Assembly (NCBI RefSeq): GCF_003730275.1
Contig: NZ_QTTA01000019.1
Coordinates: 1 to 64,000, forward strand
Direction: 5' to 3'
Length of the DNA stretch: 64,000 bases
Source: Brevundimonas halotolerans
GTDB taxonomy: Bacteria; Pseudomonadota; Alphaproteobacteria; Caulobacterales; Caulobacteraceae
Within the stretch, counting starts at the first letter, position 1, and each line of letters begins with the position of its first letter. The translations under genes were made by a program, and so were the position numbers. Positions 1 through 64,000 of the stretch are shown here, one piece after another. A model generated the notes under the pieces. It did not search any database. It saw only the letters and a list, made by a program, of their open reading frames with translations, and was not told the DNA's origin.

Positions 1-203
1 GAGCCGAGGCCGTCATCCCCTCAACCCGCTCGCGCAAGACACCGATCCCGCACGACCCTCGGATCTACAAGCTGCGCAATCGCGTCGAGCGCTGCTTCAA
101 CAAGCTCAAGCACTTCCGCCGCTTCGCCACCCGATTCGACAGGCTGGCGCGCCACTACCTTGCCTTCATCCACATCGCTGCCTCCATGCTCTGGATGCGC
201 TGA
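1..203 (+). pseudogene. IS5-family transposase, C-terminal end (cut by window edge)
   Basis: An open frame runs in from the left edge (first full codon at base 3) and stops with TGA at 201-203, giving 66 residues. It contains RNRVERCFNKLKHFRR followed by FATRFDRLARHYL, the layout around the catalytic Glu of the DDE domain in IS5/IS427-type transposases, and ends in a hydrophobic stretch. The rest of the gene lies outside the window, so whether the element is intact cannot be judged. The stop is only 13 bases from the end of truA on the opposite strand, so the insertion sequence abuts, and its terminal repeat may overlap, the truA 3' end. Confidence 0.8.
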
Positions 204-216
204 ATGTCGATTCGTC

Positions 217-966
217 CTAGGCTTTGGCCTCGTAGTCGACCCGGTCGAGGTACAATCCCTCGGCCGGGGCTACGGGCCCGCAGGCGGCTCGGTCGCGCGC
301 CTCAAGGGCTGCGGCCACAGCCTCGACCGACCAGCGGCCCAGCCCGACCTGCGCCAGTGTGCCCGTCATCGACCGCACCTGCCGATGCAGGAAGCTGCGC
401 GCCGCAAACACCAGATGCACCTCCTCGTCGACGCGCTCGACCCGGGCCACGTCCAACGTCTTCAGCGGTGAGGCTGACTGGCAGTTCACATCCCGAAAGG
501 TCGTAAAGTCGTGCAGTCCGACCAGCGCCTGTGCGGCCCGGTCCATGGCCTCGGCATCCAGCGGCTGCTTCACATGCCAGACCCGTTTGCGGTCCAACGC
601 CGGCGGGGCCGGGCGGTTCAGGATGCGGTACAGATAGCCGCGCCCCGTCGCCGAGAACCGCGCATGCCAGTCGTCCGACACCGTGCGACAGTCCAGCACC
701 GCGACCGGCTCATGAATCATATGGGCGTTCATGGCATTCATGACCGTCCGCTCGGGCCAGTCGCGCGCCAGGTCTACATGGACCGTCTGGGCCGTGGCAT
801 GCACGCCCGTATCGGTGCGCCCGGCCGCCGCAATCCGCACCGCCTCGCCGCTGAAGGCCAGAATGGCGCGCTCCAGCGTGCCCTGCACCGTCGGCAGGCT
901 GGCCTGGGCCTGAAAGCCGCAATAGCCCGAGCCGTCATACTCCACCGTCAACCGGTAGCGGGGCAT
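217..966 (-). CDS. truA: tRNA pseudouridine(38-40) synthase TruA
   Basis: Isomerises uridines 38-40 of the tRNA anticodon stem-loop in the cytoplasm. The 249-residue length is normal for the family. The start MPRYRLTVEYDGSGYCGFQ is the usual N-terminus, and GRTDTGVHA carries the catalytic Asp. A second RNA-binding half follows, with SFLHRQVRSMTG and a C-terminal YLDRVDY segment. It lies just downstream of fmt on the same strand, with only a hairpin repeat (973-1016) between them, and is probably cotranscribed with def and fmt. Its 3' end abuts an IS5-type transposase. Confidence 0.96.
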   Translation of the reverse strand: MPRYRLTVEYDGSGYCGFQAQASLPTVQGTLERAILAFSGEAVRIAAAGRTDTGVHATAQTVHVDLARDWPERTVMNAMNAHMIHEPVAVLDCRTVSDDWHARFSATGRGYLYRILNRPAPPALDRKRVWHVKQPLDAEAMDRAAQALVGLHDFTTFRDVNCQSASPLKTLDVARVERVDEEVHLVFAARSFLHRQVRSMTGTLAQVGLGRWSVEAVAAALEARDRAACGPVAPAEGLYLDRVDYEAKA

Positions 967-972
967 GGTTGT

Positions 973-1016
973 CTCCCCTACCGCTCGCCGCGCGGCGGCT
1001 CGCTGCTTGAGGGGAG
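973..1016. repeat. Hairpin repeat family H, copy 1 (holds the fmt stop codon)
   Basis: One of five related inverted-repeat elements (973, 1965, 5252, 23944, 31946). The outer stem is CTCCCCT / AGGGGAG and the inner stem is GCCGC-CGC-GCGGC. The conserved single-stranded parts CAAGCAG and GAGCGGTAG lie between the stems, reading on the minus strand. The fmt stop codon (978-980 on the plus strand) and the last eleven fmt codons are inside the element, so it sits across a gene end rather than between genes. Confidence 0.75.
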
Positions 1017-1931
1017 GGTTGTGCCCGTCGGAATGGCAAAGCCGCGCAACATATCCTCCGCGCTCTGGGCGGCCTTGCCCGGACGCTGGACCCGCTCCAG
1101 CCGTATCGCGTCCGTTCCACAGGCAATCGTCAGGGCCTCATCCAGAACCTTGCCCGGCGCGCCGGACCCCTCGACCACGGCGGACATCAGCGCCTTGATC
1201 CGCACCGGCCCGACCTCGCCCTCTACCTCGAACCAGGCCCCAGGAAAGGGCGACAGGCCCCGGATATGGGCATCCACTTCGGCCGCCGGACGGGTCCAGT
1301 CGATCCGCGCTTCGGCCGGGGTGATCTTCTTCGCATAGGTGGGTTCGCCGACCTGTTCGACCGGCTGGCCGCCGCCACGTTCCAGCGCCGCCAGCGCCCG
1401 GGGCCACAGCCCGGCCCCGATGTGCGCCATCCGCTCCGACAGGCTGGCTGCCGTATCGCGCGGACTGATGCCCAGCCGTTCCGACAGCAGCACCGGACCC
1501 TCGTCCAGCCCCGCGGACATCTGCATGATCTGCACGCCGGTCTCGGCATCGCCGGCCATGATCGCCCGTTGGATCGGCGCCGCTCCCCGCCAGCGTGGCA
1601 GCAGTGACCCGTGCAGGTTCAGACAGCCCAGCCGCGGTGCCTCCAGCACCTCGGGCTTCAGGATCTGGCCATAGGCGACCACACAGGCAGCATCCAGATC
1701 GAGGCGGCGGAAGGCCTCAATGGCCTCGGCCGCCTTCATGCTTTCAGGCGTGAAGACGGGCAGGCCCAGGGTCTCGGCGAATACCTGGACGGGGGAGGGG
1801 GTCAGCTTCATGCCCCGCCCGCGCGGCTTCGGCGGCTGCGAATAAACGGCAACGACCTCATGCCCCGACGCCACCAGCTCGGCCAGCGAAGGCACCGCAA
1901 ACGCGGGCGTTCCCATGAAGGCCAGACGCAT
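978..1931 (-). CDS. fmt: Methionyl-tRNA formyltransferase
   Basis: Formylates initiator Met-tRNA using 10-formyl-tetrahydrofolate. The protein is 317 residues. The N-terminus [16 protein letters not shown] is a Rossmann-type start. [20 protein letters not shown] contains the catalytic Asn and His, and the Asp follows in the [12 protein letters not shown] segment. The C-terminal OB-like domain contains [15 protein letters not shown]. The last residues, [10 protein letters not shown], are encoded by a hairpin repeat that also supplies the stop codon, so the natural C-terminus has probably been replaced. Downstream of def and a small membrane gene, upstream of truA. Confidence 0.96.
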
Positions 1932-1964
1932 GAAATCACATCCTGATCAATGGGCGGAGATCAC

Positions 1965-2004
1965 GCCCTCAAGCAGCGAGCAACCGCGTTACGAGCGATA
2001 GGGC
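1965..2004. repeat. Hairpin repeat family H, copy 2
   Basis: Lies between the small membrane gene and fmt. The outer stem is GCCCT / AGGGC and the inner stem AAC-CGC-GTT, the weakest of the five copies, with one mismatched pair next to it. The conserved blocks CAAGCAGCGAG and GAGCGATAG are present. It reads in the CTCAAG orientation on the plus strand. Confidence 0.75.
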
Positions 2005-2016
2005 CGGAGAATGTCT

Positions 2017-2265
2017 CTATTCCCAGCGGGTGGAGACCCCGCCGCCCTCGTCCCATTCGCCGCCGGTGTCTAGCGGCGAGTCAAAGTCCAGCAGCCGGTC
2101 GATGATCACGCCGGCGATCACGCCCAGCGCCCCCACGGCCAGCAGGGTCGCGACACTGCCAATGCCGATCTTCTCGGACCGGGTCAGGCGCCGCCGCCCG
2201 CTGGGATCCACGATCCGGTCGCGCGAACGCTTAAGGGGAGTCCGTTTCGGGGCGCGTCGGGTCAT
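2017..2265 (-). CDS. Small single-pass membrane protein, unknown function
   Basis: An 82-residue protein starting [17 protein letters not shown]. It has a very basic N-terminal third, one hydrophobic segment (about residues 36-56, ATLLAVGALGVIAGVI), then an acidic Gly-rich tail. The arrangement suggests a membrane anchor with the basic end in the cytoplasm. The start overlaps the def stop by one base (TGATG), so translation is probably coupled. I do not recognise the family; its fixed place between def and fmt suggests it belongs to the same transcript. Confidence 0.7.
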   Translation of the reverse strand: MTRRAPKRTPLKRSRDRIVDPSGRRRLTRSEKIGIGSVATLLAVGALGVIAGVIIDRLLDFDSPLDTGGEWDEGGGVSTRWE

Positions 2266-2819
2266 CAGGCAGCCATCCTCGCGACTTTCTTCACCTTGGC
2301 CACGGCCCGCTCGCGCTTGAGCCGCGACAGATGGTCGATGAACAGCACGCCGTTCAGGTGATCCATCTCGTGCTGGATGCAGACGGCATAGAGACCCTCC
2401 ACCTCTTCCTCGACACTCTTTCCGTCGTAGTCGAGATAGCGGATACGGGCCCGGGCCGGGCGCTGGACCTCGTCGAAATACTCCGGAATGGACAGGCAAC
2501 CCTCTTCGTAGGGGGCGGTCTCCTCAGAGGTCCACAGGATCTCCGGATTGACGAAACAGCGCGGATTCTTGCGGTCCGCATCCTCGGCGTCCTCGGCCAC
2601 ATCCGGCTTGTCGGCCAGGTCCATGACGATCACCCGGCGCAGCTCGCCGATCTGCACGGCCGCCAGTCCAATGCCCGGCGCGTCGTACATGGTCTCGAGC
2701 ATGTCATCCATCAGGGTGCGCAGCTCATCGGTCACCGGTCCCTCGACCGGCTCGGACACGCGCTTCAGAACCGCCAGATCGGCAGCATTGTCGATGGTCA
2801 GGATACGTCGAATGGCCAT
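2265..2819 (-). CDS. def: Peptide deformylase
   Basis: Removes the N-formyl group from nascent proteins. All three family motifs are visible in 184 residues: [10 protein letters not shown] near residue 50, EEGCLSIPE with the metal-ligand Cys near 110, and QHEMDHLNG with the two metal-ligand His and catalytic Glu near 152. A short insertion rich in Asp and Glu lies between motifs 1 and 2. It forms a formylation/deformylation pair with fmt in the same minus-strand block. Confidence 0.97.
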
Positions 2820-2875
2820 GAGGTCGAGGTAGGCGCGATACCCCGAAAGGTCAAGATTTCACCGGGTCGCAGGGC

Positions 2876-3280
2876 TCAGGCGGGCACGTCCGGCAACGGC
2901 CGGGGCCTCAGATCATCCCCGATCGCCACATAGGTAAATATGCCCTCGGTCACCCGTTCCGACCGGGCATGGGCCTGATTGCGGGGCCGTTTCCACGCCT
3001 CGACCTTGACCCGGATCGAGCTGCGTCCGGTCGAGACGATCTCGGCATAGATCGACACCTCGTCGCCTACCGACACCGGCTTGTGAAACACCATGGCATC
3101 CAGGGCGATGGTCACACAGCGTCCCTGGGCCCGCTCGAACGCCGGGGTCGCCCCCGACAGGTCCATATGCGCCAGCAGCCAGCCGCCGAAGATGTCGCCC
3201 TCGGGATTGGTATCCGCCGGCATGGCGATCACCCGACCGACGGGTCGACCGGTGGGCAGGTCAGGCACGGGCTCGCTCAT
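2876..3280 (-). CDS. Acyl-CoA thioesterase, YciA-like hotdog fold
   Basis: A single hotdog domain of 134 residues. The segment [19 protein letters not shown] carries the Asn, Asp and Gly-Gly expected at the active site of YciA-type thioesterases, followed by [19 protein letters not shown]. It probably hydrolyses short to medium acyl-CoA in the cytoplasm. It stands alone between tRNA-Arg and def on the same strand. The YciA subfamily is well supported; the exact substrate is not. Confidence 0.9.
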
Positions 3281-3310
3281 GCCGAGGGTCCATACAGAGA
3301 GAAAGGGAAA

Positions 3311-3387
3311 TGGCGCACCCGACAGGATTCGAACCTGTGACCCCTGCCTTCGGAGGGCAGTACTCTATCCAGCTGAGCTACGGGTGC
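3311..3387 (-). tRNA. tRNA-Arg (anticodon CCG), CCA encoded
   Basis: The reverse strand folds as a full cloverleaf. The acceptor GCACCCG pairs with CGGGTGC, there is a D-arm with GCTC/GAGT, the anticodon arm CTGCC-CTCCGAA-GGCAG gives anticodon CCG, and the T-arm is CAGG-TTCGAAT-CCTG. The terminal CCA is encoded at 3311-3313. It reads the CGG codon, common in a genome this GC-rich. Confidence 0.96.
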
Positions 3388-3532
3388 GGACCTAAGGAGG
3401 GGGTGCTTACAGGATCGCGGGACGGGCCTCAATCCCAAAGCAGCGGCATCGGGGGCGGCCCTGCGGGTTGGTCTTGGCGCGCCGGCGCTCCCGGCTTAAG
3501 CCTTGGCGTGAACCACACGGAGTGATCCCGCC

Positions 3533-4828
3533 ATGCGTATTCCGGCCCTTGGCATCATTGCCGCCCTCGTCCTGCTGGTCGCCGCCTGCGCCAGCGTTGC
3601 GCCGCGCGGCCCGGATGGCGAGGCGGCCCTCAACGTCATCGCCGAGGACTATGTCCATCTGATCCTCGAGATCGGCGAGCATGAGCCGGGCTATGTCGAT
3701 GCCTATTACGGGCCCGAGGCCTGGCCGGCCGAGGCCAAGGCCAATTTGCGTCCCGTGCCGGAGCTGACGCAGGCGGCCGAGGCCCTGCTGGTCGAGATCG
3801 AGGCCGTGCCCGACGCAGGACTCTCGCCCGACCTTCGCCAACGTAAGGCCTATCTCAGCGCCCATGTGTCGGCCGCCCACGCCCGGCTGCGCATGATCGC
3901 CGGCGAAAAGATGGGCTTTGCCGATGAGGCCGAGGCTCTGTTCGGCATCCGCCCCGAGCTGCGTCCGCTGGAGAGTTTCGACCCTGTGCTGGCGCGCCTG
4001 GACGCCCTTCTGCCGGGCGAGGGCTCGCTGAACGCCCGGCTGGGTGCCTTCCGGGGCGGCACCGCCATTCCGCGCGACCGGCAGGAAATGGTCATCGCGG
4101 CCGCCATCGCCGAGTGCAAGGCCCGTACCGAGGCGCATATCGACCTGCCCGAGGGCGAAAACTTCACCCTCGAATTCGTCACCGACAAGCCCTGGTCGGG
4201 CTACAACTGGTACCAGGGCCAGTCGCAAAGCCTGATCCAGATCAATGTCGACCAGCCGATCTCCATCGAGCGCGCCATCGACCTGGGCTGCCACGAGGGC
4301 TATCCCGGCCACCACGTCTACAACATGCTGCTGGAAAAGACCTTTGTCCGCGAGAAGGGCTGGGTCGAGATGAGCGTTTATCCGCTCTACAGCCCGATGA
4401 GCCTGATCGCCGAGGGCAGCGCCAACTACGGTATCGACCTGGCCTTCCCGGGCGAGACGCGCGGCGAATGGGAACGTGCGGTCCTCTATCCGCTGGCCGG
4501 CATCGACCCCCGCGTAGTCGAGGTCCAGTCTGCCATCCTCGACGTCACCCGCGAGCTGGCGCGCGCCGAATACACGATCGCCGACGACTATCTGTCGGGC
4601 CGCGCCGACCGCGAGACCACTATCCAGCGGCTGATCAAATACGGCATGCACAGCTGCGGTTCGGCCGAGCGCCGCATCCGCTTCATCGACACCTACCGCA
4701 GCTACATCATCAACTATAGCCTGGGCCGCGACATGGTGCAGGACTGGGTCGAGGCCCAGGGCCCCGACCACTGGACCACCATGGAACGCCTGCTGGGCAG
4801 CCAGATCCTGCCCACCGATTTGCTGTAA
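3533..4828 (+). CDS. DUF885 family lipoprotein, putative metallohydrolase
   Basis: A 431-residue exported lipoprotein. The N-terminus is MRIPALGIIAALVLLVAACAS with a lipobox ending in Cys at about residue 19. A helical body follows, and LGCHEGYPGHHVYN (about residues 252-265) matches the HExxPGHH signature of DUF885 proteins, which resemble metallopeptidases of the thimet oligopeptidase/carboxypeptidase type. A second conserved Glu is probably in SLIAEGSANYG. The substrate is unknown. It stands alone and is followed by a long repeat-filled gap. Confidence 0.88.
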   Translation: MRIPALGIIAALVLLVAACASVAPRGPDGEAALNVIAEDYVHLILEIGEHEPGYVDAYYGPEAWPAEAKANLRPVPELTQAAEALLVEIEAVPDAGLSPDLRQRKAYLSAHVSAAHARLRMIAGEKMGFADEAEALFGIRPELRPLESFDPVLARLDALLPGEGSLNARLGAFRGGTAIPRDRQEMVIAAAIAECKARTEAHIDLPEGENFTLEFVTDKPWSGYNWYQGQSQSLIQINVDQPISIERAIDLGCHEGYPGHHVYNMLLEKTFVREKGWVEMSVYPLYSPMSLIAEGSANYGIDLAFPGETRGEWERAVLYPLAGIDPRVVEVQSAILDVTRELARAEYTIADDYLSGRADRETTIQRLIKYGMHSCGSAERRIRFIDTYRSYIINYSLGRDMVQDWVEAQGPDHWTTMERLLGSQILPTDLL

Positions 4829-4875
4829 GCCGTCATCCTCGGGCTCGACCTGGGCAGACGGCCTCCCTGCTTCAA

Positions 4876-5032
4876 GTCCCCTCTCCCGGCGGGAGAGGGG
4901 GTTGGGGGTGAGGGGCTCTCTGCATCCTTCGGCGTGAGCCGTCGCACCGGTCCTGCCACGGCTTGCGCCGACATATGCCGCCGACCCTCATCCGGCGCTC
5001 GCGCGCCACCTTCTCCCATCGGGAGAAGGAAG
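4876..5032. mobile_element. MITE-like inverted-repeat element, family C
   Basis: About 157 bases flanked by imperfect inverted repeats. The left end is CCTCTCCCGGCGGGAGAGGG with GGGTGAGGG further in. The right end, read in reverse, is CTTCTCCCGATGGGAGAAGG with GGATGAGGG further in. Each end is itself a small hairpin. There is no room for a transposase, so this is a non-autonomous element or extragenic palindromic repeat. Target duplications could not be identified. Confidence 0.6.
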
Positions 5033-5197
5033 AATTGATGGTGGGTCGAAGCCCTCAGCTATGATAGCCGCCCCCGAATTCCCCAACCGTTTCAACGCCC
5101 CCACCGCTTCCCGGACCGTTCTGCCCGACCAGGTCCGCCGGTGTGCCACTCTTCCCCCGTCCCGTTGCACGGAGGGCTCGTAAGGCCTGCGACCTTG
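5033..5197. other. Non-coding gap segment between repeats
   Basis: No supported gene. A minus-strand frame here (RTVREAVGALKRLGNSGAA) has coding-like composition, but it has no credible start and runs into repeats on both sides. It could be the eroded tail of a lost gene, or chance. Confidence 0.3.
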
Positions 5198-5486
5198 TGA
5201 GCGGCGGGAGCGGATGGAGCGGGGTTGTTGGGACACCGCCGATCAAACTTCGGGCCTCAAGCAGTGAGCGCCCGCGGCGCGAACGGTAGGCCCCAAAAAC
5301 ATTGGGTCGAGGGGGATACTCGACCGTTCCGGGAGGTGTCGCAGGACATCCCCGCCCGCCGGGGGCGCTGCGGTAAGGCCCGAATACGGCCACCCGACGC
5401 AAGCTTCCGGAAAACCACCCGCGCGGAGCGTCTGTCTTCGTCGAAACGGTAATATCTATCTTCTCCGGGCGAAGGCCCGGCGCTCC
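5198..5486 (+). repeat. Long composite intergenic repeat, copy A
   Basis: Shares several blocks with 23663-24017, which is in the opposite orientation. These are GGCGGGAGCGGATGGAGCGG at the start; a family H hairpin (5252-5293); a block including GGGCGCTGCGGTAAGGCCCG, CGGCCACCCGACGCAAGCT and TCTTCGTCGAAACGGTA; and a terminal CCGGGC-CTTC-GCCCGG hairpin. Matching short open frames in the two copies lack ATG starts and look like by-products of DNA similarity. It may be a mobile element or a structured RNA gene; the sequence alone does not decide. Confidence 0.6.
5252..5293. repeat. Hairpin repeat family H, copy 3
   Basis: Sits inside composite repeat A. The outer stem is GGGCCT / AGGCCC and the inner stem GCGCC-CGC-GGCGC. 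The conserved blocks are CAAGCAG, then GTGAG and GAACGGTAG, with small changes from the other copies. Its direction relative to the surrounding composite repeat is opposite to that of copy 4. Confidence 0.75.
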
Positions 5487-5556
5487 GCCTGCCCCCCAAC
5501 CTCTGCCCCAAGGGTGAGAGGCGCTCGTGCATGTCAGAAGGAGGACAATGACCGCC

Positions 5557-6339
5557 TCACTGCGCCAGCATGCCGCCGTCGATCTTGAACTCGGACCCGG
5601 TCACGAATTTGGACTCGTCCGAGGCCAGATAGACCACGCACCAGGCCACATCGTCGGGCTCGCCGATGCGCTTCAGCGGAATGCCGCGGGTCAGCCGCTC
5701 ATGGGCCTTGGCCTCGTCACCGCCGGCCATGGCGATGAAGGGGTCGAGGATCGGCGTCTTGATGAACACCGGGTGGACCGAGTTGCAGCGCACATTCCAG
5801 TCCTGCTTGGCGGCCTCCAGCGCGATGGTCTTGGTGTACATCCAGACTGCGGCCTTGGTGGCGTTATAGGCGCCCATCCCCGGCGCGGCGGCCAGTCCCG
5901 CCACCGACGAGATGTTGATAATGGACGCGGGCGCAGAGGCGCGCAGGTGCGGCATGGCATGCTTGCAGCCCAGCATGATGCTCTCGATGTTGACCGCCTG
6001 GACCTTGCGCCAGTTGTCCAGCGTATCGGCCTCGGCATAGCGCAGCTCGCCGCCGATACCGGCATTGTTGATCAGCACCGACAGCCCGCCCATGTCCTCG
6101 GTGGCCTCGGCCACCACGCGGACCCAGTCCTCCTCGCGCGCCACATCGTGGGTAAAGGCGAACACCCGGCCGGGATGATCGGCCAGCAGCCGGTCGCGCA
6201 GGGCCTCGACCGCAGCGGTGTCCAGATCGGTCAGGGCGACCGTCGCGCCCTCTTCCAGCAGCCGCAGCGCCATCGCCTGACCCAGGCCGCCGGCGGCCCC
6301 GGTGATCAGGACGCATTTCCCCTTGACGCGATCGGTCAT
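5557..6339 (-). CDS. Short-chain dehydrogenase/reductase (SDR)
   Basis: A classical NAD(P)-dependent SDR of 260 residues. It has the cofactor motif [10 protein letters not shown] near residue 16, NNAG near residue 91, a catalytic Ser in NISSVAGLA, and YNATK (Tyr/Lys) near residue 159. The C-terminal [15 protein letters not shown] is typical of the family. An Asp at the end of beta-2 (VALTDLD) suggests NAD(H) preference. Its start overlaps the phhB stop by four bases, so the two are co-translated. The substrate cannot be told from sequence. Confidence 0.9.
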
Positions 6340-6638
6340 GCGCGGGCTCCCATGGCGGTGGCGACCTCATTCATGAAGCGGGCCAGATCGACGTCCTTGT
6401 CGGTTACCCCGTCGGCGTCATGGGTGGTCAACCGCACCTCGACCCGGTCGTACACATTGAACCATTCGGGGTGGTGGTCGCGCTTGTCCGCCATCAGGGC
6501 GACCCGCGTCATGAAGCCAAACGCCGCATTGAAGTCGGCAAAGCGAAAGGTCTTCTGGATGGCGTCGCCCTCGCCCGGATCGACGGCCCATCCCTCAAGG
6601 CTCTGGATGGCCGTTTCGGCCTCGATCTTTGCGGTCAT
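6336..6638 (-). CDS. phhB: Pterin-4a-carbinolamine dehydratase
   Basis: A 100-residue protein with the signature [20 protein letters not shown], which holds the active-site His residues. It recycles the 4a-hydroxytetrahydropterin made by aromatic amino acid hydroxylases such as phenylalanine hydroxylase. No hydroxylase gene is in the window. First gene of a two-gene operon with the SDR. Confidence 0.93.
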
Positions 6639-6754
6639 GGCGTGACTCCCTTTGATGCGACGCCCCCCTATAGACCGGTCCGCGAGCGGTCCGGAAGGCG
6701 GGAACGAATGGCCAAGCTTGTCGTTTGGCGGAAACCACCCTTACGGAGGTGACC

Positions 6755-7468
6755 ATGGACGCGTTTACTGACAACCTCTGGCTGGCGACGCTCAGGCCTG
6801 TCGACCAGAAGTGGCTGGCCCCGCACCTGAAAGAGACCCCGTTCGACCCGGGCCTGATGCTCTATGACATCGGTGAGGCGGTCGACGCGATCTGGTTCCC
6901 CCTGCACGGCGTCGTGTCCCTGATGACAGATCTGGGCGAGGGCCGCGCAGTTGAGACCGCCGCCATCGGTCGCGAGGGTCTGGTCGGCGTCACCTGCGGT
7001 CCGATGAATGGCCGGGCGGCGACCCGCGCCGTCTGCCAGATCGAAGGCGTGGCCGCCTGCTGCCCGGCGGCGGTGTTCGCCGATCTGTTGTACCACAGCG
7101 CGCCGATGCGCGTGGCCCTGTCACGCTTCACCGAGGGCCTGATGGCCCAGGTCCAGCAGGCGGCGGCCTGCAATGCCCAGCACCGGCTGGACCAGCGCCT
7201 GGCGCGCTGGCTGCTGACCACCCACGACCGGACCGACAGTGACCGGCTGGACCTGACCCAGGCCGATGTTGCCGACATGCTCGGCGTGCGTCGCGCCACC
7301 GTCAGCGAGGTCAGCGCCGAGCTGGAAGGCCGGGGTCTGATACGGCGCGGGCGTGGCTGGGTCTGTGTCACGGACCGCAAGGCGCTGGAGGGGGCCGCGT
7401 GCGGTTGCTACGCCCTGATGCGCGGCGTCATGGCCGATCTGGGCCTGCCCCAGACGGTCGAGGCCTGA
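6755..7468 (+). CDS. Crp/Fnr-family transcriptional regulator
   Basis: 237 residues from ATG 6755, chosen because GGAGGT lies just upstream; the frame is open 30 bases further but without a better site. An N-terminal cyclic-nucleotide-type beta-roll ([22 protein letters not shown], shown as [12 protein letters not shown]) is followed by a long helix and a C-terminal winged helix with [20 protein letters not shown] as recognition helix. No Fnr-type N-terminal Cys cluster is seen, so oxygen sensing by an iron-sulfur cluster is unlikely. The C-terminal tail CGCYALMRG is unusual. Confidence 0.9.
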
Positions 7469-7530
7469 TCCGGCCACCGCGACCACACGGACCGGTGACG
7501 CCGCCCCACCGACAGGCTAAACCGCGCGAC

Positions 7531-8322
7531 ATGAGCACTGCCGACCCCTCCGATCAGACCACCTCGCCGTTCGGCTACCGTGACATGCCGCGCGACGAAA
7601 AGGTGCGCCGGGTTCGCGGCGTGTTCGACAGTGTCGCGCCGTCCTACGACCGGATGAACGACCTGATGAGCGGCGGCGTCCACCGTCTGTGGAAGGACGC
7701 AGCTGCGGCCCGCCTGAACCCGCAACCGGGCGAGGTCATCCTCGACGTGGCCGGCGGCACGGGCGATCTGGCGCTCCGCTATGCGAAACTGGCCCGCAAG
7801 GCCGCCGCCCGCCGGGGCGGGGAGCCCGCCACTGTGCTGGTGCTCGACTACAATGCCGAGATGATCGCCGCTGGTCGCGCCCGGGAGGCCGGGGCCCGCG
7901 AGGCCGCGCCCGAGCTGACCTGGATGGTCGGTGACGCCCTGTCGCTGCCGCTGCCGGATGCCTCGGTTGATGCCTATTCGATCGGCTTCGGAATTCGCAA
8001 CGTCGCCAAGGTTGAGGAAGCCCTGGCCGAGGCACGCCGGGTGCTCAAACCGGGCGGCCGCTTCCTGTGCCTCGAGTTTTCCCACCCGACCAGCGAGGCG
8101 CTGTCGAAGGCCTACGACGCCTGGTCCTTCACCATGATCCCGCGCATCGGCGGCTGGGTCGCTGGCGACCGCGACAGCTACCAGTATCTGGTCGAAAGCA
8201 TCCGCCGCTTCCCCGACCAGCAGACCTTCAAGGCCATGATCGAGCAGGCTGGCTTCTCGAACGTCAGCGTCACCAATCTGTCCGGCGGGATCGCCGCGCT
8301 GCATCACGCCTGGGCGATCTGA
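7531..8322 (+). CDS. ubiE: Ubiquinone/menaquinone biosynthesis C-methyltransferase UbiE
   Basis: An S-adenosylmethionine-dependent methyltransferase acting in quinone biosynthesis. 263 residues from ATG 7531. SAM motif I is [14 protein letters not shown]. The family signatures [20 protein letters not shown] at the N-terminus and [18 protein letters not shown] in the middle are both present, as is a C-terminal [11 protein letters not shown]. Upstream of and cotranscribed with ubiB, the common alphaproteobacterial arrangement. Confidence 0.96.
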
Positions 8323-8372
8323 CCCTGACCCGCGCCTTCCGACAGCCCCCTGCACCGCCCCGGACCCTGCCG

Positions 8373-9899
8373 GTGCGCCATCCCGTGGCAGCGGCCCTGC
8401 GCCTGATCGGCTGGGGCTGGATCCTGATCCGGCACGACGCCCTGATGCCGCGCGAGATCACGCCCCTTCTGCCGCCCTGGCTGAGGCCGCTGGCAGGCCT
8501 GCTGCATCTGTTTTCGGGCAAGGAAGCCTGCACCGGCCGTCCCGGCGAGCGAGTCGGGCGGGCGCTGGAAAAGCTGGGCCCGGCGGCCATCAAGCTCGGT
8601 CAGGTGCTGGCCACCCGGGCCGACATCTTCGGCACGCAGTTCGCGCTCGACCTCGGGCGGCTCAAGGACCGTCTGCCGCCCTTTCCGCTGGATCAGGCCC
8701 GTATCGAGATCGAGCGTGCCCTCGGCCGTCCGGTAGAAAGCCTGTTTGCCGACCTGCAGCCCGCCATCGCCGCCGCCTCGCTGGCCCAGGCCCATGCCGC
8801 CCATCTGCACGACGGTCGCAAGGTGGCCATCAAGGTCCTGCGCCCCGGGGTCGAGGGGCGGGTGGCCAAGGGGCTGGACGCGCTTCGCCTTGCCGCCCGC
8901 ATGGCCGAGCGGTTCGTGGCGCCCGCCCGCCGGCTTGAGCCGCGCGCTTTCGTCGAGACCATCGCCCGCTCCATGGAGCTGGAGCTGGACATGCGCCTCG
9001 AGGCCGCCGCTGCCTCGGAAATGGCCGAGGTTATGCAAAAGAGCGAGTCGGACGGCGTCGTCCTGATGACCGCGCCCGAAGTGGTCTGGGACGGGGTCGG
9101 CAAGCGCGTGCTGACGCTGGAATGGGCCACCGGCATGCCCATGACCGGTCCGGCGTGTCGCGAACAGCCGGGGCTCGACACCGATGCCCTCGCCGACAAT
9201 GTGGTGCGGGCCTTCCTGATCCAGGCGCTGGACCACGGCACCTTTCACGCCGACCTGCACGAGGGCAATCTGTTCGCCTCGGCGCCCGCGCGACTGGTGG
9301 CGGTCGATTTCGGCATCGTCGGCCGGCTGGGCAAGGAAGAGCGGCGCTATCTGGCCGAGATCCTGTGGGGCTTCCTCAGCCGCGACTATGACCGGATCGC
9401 CCGGGTCCATTTCGAGGCCGGCTATGTCCCGCCCAGCCATTCGGTCGAGGCCTTCGCCCAGGCCCTGCGCGCCGTGGGCGAGCCGGTGATCGGAAAACAG
9501 GCCTCGCAAGTGTCCATGGGGCGGTTGCTGGGCCAGCTGTTCGAGATCACCGCCCTGTTCGACATGCGGCTGAGGCCCGAGCTGATCCTTCTGCAAAAGA
9601 CCATGGTCTCGGTCGAGGGCGTGGCCCGCAGGCTCAACCCCGACCATGACCTGTGGGCCGCCGCCCGTCCGGTGGTCGAGCGCTGGATCCGTCGCGAGCT
9701 GGGGCCGCAGGCCCAGGTCCGTGATGCTCTCGAGGAGGTCGTCAGCGGCCTGCGCGCCCTGTCGCAGCGCATCCGCCGCGACGCCGACGACACGGCTATA
9801 GCACCGGTGGTGGTCGTGCCCCGCGCCTCACCATGGCCGATGGTTTTGGGGCTGGCCGCCCTGGCCATGGCGACGGCTGCCCTTGTTCTGTCGCTTTGA
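8373..9899 (+). CDS. ubiB: Ubiquinone biosynthesis regulatory protein kinase UbiB
   Basis: Atypical (ABC1/ADCK) kinase-like protein needed for ubiquinone assembly. From GTG 8373 it has 508 residues; ATG 8445 is an alternative but would cut the conserved first helix. Visible are the KxGQ motif (AAIKLGQVLATRAD), the Ala-rich nucleotide loop (AAASLAQAHAA), VAIKVLRPGV, the catalytic-type loop HADLHEGNLF and VDFGIVGRL. Two hydrophobic segments close the C-terminus (WPMVLGLAALAMATAALVL), anchoring it in the inner membrane beside the quinone enzymes. Follows ubiE by 50 bases. Confidence 0.93.
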   Translation: MRHPVAAALRLIGWGWILIRHDALMPREITPLLPPWLRPLAGLLHLFSGKEACTGRPGERVGRALEKLGPAAIKLGQVLATRADIFGTQFALDLGRLKDRLPPFPLDQARIEIERALGRPVESLFADLQPAIAAASLAQAHAAHLHDGRKVAIKVLRPGVEGRVAKGLDALRLAARMAERFVAPARRLEPRAFVETIARSMELELDMRLEAAAASEMAEVMQKSESDGVVLMTAPEVVWDGVGKRVLTLEWATGMPMTGPACREQPGLDTDALADNVVRAFLIQALDHGTFHADLHEGNLFASAPARLVAVDFGIVGRLGKEERRYLAEILWGFLSRDYDRIARVHFEAGYVPPSHSVEAFAQALRAVGEPVIGKQASQVSMGRLLGQLFEITALFDMRLRPELILLQKTMVSVEGVARRLNPDHDLWAAARPVVERWIRRELGPQAQVRDALEEVVSGLRALSQRIRRDADDTAIAPVVVVPRASPWPMVLGLAALAMATAALVLSL

Positions 9900-9949
9900 C
9901 GGGTCAATTGTAGCGCTGACACCTGTACCGCCACAGCCGGAGGCAAGGC

Positions 9950-10474
9950 ATGCGTATTGCAAAGAGTCTGACACTGGGTCTGGGCCTCGCTCTGGCCGTC
10001 AGCCTGACATCGGGCATGGCCATGGCCCAGGACACCGACGCGCCGCCCTCTGAGACGGCGGCGGCCAGCCTGCCCAACGCCTTTGACGGGACACCCCGCC
10101 CCGCCCCGCCGGTCGCCGTTCAGGAAACCCCCACTGCCGAGGCTCCCGACGTCACCCGTGCCCGGGAGACCCTCGAGGCGGTGATTGCGGACGCTCAGGA
10201 CGGCTCACTCGACTTCTCGGCCTTCAGCGAGGACATGACCAACCGCCTGCGCCCGGTCGAAGGCGATCTGACCGCAGCTATCCAGAGCTTCGGTGCCCTT
10301 GAAACCATTGCCCATGTCGGCCACCAGAACGGCGCCGACATGTTCGAGGTCCGTTTCGAGAGCATCCTGACCCAGTGGGTGATCGGCTTTGATGCCGAGG
10401 ACCGGATCGCGGTCCTGCTGTTCCGCGAGGCCCCTCCGGCTGAGGCGGCCCCGGCCCCGGCTTCCGGGAGCTAA
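9950..10474 (+). CDS. Secreted protein of unknown function
   Basis: 174 residues with a clear signal peptide, MRIAKSLTLGLGLALAVSL to a cleavage site after AMA at about residue 25. A Pro/Ala-rich linker and a compact domain of about 100 residues (VTRARETLEAVIADAQDG through WVIGFDAEDRIAVLLF) follow, then a Pro/Ala tail. The domain looks like a small alpha+beta NTF2- or DUF-type fold, but I do not recognise it. The stop overlaps the convergent arfB by four bases. Confidence 0.8.
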   Translation: MRIAKSLTLGLGLALAVSLTSGMAMAQDTDAPPSETAAASLPNAFDGTPRPAPPVAVQETPTAEAPDVTRARETLEAVIADAQDGSLDFSAFSEDMTNRLRPVEGDLTAAIQSFGALETIAHVGHQNGADMFEVRFESILTQWVIGFDAEDRIAVLLFREAPPAEAAPAPASGS

Positions 10475-10872
10475 TCTCCGTCGGGTCGCCCCCGCCCGCT
10501 CTTGATCTGCGACCGTCTGGTCTTGGCCTGAAGGCGGCGTTCCTTTGACGCCCGCGTCGGTCGCGTCGCGATGCGAGGGCGAGGCGGCGTCGTCACCGAA
10601 TCGATCAGGGCGTGCAGCCGGTCGATGGCATCCTGACGATTGCGCTCCTGCGTCCGGAACCGCGTCGCCGTCATGACCAGAATGCCGTCCAGCGTCAGCC
10701 GCCGTCCGGCTGCCTTCAGAAGCCGCGCCCGGACGCCGTCCGGCAGGCTGGGCGAGCGCGCCGCGTCAAACCGCAGCTCGACCGCCGTCGCCACCTTGTT
10801 GACGTTCTGGCCTCCTGGTCCCCCGGCGCGAAAGAACCGGAGCTCAAGCTCATTTTCGCCGATACGGATCAT
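10471..10872 (-). CDS. arfB: Alternative ribosome rescue factor ArfB (peptidyl-tRNA hydrolase)
   Basis: 133 residues. GGPGGQNVNKVATAVELRFD contains the GGQ motif that hydrolyses peptidyl-tRNA on stalled ribosomes. The Lys/Arg-rich C-terminal tail (TRASKERRLQAKTRRSQIKS) is the part that in E. coli ArfB enters the empty mRNA channel. The short length and this tail separate it from full release factors RF1/RF2. Confidence 0.94.
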   Translation of the reverse strand: MIRIGENELELRFFRAGGPGGQNVNKVATAVELRFDAARSPSLPDGVRARLLKAAGRRLTLDGILVMTATRFRTQERNRQDAIDRLHALIDSVTTPPRPRIATRPTRASKERRLQAKTRRSQIKSGRGRPDGD

Positions 10873-10931
10873 CCGGCCAGTCTAGCGCGCCCGATCCGCG
10901 CGGACTATGGTCAGCCCGACCGACGGGTCCC

Positions 10932-11005
10932 GCGGGTGTAGCTCAATGGTAGAGCAGCAGCTTCCCAAGCTGACGACGAGGGTTCGATTCCCTTCACCCG
11001 CTCCA
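10932..11005 (+). tRNA. tRNA-Gly (anticodon CCC), CCA encoded
   Basis: Cloverleaf with acceptor GCGGGTG / CACCCGC, D-loop AATGGTAGA, anticodon arm CAGC-TTCCCAA-GCTG giving CCC, T-arm GAGGG-TTCGATT-CCCTT, discriminator T and encoded CCA at 11003-11005. The pair below the four-base anticodon stem is a G-A mismatch, seen in some tRNA-Gly. Confidence 0.95.
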
Positions 11006-11153
11006 GCGTCCGTCGTTTCCGACACACGGTGACGGAGCCGCGACACTGGCTCCGCACGCGGAGCAATCTTCGTGATTCATACGCGGCATTGTCATCAAGA
11101 CGCGCGGGCTGGCGGGGGCGGGTCCGGGGTAAGAGCGTCCGCAATCGGAGCGG

Positions 11154-12095
11154 ATGAGACCCATCCGTCATCTGAAGATTTCAGGGACCCGCTTCGGGTC
11201 GGCGGGGCGAGTGTCGGTGATCCGCAGCGTATCCATCCTTCAGGTCTGGCCATCGGCCTGGCCCGCCTTCGGGGCGGGTCGGGCGACGGATGCCGTGCGC
11301 CCGCGCGGCGCGGGCCTGCGCCGGGGTGTCGAGCTGGCGATCGCAGCGCTGATCCTGATCCAGCTTGTGCGGCTGGTGCTGCTGTTCATGGCCCCCAATA
11401 CCGGGGCCCGGGCGGCTGAGGGTGTGACCGCGCCGGACACCGGCGTTCTGTCTAGGTTCGATGCCTTTTTCCATACGGGCGAGCGCAGTAGCCTGGCCGA
11501 GCTCACCAACGCGGGCAGCGAGCAGCTGCGCCTGTTTGGCGTGCGGGCCGGCGCGGGCGGCGGCGGCTCGGCCATTCTCGGCCTGCCGGACGGCACCCAG
11601 TTGTCGGTCGGGGTCGGCGAAGAGGTCCTGCCCGGACTGGTGCTGCGCGCGGTCGCCCAGGATCATGTGACGGTCGCCCGGGGCAGTTCGGTCAGCCGCA
11701 TCGACTTTGGCGAAGTGCCCGTGGGGGCCGCCAGCGTGCCGCCACCGCCCACGACGCCGCAGGTGGTGACCCCGCCGCGCCCGGCTCCGGCTGCGGCGGC
11801 GTCCGAGGCCGCCGTGGTCGATCCTGCCCGCCTGATGGCCGAGGCGGGTCTGCGTCCCCGTATGCAAGGCCTGTCGGTCAATGGCTTTACGGTCACGGCG
11901 CGCGGCCAGAGCGCCCAGTTGCAGGCCGCCGGCCTGCGCGCCGGGGATGTCATCCTGTCCGTCAATGGCATCGCCCTGGATGGCCCGTCGGCCATCAACC
12001 GCCTGCGTACCGATCTGGCCGAAGCGCCCGAGGCCGTCATCCGCTTCGAGCGGGACGGCGCCCCCCAGACCACCACCGTAAGGACCCGCCCGTGA
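11154..12095 (+). CDS. gspC: Type II secretion protein GspC
   Basis: Inner-membrane component linking the assembly platform to the secretin. Up to 313 residues from ATG 11154, but the start is uncertain: the first ~55 residues are basic and poorly typical, and GTG 11211 is an alternative. One membrane helix (VELAIAALILIQLVRLVLLF), a periplasmic homology-region domain (ERSSLAELTNAGSEQLRLFG onwards), a Pro/Ala linker and a C-terminal PDZ domain (AAGLRAGDVILSVNGIAL) follow. First gene of the gspC-M operon; the end overlaps gspD by four bases. Confidence 0.88.
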   Translation: MRPIRHLKISGTRFGSAGRVSVIRSVSILQVWPSAWPAFGAGRATDAVRPRGAGLRRGVELAIAALILIQLVRLVLLFMAPNTGARAAEGVTAPDTGVLSRFDAFFHTGERSSLAELTNAGSEQLRLFGVRAGAGGGGSAILGLPDGTQLSVGVGEEVLPGLVLRAVAQDHVTVARGSSVSRIDFGEVPVGAASVPPPPTTPQVVTPPRPAPAAAASEAAVVDPARLMAEAGLRPRMQGLSVNGFTVTARGQSAQLQAAGLRAGDVILSVNGIALDGPSAINRLRTDLAEAPEAVIRFERDGAPQTTTVRTRP

Positions 12096-14155
12096 TCCGC
12101 TCGTCATCGAGACTGTTCGGCCGTCTGGCCGCCCTGATGCTTGCGGCGTTTGTCGTGCAGGCCGCGCTGCCGGCGACGGAGGCCCGGGCCCAGGAACGCC
12201 AGATCCTGAATGTGCAGGGCGCCGACATCCGTGCCTTCATTCAGGACATCGCCCGCTCGACCGGGCGGACCTTCATCGTCGACCCGTCGGTGACCGGCAC
12301 GGTGACCGTGACCAGCGACCGGCCCCTGACCCCGGCCGAGACCTATGAGGTATTTCTGTCGACCCTGCGGGCCAATGGTCTGGTGGTCATTCCGACGTCG
12401 TCGGGCGCCTACCGCATCGCTCCCGCCCAGGGCGCGGCCCAGGGCCCGGCGACCGTGGGCTCGGAACGCTTTGCGACCGAGGTCTTCCAGCTGCACCACA
12501 TCGACGCCGCTTCGGCTGCCGAGACCATCCGCCCGCTGGTGGGGCCGCAGGGACAGGTGCTGGCCAATCCCAACAGCAACACTGTGGTGGTGGCCGACTT
12601 TGCCGACAATCTGGCCCGCGTCCGGGCCCTGATCGCGCGTATCGACGTCGACAGCACCGACATCGTCGTCGTGACGCTGGAAAACTCCTCGGCGCGCGAG
12701 ATCGCCGCCGTGCTGGACGAGGTGCTGGCCCCGGTCGGCGGTCAGGCCGGACAGGGACTGGTCAAGGTGACGGCGGTCGAGAGCTCCAATTCCATCGTGC
12801 TGCGGGGCGAGCCTGCGGCGCTGGTGCGGGTGCAGTCGCTGATCTTCGACCTCGACCAGCGGGCCCTGACCTCGGACGATGTGCGGGTCATCTTCCTCGA
12901 GCATATCGACGCCGAACAGCTGTTGCCGGTGCTGCAGCAGATCGTCGGCCAGACGGTGACGCCCTCGTCCGCGTCGGGTCAGCAACCGGCCGAAGGCGGC
13001 GAGGCGGCGACCGCGTCGGCGGCCCCCGGCCAGCGCGCCACCATTGCCCGCTATCCCGGCGCCAATGCCCTGGTCATCTCGGCCCCGCCCGAGACCCAGC
13101 GCATGCTGGGCGATGTGATCGCCCAGCTGGACCGGCGGCGCCAGCAGGTGCTGATCGAGGCCATCGTGGTTGAGCTGTCGGACAATGCCGTGCGCGAACT
13201 GGGCGTCCAGTGGCTGCTGGCAGGCGAGGACGGCAATCCCATTCTGGCGACCAACTATTCCCAGCGCGCCGCGCCCCTGCTGTCTATCGGCGGGGCGCTG
13301 GCGGCGCGTGATCTGGATGAGGACGACCCCCTGCGGGACGACCTGGCGACCGCCGCGCTGAACGGCCTGCTGGGGGCCAATGGCTTTATCGGCGGCGGCG
13401 GCGGGCGGATCGGCGATACCCTGTTCGGCTTCATCATCAATGCGGCCAAGACCGACTCGGGCTCGAACCTGCTGCAGACCCCGTCGCTGATGACGCTGGA
13501 CAATGAGGAGGCCACCATTCTGGTCGGTCAGGAAGTGCCGATCACGACCGGCGAGACGCTGCTGAACGGCAATGACAACCCCTTCCGCACGACCCAGCGG
13601 CAGGACATCGGTGTCAAGCTGGTGGTCCGGCCCCAGATCAATGCGGGTGGGTCGGTGACCCTGTTCATTCGTCAGGAGGTGTCGAGCATCAACGGCATCC
13701 TCAGCAGCAATGCCGGGGACCTGATCCTCGACAAGCGCGAGCTGGAGACGACGCTGGTGGTCGAGGACGGCGACATCGCCGTCGCCGGCGGCCTGCTGGA
13801 CCAGAACGACCGCATCTCGATGGACCGGGTGCCCTATCTGTCGGATGTGCCGTTGATCGGGGGCCTGTTCCGCTCGGAAAGCCGTCAGCGCGGGCGCACC
13901 AATCTGATGATCTTCATCCGCCCGACCATCATCCGCAGCCCGGCCGACGCCCAGCGCCTGACCGCCGATCGCTGGGGCTATATGCGCCAGGAGCAGCTGC
14001 GCGTCGCCCCGGGGCAGGAGCCCAGCCTCGACGAGCTGATCCGCGACTATATCCGCACCCAGCCGCCGGTGCCGCCGCAGTATCTGGAGACCGCCCCGGT
14101 CGCTCCGGTCGACGGCGACACCCTGCCGCCGGTTCAGCCGCCGGTTCAGCCCTGA
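12092..14155 (+). CDS. gspD: Type II secretion outer-membrane secretin GspD
   Basis: Forms the outer-membrane channel. 687 residues: signal peptide to about residue 33, N0 domain (ILNVQGADIRAFIQDIARST), three N1-N3 repeats (including NSNTVVVADFADNLARV and SSNSIVLRGEPAALVRVQSL), then the secretin barrel with LLQTPSLMTLDNEEA, VGQEVPITTGE and VPYLSDVPLIGGLFRS. A Pro-rich tail ends it; no clear pilotin-binding S-domain is seen. Between gspC (four-base overlap) and gspE (four-base gap). Confidence 0.96.
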   Translation: MIRSSSRLFGRLAALMLAAFVVQAALPATEARAQERQILNVQGADIRAFIQDIARSTGRTFIVDPSVTGTVTVTSDRPLTPAETYEVFLSTLRANGLVVIPTSSGAYRIAPAQGAAQGPATVGSERFATEVFQLHHIDAASAAETIRPLVGPQGQVLANPNSNTVVVADFADNLARVRALIARIDVDSTDIVVVTLENSSAREIAAVLDEVLAPVGGQAGQGLVKVTAVESSNSIVLRGEPAALVRVQSLIFDLDQRALTSDDVRVIFLEHIDAEQLLPVLQQIVGQTVTPSSASGQQPAEGGEAATASAAPGQRATIARYPGANALVISAPPETQRMLGDVIAQLDRRRQQVLIEAIVVELSDNAVRELGVQWLLAGEDGNPILATNYSQRAAPLLSIGGALAARDLDEDDPLRDDLATAALNGLLGANGFIGGGGGRIGDTLFGFIINAAKTDSGSNLLQTPSLMTLDNEEATILVGQEVPITTGETLLNGNDNPFRTTQRQDIGVKLVVRPQINAGGSVTLFIRQEVSSINGILSSNAGDLILDKRELETTLVVEDGDIAVAGGLLDQNDRISMDRVPYLSDVPLIGGLFRSESRQRGRTNLMIFIRPTIIRSPADAQRLTADRWGYMRQEQLRVAPGQEPSLDELIRDYIRTQPPVPPQYLETAPVAPVDGDTLPPVQPPVQP

Positions 14156-14159
14156 TCCC

Positions 14160-15665
14160 ATGACGATGCTGGCCGACCCGACCCTCAGCTATGCCTTTGC
14201 CAAGCGCCACGGCGTGGTGGTGACGGCGCGCGGCGACGTGGCGGTCGTGGCCCTGCGCGAGGGGGCCGATCCGCTGGCGCTGGTCGAGGCCCGGCGCGTG
14301 CTGGGGTGTCCGCTCAAGGTCGAGCCGGTGAGCCGCAGCGCCTTCGACCGCCTGCTGTCCGAAACCTATGCCGGCGATCCGGTGGCCGGGTCGAACGGCG
14401 GCGACGATCTGGCCCTGCCCGGTGGTCTCGACAGTCTGGTGGACGAGATCCCGGCCGCCGCCGACCTGCTGGACACCACCGACGATGCGCCCGTCATCCG
14501 GCTGATCAACGGCCTGATCGCCGAGGCGGTGCGCGCGGGGGCCTCCGACATCCACCTCGAGCCCTATGAGCAGGCGCTGGTCGTGCGGATGCGTGTCGAT
14601 GGCGTGCTCAAGGAAGCCCTCAGCCTCAGCCCGCGTCTGGCGCCGGTGGTGGTGTCGCGCATCAAGGTGATGGCGCGGCTCGACATCGCCGAAAAGCGCA
14701 TCCCGCAGGACGGCCGCATCCCGCTGGCGCTGGGCGGCAAGACGCTGGACGTGCGGGTCTCGACCCTGCCGTCGCGGGCGGGCGAGCGGGTGGTGCTTCG
14801 TATTCTCGACAAGGATCAGGCGGGTCTGGGCCTGCGCGATCTGGGCATGGATGAGGCCACGCTCGAGGCCTATCACGCCGCCCTGGCCGAGCCGAACGGC
14901 ATCCTGCTGGTCACCGGCCCAACGGGCTCGGGCAAGACCACCACCCTCTATGCCGGCCTGTCGCTGTTGAATACCGGCACCCGCAACATCCTGACCGTCG
15001 AGGACCCGGTCGAATATGCGGTCGAGGGCGTCGGCCAGACCCAGGTCAATGCCAAGGTCGGCATGACCTTTGCCGCCGGGCTGCGGGCCATCCTGCGTCA
15101 GGACCCCGATGTGGTCATGGTCGGCGAGATCCGCGACGTCGAGACCGCCTCGATCGCGGTGCAGGCGGCCCTGACCGGCCACCTGGTGCTGTCGACGGTG
15201 CACACCAATGATGCGGCGGGCGCCGTCACCCGCCTGCGCGACATGGGGGTCGAGCCCTTCCTGCTGGCCTCGACGCTCAGGCTGATCATGGCCCAGCGGC
15301 TGGTGCGGCGTCTGTGCCCCCATTGTCATACGCCCGAGGTAGCCGATGCGGCGACCGCGCGGCTGGTCGGCATTGCGGCGGGCCAGACGGTCTGGCGTCC
15401 GACCGGCTGCGACCACTGCAACCAGTCCGGCTATGTCGGGCGGGTGGGCCTGTATGAGACGATCCGGGTCACCGACACCCTGCGCCGCCTGATCACCACC
15501 GGGGCCGACGAGGCCGCCATGAATGCCGAGGCCTTGGGTGACGGGCGGACGCTTGCCGGTCAGGCGCGGGCGCTGGTGCTGGAGGGCACGACCTCGGTCG
15601 AGGAGGCGCTGCGCGTCACCCGCACCCGGTCCGAGGACCTGCCGCCGATCGAGGCGGTGGCCTGA
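14160..15665 (+). CDS. gspE: Type II secretion ATPase GspE
   Basis: Cytoplasmic hexameric ATPase that drives pseudopilus growth. 501 residues. Walker A GPTGSGKT at 253-260, Asp box ILTVEDPVEY, Walker B-type RQDPDVVMVGEIRD, His box LVLSTVHTNDA, and a zinc-binding pair of CxxC motifs (CPHC and CDHC) in the C-terminal domain. The N-terminal domain binds GspL. The stop overlaps the gspF start by one base. Confidence 0.97.
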   Translation: MTMLADPTLSYAFAKRHGVVVTARGDVAVVALREGADPLALVEARRVLGCPLKVEPVSRSAFDRLLSETYAGDPVAGSNGGDDLALPGGLDSLVDEIPAAADLLDTTDDAPVIRLINGLIAEAVRAGASDIHLEPYEQALVVRMRVDGVLKEALSLSPRLAPVVVSRIKVMARLDIAEKRIPQDGRIPLALGGKTLDVRVSTLPSRAGERVVLRILDKDQAGLGLRDLGMDEATLEAYHAALAEPNGILLVTGPTGSGKTTTLYAGLSLLNTGTRNILTVEDPVEYAVEGVGQTQVNAKVGMTFAAGLRAILRQDPDVVMVGEIRDVETASIAVQAALTGHLVLSTVHTNDAAGAVTRLRDMGVEPFLLASTLRLIMAQRLVRRLCPHCHTPEVADAATARLVGIAAGQTVWRPTGCDHCNQSGYVGRVGLYETIRVTDTLRRLITTGADEAAMNAEALGDGRTLAGQARALVLEGTTSVEEALRVTRTRSEDLPPIEAVA

Positions 15666-16879
15666 TGCCCCGGTTCGACTATGTGGCCGTGGACGGCGGG
15701 GGGCGCACGGTCCGGGGCAGTCTCGACGCTGCGGATCTGCAGGCCGCCCGCGATCAGGTCGGACGCAAGCAGCTGATGCCGCTGGAGGTCCAGCCCGGCC
15801 GCGGCCTGTCGCGCACCGACACTTCAAAGACCCCCGGCGGCACGAAACTGGACCCCCGTGCGCTGGCGCTGGCCACGCGGCAGCTTGCGACCCTGATCTC
15901 GGTCGTGCCGGTCGAGGAGGCCGTGCGCACCCTCGCCCTGCAGGCCGAAAAGCCCAAGGTGCGCCGCTGTCTGGAGGCCGTCCATCAGGGGGTGGTCGAG
16001 GGGCGTCGCCTGTCCGAGGCCATGGCCGAACAGGGCCGCGCCTTTCCGCCCCTGTACCGCGCCATGGTGGCGGCGGGGGAATCCTCGGGCGCACTGCAGC
16101 CGATCCTCGAGCGTCTGGCCGACGGGCTGGAACGCGAGCAGGAGGTACGCGGCAAGGTCATCACCGCCCTGGTCTATCCGGCGGCGCTGGCGGTCGTGGC
16201 CCTGGCGGTGATCACCGCCCTGATGACCTTTGTCGTGCCCAAGGTGGTCGATCAATTCAGCAGCATGAATCAGGACCTGCCCCTGCTGACCCAGGGGGTG
16301 ATTGCCGTCTCGCACGCCATGCGCGACTGGGGTCTGATCCTTGCCCTGGTGATGGTCTGTCTGGGCGCGATCACGGGGCTGGCGCTGCGGCGGCCGGCCC
16401 TGAGGCTGAAGGCCGACACCCTGTTGTTGCGCGTGCCGATCACCGGCCGGCTGACGCGCGACCTGCATGCCGCACGCATGGCTCGCACCCTATCGACCAT
16501 GATCTCCTCGGGCCTGCCGGTGCTGGAAGGGCTGAACCTGACCGCACGCACCGTCTCGAACACCCGGTTGGCCGCCGCAACGCGCGTCATGGCCGATGTG
16601 GTGCGCGAGGGCGGCTCGCTTTCGGGCGCCATGCGCCGGGCCGATGTGTTTCCGCCGCTGCTGGTGCACATGACCGCATCTGGCGAGGGGGCCGGGCGGC
16701 TGGAGCCCCTGCTGGACCGCGCCGCCGACTATCTGGAGCGCGAGTTCGCCACCTTCACGGCCGTCATGCTCAGCCTGCTGGAGCCCGGCATCATCATCGT
16801 CATGGGCGGGGTGGTGGCCGTCATCGTCCTGTCGATCCTTCTTCCGATCCTTCAGATCAACACCCTGGCCATGGGATGA
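15665..16879 (+). CDS. gspF: Type II secretion inner-membrane platform protein GspF
   Basis: Polytopic inner-membrane protein of 404 residues with two repeated cytoplasmic T2SF domains (around 70-190 and 275-395), each followed by hydrophobic segments (AALAVVALAVITALMTFVVP near 178; IIIVMGGVVAVIVLSILLPI near 380). The motif GESSGAL in the first domain and ASGEGAGRLEPLL in the second are typical. Between gspE and gspG. Confidence 0.96.
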   Translation: MPRFDYVAVDGGGRTVRGSLDAADLQAARDQVGRKQLMPLEVQPGRGLSRTDTSKTPGGTKLDPRALALATRQLATLISVVPVEEAVRTLALQAEKPKVRRCLEAVHQGVVEGRRLSEAMAEQGRAFPPLYRAMVAAGESSGALQPILERLADGLEREQEVRGKVITALVYPAALAVVALAVITALMTFVVPKVVDQFSSMNQDLPLLTQGVIAVSHAMRDWGLILALVMVCLGAITGLALRRPALRLKADTLLLRVPITGRLTRDLHAARMARTLSTMISSGLPVLEGLNLTARTVSNTRLAAATRVMADVVREGGSLSGAMRRADVFPPLLVHMTASGEGAGRLEPLLDRAADYLEREFATFTAVMLSLLEPGIIIVMGGVVAVIVLSILLPILQINTLAMG

Positions 16880-16883
16880 CATC

Positions 16884-17459
16884 ATGACCCACACACCCGA
16901 ACATCAGATCCTCCCCCGTCCTTCACGGGGGAGGGGGACCGCCCGCAGGGGGGTGGAGGGGGCCACTTTCAAGCGCCGGCGCCCGACTTCCGCCCCCTCC
17001 ACCACTTCGTGGTCCCCCTCCCCCGAAGCTGCGCGTCGGGGGAGGATGGGTTTCACCCTTGTCGAGATGATGGTCACCATCGTCATCATCGGCCTGCTGG
17101 CGACGGTGGTCGTCATCAACGTTCTGCCGAGTCAGGACAAGGCCATGGTCGGCAAGGCCCGCGCCGATCTGGCCACGCTGGAAAATGCGCTGGAGCAGTA
17201 CCGGCTGGACATGCTGACCTTCCCGACGACGGGTGAGGGGCTGTCGGCCCTGACCGCCGTGCCGTCCGGTTCGCCGCGCGCCGACCGCTATCGCACAGGT
17301 GGCTACATCCGCCGTCTGCCGGAAGACCCGTGGGGCAATGCCTATCAGTACCGTCGCGAGAGCGAGCACGGTCAGACCTTCGACGTCTTCTCATACGGTG
17401 CCGACGGCAAGCCGGGAGGCGAGGGCAATGACGCCGACATCGGCAACTGGCAAGGCTGA
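16884..17459 (+). CDS. gspG: Type II secretion major pseudopilin GspG with repeat-encoded N-terminal leader
   Basis: The core is a normal major pseudopilin: G|FTLVEMMVTIVIIGLLA with the +5 Glu, then PEDPWGNAYQYRRESEHG and the C-terminal Ca-site region. Upstream of the cleavage Gly the frame runs through an inverted-repeat element (16909-17046) back to ATG 16884, giving a 55-residue Arg/Pro/Ser-rich leader in place of the usual 5-15 residues. Alternatives are GTG 16953, or ATG 17046, which would leave only Met-Gly before the cleavage site and lose the basic residues a prepilin needs. The boundary is therefore uncertain. Confidence 0.9.
   Translation: MTHTPEHQILPRPSRGRGTARRGVEGATFKRRRPTSAPSTTSWSPSPEAARRGRMGFTLVEMMVTIVIIGLLATVVVINVLPSQDKAMVGKARADLATLENALEQYRLDMLTFPTTGEGLSALTAVPSGSPRADRYRTGGYIRRLPEDPWGNAYQYRRESEHGQTFDVFSYGADGKPGGEGNDADIGNWQG
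16909..17046. mobile_element. MITE-like inverted-repeat element, family A, copy 1 (inside the gspG 5' end)
   Basis: 138 bases with imperfect terminal inverted repeats of about 55 bases. The outer part is TCCTCCCCCG / CGGGGGAGGA; further in come GGGGGAGGGGGACC and GGTGGAGGGGGC at both ends. Related to 51180-51312 and more distantly to 23444-23608. The right end overlaps the A of ATG 17046. No transposase could fit. Confidence 0.72.
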
Positions 17460-17898
17460 TCGCGCGCGCCGCGCGGGCTTCACCCTCGTCGAGATGATGG
17501 TGACGGTCGCCGTTATCGGGCTGGCGGCGACCGCCGTGGTTCTGGCCGCACCCGACCCCACGCCCCGGTTGCCGGTCGAGGCCGAGCGGCTGGCGGCGCG
17601 ACTGGTGCGCGCGCGTGAAGAGGCCATCCTGACCAACCGGCCGGTCGCGGTCGACATCGGCGCCGAGGGCTATGGCTTTCGCGTGCGGGCCGAGGACGGC
17701 TGGACGCCCCTGACCGAGGGCCCGTTCAAGCGCGTCGCGTGGGAAGAGGGCACCCGGGTTGAATCCGCCGGCGGGGTCGAGGCCGTGATGTTCGACCCGG
17801 TGGGTCTGGCCGAGCCGGCGCGGCTGTCGCTCACCCGGGATCGCGTACGGGCGACGGTCACGGTCGATCTGGCCGGAGAGGTGCGTCTTGGGAGCTAG
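17428..17898 (+). CDS. gspH: Type II secretion minor pseudopilin GspH
   Basis: 156 residues from ATG 17428, preceded by GGGAGGCGAGG; the frame is open further upstream but only inside gspG. The prepilin leader ATGKADRARRAG|FTLVEMMV has the basic residues, the cleavage Gly and the +5 Glu. A GspH-type beta domain follows (LPVEAERLAARLVRAREEAI). Starts 32 bases inside the end of gspG, so it is co-translated. Confidence 0.92.
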   Translation: MTPTSATGKADRARRAGFTLVEMMVTVAVIGLAATAVVLAAPDPTPRLPVEAERLAARLVRAREEAILTNRPVAVDIGAEGYGFRVRAEDGWTPLTEGPFKRVAWEEGTRVESAGGVEAVMFDPVGLAEPARLSLTRDRVRATVTVDLAGEVRLGS

Positions 17899-17913
17899 AC
17901 TCTTCCCTCACCT

Positions 17914-18018
17914 CCGCTCATCCCCGCGGAAGCGGGGAGCCAGAGCTTTGGGTGCAAGGGCCCTGCGCTGCGCGGATGCTGCCCAGAACTGGGTTCCCGC
18001 TTCCGCGGGAATGAGCGG
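17914..18018. mobile_element. MITE-like inverted-repeat element, family B, copy 1 (supplies the gspI start)
   Basis: 105 bases between gspH and gspI. The left end CCGCTCATCCCCGCGGAAGC mirrors the right end GCTTCCGCGGGAATGAGCGG. The TIR is about 30 bases with few mismatches, then diverges in the centre. A second copy lies at 32002-32136. The gspI start codon ATG 18011 lies inside the right terminal repeat. Confidence 0.75.
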
Positions 18019-18394
18019 AAGCCATTTTTTGCGACGTCGCCGCAGGTCGGGGTTCACCCTGATCGAGATGATGGTGGCGCTGGCGGTCTTCAGCCTGGCG
18101 GCCTTGGCCCTGCTGCGCATGACGACCGAGAATACCCGCACGGCGGGCGAGCTGGAGACGCGGACCCTGGCCGGCATCGTCGCCGACAATCTGGCGGTCG
18201 AGACGCTGGTGGCGGTCGATCCGCCCGCGCCCGGCGAGACAGCGGGCGAGACCGATCTGGGCGGACGGCGCTGGATGTGGCGCCGGATCGTCAGCGGCAC
18301 GGGCGATCCGGCCCTGCTGCGCATCGAGGTGCGCGTGTCCGACGACGGGGTCTGGACCTCGGCTGAGGCCGTGCTGTTCCGGTCGGTGTCGTGA
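18011..18394 (+). CDS. gspI: Type II secretion minor pseudopilin GspI
   Basis: 127 residues from ATG 18011. The leader MSGSHFLRRRRRSG|FTLIEMM is an ideal prepilin signal with five Arg before the cleavage Gly and a +5 Glu. A GspI-type domain follows (RTLAGIVADNLAVE, RRWMWRRIVSGTGDPALLRI). The ATG is inside the terminal repeat of a MITE-like element and has no good Shine-Dalgarno; the frame is also open to 17888, but that would add 41 repeat-encoded residues. The stop overlaps gspJ (TGATG). Confidence 0.9.
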   Translation: MSGSHFLRRRRRSGFTLIEMMVALAVFSLAALALLRMTTENTRTAGELETRTLAGIVADNLAVETLVAVDPPAPGETAGETDLGGRRWMWRRIVSGTGDPALLRIEVRVSDDGVWTSAEAVLFRSVS

Positions 18395-18984
18395 TGCGCA
18401 GACGGGCTGGCTTCACTTTGACCGAGGTGCTGATCGCCCTGACGATCTTTGCCCTGATCGCGGCGGCGGGCACGGCCGTGATGGGGGTGTCGATCGACAG
18501 CCGCTTTGCGGTCAAGGCCGCGTCCGAGCGGCTGGCCGAGGTGCAGCGCATGCGGGCTCTGCTGAAGGCCGATGTCAGTCAGGCCGTGGCGCGACCGCTG
18601 GCGGGTGGCGACGGGATTGTGCCGCTGCGCACCCGGGCGACGGTCGGGGCCGACCCGACCCTGGTGCTGGCCCTGACCCGGACGGGGGCTGGCGTGGGAC
18701 TGGACGAGGACGGATCGGGCCTGATCGGCATCGAATATCATCTGGTCGAGGATCGGCTGGAGCGCCGGGTGCGGCCCCATCCCGATGCGCCGGGACCCGG
18801 CGTGGTTCAGGTCGTCGCCACCGGCGTGACCGTGGCCGAGGCGTCGTTCGTCTCGCTGGGGGTCGACACGCCGGTGTTCGAGCCGCGCATTCGCCAGACC
18901 ATGCCCGATGCCGTGCGGCTGCGCCTGACGCTGGAGACCTATGGTTCGCTGGACCAGCTGCTGATGATTGGAAGCGGGCGATGA
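18394..18984 (+). CDS. gspJ: Type II secretion minor pseudopilin GspJ
   Basis: 196 residues from ATG 18394 (GTG 18391 directly before it is also possible). The leader MRRRAG|FTLTEVLIALTIFALI is typical, followed by SERLAEVQRMRALLKADVSQ, characteristic of GspJ. It forms the pseudopilus tip with GspI and GspK. Ends four bases into gspK. Confidence 0.93.
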   Translation: MRRRAGFTLTEVLIALTIFALIAAAGTAVMGVSIDSRFAVKAASERLAEVQRMRALLKADVSQAVARPLAGGDGIVPLRTRATVGADPTLVLALTRTGAGVGLDEDGSGLIGIEYHLVEDRLERRVRPHPDAPGPGVVQVVATGVTVAEASFVSLGVDTPVFEPRIRQTMPDAVRLRLTLETYGSLDQLLMIGSGR

Positions 18985-19967
18985 GGCGGGGCCGGCGCGA
19001 TCGGAAGGGCATGGCGCTGCTGACCGTGCTGCTGATGGTGACCGTCATGGCCGCCATCGCCGTGGCCCTGCTGGACGACGTGCGCTTCTCCACGCGTCGG
19101 GCCTCCAATCTGGCGTCGGTCGGTCAGGCCCAGTGGTATGCGCTGGGCGCCGAAGCTCTGGCGCGGAAGCGGATCGAGCGCCTGATCCGGCAGGCGGGGC
19201 CGGTCACCCCGACCGAGCCGGACTGGAACGGTCGCCCCTTCGCCTTTCCCATCGAGGCCGGGCAGATCCAGGCCGTGGTCCGTGACGGTCAGGCCTGTTT
19301 CAATCTGAACAGCGTCGTCTCGGGCATCGAGGGGGCTTACGTCGCCCGACCGCGCGGCGCCGAACAGCTGGTGGCGCTGGGCCGCGCCCTGGGCGTGGAT
19401 GAAGGCCGCATGCGCGCCGTCGCCGAGGCCCTGACCGACTGGATCGACAGCGACCAGACGCCTCTGCCGCGCGGGGCCGAGACCGCCGCCTACGCCGGGC
19501 GCGAGACGCCGCTGAGCACCCCCGGCGCCCTGTTGCTGGAGCCCGGCGAACTGCGCCTGATCCGGGGTGTGGATGCCGAGGTCTATGGCCGGCTGCGGCC
19601 CTTCGTCTGCGCCCTGCCGACCCCCGACCTGTCGCCGATCAATCCGAACACGCTGAGCGTCGATGACGCGCCCCTGCTGGTCATGCTGTCCGAAGGGCGG
19701 CTCAACCCGGCCCGCGCCCGGGCCGCCATTGCCGCCCGCCCGCGCGGCGGCTGGCGCGACATCGGCACCTTCTGGAGCCAGCCGGCCATGGCCGAGGCGA
19801 CGCCCGCCTCGGACGTCTATGACCAGTTGACCCTGACGACGCGCTATTTCGCCTTTCGCAGCGACGTCGATTTCGCCGGGGCGCGGGTGACGCGCACCGC
19901 CCTGTTCCGAACCCTTCCTGACGGCCGTGTCGAAACGGTCGTCCATCGCTGGACCGCCGACCAATGA
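18981..19967 (+). CDS. gspK: Type II secretion minor pseudopilin GspK
   Basis: Largest pseudopilin, 328 residues. The leader MRRGRRDRKG|MALLTVLLMVTVMAAIA lacks the +5 Glu, which is the known peculiarity of GspK. SAM-like helical insertions follow (EGRMRAVAEALTDWIDSDQT, with LPTPDLSPINPNTLSVDDAP later). It caps the pseudopilus tip. Overlaps gspJ and gspL by four bases each. Confidence 0.94.
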   Translation: MRRGRRDRKGMALLTVLLMVTVMAAIAVALLDDVRFSTRRASNLASVGQAQWYALGAEALARKRIERLIRQAGPVTPTEPDWNGRPFAFPIEAGQIQAVVRDGQACFNLNSVVSGIEGAYVARPRGAEQLVALGRALGVDEGRMRAVAEALTDWIDSDQTPLPRGAETAAYAGRETPLSTPGALLLEPGELRLIRGVDAEVYGRLRPFVCALPTPDLSPINPNTLSVDDAPLLVMLSEGRLNPARARAAIAARPRGGWRDIGTFWSQPAMAEATPASDVYDQLTLTTRYFAFRSDVDFAGARVTRTALFRTLPDGRVETVVHRWTADQ

Positions 19968-21073
19968 GCCGAACCCGTCTTGTGCTGATCCCCGCCGAAG
20001 GGACCGACCCCGCCCCCTTCCTGATGCTGGATGCGGAGGGCCGGGTGCTGGAACGCGGGCATCTGTCGCCGGACTCGCCGCCTGTCCCGGCGACGCGGGT
20101 CAGGACCGTGGCCATCGTGCCGGGGGCGGACGTGCTGATCCGCTGGCTGACCCTGCCGGCCGGGCGTCCGGTCCAGCAGCGGGCGGCCGCACTCTGGGCC
20201 TTGCGCGAGAATCTGGCGGTCGAGGCGGCCGGCATGCGGGTGGCGCTGGGCCCGGTCGAGGCGGACGGGTCGCGGCTGGTTGCGGCGGTCTCCGAGGGCC
20301 GGCTGATGGCCTGGACCGACGCCTTGGCGCGGCTGGGGCTGAAGGCCGACGCCCTCGTCCCCGACAGTCTGGTGCCGGCCGAACCGGAGGATGCCGATAC
20401 GTTCAACGCGATCACCTTCGGCCCCGTCGTCGCGCTGAGGGGTCAGCGGCTGGCGGTCTCGGTGCAGCCCGATCTGGCGCCCGTGATCGCAGGCGAGCGG
20501 CGTCTGGTGCCGATCGAGAGCGATGCGGGGCTCGAGGCCCGGCTGATCGCCACGGCGCTCACCCCGCCGGTCGATCTGGGCGGCAGCGAACGGCGGACGA
20601 CGGCGGGCGAGGGCTGGAAGGCCTGGCGTCTGGCGGGGGCCCTCGCGCTGGCCATGCTGGTCTCGCCGCTGGTGTTGACGGCGGCGGCGGCGATCCGCGA
20701 CGACATGGCGGCCAGCCGTCTGCGCGAGGATGCCGAGGCCCGGGCGCGGGTGCTGTTTCCCGACATGGCCGCAGATGCCGATCCGCTGGCCGAGGCCGAG
20801 CGGCGTCTGGCCCTGACACCACCGCCGGGCGGGGTGGCGGTGGTGGCCGCTGTCCTGTTCCAGGCGCTGGAAGGCGTGCCGGGGGCGGAGCTGGACAGCC
20901 TGACCGCAGATCCGGTTTCGGGCGTCCGGGCCACCGTCAGCTATACGGCGTTTCAGGATCTGGAGGCGATCCGGAGCGGGGTTGAGGCGCTCGGGCTGAG
21001 CATGGTCGAGGAGGCGACGCTGGAGGAGGGCGACCGCATCGCCAGCGACATCATCGTGGGAGTGGGGGCATGA
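19964..21073 (+). CDS. gspL: Type II secretion protein GspL
   Basis: 369-residue bitopic inner-membrane protein. The cytoplasmic actin-like domain that binds GspE is residues 1-220 (including VAIVPGADVLIRWLTLPAG). A membrane helix lies at about 225-245 (LALAMLVSPLVLTAAAAI), then a periplasmic ferredoxin-like domain (ELDSLTADPVSGVRATVSYT). Overlaps neighbours by four bases. Confidence 0.92.
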   Translation: MSRTRLVLIPAEGTDPAPFLMLDAEGRVLERGHLSPDSPPVPATRVRTVAIVPGADVLIRWLTLPAGRPVQQRAAALWALRENLAVEAAGMRVALGPVEADGSRLVAAVSEGRLMAWTDALARLGLKADALVPDSLVPAEPEDADTFNAITFGPVVALRGQRLAVSVQPDLAPVIAGERRLVPIESDAGLEARLIATALTPPVDLGGSERRTTAGEGWKAWRLAGALALAMLVSPLVLTAAAAIRDDMAASRLREDAEARARVLFPDMAADADPLAEAERRLALTPPPGGVAVVAAVLFQALEGVPGAELDSLTADPVSGVRATVSYTAFQDLEAIRSGVEALGLSMVEEATLEEGDRIASDIIVGVGA

Positions 21074-21537
21074 GGGCGGTGACGGACTGGCTGGCGGGGC
21101 GGACGCCGCGCGAGCGGGCGATGCTGATCGGGCTGGCGGTCGTGGTGCTGGGGCTGGTGGTCTTTTACGGCGTGGTGCAGCCGCTGTACGGCTGGCGCGA
21201 GGCGGCGGCGGAGCGGCGGATCGAGGCGACCGAGGCCACCCGGCTGATCGCGGCGGCGGAGGCTCGCATCCGGCCCGGTGCCACATCGGACCCCGCCCGT
21301 CTGGCCGAGGTAGCCGGGCCGCTGGCCGAGGCCCAGGGGCTGGCGGTCGAGCTGTCGCCCGGCGACGACGGCGGTCTGGCCTTTGCCGCCCAACAGGCCC
21401 CGACGGCGGCCCTGTTCAGCTGGCTGGCCGCGCTGGAAAGCCAGCACGGCATCGAGGCGGTCGCCATCAGCGTCACGGAAAACGCCGATGCGACGCTGCA
21501 GGCTCAGGGCCTGCTGGTGTCCGCTCCGGCCCGGTAG
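21070..21537 (+). CDS. gspM: Type II secretion protein GspM
   Basis: 155 residues, short for the family. The basic N-terminus includes WLAGRTPRERAM, a membrane helix follows (LIGLAVVVLGLVVFYGVVQP), then a coiled segment and a small periplasmic domain. It stabilises GspL. Last gsp gene here: no gspN or prepilin peptidase gspO follows. The 3' end overlaps the convergent amidohydrolase gene by 34 bases. Confidence 0.9.
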   Translation: MRAVTDWLAGRTPRERAMLIGLAVVVLGLVVFYGVVQPLYGWREAAAERRIEATEATRLIAAAEARIRPGATSDPARLAEVAGPLAEAQGLAVELSPGDDGGLAFAAQQAPTAALFSWLAALESQHGIEAVAISVTENADATLQAQGLLVSAPAR

Positions 21538-23198
21538 ACCACCTCGCCGTCGACGATGGTCAGCACGGCCCGGGCGTTCGGCAGCTCGGCCTCGGGCGCG
21601 GTCATCAGGTCGAGGTCAAAGGCGGTGAAGTCGGCGCGCTTGCCCTCCTCGATCGTGCCCAGCTCGTCCTCGCGGAAGCTGGCATAGGCCGGCCACAGGG
21701 TGAACATGTGCAGGGCCGTCATCCGGTCCACGGCCTCGTCCGGGCGCCAGTCGGGGCCCTGGAAGCCCTCGAGGTCGCGGCGGGCCACGGCGGCATAGAA
21801 TTCGATGGCCGGATCGCCGCGCTCCACGGGAGCGTCGGAGCCCCCGACCACGATCACGCCGAGGTCCACCAGGCTGTGCCAGGCATAGGCGCCGTCAAGG
21901 CGGGCATCGCCCAGCCGGGCCGGGGCGAAATGCAGGTCGCCGATGGCGTGGCTGGGCTGCATGGAGGCGATGATCGGCAGGTCCACGAACCAGCGGTAAT
22001 CCCCGGGCCGCAGGATCTGCGCGTGCTCGATCCGCCAGCGCACGTCCTCGCCGTTCGGACGCTCGGACGCGGGCACCGCCGCCAGCGCCTCGGCATACCA
22101 GTCGGCGACGGAGGCATTGCCCCGGTCGCCGATGGCGTGGGTGGCGATCTGGATGCCCGAGCGCAGGGCGGCCTCATAGACGGGCACGGCCTCGGCGGCC
22201 GTCATCTGCATGAGGCCGGTGGTGTCGGGCCGGTCAGAGTAGGGCTCGAACAGGGCCGCCCCGCGCGAGCCTAGCGCCCCGTCGGCATACATCTTGACCG
22301 CCCGGGTGATGACCCGGCCGTCGGCGACCGAGCGCGGGCCCGAGGCGAACAGGGCCTCGGCGCCGTCGGGCGTGACGCTGGTGTAGACGCGGATCGGCGC
22401 CTCGCCCGCCTCGGCCATCGCCTCCAGCAGGGGGATGTCCCGCCACGGCGCGCTCATGAAATGGATGCCGGTCCAGCCATAGCGGGCATAGACGGCAAAG
22501 CCGGCGCGGTAGACCTCGCGCGGGGACACGGGATTTTCTCCCAGCTGGCGCCAGACGCCGCCCAGCAGATCCATGGCCGCATCGACCAGCAGGCCGGTGG
22601 GCTGGCCGTCCGGCCCCTTCAGGATCTCGCCGCCCGAGGGTGCGACGGTTGAGGCATCGATGCCCGCCGCCGCCAGCACGGCCGACGACACCACCACCGC
22701 ATGGCCATCAGCGCGCCACAGGAACACCAGCCGCCCCGGCGCCGCCGCATCCAGATCGGCCGCCGTCAGGAACCGCGCCTCGGGCCAGCGGGTCTCGATC
22801 CAGCCCCGGCCGAGGATCGGCCCCTCGGGGTGGGCCACCGCCCAGGCCTCCAGCCGCACCATGGCCTCATCGACCGAGGCCGAGCCCTCGAGGTTCAGCT
22901 CCATCTCGCGCGCGCCGATGCCGTCCAGATGGGCGTGGCCGTCGGTAAAGCCGGGGAACAGCACCGCGCCCTCAAGGTCGATGACCGGGACCCCCGCATG
23001 ATCGGGCAGGCCCGCCTCGGCCCCGACAAAGACGATGCGGCCGTCGCGCACCAGCACCACCTCGGCCGAGGGGGCGGTCACCACCCCCGTATGGATCGGC
23101 CCGCCCCGGATCAGCATGTCCTGGGCCAGGGCCGCGCCGGGCACCGCCAGCAGGAGGGCGGAGACGAGGGCGGCGGGGAGGGCGGAGAAGGGGCGCAT
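21504..23198 (-). CDS. Exported amidohydrolase (YtcJ/amidohydrolase-3 family)
   Basis: 564 residues from ATG 23198, chosen for GAGGTGACC just upstream (GTG 23204 is an alternative). A signal peptide ends at about residue 26 (GAALAQD). The metal-binding start FPGFTDGHAHLDGIG carries HxH. IATHAIGDRGNASVADW and RIEHAQILRPGDYRW supply further His ligands, and GSDAPVERGDP the catalytic Asp. Amidohydrolase-3 enzymes hydrolyse amide or cyclic-amide substrates; the substrate here is unknown and a periplasmic location is inferred. Convergent with the gsp operon. Confidence 0.88.
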   Translation of the reverse strand: MRPFSALPAALVSALLLAVPGAALAQDMLIRGGPIHTGVVTAPSAEVVLVRDGRIVFVGAEAGLPDHAGVPVIDLEGAVLFPGFTDGHAHLDGIGAREMELNLEGSASVDEAMVRLEAWAVAHPEGPILGRGWIETRWPEARFLTAADLDAAAPGRLVFLWRADGHAVVVSSAVLAAAGIDASTVAPSGGEILKGPDGQPTGLLVDAAMDLLGGVWRQLGENPVSPREVYRAGFAVYARYGWTGIHFMSAPWRDIPLLEAMAEAGEAPIRVYTSVTPDGAEALFASGPRSVADGRVITRAVKMYADGALGSRGAALFEPYSDRPDTTGLMQMTAAEAVPVYEAALRSGIQIATHAIGDRGNASVADWYAEALAAVPASERPNGEDVRWRIEHAQILRPGDYRWFVDLPIIASMQPSHAIGDLHFAPARLGDARLDGAYAWHSLVDLGVIVVGGSDAPVERGDPAIEFYAAVARRDLEGFQGPDWRPDEAVDRMTALHMFTLWPAYASFREDELGTIEEGKRADFTAFDLDLMTAPEAELPNARAVLTIVDGEVVYRAGADTSRP

Positions 23199-23244
23199 GG
23201 TCACCTCACGAATTGGGGACCCCCGGGGTGCAACCGTTGCCGCG

Positions 23245-23400
23245 TCAGGTCAAGTCACCACGTTCCCTCGCGCCCTCGGCCCGCATGCGGCGGAGATGGT
23301 CCAGCCGACTCTGCAGTTCGGCGCGCAGCTCTGCCAGCTCCTCGGGGGAGCAGTCGTCTTCCGGGTCGGCGGCAGGCCGGGCGGTACGGGGATGCGGCAT
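23245..23400 (-). CDS. Possible small acidic helical protein
   Basis: 51 residues, MPHPRTARPAADPEDD followed by a charged helix SPEELAELRAELQSRLDHLR and a short tail. The helix has a heptad-like Leu pattern suggesting a coiled coil. The ribosome site is weak and the frame is open upstream into repeat DNA, so this could be spurious. It lies directly upstream of the exported amidohydrolase on the same strand. Confidence 0.4.
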   Translation of the reverse strand: MPHPRTARPAADPEDDCSPEELAELRAELQSRLDHLRRMRAEGARERGDLT

Positions 23401-23443
23401 GGGCGGGGGTCCTTTTTTGATGAGAGGGGAGAGGAGGAAGGCA

Positions 23444-23608
23444 TTCACCTCTCCGTCCCCGACGGGGAGGTGGCGCGGCGCATCTGCGCCGTGACGGAGG
23501 GGGCGCCTCGACGGGAGACGCCGGGGCGGACAGGCACAGAAGGCAAACGGCAGCGCCGCCCCCTCCACCGCTACGCGGTCCCCCTCCCCATGAAATGGGG
23601 AGGTGAGT
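23444..23608. mobile_element. MITE-like inverted-repeat element, family A (diverged)
   Basis: About 165 bases. The left end TTCACCTCTCCGTCCCCGAC and the right end (read in reverse) ACTCACCTCCCCATTTCATG both lead into GGGGAGG and then GGAGGGGGCG. Interior patterning matches family A at 16909 and 51180, but the termini differ (CACCTC in place of CTCCTC). Confidence 0.55.
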
Positions 23609-23662
23609 GTAGGGCATGCCTCTACGCCCCTGCCGTTACCGGCAGCGGTGGGGAGGGCGGCG

Positions 23663-24017
23663 GGACGCCGGGCCTTCGCCCGGAGTGACTATGGTTTACC
23701 GTTTCGACGAAGACTGACGCCCCGCGCAGACGGTTTTCCAAGAGCTTGCGTCGGGTGGCCGTGTTCGGGCCTTACCGCAGCGCCCCCGGCGGGCAGGAGG
23801 CGCCGGCGGCGCCTTCCCTGGACCGGCCGGGTATCCCCCCCGACCCTTCGACGGCACCCGCACCCGGAGGTGTGGTGGCGTCGGCCTTGCTGGCTCTGAC
23901 CCGGCCCGCATCCGCGAGACTTGCCCGTAGCCCGCGACCAAACGGCCTCAAGCAGCGAGCGCCCGCGGCGCGAGCGATAGGCCAAGCAAACAAGCCCCGC
24001 TCCATCCGCTCCCGCCG
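23663..24017 (-). repeat. Long composite intergenic repeat, copy B
   Basis: Reverse-orientation relative of 5198-5486. It shares the CCGGGC-CTTC-GCCCGG hairpin, TTACCGTTTCGACGAAGAC, GCTTGCGTCGGGTGGCCGT, CGGGCCTTACCGCAGCGCCC and the GAGCGGATGGAGCGGGG block. It is longer than copy A by about 65 bases in the middle. It contains hairpin H copy 4, flipped relative to copy A. No gene is supported inside. Confidence 0.6.
23944..23983. repeat. Hairpin repeat family H, copy 4
   Basis: The outer stem is GGCCT / AGGCC, the inner stem GCGCC-CGC-GGCGC, and the conserved blocks are CAAGCAGCGAG and GAGCGATAG. Embedded in composite repeat B. Confidence 0.75.
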
Positions 24018-24449
24018 CCGCATCGAACGCCGGCCGAGCGCCCTCCCCCGCGACGGGACAGGGGGATGATTGCATGGGCTCGAGCCAGGGCGAGCAAAAC
24101 GGTGCGAGAAACGCGAGGGCCGTTGAAAGGGCAGGGGAAATGCGGGGCAGGGCGGATAGTTGGACCCCTCAACCCGTCATACTCGGGCTTGACCCGAGTA
24201 TCGGAGCGGGCAGGCGGCGGGCCGGTGTGGGGGCGGTGAAGTCGGGTTCATCACAGAGAGCACAAAGATGGACACAGAGGACACCAAGGGGGGTGCCGTG
24301 GGAAGGCGGAAAGAGATATTTGTTCCTCTTTCGTTCTTGTGCAGGAGGGCCAAGTATGCAACTTTATGGACTCAATTTCCGACTCAGGCCCTCATCGTTT
24401 CCCGGCGCTGCTCCGCAGCCTGCTAATGAGCGGTTGAGGGGGATGGAAC
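24018..24449. other. Gene-free stretch upstream of the HD/YwgA-like island
   Basis: No credible gene. Holds a perfect 9-bp hairpin ATACTCGGG-CTTGA-CCCGAGTAT at 24179-24201, of a kind scattered through alphaproteobacterial genomes. A purine-rich stretch around 24250-24290 (CACAGAGAGCACAAAGATGG, then ACACAGAGGACACC) resembles the ACACAGAGG-type repeats seen in unrelated bacteria. Base composition falls from about 24290 onward, marking the left edge of the island. A weak open frame from ATG 24356 has a good AGGAGG site but overlaps the HD gene. Confidence 0.5.
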
Positions 24450-25799
24450 ATGATGCATCAAAGGCTCAGGGACCCGGTTCACGATCTAATCGAGTTTTCG
24501 GACAGCGCGTTCGAATGCATGATCTGGAAACTCTTGGAAACACCAGAGTTTCAAAGACTGCGGCGTATTCGACAGTTGGGTTTCTCTGACCTCGTCTTCC
24601 CTGGCGCGACTCACTCAAGATTTGCACATAGCGTGGGCGTCTTTCACACGGCCCGCTTGCTCTGTGGTGTTATCGCCGAGAAGCTTGGCAATAACTTTAA
24701 TCGGGAGGCCGCAGAAACCGTTATCTGCGCCGCCCTGATTCATGATCTCGGGCACGGACCATTTAGCCACGCGTTTGAGTCCGCTCTAAACATGAGCGGC
24801 CGACATGAGGCATGGACAGAGAAGATTATTCAGTCGCCTGATGTTTCAAAGATTATGGATGACTACAGGCAGAATATGTCTTCTGACGTGGCCAAAATTT
24901 TCAAGGCCGAGTCATCTCCGGATATATACTCGTCAGTGGTTTCCAGCCAATTCGATGCAGATCGCCTTGATTATATGCGGCGAGATCGAATGATGACGGG
25001 TACCCAGATTGGGGGCATCGATTTTACTTGGCTTCTTAGCAATCTTGAGGTTTGCAAAATCGATGTTGGCGTTGATGACCAGAAATATGCGGAAATCGAT
25101 ACACTCGTTTTGGCCAACAAGGCGCTCTGGGCGGGTGAAAGTTATGTACTTTCACTGTTTCAGCTTTATCCTAACGTCTACCTGCACAAAACCACCCGAG
25201 GGGCGGAACAGCTCTTTGGGCTGATGATGCAGTCTATAAAATCATTGGTCGATGAAAGAAGTGAAGGTCAAACCGGCCTACCGGCTGACCATCCCCTCAT
25301 TCGATATCTCAGAGATCAGACGCTCTCAAATTATCTGGAGCTCGACGACACTGTTGTTTGGGGGGCCTTGCCGCTAATCGCTCAAGCGAAAGACGCGGAG
25401 TTAGCCCGCGTTGCAAATGATCTACGATACCGAAATCTTCCGAAGGCCATCGACGTGGGAAGGGCGCTCGCAGGGGGGCACGTCAACGGGCCAGCTAACC
25501 CTCGAACCGTGAAGTTCGCGCGTCTACTCGCGGAGGCGGTGAAGTCGAATCAATCTCTGGCCAACCGCATTCTAAGCGACAATTTTAGTCGAAATCCGTA
25601 CAAGCGACGAGCTTATGATTCGCCTAGAGCCATTCAGCGCATCCACATTCTGGTGGAGGGTCGCCCAGTAGATTTAGCCGACGAATCCGCCGTGGTAAGG
25701 GCTCTAATGCCGTTCGAAGTTAACAGGCTGTATACGAGACCCGACGATGGTGAAGCCCGTAACATCGTCCAAGCCGTCATCAAGGAGGCAATGAACTGA
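24450..25799 (+). CDS. HD-domain phosphohydrolase, SAMHD1/dGTPase-like
   Basis: 449 residues from ATG 24450 (ATG 24453 equally possible; GAGGGGGA upstream). The N-terminus RLRDPVHDLIEF is typical of the YwfO/EF1143 branch of HD dNTP triphosphohydrolases. Metal-site residues are in HSRFAHSVGV (His60), IHDLGHGPFSH (His98-Asp99) and FDADRLDYMRRD (Asp171). A helical C-terminal half follows. Likely hydrolyses dNTPs or related nucleotides. GC is visibly lower than in neighbours (50 of 100 bases in 24901-25000) and rare ATA codons occur, pointing to horizontal transfer. The stop overlaps the next start (TGATG). Confidence 0.88.
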   Translation: MMHQRLRDPVHDLIEFSDSAFECMIWKLLETPEFQRLRRIRQLGFSDLVFPGATHSRFAHSVGVFHTARLLCGVIAEKLGNNFNREAAETVICAALIHDLGHGPFSHAFESALNMSGRHEAWTEKIIQSPDVSKIMDDYRQNMSSDVAKIFKAESSPDIYSSVVSSQFDADRLDYMRRDRMMTGTQIGGIDFTWLLSNLEVCKIDVGVDDQKYAEIDTLVLANKALWAGESYVLSLFQLYPNVYLHKTTRGAEQLFGLMMQSIKSLVDERSEGQTGLPADHPLIRYLRDQTLSNYLELDDTVVWGALPLIAQAKDAELARVANDLRYRNLPKAIDVGRALAGGHVNGPANPRTVKFARLLAEAVKSNQSLANRILSDNFSRNPYKRRAYDSPRAIQRIHILVEGRPVDLADESAVVRALMPFEVNRLYTRPDDGEARNIVQAVIKEAMN

Positions 25800-26302
25800 T
25801 GCTAAATGATTGCAACACCGTCCATGCAATTGTGTCTGCCGCAGGGGGAGAACTCGTAGGCAAGACCCGGCTTCAGAAGATTGCATTTATCCTCAAGGCC
25901 GCTGGCTTGTCTGGATCTCTCAGCTTCCGATACCACTATTACGGCCCGTATAGTGAGGACCTGGCCTTTGAAATGAAGGAGGCCTTGGTTGATGGATTAA
26001 TCGAGATGGAAGATCGGCCCGCCTCTTGGGGTGGGACGTTTACCGTCTTTCGGTCAAATGTTGCCTGTAAGGTGGATGGGGCAACCCAAAGTATCGTTGA
26101 TGTCGCCTGCGCCTACGACTCTATAGCCTTGGAGCTTGCGGCCACTGCCGCCTTCCTTCGGAAGGAAATGGAAGAAGGCTACTGGGAAGAAACGTCACGT
26201 AGAAAGCCTCAGAAAGCTACGCCTGAAAGGATTTCTCAGGCCAAAGACCTTTGGGGCAAACTCCTTGAGGTCGAAACACCTACACCGTTGCCCGCAATTT
26301 AA
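25799..26302 (+). CDS. YwgA/Panacea-like small protein, partner of the HD protein
   Basis: 167 residues. GGELVGKTRLQKIAFILKAA and FRYHYYGPYSEDLAFEMKEA match the pattern K-xLQK...GPYS found in B. subtilis YwgA and, more loosely, in Panacea (SocA-like, DUF4065) antitoxin domains. A helical C-terminal part ends in a Pro-rich tail. No membrane or signal segment. Overlaps the HD gene stop by one base, shares its low GC, and is probably made in fixed ratio with it. Function unknown; regulator, adaptor or antitoxin of the HD enzyme is the inference. Confidence 0.75.
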   Translation: MLNDCNTVHAIVSAAGGELVGKTRLQKIAFILKAAGLSGSLSFRYHYYGPYSEDLAFEMKEALVDGLIEMEDRPASWGGTFTVFRSNVACKVDGATQSIVDVACAYDSIALELAATAAFLRKEMEEGYWEETSRRKPQKATPERISQAKDLWGKLLEVETPTPLPAI

Positions 26303-26304
26303 CC

Positions 26305-26475
26305 CTAAAGCCGCCCCTTCCGGAACGCTTCCGCCTTCTCCGCGGCCGCCTCGGCCCGCCACCTCTTCGGCGCCGTCTTGTCGACCTCTTCGCCCACGCC
26401 GGTCAGCATTTCATTGGCGAACTCCAGGTCGAGGGCCTTCATCTTCTTGATCTGGTTCCGCGCTGCGCGCTCCAC
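26305..26475 (-). pseudogene. Detached UvrB C-terminal tail (UVR motif remnant)
   Basis: Reads RNQIKKMKALDLEFANEM, then an Asp/Lys-rich stretch, then RWRAEAAAEKAEAFRKGRL and a TAG at 26305-26307. The first part duplicates the end of the neighbouring UvrB ([18 protein letters not shown]). It is separated from the uvrB stop by about 55-75 bases and is in another frame, so it is not translated from uvrB. An internal ATG at 26442 would give a 45-residue peptide, but no ribosome site is seen. Best read as the original uvrB 3' end, cut off by a small duplication or insertion. Confidence 0.6.
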
Positions 26476-26527
26476 CGCCCTCCGCTTCGCTCCGGGTCGT
26501 CGCGCAGGGGCGCCGCTGCGCGTCGCC

Positions 26528-28738
26528 TCAGGATGAAATCATGTCCTGCGCGAACTCCAGATCGAGGAGTTTCATGCGTTTGATTTCATCCCTGAGGCGG
26601 GCGGCGTCCTCGAACTCGAGGTTGGCGGCGGCCTCGCGCATCTTCGCCTCCATGTTCTTGAGGGCGGCCTGGAAGTTGGAGCCGGTGAAGGGCTTGGCCT
26701 CTTCCTTGAGGCCGGGGGCGGTCAGGCGGTCCATCTGGCGGCTCTCATAGGGGCTGGCCAGGATCTCCTTTATGTCGCGCTTGACGCTTTCGGGGGTGAT
26801 GCCGTGGGCGGTGTTGTACTCGACCTGTTTGGCGCGGCGGCGATTGGTCTCGGCGATGGCGCGCTCCATCGAGCCGGTGGTCTTGTCGGCATAGAGGATG
26901 ACGCGGCCGTCGACGTTGCGGGCGGCGCGACCGATGGTCTGGATCAGGGAGGTTTCGGAGCGGAGGAAGCCCTCCTTGTCCGCATCGAGAATGGCGACCA
27001 GGCCGCATTCGGGGATGTCGAGCCCCTCGCGCAGCAGGTTGATGCCGATCAGCACGTCAAAGGCGCCGAGGCGGAGGTCGCGCAGGATCTCGATCCGCTC
27101 GAGGGTGTCGACGTCGGAGTGCATATAGCGGACGCGGACGCCCTGTTCGTGCATGTACTCCGTCAGGTCCTCGGCCATCTTCTTGGTCAGGACGGTGACG
27201 AGCGAGCGGTAGCCGGCGCGGGCGGTGGCCTTGACCTCGTCAATCACGTCATCGACCTGGTTGCGGGTGGGGTCGCTGACGGGGCGGATCTCGACCGGCG
27301 GGTCGATCAGGCCGGTGGGGCGGATGACCTGTTCGGTGAAGACGCCGCCGGTCTGGGCCATTTCCCACGGGCCGGGGGTGGCGCTGACGTGGACCGTTTG
27401 CGGGCGCATGGCGTCCCACTCCTCGAACTTGAGCGGGCGGTTGTCGATGCAGGAGGGCAGGCGGAAGCCGTATTCGGCGAGCACCGACTTGCGCTTGTAG
27501 TCGCCGCGGAACATGCCGTTGATCTGGCCGATGGTGACGTGGCTTTCGTCGACGAACAGCAGGGCGTTGTCGGGGATGTATTCGAAGAAGGTGGGCGGGG
27601 GCTCGCCGGGGCTGCGGCCGGTCAGCCAGCGGCTGTAGTTCTCGATGCCGGCACAGGCGCCGGTGGCCTCCATCATCTCGAGGTCGAAGCGGGTGCGCTG
27701 TTCCAGCCGCTGGGCCTCCAGCAGCTTGCCGTTCTCGTTCATCCAGTCGAGCGTCTCCTTGAGCTCGGCCTTGATGCCGTCGATGGCCTGTTTCAGCGTC
27801 GGGCGCGGGGTGACGTAGTGGCTGGCGGCATAGACGGTGATGGTGTCGAGGTCGGCGGTCTTCTTGCCGGTCAGGGGGTCGAACTCGTGGATGGCCTCGA
27901 TCTCGTCGCCGAACAGGCTGAGGCGCCAGGCGCGGTCCTCGAGGTGGACGGGGAAGATCTCGATCGTGTCGCCGCGCTTGCGGAACATGCCGCGCTCGAA
28001 CGTCAGGTCGTTGCGCTTGTACTGCAGGGCGATCAGGTCGGCGCGCAGCTTGGCCTCATCGATCTGGTCGCCGACGTTCAGGGTGAAGGTCATGGCCGTA
28101 TAGGTCTCGACCGAGCCGATGCCGTAGATACAGCTGACCGAGGCCACCACGATCACATCGTCCCGCTCCAGAATGGCCCGCGTCGCCGCATGCCGCATCC
28201 GGTCGATCTGCTCATTTATACTGGAATCTTTTTCAATATAGGTATCAGTACGCGGCACATAAGCTTCGGGTTGATAATAGTCATAGTACGATACAAAGTA
28301 TTCGACCGCATTGTCGGGGAAGAAGCTTTTGAACTCGCTGTACAGCTGGGCGGCGAGGGTCTTGTTGGGGGCCAGGATCAGGGCCGGGCGCTGGGTCTGC
28401 TCGATGACCTTGGCCATGGTGAAGGTCTTGCCCGAGCCGGTCACGCCCAGCAGCACCTGATCGCGCTCGCCCGTGGCCGCCTGTTCGACCAGTTCGGCGA
28501 TGGCGGCGGGCTGGTCCCCGGCGGGGGTGTATTTCGTCTCCAGCCGGAAGGGGCGCGAGACCTTGTCCGTCGGGCGCGAGGGGCGGTGCGGCACCCAGTC
28601 GGCCGGGGCGCCCGGCGCCTCCTCGGGCGTCAGGCGCGGCCCGGTGACCGGCGCGAACAGGGGGGGCGTGCCGGAAAAGGCCGCAGGGGCCTCGGACACA
28701 CCGGTGACAGAACGCGACGAGCGGGGAGAACGGGCCAT
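26528..28738 (-). CDS. uvrB: Excinuclease ABC subunit UvrB
   Basis: DNA-damage recognition helicase-like subunit of nucleotide excision repair. 736 residues from ATG 28738. Walker [13 protein letters not shown], the beta-hairpin region [20 protein letters not shown], motif [10 protein letters not shown], and motifs V/VI with [13 protein letters not shown] and [12 protein letters not shown] are present. A C-terminal UVR motif ends abruptly at [13 protein letters not shown]. The N-terminus carries an extra ~65 Pro/Ser-rich residues. A 100-base stretch (28211-28310) has only 38 G/C bases. A detached duplicate of the C-terminal tail lies immediately downstream. Confidence 0.97.
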
Positions 28739-28779
28739 GAACAGCAAGGTAGTGCGCCGGGGCCCGTGCGGCTAGGGGG

Positions 28780-31059
28780 TCAGAACCTCAGGCGCAGGCC
28801 GGCGGTGGCGATGCGGGGCGCGCCGGGGCGGGCACCGGCGGGCGAGAAGCCGACGTTGTGGACCTCGTCCGTGACGTTCTGGACCGAGGCGAACAGGGTC
28901 GCCGAGGGCGTCACGTCCCAGTCGGCGGCCAGGTCCACGAGGGTGCGGGCCTCGATCCGCTCGCCATCCGGGATGGGACCCGATCCGGCGACGGCGCGCG
29001 CGTCCGAGACACGGTTGACGGCGGCGTTGACGCGCCAGTCGCCGAAGTCCAGCCCGCCCCGCAGCGTCAGCTGATGGCGCGGCAGATAGGGCAGGTCGTC
29101 GCCCGAGGTCACCGTGCCCCAGGGCTCATAGGCCGAGGTGAAGCTGGTTTCGAACTCGGCGTCGGTCAGGGTGTAGACCAACGACAGCGGCACGCCGAAG
29201 TCGAGGCCCAGGGCGTTGCCGGCGTCCCAGGAGCCGGTGACTTCCAGACCCGAGACCCGGACCTCGCCGCCCGAGAACTGGTCGCCGATGGTGCAGCCGC
29301 CGCCGGTGGAGGCGGTGCAGGTGCCCAGCAGATTGTCATAGGCGTTGAGGTAGCCGATCGCCTCGAACGCCAGGGCGCCGCGGTCGAAGCGCACGCCGGC
29401 CTCATAGTTCCAGGAGGTCTCCGGATCGACGTCTGAGCCGGGGCCGGGGTTGGCGAAGCCGCGGTGGGCACCGGCCACCAGCCGCACTTCGTCGGTCAGG
29501 TCGTACGTCAGGCCGAGACCCGGCAGCCAGACGTCGACCTGGCTCTCCCTCACCCGGACGGGGGTGGTGCGCGACGGGGGGCTGGTGGGATAGTCGGTGC
29601 GCGTCAGGTCGATGGTTTCATAGCGAAGGCCGGGCGTTACGGTCAGGCGGTCGATGGTGATGACGTCGCGCACGAAGAAGGCCCAGGCCTCGGCCTCGCC
29701 CACGCGGTTGGCCTGGGCCCCGTCCACGCCGCGCGTGGTCAGCAGCATGTCGCCGTCTTCCATGCGCCAGACGTCATCGCGCTGGAAACGGTCCTCGGAA
29801 TCGGTGTGCCAGCGGGCCGAGACCTCCAGCTGGTGGGCCAGGGCCCCGGTCGAGAATCGGGCGCTCAGGACCGACTGGATGCCCTCGGACTGATAGGCCC
29901 GGTTGTTGTTGCGTACGCGCAGGGCCTGGGGTCCGCTGACAAAGCCGGGGTCGCCGCGCAGAATGGCCATCTGGGTCGGAAAGGCGGTCGGGTTGTCCAG
30001 AACGGACGAGATGCCGACCCAGCCGGTGCCGGCCGTGTTGCGCACATCGTTCAGCTTGTACCAGGCGCGCGTCGTCTCATTGCGATAGGCGGTGGTGGTC
30101 AGGTTCAGGCCGGGGCTGAGGTCGAGGCTGTACGTCAGCTGCAGCGTGCGGTGGTCGACGTTCATGACGTCGACCTGGCTGCCGGCATAGCGGCGGTATG
30201 GGGTGGCGTTGAAGTCGTCCAGCGACAGGCCGAGGTAGGTCTCGTCGGAGCGCTCGTCCAACTCCTGGTATTTGAAGGTCAGCGATTGGGCCCGGGCGGC
30301 GCCGGGGGCGGTGCGCAGGCCCAGCTTGAACACCCGGTCGTCGATCTCGAACCCGGTGGGGCCACCGTTGTCCAGCTCCTTGAAGCCGTCGGACTGTTCG
30401 CGCAGCCACTCGGCCTGGGAGCCGAACTGCCAGCCGCTGTCGCCGAGGTCGCTCCAGCCGCCCAGCACGCCGTGACCCCGGAAGCCGCCGTAGCTGCCGC
30501 CCGACAGCGACAGATAGCCGGACAGGTCGTCGCCCTCTGTGCCCCCGATCGGGGTGGAGGTGAAGTTGATCGCGCCGCCCACCGTCAGGGGGCCGTATTT
30601 GATGGCGCCGGGGCCCTTGACCACCTCGACCCCGGTCATGCGGGCGATGCGCGGGAAATAATAGGCGGCGGGGGCGGAATAGGGGGCCGGGGCGATCAGC
30701 ACGCCGTCCTCCATCATCGCCACGCGGGCCGAGCGGTCGGTGCCCGAGCCCCGGATGCCGATATTGGGACGCAGGCCAAAGCCCTCCTCGTCCTGGATGA
30801 CCACGCCGGGCACCAGCCGCAGCACGCGGTGCACGTCGGTGTAATCGAAGGTCCGCAGCGTCTCGAGATCGAGGAAGGTGGCGGCACCGCCGAGGTCGCG
30901 GGCCTGCTGGCGCGAGCCGACCACGGTGATCGGGTCCAGCACCGTGGGATCCCCGGCGGCGACGCGGGCCAAGGCGACCGGTGTCGCTGTCTGGGCAAGG
31001 GCGGGAGCGGCGGCGAGCGTCAGGGCAAGGGCGGCGGTGGTGGTCAGCAGGCGGGTCAC
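28780..31059 (-). CDS. TonB-dependent outer-membrane receptor, FecA/siderophore type
   Basis: 759 residues from GTG 31059 with GGAG upstream. Signal peptide to about residue 22 (AAPALAQ). The plug domain has ITVVGSRQQARDLGGAATFL, NIGIRGSGTDRSARVAMMED and VEVVKGPGAIKYGPLTVGGA. A 22-strand barrel follows, ending ...GLRLRF with the terminal Phe required for insertion. The plug resembles ferric citrate/ferrisiderophore receptors, so iron uptake is likely; a Fur-like site upstream supports this. No TonB/ExbBD genes nearby. Confidence 0.92.
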   Translation of the reverse strand: MTRLLTTTAALALTLAAAPALAQTATPVALARVAAGDPTVLDPITVVGSRQQARDLGGAATFLDLETLRTFDYTDVHRVLRLVPGVVIQDEEGFGLRPNIGIRGSGTDRSARVAMMEDGVLIAPAPYSAPAAYYFPRIARMTGVEVVKGPGAIKYGPLTVGGAINFTSTPIGGTEGDDLSGYLSLSGGSYGGFRGHGVLGGWSDLGDSGWQFGSQAEWLREQSDGFKELDNGGPTGFEIDDRVFKLGLRTAPGAARAQSLTFKYQELDERSDETYLGLSLDDFNATPYRRYAGSQVDVMNVDHRTLQLTYSLDLSPGLNLTTTAYRNETTRAWYKLNDVRNTAGTGWVGISSVLDNPTAFPTQMAILRGDPGFVSGPQALRVRNNNRAYQSEGIQSVLSARFSTGALAHQLEVSARWHTDSEDRFQRDDVWRMEDGDMLLTTRGVDGAQANRVGEAEAWAFFVRDVITIDRLTVTPGLRYETIDLTRTDYPTSPPSRTTPVRVRESQVDVWLPGLGLTYDLTDEVRLVAGAHRGFANPGPGSDVDPETSWNYEAGVRFDRGALAFEAIGYLNAYDNLLGTCTASTGGGCTIGDQFSGGEVRVSGLEVTGSWDAGNALGLDFGVPLSLVYTLTDAEFETSFTSAYEPWGTVTSGDDLPYLPRHQLTLRGGLDFGDWRVNAAVNRVSDARAVAGSGPIPDGERIEARTLVDLAADWDVTPSATLFASVQNVTDEVHNVGFSPAGARPGAPRIATAGLRLRF

Positions 31060-31073
31060 GGGGGCTCCGAACG

Positions 31074-31096
31074 CGAATAAGAATGACTATCAGTTG
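31074..31096 (-). promoter_or_regulatory. Fur-like iron box upstream of the TonB receptor
   Basis: Reverse strand reads AACTGATAGTCATTCTTATT, close to the classical Fur pattern GATAATCATTCTCATT. It starts about 15 bases upstream of the GTG start, so it would overlap the 5' leader or promoter. Evidence is similarity by eye only. Confidence 0.45.
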
Positions 31097-31193
31097 CGTG
31101 CTCCTATGCCAGCCGAAGGCGCGATGCAAGTGCGGCGCAGTTGCGCAGGAAGGTGCGCCGTTGACCCGTCGCGAATCCCGCTACTGTTCCGGC

Positions 31194-31940
31194 ATGACAC
31201 GCCCCCGGATGATCGCAGGACTGATGCTGCTGGTGCTGGCGTCGTGCGGGCGGGCCAATCCGCCGCCGCCGGGGTGGGGGGATCGGGGCGCGGTCAGCCA
31301 GCCGCCGGTCAATGCGCCCGTCAGTGTGCGGCTGGCGTCGGGGCTGATCGATCAGCGGCCGGATCGCGGCATGCGCGAGCGGGTGGATGCGGCGGGGGCG
31401 GACCTGGCGGTCTGTCGGGCCGAGCTGGAGGCCGCGCGGGTGACCTTTACCCCCGTGCCCGACCGGGTGGATTCCGAGACCTGTGGCCTGGCGGGGGCGG
31501 GCACGCTGGACGTCGACCGGGGCACGGTGGCGCGCCTGTCACCGGCGGGGCCGGTGATGACCTGCCAGACGGCGCTGGCCCTGTCGGTGTGGCGGCGGCA
31601 GGTGGTCGAGCCAGCGGCGCGCGAGATCTTCGGCCAGGACGTGGTCGATATCGTCCACTATGGCACCTTTGCCTGTCGCACCGTGTCGAACCGGCCGGGC
31701 GCGCGGCCCAGCGCCCATTCGCGCGCTGCGGCGGTGGACTTTGCCGGAGTCATCCTGCGCGACGGTACGCGGGTGATGGTCAAGGCGCACTGGTATGGCG
31801 ACGGGCCCGAGGCAAGGTTCCTGAAGCGCATCCGCGATGAGGGCTGCTGGATCTTCAGCACCGTGCTGAGCCCCGACTATGACGCGCCGCATCAGGACCA
31901 TCTGCATCTGGAACCGGGGGGAAGGGCGTTTTGCAGATGA
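31194..31940 (+). CDS. Extensin-like C-terminal domain lipoprotein
   Basis: 248 residues from ATG 31194. Lipoprotein signal MTRPRMIAGLMLLVLASCGR with a Cys at residue 18. The body has FTPVPDRVDSETCGLAGAGT, YGTFACRTV, AHSRAAAVDFAGV and a C-terminal DAPHQDHLHLEPG. The His/Asp pattern is that of the extensin-like/VanY-related fold, suggesting a periplasmic zinc-dependent peptidoglycan hydrolase or binder. Four Cys may form disulfides. Divergent from the TonB receptor. Confidence 0.85.
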   Translation: MTRPRMIAGLMLLVLASCGRANPPPPGWGDRGAVSQPPVNAPVSVRLASGLIDQRPDRGMRERVDAAGADLAVCRAELEAARVTFTPVPDRVDSETCGLAGAGTLDVDRGTVARLSPAGPVMTCQTALALSVWRRQVVEPAAREIFGQDVVDIVHYGTFACRTVSNRPGARPSAHSRAAAVDFAGVILRDGTRVMVKAHWYGDGPEARFLKRIRDEGCWIFSTVLSPDYDAPHQDHLHLEPGGRAFCR

Positions 31941-31945
31941 TTTTT

Positions 31946-31985
31946 GCCCTACCGCTCGCGACGCGGTCGCTCGCTGCTTGAGGGC
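31946..31985. repeat. Hairpin repeat family H, copy 5
   Basis: The outer stem is GCCCT / AGGGC and the inner stem GCGAC-CGC-GTCGC (perfect); the conserved blocks GAGCGGTAG and CAAGCAGCGAG are on the minus strand. Lies just after the extensin-like gene and before a family B MITE. A position consistent with a transcription end, but no T-run follows. Confidence 0.75.
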
Positions 31986-32001
31986 GTGAACCCCTTCTTA
32001 T

Positions 32002-32136
32002 CCGCTCATTCCTGCGGAAGCAGGAACCCAGTGCTTTGGCCAAGGGCAGGAGGCGGGATGGCACAGCTCGGTCTGCGAGCGGGTAGGGCTGAGCCTTGCA
32101 CCAGAACTGGGTCCCCGCTTCCGCGGGGATGAGCGG
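32002..32136. mobile_element. MITE-like inverted-repeat element, family B, copy 2
   Basis: 135 bases. The left terminal repeat CCGCTCATTCCTGCGGAAGC mirrors the right GCTTCCGCGGGGATGAGCGG; both continue inward to AACCCAGT / ACTGGGT. Longer in the middle than the copy at 17914. Intergenic; no gene inside. Confidence 0.75.
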
Positions 32137-32197
32137 CGGGGGTGGGGAAACTGCGGCTGGACGGCAGTTGGCCAAGGTGGCACCTCTGACGTAGGTT

Positions 32198-32593
32198 ATG
32201 GCCTCGGGGGACCCCATGCTTGTGCTGACTGCGACATTCTCCGCTGCGTTGACGGTCACGGCGGCCGAGGCGCCGCCGCGCGCCGCGGTGGATCCGGTCG
32301 CCGATTTCCTGCGCGCCGCCGACGGGAATGACTTCGCCGCGATGGAAGCGGTCATGGACAGGGGCGGTCCGGACTTTCTCGCCAGGGTCAGCCACTGCTA
32401 TCTGAGACGCGTCTATCAGACGCCGGACGGTCTGTTGGCGGCCTGGATGTGCCCGGAGGGGCCGGCGCGTTCGCGGGTCGTCATGGGTCGCGTCGGGCGG
32501 ACGGCTGGAAACACGGTGTCGGTCACGGTCGTCCGGGAGGAGGTCAATGAGAGACCGGCTCCGGAACGCGCCGGGTCGGCCTTCGCCGATTAG
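32198..32593 (+). CDS. Small exported protein, unknown function
   Basis: 131 residues from ATG 32198; ATG 32216 (MLVLTATFSAALTVTAAEA) would give a cleaner signal peptide. The mature part of about 100 residues includes DPVADFLRAADGNDFAAMEA and SHCYLRRVYQTPDGLLAAWM, with two Cys that might pair. No family recognised. Confidence 0.65.
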   Translation: MASGDPMLVLTATFSAALTVTAAEAPPRAAVDPVADFLRAADGNDFAAMEAVMDRGGPDFLARVSHCYLRRVYQTPDGLLAAWMCPEGPARSRVVMGRVGRTAGNTVSVTVVREEVNERPAPERAGSAFAD

Positions 32594-32643
32594 GCCGGTC
32601 GAAGGCCCGCTTGCAGGCTTCACCCTCCTTGTACAAGGTGCCG

Positions 32644-33069
32644 ATGCCTACCCAACCCGAGACCCGCCCGATCGTCGTGTTCGACACCGACTGCGTGCTG
32701 TGCAGCGGGATGGTCCGGTTCGTTCTGGCGCATGAGCGGGGGCCGGAGCTGCAGTTCGCGGGCGCAGGTTCTGCCACCGGGGTGGCGCTGGCGGAGCGGC
32801 ACGGGTTCACGCGGGCCGATCTGAACGACACCTTTCTGGTCATCGAGGCGGGGCGGGCCCTGAGCCGGTCGGACGCGGGGATTGCGATTGCCCGCAGGCT
32901 GCGGCGGCCGTGGTGCTGGCTTGTCGTGCTGAGGGTTATCCCGAGGCCGGTCCGCGATGCGGTCTATGGATTCGTCGCGCGGCACCGGTACCAGTGGTTC
33001 GGCCGAAGCCCGTCCTGTCTGGTCGTCGAGCCCCGACACCGCAGCCGGTTCCTCGACCTCGATTCCTGA
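32644..33069 (+). CDS. DCC-family thiol-disulfide oxidoreductase-like protein (DUF393)
   Basis: 141 residues from ATG 32644, with AAGGTG upstream. The N-terminal signature IVVFDTDCVLCSGMVRF is the DxxCxxC start that names the DCC family. It continues with LNDTFLVIEAGRALSRSDAG and an Arg-rich C-terminal half. A thioredoxin-like redox or regulatory role is assumed for the family; the true activity is unknown. Confidence 0.88.
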   Translation: MPTQPETRPIVVFDTDCVLCSGMVRFVLAHERGPELQFAGAGSATGVALAERHGFTRADLNDTFLVIEAGRALSRSDAGIAIARRLRRPWCWLVVLRVIPRPVRDAVYGFVARHRYQWFGRSPSCLVVEPRHRSRFLDLDS

Positions 33070-33096
33070 TCTTCATGCCATGACCTAAGGCGGGTA

Positions 33097-33142
33097 TTGA
33101 CTCACTCATACAGTATGTCGCATACACTGTGTGTCACACACT
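33097..33142 (+). promoter_or_regulatory. Candidate promoter/operator of the PadR gene
   Basis: TTGACT at 33097 resembles a -35 box; CATACA at 33121 or TACACT at 33123 could be -10, at a spacing of 18-20 bases. Overlapping it are AGTATG-TCG-CATACA and the perfect inverted repeat GTGTGT-C-ACACAC (33130-33142). The symmetry suggests a PadR self-binding site. Visibly more AT-rich than flanking genes. Confidence 0.5.
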
Positions 33143-33166
33143 ATGTGACGTGAGTGGAGCGGGCCC

Positions 33167-33493
33167 TTGGGCGAGACCGATCTTTATGAGGCGATGCGGC
33201 TGGAGCTGCGGCGGGGGTCGCTGGTGCTGGCGGTGCTGGCGCGGCTGAAGACCGAGCAGTACGGCTATTCCCTGCGCGTGGCGCTGGGCGAGCACGGGCT
33301 GGAGATGGAGGAATCGACCCTCTATCCGCTGCTGCGCCGGCTGGAGAGCCAGGGGCTGCTGACCAGCGAATGGCGCGAGGAAGAGCGTCGCAAGAAACGC
33401 TTTTACCGGCTGTCGCCCGAGGGCGAAGCCATGCTGGGCCGGCTTGAGGCCGAATGGCGCAGGCTGTCGGCCTCGCTGGACCGAATTCTGTAA
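33167..33493 (+). CDS. PadR-family transcriptional regulator
   Basis: 108 residues from TTG 33167, the first start after an upstream in-frame stop at 33146. Winged helix with LRRGSLVLAVLARLKTEQYG, then EESTLYPLLRRLESQGLLTS and a basic wing EWREEERRKKRFYRLSPEG, and a C-terminal dimerisation helix. PadR proteins usually repress a neighbouring gene and themselves. Eleven bases before the next gene. Confidence 0.93.
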   Translation: MGETDLYEAMRLELRRGSLVLAVLARLKTEQYGYSLRVALGEHGLEMEESTLYPLLRRLESQGLLTSEWREEERRKKRFYRLSPEGEAMLGRLEAEWRRLSASLDRIL

Positions 33494-33504
33494 ATCTGGA
33501 GGGG

Positions 33505-34599
33505 ATGATGGACCTGATCGAACGCTATCTGAAGGCCGTGGGGGCGCAGCTGCCCGCCGCCGGCCGCGAGGACATTCTGGCGGAGTTGCGCGACCTGCTG
33601 ATGAGCCGGGTCGAGGAGCGGGAGGCCGAGCTGGGCCGGCCGCTGACCGAGGCCGAGGTCGAGGCGGTGCTGCGCGAAGTGGGGCATCCGCTGACGGTGG
33701 CCGCCCGCTATGGCGCCGGACCGCAGCATGTGGTGGGGCCCGAGCTCTACCCCTGGTGGCTGTTCGGGGTGAAGACGGCGCTGACGGTGCTGGTGCTGAT
33801 CACGGCGGTGGGGGCGGTGGCGCGCATCCTGTTCGGCGGGGCCGAGGTGGGGCAGGCGATCGGCCAGGCCTTTGCCGGCCTGTTCTCGAGCGGGCTGACG
33901 GTGGTCGGGCTGGCGACGCTGGCGGGCTTCATCATCGAGCGACAGAAGGACAAGCCGGCCTTCCTGACCGAATGGCGGGCCAAGGATCTGGGCATGTTCG
34001 AGGTCGGGGTGTTCAGCCGCCGCTGGTGGGACTCGCTGCACGAAAAGAGCGGCGGCGGCACGCTGGATGACACCGACCGGGCGCTGGATGAGGCGATGCC
34101 GAAGATGTCGCCGACGGCGGGGGCGCTGGGCAGTGCCACGGGCTGGGGCATCTTCCTGTTGTGGTGGTCGGGCCTGTTGGGGCTGGGCTTCCGGCCCGAG
34201 GATCTGGGCGGCGAGCTGGTGCGCGGCGGGGTCGACTATGGCCTGCTGTTCGCGGAGACGGTGACGCTGCTGTACTGGCCGGTGGTGGTGTTGGCGGCGG
34301 CGCAGGGGGTGTTCCACCTGCTCCGGGCGATGACGGGGGCGCCCGTGCGGCTGACGGCGTTCGGCGATGTCGTGTTCCGGGGCGCGTCCCTGACGCTGCT
34401 GGGCTGGATCTGGCTGTATTCGCCCTTCGCGTCTCTGCTCCGGGTGGACAACATCGCGTCCCTGATCGAGCGCACCGAGACGCTGTTCCGGAGGGGTGAA
34501 GGCGGCGAGACCGTGCTGATCCTGGTCTTTGTTGTGATCCTCGTGAGCGAGGTGTCGGGCCTGCTGATGGCGCTGCGTCGGCTGGCTTTCGGGAAATAG
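33505..34599 (+). CDS. HAAS-domain membrane protein paired with PadR
   Basis: 364 residues from ATG 33505 or 33508 (CTGGAGGGG upstream). Residues 1-75 form a helical HAAS-type domain (MDLIERYLKAVGAQLPAAGR, then LTEAEVEAVLREVGHPLTVA), the domain typically found beside PadR regulators. At least six hydrophobic segments follow (for example LTVLVLITAVGAVARIL, GIFLLWWSGLLGLGF, VLILVFVVILVSEVSGLLMA). Probably a membrane sensor or effector under PadR control. Function not established. Confidence 0.82.
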   Translation: MMDLIERYLKAVGAQLPAAGREDILAELRDLLMSRVEEREAELGRPLTEAEVEAVLREVGHPLTVAARYGAGPQHVVGPELYPWWLFGVKTALTVLVLITAVGAVARILFGGAEVGQAIGQAFAGLFSSGLTVVGLATLAGFIIERQKDKPAFLTEWRAKDLGMFEVGVFSRRWWDSLHEKSGGGTLDDTDRALDEAMPKMSPTAGALGSATGWGIFLLWWSGLLGLGFRPEDLGGELVRGGVDYGLLFAETVTLLYWPVVVLAAAQGVFHLLRAMTGAPVRLTAFGDVVFRGASLTLLGWIWLYSPFASLLRVDNIASLIERTETLFRRGEGGETVLILVFVVILVSEVSGLLMALRRLAFGK

Positions 34600-34639
34600 G
34601 ACGCTTGCCCCCGGCCCCGGTCATCGCCATTCAGGAGAG

Positions 34640-34996
34640 ATGACCGAGGCCCTGAGACTGTTGACCCAGATGAACCCGTGGCTGGCGCTGGCGATTGCCG
34701 GCCTGCTGGAGGTGGGCTGGGCCTCGGGGTTCAAGTTCGTCGGGCCGCAGCGGCCGGGGATCAGCCTGCTGGTTGGGATCGCCATGCTAGCCAGCTTTGG
34801 GTTCCTGTGGCTGGCGACGCAGAAGCTGCCCATCGGCACGGCTTACGGGGTCTGGACCGGCATCGGGGCGGTGGGCGCGGCGACCGTCGGCATTCTGGCC
34901 TATGGCGAGCCGGCGACGGCGATCCGGCTGGTGTGCATCGTCCTGATCGTGGCGGGCATCGTCGGGCTGAAGCTGTTTTCGGGAGCCACCGTATGA
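34640..34996 (+). CDS. sugE: SMR-family transporter, SugE/Gdx (guanidinium exporter) type
   Basis: 118 residues, four membrane helices. AIAGLLEVGWASGFKF holds the essential membrane Glu. KLPIGTAYGVWTGIGAVGAA and VLIVAGIVGLKLFSG closely follow E. coli SugE/Gdx, distinguishing it from EmrE-type multidrug pumps. In bacteria Gdx exports guanidinium by proton antiport. No guanidine riboswitch is apparent in the 40 bases upstream. Overlaps thiD by four bases. Confidence 0.88.
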   Translation: MTEALRLLTQMNPWLALAIAGLLEVGWASGFKFVGPQRPGISLLVGIAMLASFGFLWLATQKLPIGTAYGVWTGIGAVGAATVGILAYGEPATAIRLVCIVLIVAGIVGLKLFSGATV

Positions 34997-35787
34997 CCCG
35001 CGGCAGGGTGCTCATAATCGCCGGGTCTGACTCGGGCGGGGGCGCCGGGCTGCAAGCCGACATCAAGGCGGTGACCATGCTGGGTGGCTTTGCCGCGACG
35101 GCGGTGACGGCCATCACGGTGCAAAACACCCTGGGGGTTCATGGCGTGCATCCCCTGCCGGTCAGCCTGATCCGCGAACAGGCCCGGGCGGTGCTGAACG
35201 ACATCGGCACCGATGTGATCAAGACCGGCATGCTGGGCAGCGTCGAGGTGGTCGAGGCCGTCGCTGACATTCTGGACGGCGCGGGCGTGCCCGTCGTGGT
35301 CGATCCGGTGATGGTGGCCAAGGGCGGGGCGAGCCTGCTGGCCGATGCGGCGATCGACGCGGTGCGCACCCGGATGGTGCCGCGCGCGGCCCTGCTGACC
35401 CCCAATGCGCCCGAGGCCGAGGCCCTGACCGGCATCCCCGTCACCGATCTGGACGGCCAGCGCCGGGCGGGTGAGGCCCTGCTGAAAATGGGGGCGGGGG
35501 CCGTGTTGATGAAGGGCGGCCATGTGCCGGGCGAGCGGGTGCTGGACCTGCTGCTGACCGGACACGGCGAGACGGTGCTGGAGGGCGAGCGGGTCGAGAC
35601 GCGCCACACCCACGGCACGGGCTGCACGCTCGCCAGCGCCTGCGCGGCGGGGCTGGCGCAAGGCCAGACGATGGAGGCGGCGGTGGCCAGCGCCTGGGCC
35701 TATGTGGCCGAGGCGATCCGCCGGGCGCCCGGGCTGGGGCAGGGGCACGGCCCGCTGGACCACGCCTGGCCGGTGCGGGATCGATGA
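34993..35787 (+). CDS. thiD: Hydroxymethylpyrimidine (phosphate) kinase ThiD
   Basis: Thiamin pyrimidine branch, ribokinase fold, 264 residues. IIAGSDSGGGAGLQADIKAV at the N-terminus binds substrate. TGMLGSVEVVEAVADIL, VVVDPVMVAKGG, LMKGGH and the anion-hole motif HGTGCTLASACAAGLAQG with the catalytic Cys/Asp region are present. No other thiamin gene is nearby. Overlaps sugE and the DUF925 gene by four bases. Confidence 0.95.
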   Translation: MTRGRVLIIAGSDSGGGAGLQADIKAVTMLGGFAATAVTAITVQNTLGVHGVHPLPVSLIREQARAVLNDIGTDVIKTGMLGSVEVVEAVADILDGAGVPVVVDPVMVAKGGASLLADAAIDAVRTRMVPRAALLTPNAPEAEALTGIPVTDLDGQRRAGEALLKMGAGAVLMKGGHVPGERVLDLLLTGHGETVLEGERVETRHTHGTGCTLASACAAGLAQGQTMEAAVASAWAYVAEAIRRAPGLGQGHGPLDHAWPVRDR

Positions 35788-36359
35788 CCGACCTTGAGGC
35801 ACGGCTGGAGGCCATCGTCCGGGCCGACCCCGATCTGATGACGGTGCTGGAGGGGGTGCGGGCCGAGGGGGTGAACGACTGGCTGATCTTTTCCGGCGCC
35901 GTTTACCAGAGCGTCTGGAACCACCTGACGGGGCGGCCGCCGGGCCATGGGGTCAAGGATTTCGACGTCGGCTATTTCGATGACGACTACGGCTGGGACG
36001 CCGAGGATGCGGTCATCCGCCGGGTCGCCGCCCGGTTCGAGGAACCGCTGAAAAGCCGCGTCGAGGTGAGGAACCAGCGCCGCGTCTCGGAGTGGTTTCC
36101 GCAGAAGTTCGGTCAGGATTGGCCACCGGTGGCCGAGACCGCCGAGGCGCTCACGCGGTTCGTCGCCCCGGCCTTTGCCGTCGGTGTGCGGCTGGAGGCC
36201 GACGACCGGCTGACGGTGGCGGCGCCCTTCGGCCTCGACGATGTGTTCGCCATGGTCATCCGCCCCAACCCGACCCGGCCGATCGCCGCCGACTGGGACC
36301 GGGTGATCGAGAAGCTTGTGGCCCGCTGGCCGGAACTGAAAGTGGAGCAGGGCGGATGA
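35784..36359 (+). CDS. Nucleotidyltransferase-like protein, DUF925 family
   Basis: 191 residues. [19 protein letters not shown] followed by [13 protein letters not shown] gives the G-S/A...DxD pattern of the minimal nucleotidyltransferase fold; the two Asp would bind metal. A helical C-terminal half includes [20 protein letters not shown]925 proteins are widespread but uncharacterised. Overlaps thiD and the phzF-type gene by four bases each. Confidence 0.85.
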
Positions 36360-37171
36360 GACAGTGGACGGTGGATGCCTTTGCCGCGCGCCCCTTCATG
36401 GGCAACGGCGCCTGCGTGGTCGAGCCGCAGCTGGCGTGGCGCGACGACGACTGGATGCAGGCGCTGGCGCGCGAGAACAATCTGTCGGAGACGGCCTTCC
36501 TGATCCGCAGCGACCGGCCCGACCGGTTCGGTCTGCGCTGGTTCACCCCGGGGCGCGAGGTCGATCTGTGCGGCCACGCCACCCTGGCCTCGGCCCATGT
36601 GCTGCTGGGCGAGCTGGCGCTGGATGTCGAGGCGGTGACGTTCGATACGGCCTCGGGCCCGCTGATCGTAAAGCGCGGGCCGGGCAAGGACGCCTATGAG
36701 ATGGACTTTCCCGCCGATCCGCCGCGCCGCGCGGGGCCGGTCGCGGGTCTGGCCGAGGCGCTGGGGGTCGAGCCGATCGAGGTCTGGGCCGCCCGCTATC
36801 TGGTCGTGATGCTGAAGGACGCGGCGACGGTGCGAAACCTGACCCCCGACATTGCGGCGCTGAATACCCTGGTCAGCCCGGCCGGGGAACCCGGCGAGGT
36901 GATCGTCTGCGCCCCCGCCGATGACGGCGACCCTTACGACGTGGTCGACCGGTTCTTCGCCCCCGGCTGTGGCGTGCCCGAAGACCCGGCCACCGGCTCG
37001 GCCCACTGCATCCTGGCCCCCCTCTGGACCGACCGGCTGGGCCGCGCACGCGTGGACTTCTTCCAGGCCTTCCCGACGCGGGGAGGAGATATCACCACCG
37101 AGATGCGGGGGGATCGCGTGATCCTGACCGGGCAGGCCGTGACGACGGTGGAGAGCCGGTTGAGGGTGTAG
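36356..37171 (+). CDS. PhzF-family isomerase
   Basis: 271 residues with the two-domain diaminopimelate-epimerase-like fold. The catalytic Glu is in [11 protein letters not shown], the substrate region in [19 protein letters not shown], and the family signature [11 protein letters not shown] is in the C-terminal domain. PhzF-like proteins are isomerases or epimerases of cyclic dienes or amino acids; no phenazine genes are present, so the substrate is open. Last gene of the sugE-thiD-DUF925-phzF block. Confidence 0.9.
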
Positions 37172-37294
37172 GGACGAGCACCCTGAAACCCTTTTTCGGC
37201 GAGCGGCGTTTGACCTCGGCGTGTAACTTGACCGTGGGGGCATCGTGGAGCGAACCGGGGTGGAAATAGCAATCACAGATGTGGGCGTCGCCGC

Positions 37295-38665
37295 TTGACC
37301 GCGCCCGGGCCCGATGATGCGAGTCTGGCGCTGCTGGCCGAGGAATCGCCGGCCATGCTGTGGCGTGGGGACACGACCGGACGGTGTGTGTTCCTGAGCC
37401 GGGCCATGCGGGAGTTCTGGGGGCTGGGGCCAGACGACTGCGGGCGGTTCGACTGGTCCTCCAGCCTGCTGGCCGAGGATCAGGGTGCGGTCTTTGGACC
37501 GTTCAGTGAGGGCATGTCCGGCCAGCACGCCTTTGTCTGCGAGGGGCGCTATCGGCGGGCGGACGGCGAGGTGCGGGTGCTGCAGACGCGGGCCCGGCCC
37601 TACCACGCCCCGGATGGCAGCTTTGCCGGCATGATCGGGGTCAATGAGGACATCACGGAACTTAGGGCGGCCGATGACGAGCTGTCGAACCGCAATCGGG
37701 AGCTGAGGGACAGTCTGGCGCGGCTGCGATCGACGGCCGACCGGTTCGCCCTGGCCACCAATATCTCGGGTCTGGCCATGTCCGAGCATGACGAGGCGCT
37801 GAAATACGTCTGGGGGCACAATGTGCCGGAGGCCTGTCTGGGCCAGACCCCGGCGGAATTCATCGGGCCCGAGGTCGGGGAGCCGCTTGAAAAGATCCTC
37901 CGCCGGACGCTGGAGACCGGGCAGACCCAGAGCGAGGAAATCTCGTTCCTGACCGGCGAGCAGAGACTCTGGTACGACGTACAGGCGTCGCCATCGACCC
38001 TGCCGGACGGGCGGCGCGGTGTGGTCGCCAGTGCGCTCGATGTCACCACCCGAAAGCTGAACGAGACCAAGCTGGAGGTGCTGGCGCAGGAACTGAGCCA
38101 TCGCGTCAAGAACGTGTTCGCCGTCGTACAGGCCATCGTTCGCCAGTCCGCAAGCGCGACGGACGTGCCCGCGGCCTTCGTCGCGGCGGTGGAGGCCCGG
38201 CTGGTCGCGCTTTCGGCAGCCCAGGATGCCTTGATGAGCATGTCGGACGACCGGTTCTCGCTGCGCGACCTGCTGGCGCGGCAGCTGTCGCATCTGGAGC
38301 GGGTGGAGATGGAGGGCCCCGAGGTGCTGCTGCCCGGCAAGATTGCCCCCTATCTGTCGCTGGCCGTGCACGAGCTGGGCACCAATGCCCTCAAATACGG
38401 CAGCCTGAGTGTGCCGGAGGGCCGGGTCGCGGTCCGCTGGATCCAGTCCGACCCGGATCACGTGCGCCTGTCCTGGCAGGAACAGGGTGGGCCGGTGGTT
38501 AAGCCGTGTCCGACCGGGGGCAAGGCGCGGGGCGGGGGCTTTGGGTCGATGCTGCTGACGCGGGTGTTCGAGGGGGCGACCGGGGGCGAGGTCGACCTCC
38601 AATTCGCCGAGGACGGCCTGCACTGGACCGCGACCATCCCCACAGGGGTCGAGCTGCGTCTGTAG
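37295..38665 (+). CDS. PAS-domain sensor histidine kinase, HWE/HisKA_2 type
   Basis: Cytosolic kinase, 456 residues from TTG 37295 (the first ATG, 37355, would cut the first PAS domain). Two PAS domains (about 10-125 and 150-255, the first ending VNEDITELRAAD). The phosphoacceptor region is ELSHRVKNVFAVVQAIVRQS, and the ATPase domain has AVHELGTNALKYGSLS and GGFGSMLLTRVFEG. The RVKN context and missing classical F box mark the HWE family, common in alphaproteobacteria in light and general stress signalling. No LOV-type NCRFLQ motif. No cognate regulator adjacent. Confidence 0.9.
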   Translation: MTAPGPDDASLALLAEESPAMLWRGDTTGRCVFLSRAMREFWGLGPDDCGRFDWSSSLLAEDQGAVFGPFSEGMSGQHAFVCEGRYRRADGEVRVLQTRARPYHAPDGSFAGMIGVNEDITELRAADDELSNRNRELRDSLARLRSTADRFALATNISGLAMSEHDEALKYVWGHNVPEACLGQTPAEFIGPEVGEPLEKILRRTLETGQTQSEEISFLTGEQRLWYDVQASPSTLPDGRRGVVASALDVTTRKLNETKLEVLAQELSHRVKNVFAVVQAIVRQSASATDVPAAFVAAVEARLVALSAAQDALMSMSDDRFSLRDLLARQLSHLERVEMEGPEVLLPGKIAPYLSLAVHELGTNALKYGSLSVPEGRVAVRWIQSDPDHVRLSWQEQGGPVVKPCPTGGKARGGGFGSMLLTRVFEGATGGEVDLQFAEDGLHWTATIPTGVELRL

Positions 38666-38778
38666 GAGGGACCGGGCGCGGCCGGTTGCCGCACGACAGG
38701 CCTTTTTCGCATCCGGCCCTCGCCGGGAGGCGTCCCTGATGGCGATCGCATCGAGGCGATTGCAACAGGATACTCCTC

Positions 38779-39348
38779 ATGAAGCTCTCCGCTCTTGCCG
38801 GCGCCGTTTCCGCTGCCGCCCTGCTCGCCGCCGCGCCGGCCGCCCTTGCCGATCACCAGCCCGGCGTGACGTCTCCGGCGATCGCCGTCGCCGTGGACCC
38901 GAGCGGGACGATCGTCGAGGCCGCCGTGGCCTCGCCCGACCACACCATCCTGGTCGCGGCCGTGACCGCTGCCGGTCTGGTCGAGACCCTGTCGGGTGAA
39001 GGCCCCTTCACCGTGTTCGCGCCGACCGATGCCGCCTTCGCCGCTCTGTCCGACGGTGTGGTCGAGGCTCTGGTCCAGCCCGAGAACAAGGCCGTCCTGA
39101 CCAAGGTTCTGACCTATCATGTGGTGGCCGGCCGGGTGACGGCTGCGGATGTCATCGGCCTGATCGAGGCCGGCGGCGGTTCGGCGGCCATCGAAACCCT
39201 GTCGGGCGACACCCTGACCGCATCGCTGCGCGACGGCTCGGTCATCCTGACCGATGAGAACGGCGGCGTCGCCACCGTGACCCAGGCCGACATTATCCAG
39301 TCGAACGGCGTCATCCACGTCACCGACGCGGTGTCCGTGCCGCAATAG
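38779..39348 (+). CDS. Secreted fasciclin (FAS1) domain protein
   Basis: 189 residues. Signal peptide to about residue 24 (PAALADH). A single FAS1 domain has GPFTVFAPTDAAFAALSDG and LTYHVVAGRVTAADVIGL, ending with SNGVIHVTDAVSVPQ. FAS1 domains mediate adhesion; bacterial single-domain forms are periplasmic or secreted. Followed by a perfect 8-bp hairpin. Confidence 0.93.
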   Translation: MKLSALAGAVSAAALLAAAPAALADHQPGVTSPAIAVAVDPSGTIVEAAVASPDHTILVAAVTAAGLVETLSGEGPFTVFAPTDAAFAALSDGVVEALVQPENKAVLTKVLTYHVVAGRVTAADVIGLIEAGGGSAAIETLSGDTLTASLRDGSVILTDENGGVATVTQADIIQSNGVIHVTDAVSVPQ

Positions 39349-39361
39349 GTCCGTCGACTCC

Positions 39362-39387
39362 CGGGCCACGGATATTTCTGTGGCCCG
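39362..39387 (+). terminator. Hairpin after the fasciclin gene
   Basis: CGGGCCAC-GGATATTTCT-GTGGCCCG forms a perfect 8-bp stem 14 bases after the stop. No run of T follows, so it may be a weak or factor-assisted terminator. Confidence 0.5.
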
Positions 39388-39450
39388 TGGGCCGCTTTCG
39401 TGCGCTTTCAAGCGGTCGCGGTGTGTCCGCGATCAAAAGGAACTCCCGCC

Positions 39451-40098
39451 ATGATGAAAGCCCTTGTCGGATTTGCCGCCGCCCTGTCGACGGCCGCCTG
39501 CTCCACCGTCGGCATACGGTCCGGAACAGAAGAGCCCGCCTTTGAGCAGATTGCCCGGGTCGGCGATCTGGAAATCCGTCGCTATGACGACCGTATCGCC
39601 GCCCAGACCGTTGTCTCGGGCGACAGTGGCGAGGCTCGCAATGCGGGGTTCCAGAAGCTGGCCGGTTATATTTTCGGCGGCAATTCGGAGCGGATGTCCA
39701 TTTCCATGACCGCGCCCGTCGCCCAGTCGGACGCCCGGGGCGGGGAGTCGCAGACCATCGCGATGACGGCGCCCGTGGCCCAGGCGCCCTCGGGCACGGA
39801 CCGCTGGACGGTGCAGTTCTTCATGCCGGCGGCCTATACGATGGACGAGCTGCCCATTCCCCGCGACCCCGCCGTCGAGCTGGTGGTCGTTCCGGCCGAA
39901 ACCTATGCCGTTCTGAAGTTCAGCGGGGTCGGTTCCGTGAGCGCCGTCGAGGCCCGCAAGGCCGAGCTGCTGACCGTTCTGGCCGGCAGTGGCTGGAGCC
40001 CGCGCGGCGAGCCGGTGGTCTGGTTCTATGACCCGCCCTGGACGCTCCCGGGACTGCGCCGCAACGAGGTCGCCGTCCGAGTCGAGCGCGCCGACTGA
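39451..40098 (+). CDS. SOUL heme-binding family lipoprotein
   Basis: 215 residues from ATG 39451 with AAAAGGA upstream. The lipobox is LSTAAC at about residue 17. The SOUL domain has FEQIARVGDLEIRRYDDRI at its start, and two SMTAPV-type motifs (MSISMTAPVAQ, IAMTAPVAQ) that characterise the family. It ends with EVAVRVERAD. Heme binding is inferred from the family; bacterial roles are unclear. Confidence 0.9.
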   Translation: MMKALVGFAAALSTAACSTVGIRSGTEEPAFEQIARVGDLEIRRYDDRIAAQTVVSGDSGEARNAGFQKLAGYIFGGNSERMSISMTAPVAQSDARGGESQTIAMTAPVAQAPSGTDRWTVQFFMPAAYTMDELPIPRDPAVELVVVPAETYAVLKFSGVGSVSAVEARKAELLTVLAGSGWSPRGEPVVWFYDPPWTLPGLRRNEVAVRVERAD

Positions 40099-40135
40099 GG
40101 CCCTTCGGGTCGCGCGCCCATTTACCCAAGAAGAA

Positions 40136-40208
40136 GGGGCGCGACCTTCTCAGATCGCGCCCCCTATCTCGTCAAAAGAAGAGGCGCGATCCTTGCGGAT
40201 CGCGCCTC
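40136..40208. terminator. Two tandem GC-rich hairpins, bidirectional terminator region
   Basis: Hairpin 1 (40136-40164): GGGGCGCGA / TCGCGCCCC. Hairpin 2 (40181-40208): GAGGCGCGATCC-TTGC-GGATCGCGCCTC, a perfect 12-bp stem. Each is preceded on the plus strand by an A-rich stretch, so on the minus strand each is followed by CTTCTTTT or TTCTTCTT. They fit termination of the minus-strand gene at 40279-40707 and probably also of the SOUL gene. Confidence 0.75.
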
Positions 40209-40278
40209 GGGGGCAGGCCCCTGCGAGGGGAGGGGTGGGGGCCTGCGGAGGCGGGCCTTTGGGGCGCCGCCTTATGGC

Positions 40279-40707
40279 CTAGCGGTAGCCACGGCCCCGG
40301 CGATCGTCGCGGTCGCGACGCTCGTAGCGGATGCGGGCTTCGAGGATATCGAAACGACGATCCAGGTCCTGGCGTTCCCAGCGGCTGAGGCCGTTGCGGC
40401 GATAGTGCGCCTCAAGCCGGGCCAGCTGGTTGAACTCGTAGCGCAGGCCCCGGGCCTCGCGGCGGGTCAACTGGCCGTTACGGACGCCCTGGTCGATGCG
40501 GCGGTCCAGCTGACGCTGGCGCTGGTTGATCGACACCCAGTTGCGGTCATAGCGGTCATAGCGGTCATAGCGGTCATAGCCGTAGCCGGGGGCGTAGGCC
40601 GGGGCCCGCGTGGTGCCGATGCTGATGCTGAAGCTCTGGGCCGCGGCCGGCAGGGCGACCGAGGTGGCGGCCAGGGCGAGGGCGGGGATGAGCAGCTTCT
40701 TGATCAT
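40279..40707 (-). CDS. Small secreted Arg/Tyr-rich protein
   Basis: 142 residues. Signal peptide ending AAAQS at about residue 24. A Tyr/Asp/Arg repeat (YDR x4, coded by a 9-base tandem repeat) follows, then a helical charged domain with LDRRIDQGVRNGQLTRREAR and LEARIRYERRDRDD. Similar small exported helical proteins occur beside envelope two-component systems; no family name is certain. Divergent from the FeuN-like gene, with a GTTCAG-type box upstream. Confidence 0.75.
   Translation of the reverse strand: MIKKLLIPALALAATSVALPAAAQSFSISIGTTRAPAYAPGYGYDRYDRYDRYDRNWVSINQRQRQLDRRIDQGVRNGQLTRREARGLRYEFNQLARLEAHYRRNGLSRWERQDLDRRFDILEARIRYERRDRDDRRGRGYR
40544..40579. repeat. Four tandem 9-base units inside the secreted-protein gene
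   Basis: CGGTCATAG repeated four times without change, coding Tyr-Asp-Arg on the minus strand. Identity at silent positions indicates recent slippage, so copy number may vary between strains. Confidence 0.85.
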
Positions 40708-40772
40708 GGTCGTATCCTTTCAACGGTCGTCGTCCGGGGAGGCGACGTTGACCGCAGAAAAGCAGGTCGCGG

Positions 40773-40789
40773 CTGAGCCTAAACTGAAC
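40773..40789 (-). promoter_or_regulatory. GTTCAG-N5-GCTCAG direct repeat (response-regulator box)
   Basis: On the minus strand GTTCAG and GCTCAG are spaced 11 bases start to start, one helical turn, the pattern bound by OmpR/PhoP-family dimers. Lies about 70 bases upstream of the minus-strand secreted-protein gene. Pairs with the box at 40918-40935, which faces the other way. Confidence 0.5.
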
Positions 40790-40917
40790 AGGCCGCTTCA
40801 GGTTCGGTTCATCGGCATGAATTCGTCTCCATGACCGTCGCGTCTCGCGCGCGGGGGGATATGGGACAGGTTTCGCGCGAGGCGGCTGTCGCGACGGTGA
40901 AATAAGTCTAGACTGAT

Positions 40918-40935
40918 CGTTCAGCCTCCGTTCAG
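40918..40935 (+). promoter_or_regulatory. CGTTCAG-N4-CGTTCAG direct repeat (response-regulator box)
   Basis: Two perfect CGTTCAG copies, 11 bases start to start, ending 24 bases upstream of the ATG at 40960. Spacing and sequence fit a PhoP/FeuP-like binding site. It suggests autoregulation of the downstream periplasmic protein / regulator / kinase operon. Confidence 0.55.
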
Positions 40936-40959
40936 AGCCAGGCGCCTAAAGCCGCTGTC

Positions 40960-41325
40960 ATGACCCGCACCCTGAAACATCACCTGACGACCTGCGCCGC
41001 CACCGGCCTCATGCTGGGGGTGATGGCGTTCGGCGGTTCGGCCTTGGCCGCGCCCGTCACCACCCCGGCGGACGATCCGGCCTGGATGCTTCAGGATCAG
41101 GATCCGCGAGGCCGTCAGGACCCGCGCGGTCGCGACCGCCGGGACGATCCGCGTGAACAATCCTCGCGCCGCGTCAGCGAAGCCGAGGCCCAGCGCATCG
41201 CCCAGGCCCGTGCAGGCGGGGCGCGCTATGTCGGCTATATGGGTATGCGCGGCGGCCAGCATGTGTTCCGGTTCGAACAACGCGACGGCCGGGTCATCGA
41301 TATCGGCGTCGACGCCGAGAGATAA
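40960..41325 (+). CDS. Periplasmic PepSY-like small protein, FeuN-like
   Basis: 121 residues. Signal peptide to about residue 31 (GSALAAP). An Arg/Asp/Pro-rich linker leads to a short C-terminal domain, SEAEAQRIAQARAGGARYVG then MRGGQHVFRFEQRDGRVIDI, which resembles half of a PepSY fold. In rhizobia a small periplasmic protein, FeuN, sits before feuP-feuQ and inhibits the kinase; the same position and kind of protein are seen here. Nine bases before the response regulator gene. Confidence 0.75.
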   Translation: MTRTLKHHLTTCAATGLMLGVMAFGGSALAAPVTTPADDPAWMLQDQDPRGRQDPRGRDRRDDPREQSSRRVSEAEAQRIAQARAGGARYVGYMGMRGGQHVFRFEQRDGRVIDIGVDAER

Positions 41326-41334
41326 GGGGCTTTC

Positions 41335-42015
41335 ATGCGTGTACTGCTTGTCGAGGATGACGCCGATCTGTCGCGCCAGCTGAAGGCGGCGTTGGGCGAT
41401 GCCGGTTATGCGGTTGACCACGCGCCCGACGGTGAGGAGGCGCATTTTCTGGGCGATACCGAACCCTATGATGTGATCGTGCTGGACCTGGGTCTGCCCA
41501 AGATCGACGGCGTGTCGGTGCTGGAGCGCTGGCGCCGCGAGGGCAAGACCACGCCGGTGCTGATCCTGACGGCGCGCGGGGCCTGGTCCGACAAGGTGGC
41601 CGGGTTCGACGCGGGCGCCGACGACTATCTGACCAAGCCGTTCCACACCGAAGAACTGCTGGCGCGCCTGCGGGCCCTGCTGCGGCGTTCGGCGGGGATC
41701 GCTTCGGCGACCCTGTCGTGCGGGGGGCTGCGGCTGGATCCGCGCGCGGCGCGGGCCAATGTGAACGGCGAACCGCTGCGCCTGACCAGTCTGGAATACC
41801 GTCTGCTGCACTATCTGATGATGCATCAGGGCCGGGTGATCAGCCGCACCGAACTGGTTGAGCATCTGTACGATCAGGACTTTGACCGCGATTCCAACAC
41901 CATCGAGGTGTTCGTCGGGCGGCTGAGGAAGAAGATCGGCGCCGACCGGATCGAGACGGTGCGGGGTCTGGGCTATCGGCTGACGGCCCTGCCGGGCGAG
42001 TCCGAGGCCGCGTGA
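41335..42015 (+). CDS. OmpR/PhoP-family response regulator, FeuP-like
   Basis: 226 residues. Receiver domain with acidic pocket EDD, phosphoacceptor Asp51 (VIVLDLGLPKIDG), TARGAWSDKVAGFDAGADDY and the Lys in LTKPFH. C-terminal winged helix with RLTSLEYRLLHYLMMHQGRV and IEVFVGRLRKKIG. Placement before the kinase and the ccm genes matches FeuP of rhizobia and Brucella. Stop overlaps the kinase start by four bases. Confidence 0.92.
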   Translation: MRVLLVEDDADLSRQLKAALGDAGYAVDHAPDGEEAHFLGDTEPYDVIVLDLGLPKIDGVSVLERWRREGKTTPVLILTARGAWSDKVAGFDAGADDYLTKPFHTEELLARLRALLRRSAGIASATLSCGGLRLDPRAARANVNGEPLRLTSLEYRLLHYLMMHQGRVISRTELVEHLYDQDFDRDSNTIEVFVGRLRKKIGADRIETVRGLGYRLTALPGESEAA

Positions 42016-43424
42016 CCTGGCAGGCCTGGGCCGGACAGGCGTTCGGGCAAGCCCTGGGGCGCCCCGGTCGTTCGCTGACCCGGCGGCTGATCTGGCTGGC
42101 CTCGGCCTGGATGGCGGTGGCGCTGGTGCTGACGGGCTGGATGCTGACCAGCCAGTATCAGGACTCCGCCCTGCGCCGCATGGGCTATGCCCTGGCCGAA
42201 ACCATAGACGAGGTGGTGCTGGCCACGACCGTGGTCGGGGGTCGGGTCTCGGTCGCCGAAATCCAGGATTCGCGCACGCTCAGACCCCTGTCGGGGAAGT
42301 ACTGGGTGGTCGGCGAGTTCGACGGTCGCGGCGGGATACGCATTCTGGAGCGATCGCCGTCGCTGGCGGGTGAGGACCTGTTGATCCCCACCGACATGCC
42401 CGGCCGTCTGGAGAGGGGACGGACGCTCAGCTACACGGCTATCGGACCGGTGGATCGGCCCTTGCGGATTGCCGCCAGCGTCAAGGTCTTGCCGGGGCGC
42501 GAGCGACCGCTGGTGTTCATGGCCGGGATGGACCGTTCCGACATTGATGCCGACACGCGGGCTTTTGCCACCTTCACCTGGATCGCCCTGTTGATCCTGG
42601 GGCTGGGGCTGGTGGCGGCGGTGTTCATGCAGGTGCGGATCGGCCTGCGCCCGCTGTTCCTGCTGAGGAATGAGATCGCCGATGTGAGAAAGGGCCGCTC
42701 GGGCCGGATCGAGCGCACCTATCCGCTGGAGATCCAGCCGCTGGCCGAACAGGTCAACCGCCTGCTGGACCATAACACCGAAGTGGTAGAGCGCCAGCGC
42801 ACCCACGTCGGCAATCTGGCCCATGCGCTGAAGACGCCCCTGTCGGTGATGCTGGCCGAGGCCGAGGGCCGGGCCGATCCGCTGGCCGAGGTGGTCACCC
42901 GCCAGAGCGGGGTGATGAAGGACCAGGTCGATCACCATCTGCGCCGGGCCCGCGCCGCCGCCCGCGCGCAAGGGCTGGGTGAGCGCACGCCCGTGGCCGA
43001 GGTGCTGGACGAAATGGCGGTTATGCTGGAGCGCGTGTTTGCGTCCAAGGATGTCGAGATCGACTGGCGCGCGCCCGACGACCTGATGTTCCGGGGCGAA
43101 CGGCAGGACTTGCAGGAAATTCTGGGCAATCTGATCGAAAACGCCTGCAAATGGGCGAAGCGCCGCGTGCGGGTCAGCGCCGGGGCGACCGGTCTGGGCC
43201 AGATGGTGGTGGTGGTCGAGGACGATGGTCCGGGTCTGGCCGAGGATCAGTGGGAGGCCGCCCTTAAGCGCGGCACCCGCATGGACGAAGACGCGCCGGG
43301 CTCGGGTCTGGGCCTGTCGATCGTTGACGACCTGACCAGGGCCTACAACGGCCGCGTGGCCCTGTCGCAGAGCGAGATGGGCGGGTTGAAGGCCGTGCTG
43401 GATCTTCCCGCCGCCGAGGGTTGA
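42012..43424 (+). CDS. Sensor histidine kinase, FeuQ-like
   Basis: 470 residues from GTG 42012. Membrane helices at about 30-50 and 190-215 flank a periplasmic sensor domain. HAMP-type linker (LEIQPLAEQVNRLLDHNTEV), phosphoacceptor His in HVGNLAHALKTPLSVMLAEA, and ATP-binding boxes EILGNLIENACKWAKRRV, VVVEDDGPGL and GSGLGLSIVDDL. Partner of the upstream regulator; the PepSY-like protein is a candidate ligand or inhibitor. Confidence 0.93.
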   Translation: MTWQAWAGQAFGQALGRPGRSLTRRLIWLASAWMAVALVLTGWMLTSQYQDSALRRMGYALAETIDEVVLATTVVGGRVSVAEIQDSRTLRPLSGKYWVVGEFDGRGGIRILERSPSLAGEDLLIPTDMPGRLERGRTLSYTAIGPVDRPLRIAASVKVLPGRERPLVFMAGMDRSDIDADTRAFATFTWIALLILGLGLVAAVFMQVRIGLRPLFLLRNEIADVRKGRSGRIERTYPLEIQPLAEQVNRLLDHNTEVVERQRTHVGNLAHALKTPLSVMLAEAEGRADPLAEVVTRQSGVMKDQVDHHLRRARAAARAQGLGERTPVAEVLDEMAVMLERVFASKDVEIDWRAPDDLMFRGERQDLQEILGNLIENACKWAKRRVRVSAGATGLGQMVVVVEDDGPGLAEDQWEAALKRGTRMDEDAPGSGLGLSIVDDLTRAYNGRVALSQSEMGGLKAVLDLPAAEG

Positions 43425-43430
43425 GCGGCT

Positions 43431-43454
43431 CTGTAACCCTGTAACCCTGTAACG
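43431..43454. repeat. Short tandem repeat CTGTAACC
   Basis: Eight-base unit present two full times plus CTGTAACG, between the kinase stop and the 454-residue gene. Could tune spacing of a promoter or simply be slippage DNA. Confidence 0.6.
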
Positions 43455-43521
43455 CGGTGGACGGAATATTAACCCTGCCCGCCCAGGCTGCGTGGGACGT
43501 GGGTTTCACGTGGAGTTCTGA

Positions 43522-44886
43522 ATGGCCGGTCTGACGGTCGCGCACCGCGCCGCCCTGGCGCATCTGATCACCCTGTGTCCCCCTGAATTGCTCGACGGGC
43601 TGCGGCGGGCTGTCGGCGGCTGGCCGGGCGACAAGGCCCGGGAGCTGGGCGGTATGCTGAACGACGTCGACGTCGAGCGCCGCCGTCGCGAGCGCGCGCT
43701 GGGCCCGCTGACCCCGATGTTCCGGGAGCGGATGGACGGCATCGAGGCCCTGACGTTTCCGGCGCAGATCCTGCCCCGCCTGTGGGCCGTGGCCCGCGAG
43801 GGCGAGCTCGATCTTCTGGAGCGCCTCGACAAGGAGGGACCCGAGGCGTCTCTCGTCGGCGACCGGCTGTGCCTGGCCGCAGCGGCGGCGGTCCGCGATC
43901 GTCCCGAGGCCGTGTGGCCGACAAGCCTTTCGTCAGAGACGCGCGAGGCGGGACTGGAAGCATTGGCCGGCTGTCTGGACCTGGCCCATCTGGCCCGCAA
44001 GGCGCTGAACCATCTGGAATCCTGGCTGGGTCGTCCGGACGGCGACAGTCTTGCGGAACTGCGCCTGTTGATCCGGGATGCCTCGGCCATTCACGAGGAT
44101 GGCGCGCCGCGTCTGATCGACATCCTGTTCGCCCATCTCAAGGATGCGGCGCTGGTGCTGAGGCTGGTGACCCAGACCAGCGGATCGGCGGGACGCGATG
44201 ACTTTCTGAGCGGGTCCGAGATGGCGGTCTTCGTCGAACGACTGATCGCCGGGGTCGAGGTGAGGGCCGCCCGCGTTGCCGCCTTCCGCCCTGGACCAGA
44301 GGCTGGTCCCGAGGCCGAAGCGGCGCTGGAGGACATTCACTGGTGCACGGCCACGCTCGGTGAACTGGATGTCACCCTGAAAATGCAGCCCGGCAGCGCC
44401 TGGGGCCAGGACGTGCGCGAGGCGCGCCTGAAGGTCGCCCGGCGGCTGACCGAAACGATTCGGAGCGCGCCCAAGACTGTCGAGGCGGCCCTGCCGATGA
44501 CGCGTGCAGCGCTGGCCGGGCGGATGACCCGCAAGGTGCCGGACCTGAACTGCGATCCGGCCTCTGCGGCGCTGGCGACGGCCGGTGTGCAACTGCGGCT
44601 GCTGGGCGCGCTGCGGCCTGCAGCGGCGGTGTTCGGCTGTGAATCGGACCGCAAGCAACAGGCCGATGCCCTGACCGAGACGCTCAGTCGCTATGCCGAC
44701 GAGGCCTTCGACCTGATCCATGGCGGCGAGGTCGAGGATCCGGACCGGGCACTGGCGCTGATGGAGGCGGTGGCGCGCCTGCTGACCCATCTGGAGGCGC
44801 ACGAGGCCGCCCGCACGGTGCGACGCCGCGCCGCTGCGACGATTCACGGCACCGAGGTACGCGGGGCCTCGCCCGAGGCCGCCTGA
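43522..44886 (+). CDS. Large helical cytosolic protein, unknown function
   Basis: 454 residues, start supported by GTGGAG six bases upstream. No signal or membrane segment. Almost all predicted alpha-helix, rich in Ala, Leu, Arg and Glu, with repeated 30-40-residue helical units (LARKALNHLESWLGRPDGDS, ARLIDILFAHLKDAALVLR-like and ALALMEAVARLLTHLEAHE segments). It may be a helical-repeat scaffold. I do not recognise the family. It sits between the FeuQ-like kinase and ccmI, which are usually close neighbours in other alphaproteobacteria. Confidence 0.75.
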   Translation: MAGLTVAHRAALAHLITLCPPELLDGLRRAVGGWPGDKARELGGMLNDVDVERRRRERALGPLTPMFRERMDGIEALTFPAQILPRLWAVAREGELDLLERLDKEGPEASLVGDRLCLAAAAAVRDRPEAVWPTSLSSETREAGLEALAGCLDLAHLARKALNHLESWLGRPDGDSLAELRLLIRDASAIHEDGAPRLIDILFAHLKDAALVLRLVTQTSGSAGRDDFLSGSEMAVFVERLIAGVEVRAARVAAFRPGPEAGPEAEAALEDIHWCTATLGELDVTLKMQPGSAWGQDVREARLKVARRLTETIRSAPKTVEAALPMTRAALAGRMTRKVPDLNCDPASAALATAGVQLRLLGALRPAAAVFGCESDRKQQADALTETLSRYADEAFDLIHGGEVEDPDRALALMEAVARLLTHLEAHEAARTVRRRAAATIHGTEVRGASPEAA

Positions 44887-44903
44887 TCGGCTAAACGCCG
44901 GGC

Positions 44904-45764
44904 ATGCTGATCTTCTGGACCCTGACGGGACTGGCCTGCGCGCTTGCCGGGCTGCTGATCCTGAGCGCCGCCGGTGCGGCCGGGGGCGCAGCTGCGTCCG
45001 GTCCGGAAGAGGACGAGGCGGCGCGGGGCCGGGCGCTGGCCCGAGACCTTGAGGAACTGGACCGGATGGCGGCGCGCGGCGTGCTGGTCGGGGCCGAGCT
45101 GGAGGCCGCCCGGGCCGAGGTGGCGCGCCGGCATCTTGAAGCGGACGTGGCCGTCGCTGCGCCTGTGGTCGACACGGCAGGCCGCCTGCGTCAGGCGCGC
45201 TGGGTGCTGGCCGGGACGGGGGTGACGGCGCTGGCGGCGCTGGCCCTCTACATCGGCGTGGGCAGTCCGGGTGTTGCAGACCAGCCCTATGCCCGGCGGG
45301 TTGCGGAATGGGCCGAGACGCCCGGCATGCTGGATGCCCCGAAGCTGGCCGCGGTGATGGAGCGGGAAGCCGCGAACCAGCCTGAGAATTTCGAGGCCCA
45401 GGCCCTGCTGGGGGCGGCCCGGTTCGAGGCCGGCGACCCGATTGGCGCCGCCTCGGCCCTGCGTCGGGCCGCGATGTTGCGGCCCGACGATGCGCAGACC
45501 TGGGCACGGCTGGGTGAGGCGCTGGTGCAGACCCAGGAGGGTGAGGTTGGAACCGACGCCGAGATGGCTTTCCTGCGGGCGCTGGCGCTGGACCCCGGCC
45601 AGCTGGGTGCGCGCTATTTCCTCGGTGAACTGGCGCTTCAGCGCGGCGAGGCGGCCCGGGTGCATGAGATGTGGAGCCCGCTGATCGCGGCGCTCGCCCC
45701 CACGGATCCCCGGCGCGTCGATCTGGAATCGCGCCTGCCGTCGCTGTCGGGAAGTGAGGGCTGA
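44904..45764 (+). CDS. ccmI: Cytochrome c maturation protein CcmI (CycH)
   Basis: 286-residue apocytochrome c chaperone. Two N-terminal membrane helices (MLIFWTLTGLACALAGLLIL; AGTGVTALAALALYIGVG) are separated by a cytoplasmic loop with a Leu-zipper-like stretch (EELDRMAARGVLVGAELEAA). A periplasmic TPR domain follows (FEAQALLGAARFEAGDPIGA, DAQTWARLGEALVQTQEG). It hands apocytochrome c to CcmF-CcmH. Stop overlaps ccmE by one base. Confidence 0.93.
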   Translation: MLIFWTLTGLACALAGLLILSAAGAAGGAAASGPEEDEAARGRALARDLEELDRMAARGVLVGAELEAARAEVARRHLEADVAVAAPVVDTAGRLRQARWVLAGTGVTALAALALYIGVGSPGVADQPYARRVAEWAETPGMLDAPKLAAVMEREAANQPENFEAQALLGAARFEAGDPIGAASALRRAAMLRPDDAQTWARLGEALVQTQEGEVGTDAEMAFLRALALDPGQLGARYFLGELALQRGEAARVHEMWSPLIAALAPTDPRRVDLESRLPSLSGSEG

Positions 45765-46234
45765 TGGGCTGGATGCCGAAATCGCCGAAGGCCCGCAGGC
45801 GGGTGTGGGTGCTGATGGCCGCTGCGCCTGTGCTGGCCGTGGCCGTGGGGCTGAGCCTGTGGGCCATGCAGGATACGGTGACCTTTTTCGTCTCGCCGTC
45901 CGAGGCCACCGAGGAAGCGGCTCCGGTCGGTCGGGCCATGCGGCTGGGCGGTCTGGTCGAGGCGGGCAGTGTCGAACACGACCCGGGTGGTCAGGTGCGG
46001 TTCCGGGTGACCGACAATGCGGCCTCGACGCTGGTCATCTATGAGGGCGACCTGCCCGACCTGTTCAAGGAAGAGCAGGGCGTGGTGGTCGAGGGCGAAT
46101 TCCGCCCCGACCGCACCTTTGTCGCGCGTCAGGTGCTGGCCAAGCACGACGAGACCTATATGCCGCGCGAGGTGGCCGAACGGCTGAAGGAACGCGGCGA
46201 GTGGCGTCCTGAAGTGGACGAGGTTCAGCCGTGA
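45764..46234 (+). CDS. ccmE: Heme chaperone CcmE (CycJ)
   Basis: 156 residues. An N-terminal membrane anchor and a periplasmic OB-fold. GVVVEGEFRPDRTFVARQVL then AKHDETYMPRE contains the HDExY motif whose His binds heme covalently. It ferries heme from CcmABCD to CcmF. Overlaps ccmF by four bases (GTGA). Confidence 0.96.
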   Translation: MGWMPKSPKARRRVWVLMAAAPVLAVAVGLSLWAMQDTVTFFVSPSEATEEAAPVGRAMRLGGLVEAGSVEHDPGGQVRFRVTDNAASTLVIYEGDLPDLFKEEQGVVVEGEFRPDRTFVARQVLAKHDETYMPREVAERLKERGEWRPEVDEVQP

Positions 46235-48237
46235 TCGTCGAACTGGGGGCCTTTGCCCTGTGTCTGGCCCTGGCGCTGAGCGGGTTGCAGGTGGTGGCCT
46301 CGGTCGCGGGACGCCTGCGGTCCAGCCCGGTGCTGGCCGGAGCTGGTGAGGGCGCCGGTCTGGCCGCCTTTCTGGCCGTGGGACTGGCCTTTGGCGTGCT
46401 GATTTACGCCTTTGTTGTTTCGGACTTTTCGGTCTCGAACGTGGCGCTGAACAGCCATACCGACAAGCCGATGCTCTACAAGGTGGCCGGGGCCTGGGGC
46501 AGCCACGAGGGGTCGCTGGTCCTGTGGTGTCTGGTCCTGACCGGCTTTGGTGCCCTTCTGGCGCGGGCGCGGACGGGGGAGGCCGGTCTGCCGTTCGGTC
46601 TGAAGGCCGTAGCGGTGGCGGCGCAGGGCGGACTGGGCGCGCTGTTCCTGGCCTTTGTGCTGTTCACCTCGAACCCGTTTGTGCGGTTGAGCCCGGTGCC
46701 GGTTGAGGGGGCGTCGCTGAACCCGCTGCTGCAGGACCCGGCCTTGGCCCTGCACCCGCCCCTGCTCTACGGCGGCTATGTCGGCCTGTCGGTGTGTTTC
46801 TCGCTGGCGGTGGCGGCCCTGATCGAGGGGCGACCGGGGGCGGGCTTCTGGCCGGCTTGGGGGCGTTGGATCCGGCCCTGGGCCCTGGCCAGCTGGGCGC
46901 TGCTGACCGCCGGCATCGCGCTGGGCAGCTTCTGGGCCTATTACGAACTGGGCTGGGGCGGCTGGTGGTTCTGGGACCCTGTCGAGAACGCCAGCTTCAT
47001 GCCATGGCTGGCGGCGGCGGCCCTGTTGCACAGCGCAGTCGTCACCGAGCGGCGCGGGGCGCTGATCGGCTGGACGGTGTTTCTGGCACTGGTGGCGTTT
47101 TCGCTGTCGATGCTGGGGGCGTTTCTGGTGCGGTCGGGCGTGCTGACCAGTGTCCACGCCTTTGCCGTCGACCCCGAGCGGGGGCTGATGCTGCTGGGCA
47201 TACTGGGGCTGACGGCGGGGGCGGCCTTCACCCTGTTCGCGCTTCGGGCCGGGCAGCTGACCGGCAGGACCCTGTTCGCCCCCATCAGCCGCGAGGGCGC
47301 GCTGGTGGTCAACAATCTGTTCCTGTCGGTGGCGGCGGCGACGGTGCTGGTCGGAACGCTGTATCCGCTGGTCCTCGAGGCGGCCGGCGGGGCGACGATC
47401 TCGGTCGGGCCGCCCTATTTCGCCGTGACCTTTACGCCGCTGATGGCCATGGCGCTGATCATCCTGCCGATGGGGCCGCTGCTGGGCTGGAAGCGCGGCG
47501 ACCTGATCGGGGCCCTGCAGCGGCTGGCCTGGGCGGCGGGGCTGTCGCTGCTGTTCGCCCTGATCGTCTGGGGCCTGTTCCGGCCGCGCGAGGCCCTGAC
47601 CGGGGCGGGTCTGGCGCTGGGCGCCTGGCTGGTGCTCGGGGCACTGGCCGAGCTGACCGAGCGCATCCGCCTGTTCGGCAAGCGCACGCCGGGCGAGCTG
47701 GGACGGCGCACGCGTGCCCTGCCGCTGGCGGCCTGGGGCATGACGGCCGCCCATGCGGGGTTGGGGCTGTTCGTGCTGGGTGCGGTGGTCGAGACGGGGC
47801 TGAAGGTCGAGACGGCCCGCCCGCTGGAAATCGGCCAGACCGTCGCCGCCGGTCCGTATCAGGCGACGCTGCGCGCGGTCGAGATCATCGAGGGGCCCAA
47901 CTATCTGGCTGAAAGTGCCACGCTGGAGGTCGAGCCTCTGGGGGGCGGGCGGCCCGAGACCGTGCGGGCCGAAAAGCGCTTCTTCCCCGCAGGCGGTCAG
48001 ACGACTACCGAGGTGGGCCTGAGCTTTCACGGGCTGGATGATGTCTATCTGGTGCTGGGCGAGCGGCGGCTGAGCGACAGCGGCGAGCGGGCCTGGACGG
48101 TGCGGATGAACTGGAACCCGTGGGCGCGGCTGATCTTTCTGGGGCCGGCGCTGATGGCGCTGGGTGGTCTGCTGTCGCTGCTGGACCGCCGCCTGCGGAC
48201 CGTGGACACGACCCGGCGTAAAAGGTCTCCGGCATGA
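46231..48237 (+). CDS. ccmF: Cytochrome c heme lyase subunit CcmF (CycK)
   Basis: 668 residues from GTG 46231, about 15 membrane helices. The tryptophan-rich WWD heme-handling motif GWGGWWFWDPVENASFMPWL (near residue 235) and four conserved periplasmic His, including in KVAGAWGSHEGSLVLW and SGVLTSVHAFAVDP, are visible. With CcmH and CcmI it ligates heme to apocytochromes c. Overlaps ccmH by four bases. Confidence 0.97.
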   Translation: MIVELGAFALCLALALSGLQVVASVAGRLRSSPVLAGAGEGAGLAAFLAVGLAFGVLIYAFVVSDFSVSNVALNSHTDKPMLYKVAGAWGSHEGSLVLWCLVLTGFGALLARARTGEAGLPFGLKAVAVAAQGGLGALFLAFVLFTSNPFVRLSPVPVEGASLNPLLQDPALALHPPLLYGGYVGLSVCFSLAVAALIEGRPGAGFWPAWGRWIRPWALASWALLTAGIALGSFWAYYELGWGGWWFWDPVENASFMPWLAAAALLHSAVVTERRGALIGWTVFLALVAFSLSMLGAFLVRSGVLTSVHAFAVDPERGLMLLGILGLTAGAAFTLFALRAGQLTGRTLFAPISREGALVVNNLFLSVAAATVLVGTLYPLVLEAAGGATISVGPPYFAVTFTPLMAMALIILPMGPLLGWKRGDLIGALQRLAWAAGLSLLFALIVWGLFRPREALTGAGLALGAWLVLGALAELTERIRLFGKRTPGELGRRTRALPLAAWGMTAAHAGLGLFVLGAVVETGLKVETARPLEIGQTVAAGPYQATLRAVEIIEGPNYLAESATLEVEPLGGGRPETVRAEKRFFPAGGQTTTEVGLSFHGLDDVYLVLGERRLSDSGERAWTVRMNWNPWARLIFLGPALMALGGLLSLLDRRLRTVDTTRRKRSPA

Positions 48238-48761
48238 GGCGGCTGCTGATCCTTGCGATGATGCTGGGACTGGCCGGCCCGGCGCTGGCGCAGGAGCCGC
48301 CGGCCACGCCCGATCGTCCGCTGGCCAATGCGGAACAGGAAGCGCGGGCCCAGGCCCTGTTCGAGGATATCCGCTGCGTCGTCTGCCAGCATGAGTCGAT
48401 CGCCGATTCGCCGGCGGGGGTGGCATCGGACATGCGGCGCTGGGTGCGCGACCGGATCGCCGAGGGCCAGACCGATACCGAGGTCCGCGACGGTCTGGTG
48501 GCACGCTATGGCGACTATGTGCTGTTCACTCCGCCGGTGCGGCTCGGCACCCTGCTGCTGTGGGGCCTGCCGCTGGTGCTGGTGCTGGGCGGCGCAGGGG
48601 TGCTGGTCTGGTTCGCGCGCAGGCGGTCGGGGCAGATCGAGCCGGACGCCGATCTGACAACGGCGGAACGAACGCGGGTCGACAATCTTCTCAAGGCGGC
48701 AAGAACCGGCCCTGAAGATGACGCAACTTTGCCGCCAAAAACACGCGACGGGACGTCCTGA
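48234..48761 (+). CDS. ccmH: Cytochrome c maturation thiol reductase CcmH (CycL)
   Basis: 175 residues. Signal peptide (GPALAQEPP). Redox motif IRCVVCQHESIADSPA, three-helix domain ASDMRRWVRDRIAEGQTDTE and YGDYVLFTPP, then a membrane helix (LLLWGLPLVLVLGGAGVLVW). It keeps the apocytochrome CxxCH cysteines reduced. End of the ccmI-E-F-H operon. Confidence 0.96.
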   Translation: MRRLLILAMMLGLAGPALAQEPPATPDRPLANAEQEARAQALFEDIRCVVCQHESIADSPAGVASDMRRWVRDRIAEGQTDTEVRDGLVARYGDYVLFTPPVRLGTLLLWGLPLVLVLGGAGVLVWFARRRSGQIEPDADLTTAERTRVDNLLKAARTGPEDDATLPPKTRDGTS

Positions 48762-48879
48762 TGCCCGCTGTCGCCGGTCTTGCCGTATCGCGGCGATTGG
48801 TGATCGGGGATAAGGGCCTATATCGTCACGGAAGCGCCGGTCCGATTTCGGACGGTGCGGTCGATCGAACAGGAACCGG

Positions 48880-50433
48880 ATGTTGAAGCGCAAGGAGTTC
48901 ATCATAGGCGCGGCCGCAGGGCTGCTGGTGGCGGTCGTCGCCACGGCAGGCGGTCTGATTCGCTGGCCGGGGATGGACGGCAGCCTGCTGTCGGTCAGCG
49001 GCCCGATCACGCCGTCGGCGGGTGCGCCGGGGGCTGCCTTTGGTCCACCGCCCGGTGCGCCGGTCAGCTTTGCCGACATCTTTACCCAGGTGGCCCCGGC
49101 GGTCGTGCAGATCGACGTGCGGACGCGCGTGCCGCGTGGCGAGGCGCAGACCTTCCAGATTCCCGGCCTGCCGTTCGAGTTCGAGGGACCCGAGGGTGAG
49201 GCTCCCGAAGGCGAGACGACTCTGGGTGCGGGCTCGGGCTTCTTCATCTCGGAAGACGGATACATAGTCACCAACAACCATGTGATCGCCAATGCCGAGG
49301 AGATCACCGTCCGGCTGGCCGACAATCGCGAACTGCCCGCGCGTCTGGTGGGGCGTGACGAGAGCACGGACCTGGCGGTCATCAAGGTCGATGGCGGGCG
49401 TTTCCCCTATGTCAGCTTCGAGGAGTCGGCCGAGCCGCGCGTCGGCGACTGGGTGATCGCGGTCGGCAATCCGTTCGGCCTGGGCGGCACGGCGACGGCG
49501 GGCATCGTCTCGGCCAAGTCGCGCGACCTGCAGGACGTGTCCAGCAACTATGTCGACTACATCCAGATCGACGCGGCCATCAACCGGGGCAATTCCGGCG
49601 GGCCGACCTTTGACATCTATGGCCGGGTCATCGGCGTCAACACCGCCATCTTCTCGCCGACCGGCGGCTCGATCGGTATCGGCTTTGCCATTCCGGCCAA
49701 TACCGCCAAGACCATCACCGACCGGCTGATGCGCGGCGAACAGATCGAGCGCGGATACCTTGGGGTGACCATCGGTGATCTCGAGCCCTATCGCGAAGCC
49801 ATGGGCGTGGACCGGCAGCAGAACGGGGCCCTGATCATCGACGTCACGCCGGGCGGTCCCGCCGCCCGCGGCGGGGTGAGGCCGGGCGACATCGTGGTGG
49901 AGCTGAACGAGCAGCCGGTCGTGGATTCGACCGATCTGACCCGCAAGGTCGGCGCCGCAGCGGTCAATGACACGCTGGAAGTCATCGTCCTGCGCGGCGA
50001 CCGGCGGCTGGTCGCCCGCGTACAGGCGGCGAAGCGTCCGCCACAGTCTGAGCTGGATGCGCAGCAGGCACCGTCGCGCCGTCCGGTGCCCGAAGCCAGT
50101 CCGGGCCAGGCCCTGGCCGGGCTGACCGTGGCTCCGATGACCCCCGAACTGCGCGCGAAATACGACATCCCTGCCGGCGTCAATGGCGTGGTCGTGGTGG
50201 CCGAGGCGCGGATCGGGCAGAGCCGTTTCGTGCCGGGCATCGTCATTCTGCAGGCCGGGGTGACCCCGGTGCGCAGCATTGCCGACATTCAGGCCGAGAT
50301 CGCCCGGGCGCGGGCGGCGGGTCGCGAGGAGTTCTTCATTCTGGCGTGGTCGCCGGACGGAAACGGTCCTGTGCTGCTGGATGTCCCCCGACAGTCAGCG
50401 ACACGGTCCCGGGCCCCGGCGACAACGCAGTAA
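48880..50433 (+). CDS. Do/DegP-like periplasmic serine protease
   Basis: 517 residues, membrane-anchored or exported through an N-terminal helix (FIIGAAAGLLVAVVATAGGL). Catalytic triad His134 (TNNHVI), Asp164 (ESTDLAVIKV) and Ser239 (RGNSGGPTFD). Two PDZ domains follow (GYLGVTIGDLEPYREAMGVD, then GLTVAPMTPELRAKYDIPAG). A DegP1-type gene after cycHJKL is a conserved alphaproteobacterial order. Envelope protein quality control. Confidence 0.94.
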   Translation: MLKRKEFIIGAAAGLLVAVVATAGGLIRWPGMDGSLLSVSGPITPSAGAPGAAFGPPPGAPVSFADIFTQVAPAVVQIDVRTRVPRGEAQTFQIPGLPFEFEGPEGEAPEGETTLGAGSGFFISEDGYIVTNNHVIANAEEITVRLADNRELPARLVGRDESTDLAVIKVDGGRFPYVSFEESAEPRVGDWVIAVGNPFGLGGTATAGIVSAKSRDLQDVSSNYVDYIQIDAAINRGNSGGPTFDIYGRVIGVNTAIFSPTGGSIGIGFAIPANTAKTITDRLMRGEQIERGYLGVTIGDLEPYREAMGVDRQQNGALIIDVTPGGPAARGGVRPGDIVVELNEQPVVDSTDLTRKVGAAAVNDTLEVIVLRGDRRLVARVQAAKRPPQSELDAQQAPSRRPVPEASPGQALAGLTVAPMTPELRAKYDIPAGVNGVVVVAEARIGQSRFVPGIVILQAGVTPVRSIADIQAEIARARAAGREEFFILAWSPDGNGPVLLDVPRQSATRSRAPATTQ

Positions 50434-50502
50434 GGCAAAAGGGCCGGGATCGGCTATTATTCGGGACGAATTCCGCAGAGGCGGGAAGGAAGGGAGAGGG
50501 CG

Positions 50503-51174
50503 ATGCGCATTCTGGTGGTCGAGGACGACGCCGAAGCGGCGACGGCGATGGTTCGGGGCCTGACCGAGGCGGGGCACGATGTGGTCCATGCCGTGGACGG
50601 GGCCTTTGGCCTGCTGGAGGCGCAGAAGGGCGGCTATGACGTCTATGTCGTTGACCGGATGATGCCGCGCCTCGATGGGGTCGGCATGGTCGAGACGGTT
50701 CGCAAGAACGGCGACCAGACGCCGGTGCTGTTCCTGTCGGCGCTGGGCGAGGTCGAGGATCGGGTGACCGGCCTGCAGGCCGGGGCCGATGACTATCTGG
50801 TCAAACCCTATGCCTTTGCCGAGCTGATCGCGCGGGTCGAGGCCCTGTCGCGACGGCGCGAGACCGGGTCGGTGGCGACCGTGCTAAAGGTCGGTGATCT
50901 GGAAATGAACCTGATCAGCCGCGATGTGACCCGCGCCGGCCAGGAGATCGATCTGCAGCCGCGCGAGTTCCAGCTGCTGGAGTTCATGATGCGCCACGCC
51001 GGCCAGTCGGTGACCCGCACCATGCTTTTGGAGAAGGTCTGGGAATACCATTTCGACCCCCAGACCAATGTCATCGACGTCCACATCAGCCGCCTGCGCT
51101 CCAAGATCGACAAGGGCTTCGACAAGGCCATGCTGCAGACCGTGCGCGGCGCGGGATACCGGCTGGAGGCGTGA
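50503..51174 (+). CDS. OmpR-family response regulator
   Basis: 223 residues. Receiver with EDDAEAATAM, phosphoacceptor Asp51 (VYVVDRMMPRLDG), FLSALGEVEDRVTGLQAGAD and Lys in LVKPYAF. Winged helix with LQPREFQLLEFMMRHAGQSV, and HISRLRSKIDKGF. GGGAAGGAAGGGAGAG lies upstream of the start. Paired with the kinase at 51318; a MITE has come between them. Confidence 0.94.
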   Translation: MRILVVEDDAEAATAMVRGLTEAGHDVVHAVDGAFGLLEAQKGGYDVYVVDRMMPRLDGVGMVETVRKNGDQTPVLFLSALGEVEDRVTGLQAGADDYLVKPYAFAELIARVEALSRRRETGSVATVLKVGDLEMNLISRDVTRAGQEIDLQPREFQLLEFMMRHAGQSVTRTMLLEKVWEYHFDPQTNVIDVHISRLRSKIDKGFDKAMLQTVRGAGYRLEA

Positions 51175-51179
51175 CGTGA

Positions 51180-51312
51180 GCTCCTCCCCCGCAAGGCGGG
51201 GGAGGGGGACCGCCGGCACGGCGGTGGAGGGGGCGACCCCAAGCACCGACGCTGTAGCCGCCCCCTCCACCACTTCGTGGTCCCCCTCCCCCGTGAAGAA
51301 CGGGGGAGGAGC
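51180..51312. mobile_element. MITE-like inverted-repeat element, family A, copy 2 (supplies a ribosome site)
   Basis: 133 bases with a perfect 12-base terminal pair GCTCCTCCCCCG / CGGGGGAGGAGC and extended imperfect arms (GGGGGAGGGGGACC, GGTGGAGGGGGC). Inserted between a response regulator and its kinase. Its right end, GGGGGAGGAGC, lies 5-6 bases before the kinase ATG at 51318. Confidence 0.78.
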
Positions 51313-51317
51313 CTAGG

Positions 51318-52730
51318 ATGCGTCTCCCCTCGCTCTTCCGGCGGACGCCGTTCCGGCTGACGCTGCTGTTTCTGGCGCTGTTCGCGACGGCGGCGGCGGC
51401 GGTGCTGGCGTGGGTCTATGTGGCCTCGGCCAATGAGGCGCGGCTGAGGGCCGAGGAGGCCGTGCGCACCGAGGTCACCACCCTGACCGGCATCTATGAT
51501 GCGCGGGGTTTTGACGCTCTGAACATGGCGGTCATCGACCGAACCCTGACCCGCGACAACTTCCTGTATCTGCTCATCGACGCCGAGGGGAACCGGGTGA
51601 CCGGCAGCCTCAATGTCTCGCCCATTCAGGACTATGAGGGCGGCACGGTCTGGCACACCTTTCCGATGACCGACACCCTGCCGGACGGGCGGGTGGTGAG
51701 GCCCCAGTCGCGCGGGGTGCAGATGACCCTGCGCGGCGGCGAGCAGCTGTTCGTCGGCCAGTCGCTGGGTGACACCGAAGCCTATCTGGGGCGGCTGACC
51801 CAGGCCCTGTGGGGGGCGATGGGGATCGTTGTGTTGCTGGGCCTGATAGGCGGCTTGCTGGTCAGCCGCAATCTGGAGCGGGCCATGGGACGGCTGAACC
51901 GGACCGTGCTGGCGGTGCAGGACGGCGACCTGAAGGCCCGGGTGGCGGTGCGCGGCTCGGGCGACGAACTGGACGAGCTGGGTCAGGGGCTGAACGGCAT
52001 GCTGGACCGGCTGGAGGCGTCCATGGCCTCGATCCGTCATGCGGGGGACGCGATTGCTCACGACCTGCGCTCACCCCTGACGCGTATGCGCGCCAAGCTG
52101 GAGGTGGCGCTGATCGACGCCGAGGCGGGCAAGGTCAGTGGCCCCGAGGCGCTGGAGCTGGCCCTGTCGGAAGCCGACGATCTGCTGAAGACCTTCAACA
52201 CCGTGCTGGCCATCGCGCGGCTGCAGGCGGCGGCGGGTTCGGGCCGGATCCCGGACGCCAAACGCTTTGACGCCGCAGACCTGGCCGCCGATCTGGCCGA
52301 GCTTTACGAGCCCGCCGGCGAGGACAAGGGGCTGGAGTTTTCGGCCGAGATCGAGCGCGGGCTGGAGATCATGGCCAACCGACCCTTCCTGACCCAGGCG
52401 CTGGCCAACATCATCGACAATGCCATCAAATACACGCCGGAGGGCGGAGCGGTGAAGCTGCGCGCGCGGAGGCGGTCCTCGGGTGAGATCGAGTTCTCGG
52501 TCACCGACACCGGGCCGGGTGTGCCCGAGGAAGACCGGGAGCGGGTGATCGAGCGCTTTGTGCGTCTGGACAACAGCCGTACCGAGCCGGGCTCGGGCCT
52601 CGGGCTGGCGCTGGTCGGGGCGGTGATGGAGGCCCACAACGGCCGCATCCAGCTGGATGAGGGGCCGGGGGTCTATAACGGCCACGGGCCGGGCCTGAGG
52701 GTGGCGCTGGTGCTGGCCGCCGCGCCATGA
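51318..52730 (+). CDS. Sensor histidine kinase of the glnE-linked two-component system
   Basis: 470 residues. Two membrane helices (LTLLFLALFATAAAAVLAWV; MGIVVLLGLIGGLLVSRNL) around a periplasmic domain of about 150 residues. HAMP, phosphoacceptor in DAIAHDLRSPLTRMRAKLEV, ATPase boxes NIIDNAIKYTPEGG, VTDTGPGVPEEDR and GSGLGLALVGAVM. ATG 51318 has GGGGGAGGAG upstream, derived entirely from the inserted MITE. Overlaps glnE by four bases. Confidence 0.93.
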   Translation: MRLPSLFRRTPFRLTLLFLALFATAAAAVLAWVYVASANEARLRAEEAVRTEVTTLTGIYDARGFDALNMAVIDRTLTRDNFLYLLIDAEGNRVTGSLNVSPIQDYEGGTVWHTFPMTDTLPDGRVVRPQSRGVQMTLRGGEQLFVGQSLGDTEAYLGRLTQALWGAMGIVVLLGLIGGLLVSRNLERAMGRLNRTVLAVQDGDLKARVAVRGSGDELDELGQGLNGMLDRLEASMASIRHAGDAIAHDLRSPLTRMRAKLEVALIDAEAGKVSGPEALELALSEADDLLKTFNTVLAIARLQAAAGSGRIPDAKRFDAADLAADLAELYEPAGEDKGLEFSAEIERGLEIMANRPFLTQALANIIDNAIKYTPEGGAVKLRARRRSSGEIEFSVTDTGPGVPEEDRERVIERFVRLDNSRTEPGSGLGLALVGAVMEAHNGRIQLDEGPGVYNGHGPGLRVALVLAAAP

Positions 52731-55612
52731 CGTCACCCGTTGGTGAGGCCCTGGCCGACCGGATCCGCCCATGCGGGCCGACGCTGGAGGCGCCGGGGCT
52801 GGCAACGCTGAAGGCGCAGCTGGTCGAGGCCGGTCTCGGGCCTGTGCTGGACACCGCCTGGCCGGCGCTGGCCCCGGTGTTTGCCGCCTCGCCCTATCTG
52901 GCCTCGCTGGCCCGGCGGCGGCCGGAGGCGTTGGGCGAGATGCTGAAGGTCAGCCCCGAGGCGAGCCTTGCCGATATCCTGATGCGGACCGGGGCCCTGA
53001 CCGGCGGCACGGATGAGATGAAGCGTCCACTGCGGCTGGCCAAGGCCGACCTGCACCTGCTGACGGCGCTGGCCGATCTGGGCGGAGTCTGGGACCTGGG
53101 CGCGGTCACCGGGGCCCTGTCGCGCTTTGCCGATGCGACGTCACAGGCGGCGCTCCGGGCCGTCGCCCATGATCTGCGCGAGCGGGGCCGGCTGGTTTCA
53201 GACCCCGACCCGGACAATCCGATCCCCGGCCTGTTCGGTCTGGCCATGGGCAAGCACGGCGCGCTGGAGCTGAACTATTCCAGCGATATCGACATCTCGC
53301 TCTTCTGCGATCCGGAGCGGCTGGCCGGGGCGCTGGCTAAGGGCGTCGAGATGCAGCGCACGGTCGACCGGGCGGCCCAGGCCTTTGCCGCCCTGCTGAC
53401 CGAGCGGACGGGCGACGGCTATGTGTTCCGGGTGGACCTTCGGCTGCGGCCCGACCCGTCCTCGACCCCGCCGGTCGTCGCCGTGCCCATGGCGCTGGAT
53501 TACTATGAGGGCGTCGGCCAGAACTGGGAGCGGGCGGCCTTTATCAAGGCACGCGCCATGCTGGGCGACCGCGAGGCCGGGTACGAATTCCTTGAGGCCC
53601 TGGTGCCGTTCGTCTGGCGCCGCAGCCTCGATTATCAGGCCATTCTGGATGTGCAGTCGATCAAGCGGCAGATCCATGTGCACAAGACGGGTGAGGGGCT
53701 GGAGGCGGCCGGGGCCAATCTGAAACTGGGCCGGGGCGGTATCCGCGAGATCGAATTCTATGCCCAGACCCAGCAGCTGATCCTGGGCGGGCGTAACCCG
53801 GCGCTGCGGCTGTCGGCGACCCTGCCGGCGCTGGAGGCCTTGACCCGCGCGGGCCATGTGCCGGAGGCGACGCGTGCGGCGCTCAGCCAGGCCTATGTGC
53901 GGCTGCGCGGGCTGGAGCACCGGGTGCAGATGCTGGCCGACGAGCAGACCCACGCCCTGCCGGTCGATGACGTCCGGCGGCGGGCGGTCGCGGCCCTTTC
54001 GGGCGAGGCCGATCTGGCGGCGTTCGATGCTTCGGTCGAGGCCCTGCTGGCCGAGGTCAACCGCCTGTACGGCGACCTGTTCGAGGGCGAGGAGTCGCTG
54101 TCGTCAGACTATGGCAGTCTGGTCTTCACCGGTGTCGAGAACGATCCCGAGACGCTGGCGACGCTGGAGCGGATGGGCTTTGCCGAACCGGGCCCGGTGT
54201 CGGACATGATCCGCAGCTGGCACCACGGGCGCATCCCCGCGACCCGCAGCGCGCGCGGGCGTGAGCTGTTCACCCGGCTGGCGCCGCGCCTGCTGGAGGC
54301 ATTGGCCGCGACCGGGGCACCGGATCAGGCCTTTCGCCGGTTCGCCGTGTTCTTTTCCGGCCTGTCGGCGGGGGTACAGATCCAGGCCCTGTTCCTGAAC
54401 CAGCCGACCCTGTTCGATCTGGTCGTGCGGGTCATGGCCTGGGCGCCGCGGCTGGCGCGGGCGCTGGGCCGGGATCCGGCGGCGCTGGACAGTATGCTGG
54501 ACACCCGTTTCCAGACCCCGTTGGATGCCGACACCGGGGTCGCCGACCAGATGCGGGCCGAGGCGGCGGCGGCCGAGGATTTCGAAGCCGCCATGGATGC
54601 GGTGCGGCGTCTGCACCGGGACCAGCGGTTCCGCATCGGCCTGCAGACCCTGACCGGGCGAGCCGATGTCGAGGCGGCGGGAAGGGCTTATACGGTGCTG
54701 GCCGATGCCTCGATCCAGGCGCTGGCGCAGGCGGCGCTCGTCGAGGTGACCCGCCAGTCGGGACTTATCGACGGATCGGTAGCCGTCGTGGCGCTGGGCA
54801 AGGCGGGCTCGCGCGAGATGACGGGTGCCTCGGACCTCGACCTGATCACCGTGCATGAGGCCCCCGCCGACGCCCTGTCGGAAGGACGCGGCCTGCCGCC
54901 CGAGACCTGGTACGGGCGGTTTACCCAGCGACTGATCGCGGCGCTGTCGGCCCATACCAGTCAGGGAGGGCTGTATGAGGTCGACATGCGGCTGCGGCCG
55001 TCGGGCTCCAAGGGGCCGCTGTCGGTCAAGCTGGCGCGGCTGTCCGACTATTATGCCGGCGAGGCCGACACCTGGGAGTTCATGGTGCTGACCCGGGCGC
55101 GGGTGGTGTGGGCCAGCGATCCGGCCTTTGGCGCGCGGGTCGCTGGCGTGCTTGAGGACGTAGTTCGGGCCCATGGGCGCACGCCCGAGACACTGGCCCA
55201 TCATGTGCGGGCGATGCGCGACCGGATGATGCGCGATCTGCCGTCTGGCGGCTTCTGGGACCTGAAGCGGGTCGCAGGCGGGCTGGTCGATGCCGAGTTC
55301 GTGGCCCAGTACCGGCAGCTGCTGCGCGCCGGGGCGGGGGAGGCCCTGACGGTCTCGACGCTGGAGGCCCTGACCGATGATCCCGAACTGGCCGAGGCCT
55401 GGCGCACGCAACAGGGGATCGCCCAGATATTTGCCTGTTCCTTCAATGAAAAACCTGTGCCCGAGGATGAGCCCGCCGGCCTGCAGGCGCGGCTGGCCGA
55501 GGTGGGCGGGCAGGGCGATCTGGTGGGGCTGAAGGACCATCTTGTGGCCCTGCGCGAGCGGGCCCGGGCGCGGTTCGAAACCGTGCTTCCACCCGTCGCG
55601 ACGGAATCCTGA
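52727..55612 (+). CDS. glnE: Bifunctional glutamine synthetase adenylyltransferase/adenylyl-removing enzyme
   Basis: 961 residues. Two nucleotidyltransferase domains: the N-terminal adenylyl-removase half has MGKHGALELNYSSDIDISLF (about 175-195), and the C-terminal adenylyltransferase half has LGKAGSREMTGASDLDLITV (about 690-710). Helical linkers include LKLGRGGIREIEFYAQTQQL and a second copy of that motif type in DLKRVAGGLVDAEFVAQYRQ. It sets glutamine synthetase activity in response to PII. Translationally coupled to the kinase. Confidence 0.97.
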   Translation: MTSPVGEALADRIRPCGPTLEAPGLATLKAQLVEAGLGPVLDTAWPALAPVFAASPYLASLARRRPEALGEMLKVSPEASLADILMRTGALTGGTDEMKRPLRLAKADLHLLTALADLGGVWDLGAVTGALSRFADATSQAALRAVAHDLRERGRLVSDPDPDNPIPGLFGLAMGKHGALELNYSSDIDISLFCDPERLAGALAKGVEMQRTVDRAAQAFAALLTERTGDGYVFRVDLRLRPDPSSTPPVVAVPMALDYYEGVGQNWERAAFIKARAMLGDREAGYEFLEALVPFVWRRSLDYQAILDVQSIKRQIHVHKTGEGLEAAGANLKLGRGGIREIEFYAQTQQLILGGRNPALRLSATLPALEALTRAGHVPEATRAALSQAYVRLRGLEHRVQMLADEQTHALPVDDVRRRAVAALSGEADLAAFDASVEALLAEVNRLYGDLFEGEESLSSDYGSLVFTGVENDPETLATLERMGFAEPGPVSDMIRSWHHGRIPATRSARGRELFTRLAPRLLEALAATGAPDQAFRRFAVFFSGLSAGVQIQALFLNQPTLFDLVVRVMAWAPRLARALGRDPAALDSMLDTRFQTPLDADTGVADQMRAEAAAAEDFEAAMDAVRRLHRDQRFRIGLQTLTGRADVEAAGRAYTVLADASIQALAQAALVEVTRQSGLIDGSVAVVALGKAGSREMTGASDLDLITVHEAPADALSEGRGLPPETWYGRFTQRLIAALSAHTSQGGLYEVDMRLRPSGSKGPLSVKLARLSDYYAGEADTWEFMVLTRARVVWASDPAFGARVAGVLEDVVRAHGRTPETLAHHVRAMRDRMMRDLPSGGFWDLKRVAGGLVDAEFVAQYRQLLRAGAGEALTVSTLEALTDDPELAEAWRTQQGIAQIFACSFNEKPVPEDEPAGLQARLAEVGGQGDLVGLKDHLVALRERARARFETVLPPVATES

Positions 55613-55676
55613 GGGCTCCTGCGTTAGACGGACTGGACAAGGGGACGTCCGATCTGACGATCAAGGAGCAAGACCC

Positions 55677-56312
55677 ATGAGAAAATCTATCTGGATCGGC
55701 GGCGCAGCCGCTGTGGCGCTGGTGGTATCCGCCGGCGTGGGAGTGGCCCAGCAGGCGCCTTCGCAGGATCCCGGCCGACAGGATCGCGGTATGGCCCGCG
55801 CCGATGCCGACGGTGACGGGCGTATCAGCCAGGCCGAGTTCGTGGCCGGGCGTGTTTCCCGCCTGACGGCGGTCGACGCCAATGGCGACGGCACGGTTAC
55901 GCCGGAAGAAATGGCCGCCGCCCGTGAGGCTCGTCAGGCCGAGCGTGCCGACAACCACTTTGCCCGTCTGGATGCCGACGGTAATGGCGCTGTGACGCGG
56001 GCGGAATATGATGCCGCCCGTGAAGCCCGCAGCGAGCGTCGCGCTGAACGCGGCGATCGGGGTCCTCGTCGCGGTATGCGCGGCCCGGGCCGGGGTCAGC
56101 GCTGGGGCGGCGAAGGCGGTCGCGGCGAACGCGGCCCGGTGGTAATCGCCGAGGCCGAGGCCCGTATGGCTGAAGGCTTTGCCAAGCTGGATGCCAACAG
56201 CGACGGCTTTGTAACCGCCGAGGAACGTCAGGCGGCCCGTCAGGGCATGCGGGAGGAACGCCGTGAACGCCGTCAACAGCGTCGCTCGCAAGCGGCGGCG
56301 TCTTCGGAGTAG
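55677..56312 (+). CDS. Secreted EF-hand protein with four Ca-binding loops
   Basis: 211 residues from ATG 55677 (CAAGGAG upstream). Signal peptide ending GVAQQ at about residue 25. Four canonical EF-hand loops: DADGDGRISQAE (43-54), DANGDGTVTPEE (67-78), DADGNGAVTRAE (99-110) and DANSDGFVTAEE (172-183). A Gly/Arg-rich linker lies between the third and fourth, with an Arg-rich tail. Probably a periplasmic Ca sensor or buffer. Ends 66 bases before the ECF sigma gene, so it may belong to the same stress unit. Confidence 0.88.
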   Translation: MRKSIWIGGAAAVALVVSAGVGVAQQAPSQDPGRQDRGMARADADGDGRISQAEFVAGRVSRLTAVDANGDGTVTPEEMAAAREARQAERADNHFARLDADGNGAVTRAEYDAAREARSERRAERGDRGPRRGMRGPGRGQRWGGEGGRGERGPVVIAEAEARMAEGFAKLDANSDGFVTAEERQAARQGMREERRERRQQRRSQAAASSE

Positions 56313-56378
56313 GGTAGATGTCGGGCGACGCGATCCGGGATCGACGGCCCTCAGTCTTTTGCGAGACAGGACAACCGT

Positions 56379-56945
56379 TTGCCCGTGATCGCCGACCCCG
56401 ATCAGGAACTGGTGGCCCGGGTGGCCCGGGGCGACCCGGAGGCCATCCAGGCCCTGGTTTCCGTCAAGCTGCCGCGCATGATGGCGCTGGCGGGACGGCT
56501 GCTGGGCGATCCGGTCGAGGCCGAGGATGTAGCGCAGGAAACCCTGCTGAGGGCCTGGAAACAGGCCCCGCGCTGGAAACCCGGCAAGGCGAAATTCGAT
56601 ACCTGGCTGCACCGGGTGGCGATGAACCTCTGCTACGACCGGCTACGGAAACGGCGCGAGATTGCCACCGACGCCGTCCCCGAACAGGTGGACGACGGGG
56701 CGGCCCCTGATCGCGGCCTGATGGCGCGGGACGTGGGGCTGAGGGTCGATGCGGCGCTGCAGGCCCTGCCCGAACGGCAGCGCGAGGCCGTGGTGCTGTG
56801 TCATTATCAGGAGCTCGGCAATATCGAGGCCGCCGGGATCATGGGTGTGAGTGTCGAGGCTCTGGAGAGCCTGCTGTCGCGAGGGCGGCGGGCGTTGCGG
56901 TCGGCATTGTCCGACCTCAATCCGGCCTCTGAAGGAGAGAGATGA
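56379..56945 (+). CDS. ECF RNA polymerase sigma factor
   Basis: 188 residues from TTG 56379 (GTG 56385 is an alternative). Region 2 with AGRLLGDPVEAEDVAQETLL and WKPGKAKFDTWLHRVAMNLC, region 4 with LQALPERQREAVVLCHYQEL and GVSVEALESLLSRGRRALRS. Followed by genes for a single-pass membrane protein and a periplasmic sensor, an order like cnrH with cnrY and cnrX. It probably directs an envelope or metal stress response. Stop overlaps the next start. Confidence 0.93.
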   Translation: MPVIADPDQELVARVARGDPEAIQALVSVKLPRMMALAGRLLGDPVEAEDVAQETLLRAWKQAPRWKPGKAKFDTWLHRVAMNLCYDRLRKRREIATDAVPEQVDDGAAPDRGLMARDVGLRVDAALQALPERQREAVVLCHYQELGNIEAAGIMGVSVEALESLLSRGRRALRSALSDLNPASEGER

Positions 56946-57382
56946 TGAAGGCCGAACGCTTTCAGGCGATCGTCGAGGCCTATGGGGCCGATCCGGCGCG
57001 CTGGCCCGAGGCCGAGCGTGACGCGGCGCTGGTCTATGCCGAACAGGCCGGCGAGGCCGCGCAAGCGGTACTCGCCGAGGCGCGGGCGCTGGATGCCGGT
57101 CTGGCCAGCCATACGACACCGCTGCCGGATGCAGCCGCCTTTGCCCGGGCGCTGAAGGGTGCCGAGGCGGCGCTGACGCCTGCGCGCCGCGGTCGGGGCT
57201 TCCGCCTGCCGAGCTTCGGACTGGACCGGGTCCGGCTGGCGTCCGGTCTTATGGCGGCGGCCTGTGCCGGGGTGATGTTCGGGGTGACCCTGAGCGACCG
57301 GCTGACCGCCGATGTGCAGGCCGACGCCGTGCTCTATCAGGCGACCCTGAGCGGGATCGACGATACGGAGGTGCTGGGATGA
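56942..57382 (+). CDS. Single-pass membrane protein, probable anti-sigma factor
   Basis: 146 residues. An N-terminal cytosolic helical part (MKAERFQAIVEAYGADPARW) and one membrane helix at about 101-120 (SGLMAAACAGVMFGVTL), then a short periplasmic tail. No similarity to a named anti-sigma domain is evident, but position directly behind the sigma gene and topology fit. Overlaps neighbours by four bases on both sides. Confidence 0.75.
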   Translation: MMKAERFQAIVEAYGADPARWPEAERDAALVYAEQAGEAAQAVLAEARALDAGLASHTTPLPDAAAFARALKGAEAALTPARRGRGFRLPSFGLDRVRLASGLMAAACAGVMFGVTLSDRLTADVQADAVLYQATLSGIDDTEVLG

Positions 57383-57906
57383 GCGCGCGTGCGATGAAGG
57401 TCGGCCTGATCGTTCTGGCCGTGATCAATGTGTTCGCCCTGGCGGCCGTGGCCACTATGGCTGTATCGCTGAACCGGATCGAGAGCCGGGTCGAGGACCA
57501 GCGTCGGCCCGGCCGCAGCGGCAACAGCCCTTGGGAGGCCGTAGGGGCCCTGCCGCCGGAGACGCAGTCTCGCGTCAGAACCACGCTGCGCGAGTCGGCC
57601 CTGTCCGCCCGTCCGGATTTCGAAGAAGCCCGCACGGCCCGCAAGGCCGCCCTAAGCCGGGCGCTGGAGACCCCTTATGACGGTGAGGCTGTGCGGACGC
57701 TGCTGGCCACCTCGCGTGAGGCGGAACTGCGCGGCCGGGCCCGGATCGAGGATGACACGACGGCCTTGCTGGCCACCCTCAATCCCGAGGAACGCGCCGC
57801 CGTGGCGCCCCTGCTGTCGCGCCATGGTCCCCGGGGCCGGGGCCGCGGCGGTGGTCGGGACCGGGGTGAGCGGAGCGAGCGCCGCGAGGCTGCTCCGGCA
57901 GAGTAG
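57379..57906 (+). CDS. Periplasmic heavy-metal-sensor-like protein (CnrX/Spy type)
   Basis: 175 residues. An N-terminal membrane anchor (MKVGLIVLAVINVFALAAVA) and a periplasmic four-helix region with PWEAVGALPPETQSRVRTTL and LSRALETPYDGEAVRTLLAT, the pattern of the heavy-metal-resistance/CnrX fold. Arg/Gly-rich tail. In CnrX the domain senses metal and controls release of the sigma factor; few His or Cys are seen here, so the signal may not be a metal. Confidence 0.82.
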   Translation: MSARAMKVGLIVLAVINVFALAAVATMAVSLNRIESRVEDQRRPGRSGNSPWEAVGALPPETQSRVRTTLRESALSARPDFEEARTARKAALSRALETPYDGEAVRTLLATSREAELRGRARIEDDTTALLATLNPEERAAVAPLLSRHGPRGRGRGGGRDRGERSERREAAPAE

Positions 57907-57908
57907 GG

Positions 57909-60305
57909 TCAGGCGGCTTCGCGCTGGCCGTCGGCCTGGGCGGGGGGCACCAGCGGCAGGGTAAAGGCGACGGTCGTGCCCTGACCCGGTTCGCTGTCGA
58001 TCCACAGTTCGCCGCCATGCAGTTCGATCAGGGATTTGGTGAGGGCGAGGCCAAGGCCCGTGCCCTGGGTCGTCTTGGAATGCTGGCCCTCGACCTGTTC
58101 GAACGGTCGTGCCAGCCGTGCCACATCCTCGGCGGCGATGCCGATGCCGGTGTCGCTGACCGCGATCTGGATCAGGCCTGCGTCGGTCTGGCGGGCCTCG
58201 ACCCGGATGTGGCCGCCCTCGGGTGTGAACTTTACGGCGTTGGAGATCAGGTTCAGCATGACCTGTTTCAGGCCCCGGTGGTCGGCCTGCATCTCGGGCA
58301 GGGTATCGGGCGCATCGACCGTCAGGGTCAGTCCGGCTTCCTCGACCTTGCCCCGCATCAGCCGCGCTGCGTCCTCGCAGATGTCGTGCACCGAGACCGC
58401 CTCGTAATAGAGGGTCATCTTGCCGGACTCGATCTTGGCCATGTCGAGGATGTCGTTGATCAGGCTGAGCAGATGCTGGCCGGACTTCAGGATGTCGGCG
58501 GAATAGCCCTTGTAGCGCGGGTCACCCAGCGGCCCGAACATCTCGGCCGTCATGATTTCGGAGAAGCCGTTGATGGCGTTCAGCGGGGTGCGCAGCTCGT
58601 GGCTCATATTGGCCAGGAATTCGGACTTGGCCTGGTTGGCGGCCTCGGCCCGGGTCATGGCGATCTCGTACTTGCGGGCCAGCAGGCTGAGCTTCTCCTG
58701 ACTGGCCTCCAGCTTTTCGACCATGGCGCGCAGGGAGTCGGCGGCGCGCTGGCGCTCGGCCTCCTGACGCTTGATGGCGGTGATGTCGGCGGCGGTGACG
58801 ACCGTGCCACCGTCGGCGGTGAACCGTTCGACCAGCTGCAGCCACCGGCCGTCATTCAGCTCGACCTCGCGCGCGCCACTGCGGCCGCCGGCCGCCGGGT
58901 GTTCGGAATGAATGGCGAGGGCGGCGATACGGTTCAGATCGTCCTTCTTCGCCCCCCTACGGACCATGCCAGGCTCAAAGCCGAAGGTGTCGACGAAGGC
59001 CTGGTTCCAGAGGATCAGCCGGTCGGCCCGGTCGAACAGGACGAAGGCGTCGGAGACGCTTTCGATGCCGTCGCGCAGGCGGCTTTCGGCGGACTGGGCC
59101 TGGGCCTTGGCGCGGCGCTCCTCGGTGATGTCCAGTGCCACGCCGAGGATGACCGAAAAGCCGGTATCACCCCGCGTGCCTCGCGACTGGCCGCGGGCAT
59201 CGATCCAGCGGGGGCGACCGTTGTCATCCGGCACGGGGAAGCTGGCCTCGAAGGCGCCGAAGGTTGCGGCCTGCCTGAGAGCATGCGTCAGCGCTTCACG
59301 GTAATCGGGATGGACGCGTTCGATGAAGGCGGCAGCCGGCATCGGCCCCGCCTGCTCTACGCCCATCATGACGGCCATATAGTCGGACAGGATCACCTCC
59401 TCGCGTTCGAGATCCCATTCCCAGACGCCGCAGCGCGCGCCCTCGACCGCGATGCGGAAGCGGCGCTCGGTCTCGGCCCATTCGCGGCCGGCGCGGGCCG
59501 AGCGGGCCTGTTGCAGCAGCACCGCCAGCAGGACCAGAACGCCGACCAGCAGCGGTGCCATCAGCACCCAGGCATCGTCGAGCAGGGCGGTCGCGCCCAC
59601 AGCATCGGGACGCGCCCCTACGACCAGCAGACCGGTGTCGCCGACCGGCATTGCGACCCGGCGGAAGCTGGGACCCTCGTCCGGCATGACGGCATGGATG
59701 CGGCGGTCGGCCTCGGGGCCCGCCCCGGTCAGGCCCATCCAGAGCGAGGTCTGGTCTGCCGACTGCCCCCCCGCACCGATCACCGTCCGGCCGACCCGCA
59801 GGGCCAGCAGCCCGTTCTCGGGGGCGACGGCGGCAGGCGGCAGGGGAATGCGGGCCACGGCGTCGCGCCCGTCGGCTGTGGTGCGCCGGATCAGCAACGC
59901 CTCCCCGTCCGGGGCGGCAACCGGCGCCGCATCACGGGCGGGAAGCGGCCGAAAGTCGGAGATCGACGCTCCGCGCGCGATCTCGATCTGGCCGGCGCGA
60001 TCGAGGAAGGCCACAGCCATGTCGGCGGGCAGGTCGCGGCTGGCGCCGGCCAGGGCCAGTTCAGCCGTGCGGATGCCCAGCAAGGTATCGGAGGCCAGTC
60101 GCCCGGCCTCGGCCACCATGGCCTGATCGCGCAGCTGATCGGAATCACGCACCGGCTGGGCCATTTCCCGTCCGAACAGCAGGACGTAGCTGGCGACGCC
60201 GAGGGCGACGACCAGAATCAGCACCCGCACCCATGCCGGTGAGGCGCGACCGCGATCCGCCCTGCGGCGCCCCGTCGGATTGATGCGTCGCTCGCTGGCG
60301 CGCAC
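57909..60305 (-). CDS. Membrane sensor histidine kinase with PAS domains, PleC/PdhS-type core
   Basis: 798 residues from GTG 60305. Two membrane helices ([17 protein letters not shown] near 28; [19 protein letters not shown] near 250) flank an extracytoplasmic sensor domain. Two PAS domains follow ([40 protein letters not shown]). Kinase core [20 protein letters not shown], then EMFGPLGD and [20 protein letters not shown], typical of PleC/DivJ/PdhS kinases that control alphaproteobacterial cell-cycle polarity. No receiver domain. PleC identity itself is not proven. Confidence 0.88.
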
Positions 60306-60385
60306 TCGTCTTCTCCCGGCCCGATGTGTCGAACAGGGAATCTAGGCTGCGTCGGCTTGTGGTGTCGAGGCACCGAATACCGGTG

Positions 60386-61015
60386 TCAGGCCGCCTGTGT
60401 CGCGCGGGACTCGGTGGGGGCGTCCGGGAGGGGCTCGGACCGGCTCGACATCCGGGTCGTCGATTGTTCCGTGACGGGCGCAACCGTCGTGACCTCGGTG
60501 ACGTCACGCACGAGGTTGCGGGCGGCGTCGGCCAGGCGGCGCATTTCGGGCGGGGCGTCGTCGGGCACATCGGCGACGGCCTCGATCATGGTGTTAGCCA
60601 AGGCCAGCAGACGCGGCGCCGCAGCGATCAGCCGGGCCTGGTATTCGATGCGCTCGGGATCGCGGTCATATTCTGCGCCCGGCACGCGCCAGCCGCCCCA
60701 GTCCTGGGGATCGGTGACCACGACCGGATAGGTGCCGGGAAACGGATGGTGAGGACAGTCGTCGGCCGTCTGCCATTTGTTACGGGCCCGTAGCAGGCGC
60801 CAGCGCTTATCGCCCTCCGACACGGCCTTAGCGTCCTCGACCGGGACCGCCAGTTCCTGGGCCAGAAATTCGCGACCCAGTCCCACGTCATAGGTGACGC
60901 GCACAGGCTCGTCGAAGCCCTTGGCCCAGACGGGCTGGACCTGTTCGATCCGGGCCCAGACGCCGACGCACTCGACCCAGACCTTTTCACCCTTCTGGAA
61001 TTGCGCGCGCGCCAT
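60386..61015 (-). CDS. Cytosolic protein of unknown function
   Basis: 209 residues, start supported by AGGAGGG. Residues 1-60 look like a small beta-barrel (QKGEKVWVECVGVWARIEQV, then VRVTYDVGLGREFLAQEL), reminiscent of an SH3-like fold. A Trp/Pro-rich middle follows (HHPFPGTYPVVVTDPQDWGG), a helix (YQARLIAAAPRLLALANTMI) and a disordered Ser/Thr tail. No family recognised. Confidence 0.7.
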   Translation of the reverse strand: MARAQFQKGEKVWVECVGVWARIEQVQPVWAKGFDEPVRVTYDVGLGREFLAQELAVPVEDAKAVSEGDKRWRLLRARNKWQTADDCPHHPFPGTYPVVVTDPQDWGGWRVPGAEYDRDPERIEYQARLIAAAPRLLALANTMIEAVADVPDDAPPEMRRLADAARNLVRDVTEVTTVAPVTEQSTTRMSSRSEPLPDAPTESRATQAA

Positions 61016-61144
61016 CAGACCCTCCTTCGGTGCCTGCAGTATCGAGCGCGGGTGTTAGCGCCCGGTTGGGAAACGGGGTGAAGCAAGGGTGAATGCCGCC
61101 GGGATTCGGGCTAAGCGGTCCCCGAACGGCTGGAGAGGTACATC

Positions 61145-62650
61145 ATGACATCGGCGGCGAACGACCTGCGGGACACCCTGACGCGACTGGGCGTCCAGCC
61201 TGAGTGGGTCGATACGGGTCAGGTGACGCGCTCGCCGGTCGACGGGTCGCGGGCGGGCGCGCTTGCCGCAGCCACGCCGGAAGCGGTCGAGGATGCGATT
61301 GCCATGGCCACGGACGCCTTTTCGGCCTGGCGACGGGTGCCCGCACCCCGCCGGGGCGAACTGGTGCGTCTGCTGGGCGAGGAACTGCGGATTGCGAAGG
61401 ACGATCTGGCCCGGCTGGTGACGCTGGAGGCCGGCAAGATCACCTCCGAGGGTCTCGGCGAGGTGCAGGAGATGATCGATGTCTGCGACTTCGCCGTCGG
61501 CTTGTCGCGCCAGCTGTACGGCCTGACCCTGCCGAGCGAACGCCCCGGCCACCATATGCGCGAGACCTGGCAGCCGCTGGGCCCTGTGGCGGTGATCACG
61601 GCCTTCAACTTCCCGGTCGCCGTCTGGGCGTGGAATGCGGCGCTGGCGCTGGTGTGCGGCGATCCGGTGATCTGGAAGCCGTCGGACAAGACCTCTCTGG
61701 TGGCTCTGGCCGTTCAGGCCGTGTTCGACAAGGCCGCCGCCCGCTTCGGTGAGGATGCTCCGGCAGGCCTGTGTCAGGTCGTGATCGGCGGGGCCGAGGT
61801 GGGTCAGGCGCTGGCCCGCGATCCGCGCATTCCGCTGGTCTCGGCCACCGGCTCGACCCGGATGGGCAAGGCCGTGGCGGTCGATGTCGCCGGACGGCTG
61901 GGCCGGTCGCTACTGGAGCTGGGCGGCAACAACGCCATGATCCTGACCGAAACCGCAGACCTGGACATGGCCGTGCGGGCCATCGCCTTTTCTGCGGTCG
62001 GCACCTGTGGCCAGCGCTGCACCTCCCTGCGTCGCCTGCTGGTCCATGAGGATGTGGCCGAGGGGCTGATCGCCCGGCTAAAGGCGGCCTATGAGACGCT
62101 GCCGGTCGGGGACCCGCGCGAGGCGGGCACCCTGGTGGGGCCCCTGATCGATGAGGCGGCGGTGGACGCGGTTCAGGCCGCGCTGAAACAGGCCGTGGCC
62201 GAGGGGGGAGAGGTGATCACGGGCGGCCAGCGGCTCGACCGCGACGGCGCCTATGTCCGTCCGGCGATCGTGCAGATGCCCGAGCAGAGCGCCATCGTCC
62301 GGCACGAGACCTTTGGGCCCATCCTCTACGTCCTGACCTGGCGCGAGCTGGATCAGGCGATCGCGATGCAGAATGCGGTGCCGCAGGGCCTGTCCAGCTG
62401 CATCTTCACCGACCGGCTGCGAGAGGCCGAACAGTTCCTGTCGGCCTGGGGCTCGGACTGCGGCATCGCCAATGTCAACATCGGGCCGTCCGGCGCCGAG
62501 ATCGGCGGGGCCTTCGGCGGCGAAAAGGACACCGGCGGCGGGCGCGAGAGCGGCTCGGACGCGTGGAAGGCCTATATGCGGCGCCAGACCCAGACGGTGA
62601 ACTTCTCCACCAGTCTGCCGCTGGCGCAGGGCGTCAGGTTCGACGTCTAG
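61145..62650 (+). CDS. amaB: Aldehyde dehydrogenase, ALDH7/AmaB type (piperideine-6-carboxylate dehydrogenase)
   Basis: 501 residues. ERPGHHMRETWQPLGPVAVI and NFPVAVWAWNAALALVCGDP are characteristic of ALDH7 (antiquitin/AmaB). The catalytic Glu is in LELGGNNAMI and the catalytic Cys in TCGQRCTSLRR. Oxidises aminoadipate semialdehyde in lysine degradation in homologues. No other lysine-catabolic gene is nearby. Tail-to-tail with the DUF4126 gene, overlapping 17 bases. Confidence 0.92.
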   Translation: MTSAANDLRDTLTRLGVQPEWVDTGQVTRSPVDGSRAGALAAATPEAVEDAIAMATDAFSAWRRVPAPRRGELVRLLGEELRIAKDDLARLVTLEAGKITSEGLGEVQEMIDVCDFAVGLSRQLYGLTLPSERPGHHMRETWQPLGPVAVITAFNFPVAVWAWNAALALVCGDPVIWKPSDKTSLVALAVQAVFDKAAARFGEDAPAGLCQVVIGGAEVGQALARDPRIPLVSATGSTRMGKAVAVDVAGRLGRSLLELGGNNAMILTETADLDMAVRAIAFSAVGTCGQRCTSLRRLLVHEDVAEGLIARLKAAYETLPVGDPREAGTLVGPLIDEAAVDAVQAALKQAVAEGGEVITGGQRLDRDGAYVRPAIVQMPEQSAIVRHETFGPILYVLTWRELDQAIAMQNAVPQGLSSCIFTDRLREAEQFLSAWGSDCGIANVNIGPSGAEIGGAFGGEKDTGGGRESGSDAWKAYMRRQTQTVNFSTSLPLAQGVRFDV

Positions 62651-63281
62651 CCGACAGGGTGGGCAGGGCGGTGGGGGCATTGCCCTTGCGCCAATGCCTG
62701 TAGACCGACCGCAGCACCAGAAAGCCGATCAGCACCACGACCGGGATCAGCAGCGGCATGAGGAAGGCGATCAGCACGGTGCCGACACTCATCACATCGT
62801 CGACGACGCTGAGGAGGGGATTGGCCATGCCGGCGGTGGACAGGGTCGAGGCGGCGCGGGTGCCGCCCTGGGCCGCGCCAAAGGCCAGCGCTGTCGGGGC
62901 GCCGACGATGATGCCGGCAATGGCCGCCGCGGTCGGATCAAGGCCCACGAACATCGACCCGGCCACCATGGCCCCGGCGACCGGCCGCGCGATCAGGCCG
63001 ACCGCGTGCAGGGCGTTGTCCAGCACCGGCACCTTGTCCGAGACGATCTCGATGATGGTCGCCAGACCCAGGGCGGCGATGGCGGTGTTGGACGTCATCC
63101 ACAGCATGCCGTCGTTCAGCTCGATACCGAACAGCTGAAACTTTGCCGCCAGCGCTGCCATGAACAGCGGCACAAAGATGCGCAGGCCGGACGCTGCCGC
63201 GAGTCCCAGCGCCAGCAGCACCGGCAGCACCCAGGTCTCCATGAGCCCGGAGACGGGCAGGGCGGACATCATGTCAGGCAT
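62634..63281 (-). CDS. DUF4126-type integral membrane protein
   Basis: 215 residues from ATG 63281, chosen because GGAGGA precedes it; the frame is open further upstream. Five or six hydrophobic segments (WVLPVLLALGLAAASGLRIF, PLFMAALAAKFQL, IAGIIVGAPTALAFGAA, LIPVVVLIGFLVLRSVYRHW). The signature GLRIFVPLF near the N-terminus and the DNALHAVGLIARPVAGA block fit DUF4126. Function unknown. Confidence 0.85.
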   Translation of the reverse strand: MPDMMSALPVSGLMETWVLPVLLALGLAAASGLRIFVPLFMAALAAKFQLFGIELNDGMLWMTSNTAIAALGLATIIEIVSDKVPVLDNALHAVGLIARPVAGAMVAGSMFVGLDPTAAAIAGIIVGAPTALAFGAAQGGTRAASTLSTAGMANPLLSVVDDVMSVGTVLIAFLMPLLIPVVVLIGFLVLRSVYRHWRKGNAPTALPTLSARRRT

Positions 63282-63354
63282 GGGCAATCCTCCAGCAGTC
63301 GGTGGCCGTGCAAGCGGACAACGCCCGGCAGGATAGCAGGCTCCGGCCGCCCGG

Positions 63355-64000
63355 TCAGGGCGCCCGCACCGGGCCCAGTTCCGAGGCGGCGCGGGACAGG
63401 TTGACGAACTCGGCCCGCTGGCCCCACGGGTCCTCACCGCGCGCGCCCTGGGCCAGGTCGATGACCTGATCCCAGCCATAGTCGGGGGCCAGCCACGGGT
63501 CGCCGCGCAGCAGCTGGGCGGCACCGGCGACGGCGAGCGCCCAACGGACCTCGGTGCCGGGGCGGGCGTCCTGACCGGTGACCGGATGCTGCATCAGTTG
63601 CGAGGTGTCGCCACCCGGCGGCTTGAACCGCACCTGGACAAAGGCCCATTCGCCAGACGGATCGCCGGTCGGCGTGGGGGTCTGTTCGTAGCGGCGATCC
63701 GGCAGCTGGCTGGGTCCGCCCACGGGGGTGATCTCATAGAGGGCGACGACGGCTGCGCCCGATCCGACCTCGCCCGCATCGATGCGGTCGTTCGAGAAAT
63801 CGGCCTCGGACAGCATCCGCGTCTCATAGCCGATCAGCCGGTACTCGCTGACCCGGGCCGGGTTGAACTCGACCTGGATCTTGACGTCGTCGGCGATGGG
63901 AAAGGCGCCCCGGTCAAAGGCCGGACCGAACAGGCGCCGGGCCTCGTCCAGATCATCGACATAGGCGGCGGTGCCGTTGCCGGCCTGGGCAATGGCCTGC
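63355..64000 (-). CDS. YfbK-type von Willebrand factor A lipoprotein, C-terminal part (truncated by window edge)
   Basis: 215 residues visible; the gene continues beyond base 64000. The part seen is the DUF3520-type C-terminal domain: DDVKIQVEFNPARVSEYRLI then GYETRMLSEADFSNDRIDAG and AVVALYEITPVGG, closely matching YfbK. The upstream GNGTAAYVDDLDEARRLFG is the end of the VWA domain. The signal peptide and metal-site motif lie outside the window. Its start side is therefore unknown. Confidence 0.88.
   Translation of the reverse strand, partial: QAIAQAGNGTAAYVDDLDEARRLFGPAFDRGAFPIADDVKIQVEFNPARVSEYRLIGYETRMLSEADFSNDRIDAGEVGSGAAVVALYEITPVGGPSQLPDRRYEQTPTPTGDPSGEWAFVQVRFKPPGGDTSQLMQHPVTGQDARPGTEVRWALAVAGAAQLLRGDPWLAPDYGWDQVIDLAQGARGEDPWGQRAEFVNLSRAASELGPVRAP

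Follow-up and report, generated by a model that had tools for sequence, protein, structure and literature searches.

What does a pair of overlapping genes of low G+C content do beside uvrB in Brevundimonas halotolerans, and do its two products act together? The locus lies in a 64,000-nucleotide stretch of DNA, referred to as the window, and consists of a gene for an HD-domain protein followed by a gene for a small protein. An initial interpretation made from the letters alone (the sequence-only reading) had taken the two for a candidate defence or toxin-antitoxin unit. The features on which the analysis turns are:

21504..23204, minus strand: amidohydrolase gene, the conserved opposite flank (Pfam Amidohydro_3; synteny with the relative G028)
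24164..26310, unstranded: exchanged segment with the pair, 2,147 bp, 52.6% G+C (comparison with G028)
24450..25799, plus strand: HD-domain gene for a predicted dNTPase of the EF1143/SAMHD1 type, 449 aa (Pfam, PDB search, model)
25782..25801, plus strand: Shine-Dalgarno AAGGAGG, within the HD gene, and TGATG stop/start overlap (sequence)
25799..26302, plus strand: small partner gene, stand-alone DarG C-terminal domain/YwgA type, 167 aa (hhalign, PDB profile, Foldseek)
26308..26481, minus strand: repeated, displaced 3′ end of uvrB (UvrB residues ~382-441 of the query)
26528..28747, minus strand: uvrB, the hotspot flank, with the ORF taken from the first start codon

The architecture of the locus was as first described: both ORFs are present, and they overlap by one base (TGATG), the A that closes the HD stop codon TGA and opens the small-gene ATG. 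A strong Shine-Dalgarno sequence, AAGGAGG, occupies 25782-25788, still within the HD gene and 10 nt 5′ of that ATG; together with the overlap this indicates that the two genes are probably translationally coupled. A Shine-Dalgarno-like motif also precedes the small gene at 63 of the 80 top-ranking loci of the survey described next. No promoter was found by a promoter scan at the locus. The claim of an unusual composition held as well, with exactly 50 G/C at 24901-25000, and with 51.6% G+C for the pair versus 68.7% for the window, in which the lowest value among 1,150 other stretches of 1,853 bp is 65.1%.

To assess how strictly the genes keep company, we scanned 84,980 species genomes, which yielded at least 562 relatives of the small protein, and kept the 80 that came highest in similarity to the window protein; the sample thus covers its nearer relatives rather than remote family members. 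With L009 and L075 left out because they start at a contig edge, 78 loci were assessable. An HD gene lay directly upstream of the small gene at 76/78 of these best-ranked loci, which span at least eight phyla. At 73 of them the HD ORF, in a few cases cut by a contig edge, overlaps the small gene or ends no more than 171 nt away; the 76 are completed by L042 and L061, where the HD gene is broken, and by L048, with an HD fragment at the contig edge. Only L037 and L040 had no HD gene. All pairs in this sample are on the same strand with the HD gene first, most commonly with a 4-nt overlap. Across 73 pairs the pairwise divergences of the two proteins correlate with r = 0.91, and co-variation between them is dominated by clade structure. 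Among 150 relatives of the source organism, the small protein was found in its own genome, G002, G003 and G018, and those four genomes, and no others, also hold a full-length relative of the HD protein; nearly all of the rest give only a distant dGTPase-like match to it. Taken together, these results support the view, already put forward from the sequence, that the genes form a conserved functional pair. The adjacency of ywfO and ywgA in Bacillus subtilis, to which the sequence-only reading had pointed, fits with this: in Priestia megaterium the HD gene adjoins a homologous small gene, within the context pta / lipoate ligase / rsfA ... tautomerase / ywhD, and the B. subtilis counterpart of the small gene appears to be ywgA. 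At the two loci without an HD neighbour, the nearest ORF upstream of the small gene encodes an ABC-transporter ATPase (L037:6150-6692) or is chorismatase-like and on the opposite strand (L040:4579-5118).

The HD protein gives a Pfam match to the HD domain (E 4e-10) and to the HD-associated region. In a phmmer search of the PDB its residues 5-418 align with Enterococcus faecalis EF1143 (2o6i, E 3e-47), with SAMHD1 ranking behind, and the best Foldseek matches of an AlphaFold2 model (pLDDT 94.1) were 4lrl, 3irh and 2o6i, with a TM score of ~0.8, the nearest being EF1143 with dGTP/dTTP and dGTP/dATP (4lrl, 3irh). The metal residues of SAMHD1-like dNTPases noted earlier are indeed present: 73 homologues show no change at H60, H98, D99, H102, H107 or D171, and 72 of them keep H119/E120. 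Also invariant are Q35, R38 and R57, which by our own reading of the conserved QRLRRI and HSRFAH motifs align with SAMHD1 Q142, R145 and R164, residues of the kind that contact the guanine effector and the substrate phosphate in SAMHD1-type enzymes (PMC12042053). By contrast, the residue at the position of SAMHD1 D137 may be Q, N, D, G or E, and the effector specificity is therefore perhaps not the same. With full-length homology, metal ligands and catalytic residues all in place, the protein belongs with the EF1143/YwfO type; it is probably a dNTPase by homology, and the conserved effector-site Q35/R38 suggest that it may be stimulated by dGTP. EF1143, a dGTP-activated dNTPase (PDB 2o6i, 3irh, 4lrl), thus shares with it the full-length sequence, the fold, the metal residues and the effector Q/R, but differs in context, since an HD homologue in DNA recorded as E. 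faecalis has no gene of the DarG C-terminal-domain type within 3 kb, whereas the window type is nearly always paired. The single-gene anti-phage dGTPase (NCBI NF041026; PADLOC dGTPase) has the HD superfamily and a proposed depletion of dNTPs in common with it; membership of that family was rejected at 23.3 bits versus a cut-off of 400, with ~62 residues aligned.

The small protein had been described as a YwgA/Panacea-like partner, of which the YwgA part stands. The proposed K-xLQK...GPYS pattern is present as GKTRLQK...GPYS and is conserved, while Pfam returned no match even at E 10, and PADLOC and NCBIfam gave weak matches to DarG, two still weaker PADLOC matches and no other family. A profile built from 85 aligned sequences was compared by hhalign with the DarG proteins that the small-protein search had retrieved from Pseudomonadota genomes, giving a probability of 99% (E 9.3e-18) over 150 columns, all in the C-terminal half of DarG, as against 82% over 46 columns for Panacea/PF13274 proteins from related genomes and 0.2% for an unrelated control. 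A profile search of the PDB matched the Mycobacterium tuberculosis DarG fragment in the DarT-DarG complex (7yk3_B, E 3.9e-5), and the top Foldseek hits of an AlphaFold2 model (pLDDT 95.6) were chains B and D of the same entry (probability 1.00, TM ~0.5-0.6, with a modest E of 2e-3). Profile, PDB match and predicted fold thus agree over the domain that the small protein is, as judged from sequence and model, a stand-alone DarG C-terminal domain. A close relation to the Panacea/SocA antitoxins (PF13274; PMC8832971) was accordingly discarded, the likeness being confined to the 46 columns around the K-LQK...GP motif.

In darTG the order is darT then darG, and the pair matches this, with the effector gene first and the DarG-type partner second. 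It is nevertheless not a DarTG system, because the upstream gene encodes a dNTPase-type HD protein instead of the ADP-ribosyltransferase DarT and the 167-aa protein has no macrodomain. The DarG C-terminal domain is described as occluding the DarT active site through mimicry of single-stranded DNA (PMC11481870, PMC12170906). With a median net charge of -2, and of -5 for the one in the window, the small proteins are no more than weakly acidic, so such nucleic-acid mimicry is not evident here. A functional analogue is Clover (CloA dGTPase and CloB nucleotidyltransferase; PMC12265719), likewise an HD dNTPase with a dedicated regulator. CloA is toxic without CloB (PMC12265719), and by analogy the HD enzyme would need restraint; in Clover this is exerted through p3diT, whereas in the pair it would be exerted through a protein. 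Membership of Clover itself was dismissed, since the small protein has the DarG C-terminal-domain fold and neither a nucleotidyltransferase family match nor a conserved [D/E]h[D/E] motif. A literature search, thin on subscription journals and preprints and hence weak as evidence, returned no paper on YwgA and YwfO as a pair, only passing mentions of YwfO, and none on a dNTPase with a DarG-type partner.

The genomic setting was compared with G028, which shares 21188-24163 at 85% and 26311-26720 at 95% DNA identity with the window, so that solely the DNA in between differs. The slot between these flanks holds the pair in the window and a BglII-type endonuclease (PF09195) with an MT-A70 methylase in G028. 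The repeat-rich gap in which the pair had been placed is therefore real but lies outside the unit, as 21188-24163 is common to a genome that does not carry the pair. In 20 Brevundimonas genomes (L127-L146) the downstream flank of uvrB behaves as a cargo hotspot: it holds a retron RT-Toprim (I-C) and a DpnI-like nuclease in G015, C5 methylases in G027 and G014, a DndB-domain protein in G009, a NACHT protein in G018, an AbiEii-type AAA protein in G023 and HSDR_N in G007, with Vsr, D12 methylase and HNH as further members. Recognised or likely defence cargo stands directly beside uvrB in at least 8 of 18 other genomes, and the source genome and G002 additionally carry the pair there. Both the hotspot location and the patchy distribution by which defence systems are recognised were thus found for the pair. 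The hotspot is the strongest argument for a defensive use, and because of it we consider that the pair in the Brevundimonas lineage probably serves phage defence. Proximity to defence genes was clear at this flank and less so elsewhere: around homologous pairs in other genera, PADLOC families numbered 72 within 2.5 kb versus 36 at 4.5-8 kb, a weak enrichment made up mostly of redundant matches of few proteins from crude gene calls.

The hotspot also contains several low-G+C genes assigned to no family, e.g. L129:4691-5695 and L138:253-1548, and we regard the uvrB flank in Brevundimonas as a place to seek undescribed defence systems. In three genomes UvrB ends early (...EFAQDMISS*) and the normal C-terminus recurs, out of place, after ~80-100 bp (window 26308-26720; G028, L127:1-410; G015, L128:4027-4700). 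Since G028 and G015 have this duplication and not the pair, it is older than the pair, and a link between it and the exchanged segment was ruled out.

The pair is foreign in the B. halotolerans genome and has been acquired repeatedly among its relatives. In wider draws the small protein was rare, occurring in 1/299 genomes of the order besides the source and, with DarG matches set aside, in 2/399 of the phylum. The HD tree places Brevundimonas copies in three positions (the window with L008/G003, L003/G002 with other lineages, and L060/G018 far away) and nests members of the Verrucomicrobiota, Actinomycetota, Synergistota and Thermodesulfobacteriota among Proteobacteria; these scattered placements indicate horizontal spread of the two-gene unit. 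The window and G002 copies are 46%/43% identical, though they sit at the same uvrB flank. Quite different is the situation in the Bacillaceae (the family of Bacillus infantis), where the small gene was present in 100/101 genomes and is thus core, so that defence or addiction cannot be the whole role of the pair. HD homologues also stand without the small gene in Listeria, Enterococcus, Staphylococcus, Paenibacillus and on a Bacteroides-group plasmid, so the enzyme by itself need not be lethal. The idea of a defence or toxin-antitoxin unit therefore survives in part: foreign origin, the defence hotspot and kinship with a toxin-neutralising domain speak for it, the Bacillaceae and the solitary HD genes against it. 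The sequence-only reading had named three observations that would count against its proposal, namely a small protein mostly unpaired, no relation to YwgA/Panacea, or an HD gene that is core and of normal composition, and none of these was what the relatives displayed. A gene for class II ribonucleotide reductase is found close to two pairs (L051:4296-8075, L058:8643-12473) and a dCTP-deaminase-like gene close to two others (L024 near 5232; L017, near 7110 on the minus strand); both kinds of gene concern the dNTP pool, though the proximity may be chance.

Our preferred reading, to which we assign a probability of about 0.5, is that the HD gene encodes an allosteric dNTPase of the EF1143/SAMHD1 type restrained by a partner with the DarG C-terminal-domain fold, used for phage defence in Brevundimonas and for dNTP tuning in Bacillaceae. 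We infer the dNTPase activity, direct binding, the inhibitory sign, the trigger and the restriction of phage from the relationships described above. The small protein, made from the same mRNA, would bind the allosterically controlled dNTP triphosphohydrolase and keep it inactive, or under its activation threshold, in healthy cells. Once this hold is released, or once activating dNTPs rise during phage replication, the enzyme would drain the dNTP pool and DNA replication would stop. In Brevundimonas and other Alphaproteobacteria the unit moves horizontally and, in the defence hotspot of Brevundimonas, likely acts against phages, while the resident pair of Bacillaceae probably tunes dNTP levels. 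A bolder version, which we offer tentatively, sees in the pair a widespread, undescribed immune or stress unit in which the DarG-type protein plugs the dNTPase until phage infection displaces the plug by way of nucleic acid, a dNTP surge or a phage factor, leading to dNTP depletion. If true, the pair would correspond to Clover with a protein as the inhibitor, and the DarG C-terminal domain would be a module of general use for inhibiting enzymes.

Other readings share much of this evidence. The pair might be a housekeeping device, a regulated dNTPase that keeps dNTP pools in balance or clears non-canonical dNTPs, with no anti-phage role, in which case Alphaproteobacteria got it by transfer and the uvrB side is simply a tolerant insertion site. 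The core status of the small gene in Bacillaceae and the conserved housekeeping context in Priestia are what this would predict, YwfO-type proteins have been proposed, without test, to sanitise modified dNTPs (PMC4993169), and the loci near ribonucleotide reductase and dCTP-deaminase genes point the same way. We nonetheless think it rather unlikely, given that the pair is rare, patchy, low in G+C and repeatedly acquired in the relatives, where the slot otherwise holds restriction and retron genes. If the small protein were instead an activator, an oligomerisation factor or an infection sensor that the HD enzyme requires in order to function, the pairing would be explained equally well; as some HD enzymes occur without the small protein, restraint is not a constant requirement, and the active form of EF1143-type enzymes is a tetramer (PMC12042053). 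The sole characterised homologue, the DarG C-terminal domain, however, inhibits (PMC11481870), which makes such a role improbable.

A further reading is classical type II toxin-antitoxin addiction, with the HD protein as lethal toxin and the small protein as Panacea-type antitoxin. The overlapping two-gene operon, the mobile distribution and the remote Panacea-motif similarity speak for it; set against HD enzymes without a partner, core status in Bacillaceae and a similarity of 46 columns only, we hold it to be very improbable. Whatever its exact use, the pair is probably a tightly held, uncharacterised switch for defence or nucleotide control. For bacterial EF1143/SAMHD1-type dNTPases, a partner that is nearly always present and has the fold of a toxin plug is a concrete candidate regulator, concerning both a core Bacillaceae gene and a mobile alphaproteobacterial unit. 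Restraint of the enzyme by such a regulator would join dNTP depletion, the inhibitor domain of DarTG and the Clover-like restraint of a toxic dNTPase.

Searches of phage genomes and viral contigs returned no homologue of the small protein. The phage records OR846587, OR844990 and OR846731 (Listeria, Staphylococcus, Enterococcus) contain EF1143-type HD genes in what is apparently host chromosomal DNA; since they are marked UNVERIFIED and the Listeria one gives the HD match of a Listeria record, they are probable host contamination of phage collections. On alphaproteobacterial plasmids we observed a conserved four-gene cassette encoding a protein annotated as radical SAM, an RNase_T-type 3′-5′ exonuclease, an AAA kinase-like protein and an HD dNTPase (L006:1637-5422, L007:267-3886, L171:2622-6413, L172:2626-6413). 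Its HD proteins form a long branch nested in the clade that is paired with the DarG C-terminal domain, with the partner gone, as if it had been exchanged, and this loss speaks against a strict antitoxin role of the small protein. The cassette is located among Shedu, ThiF and VapC genes and is itself a candidate defence system.
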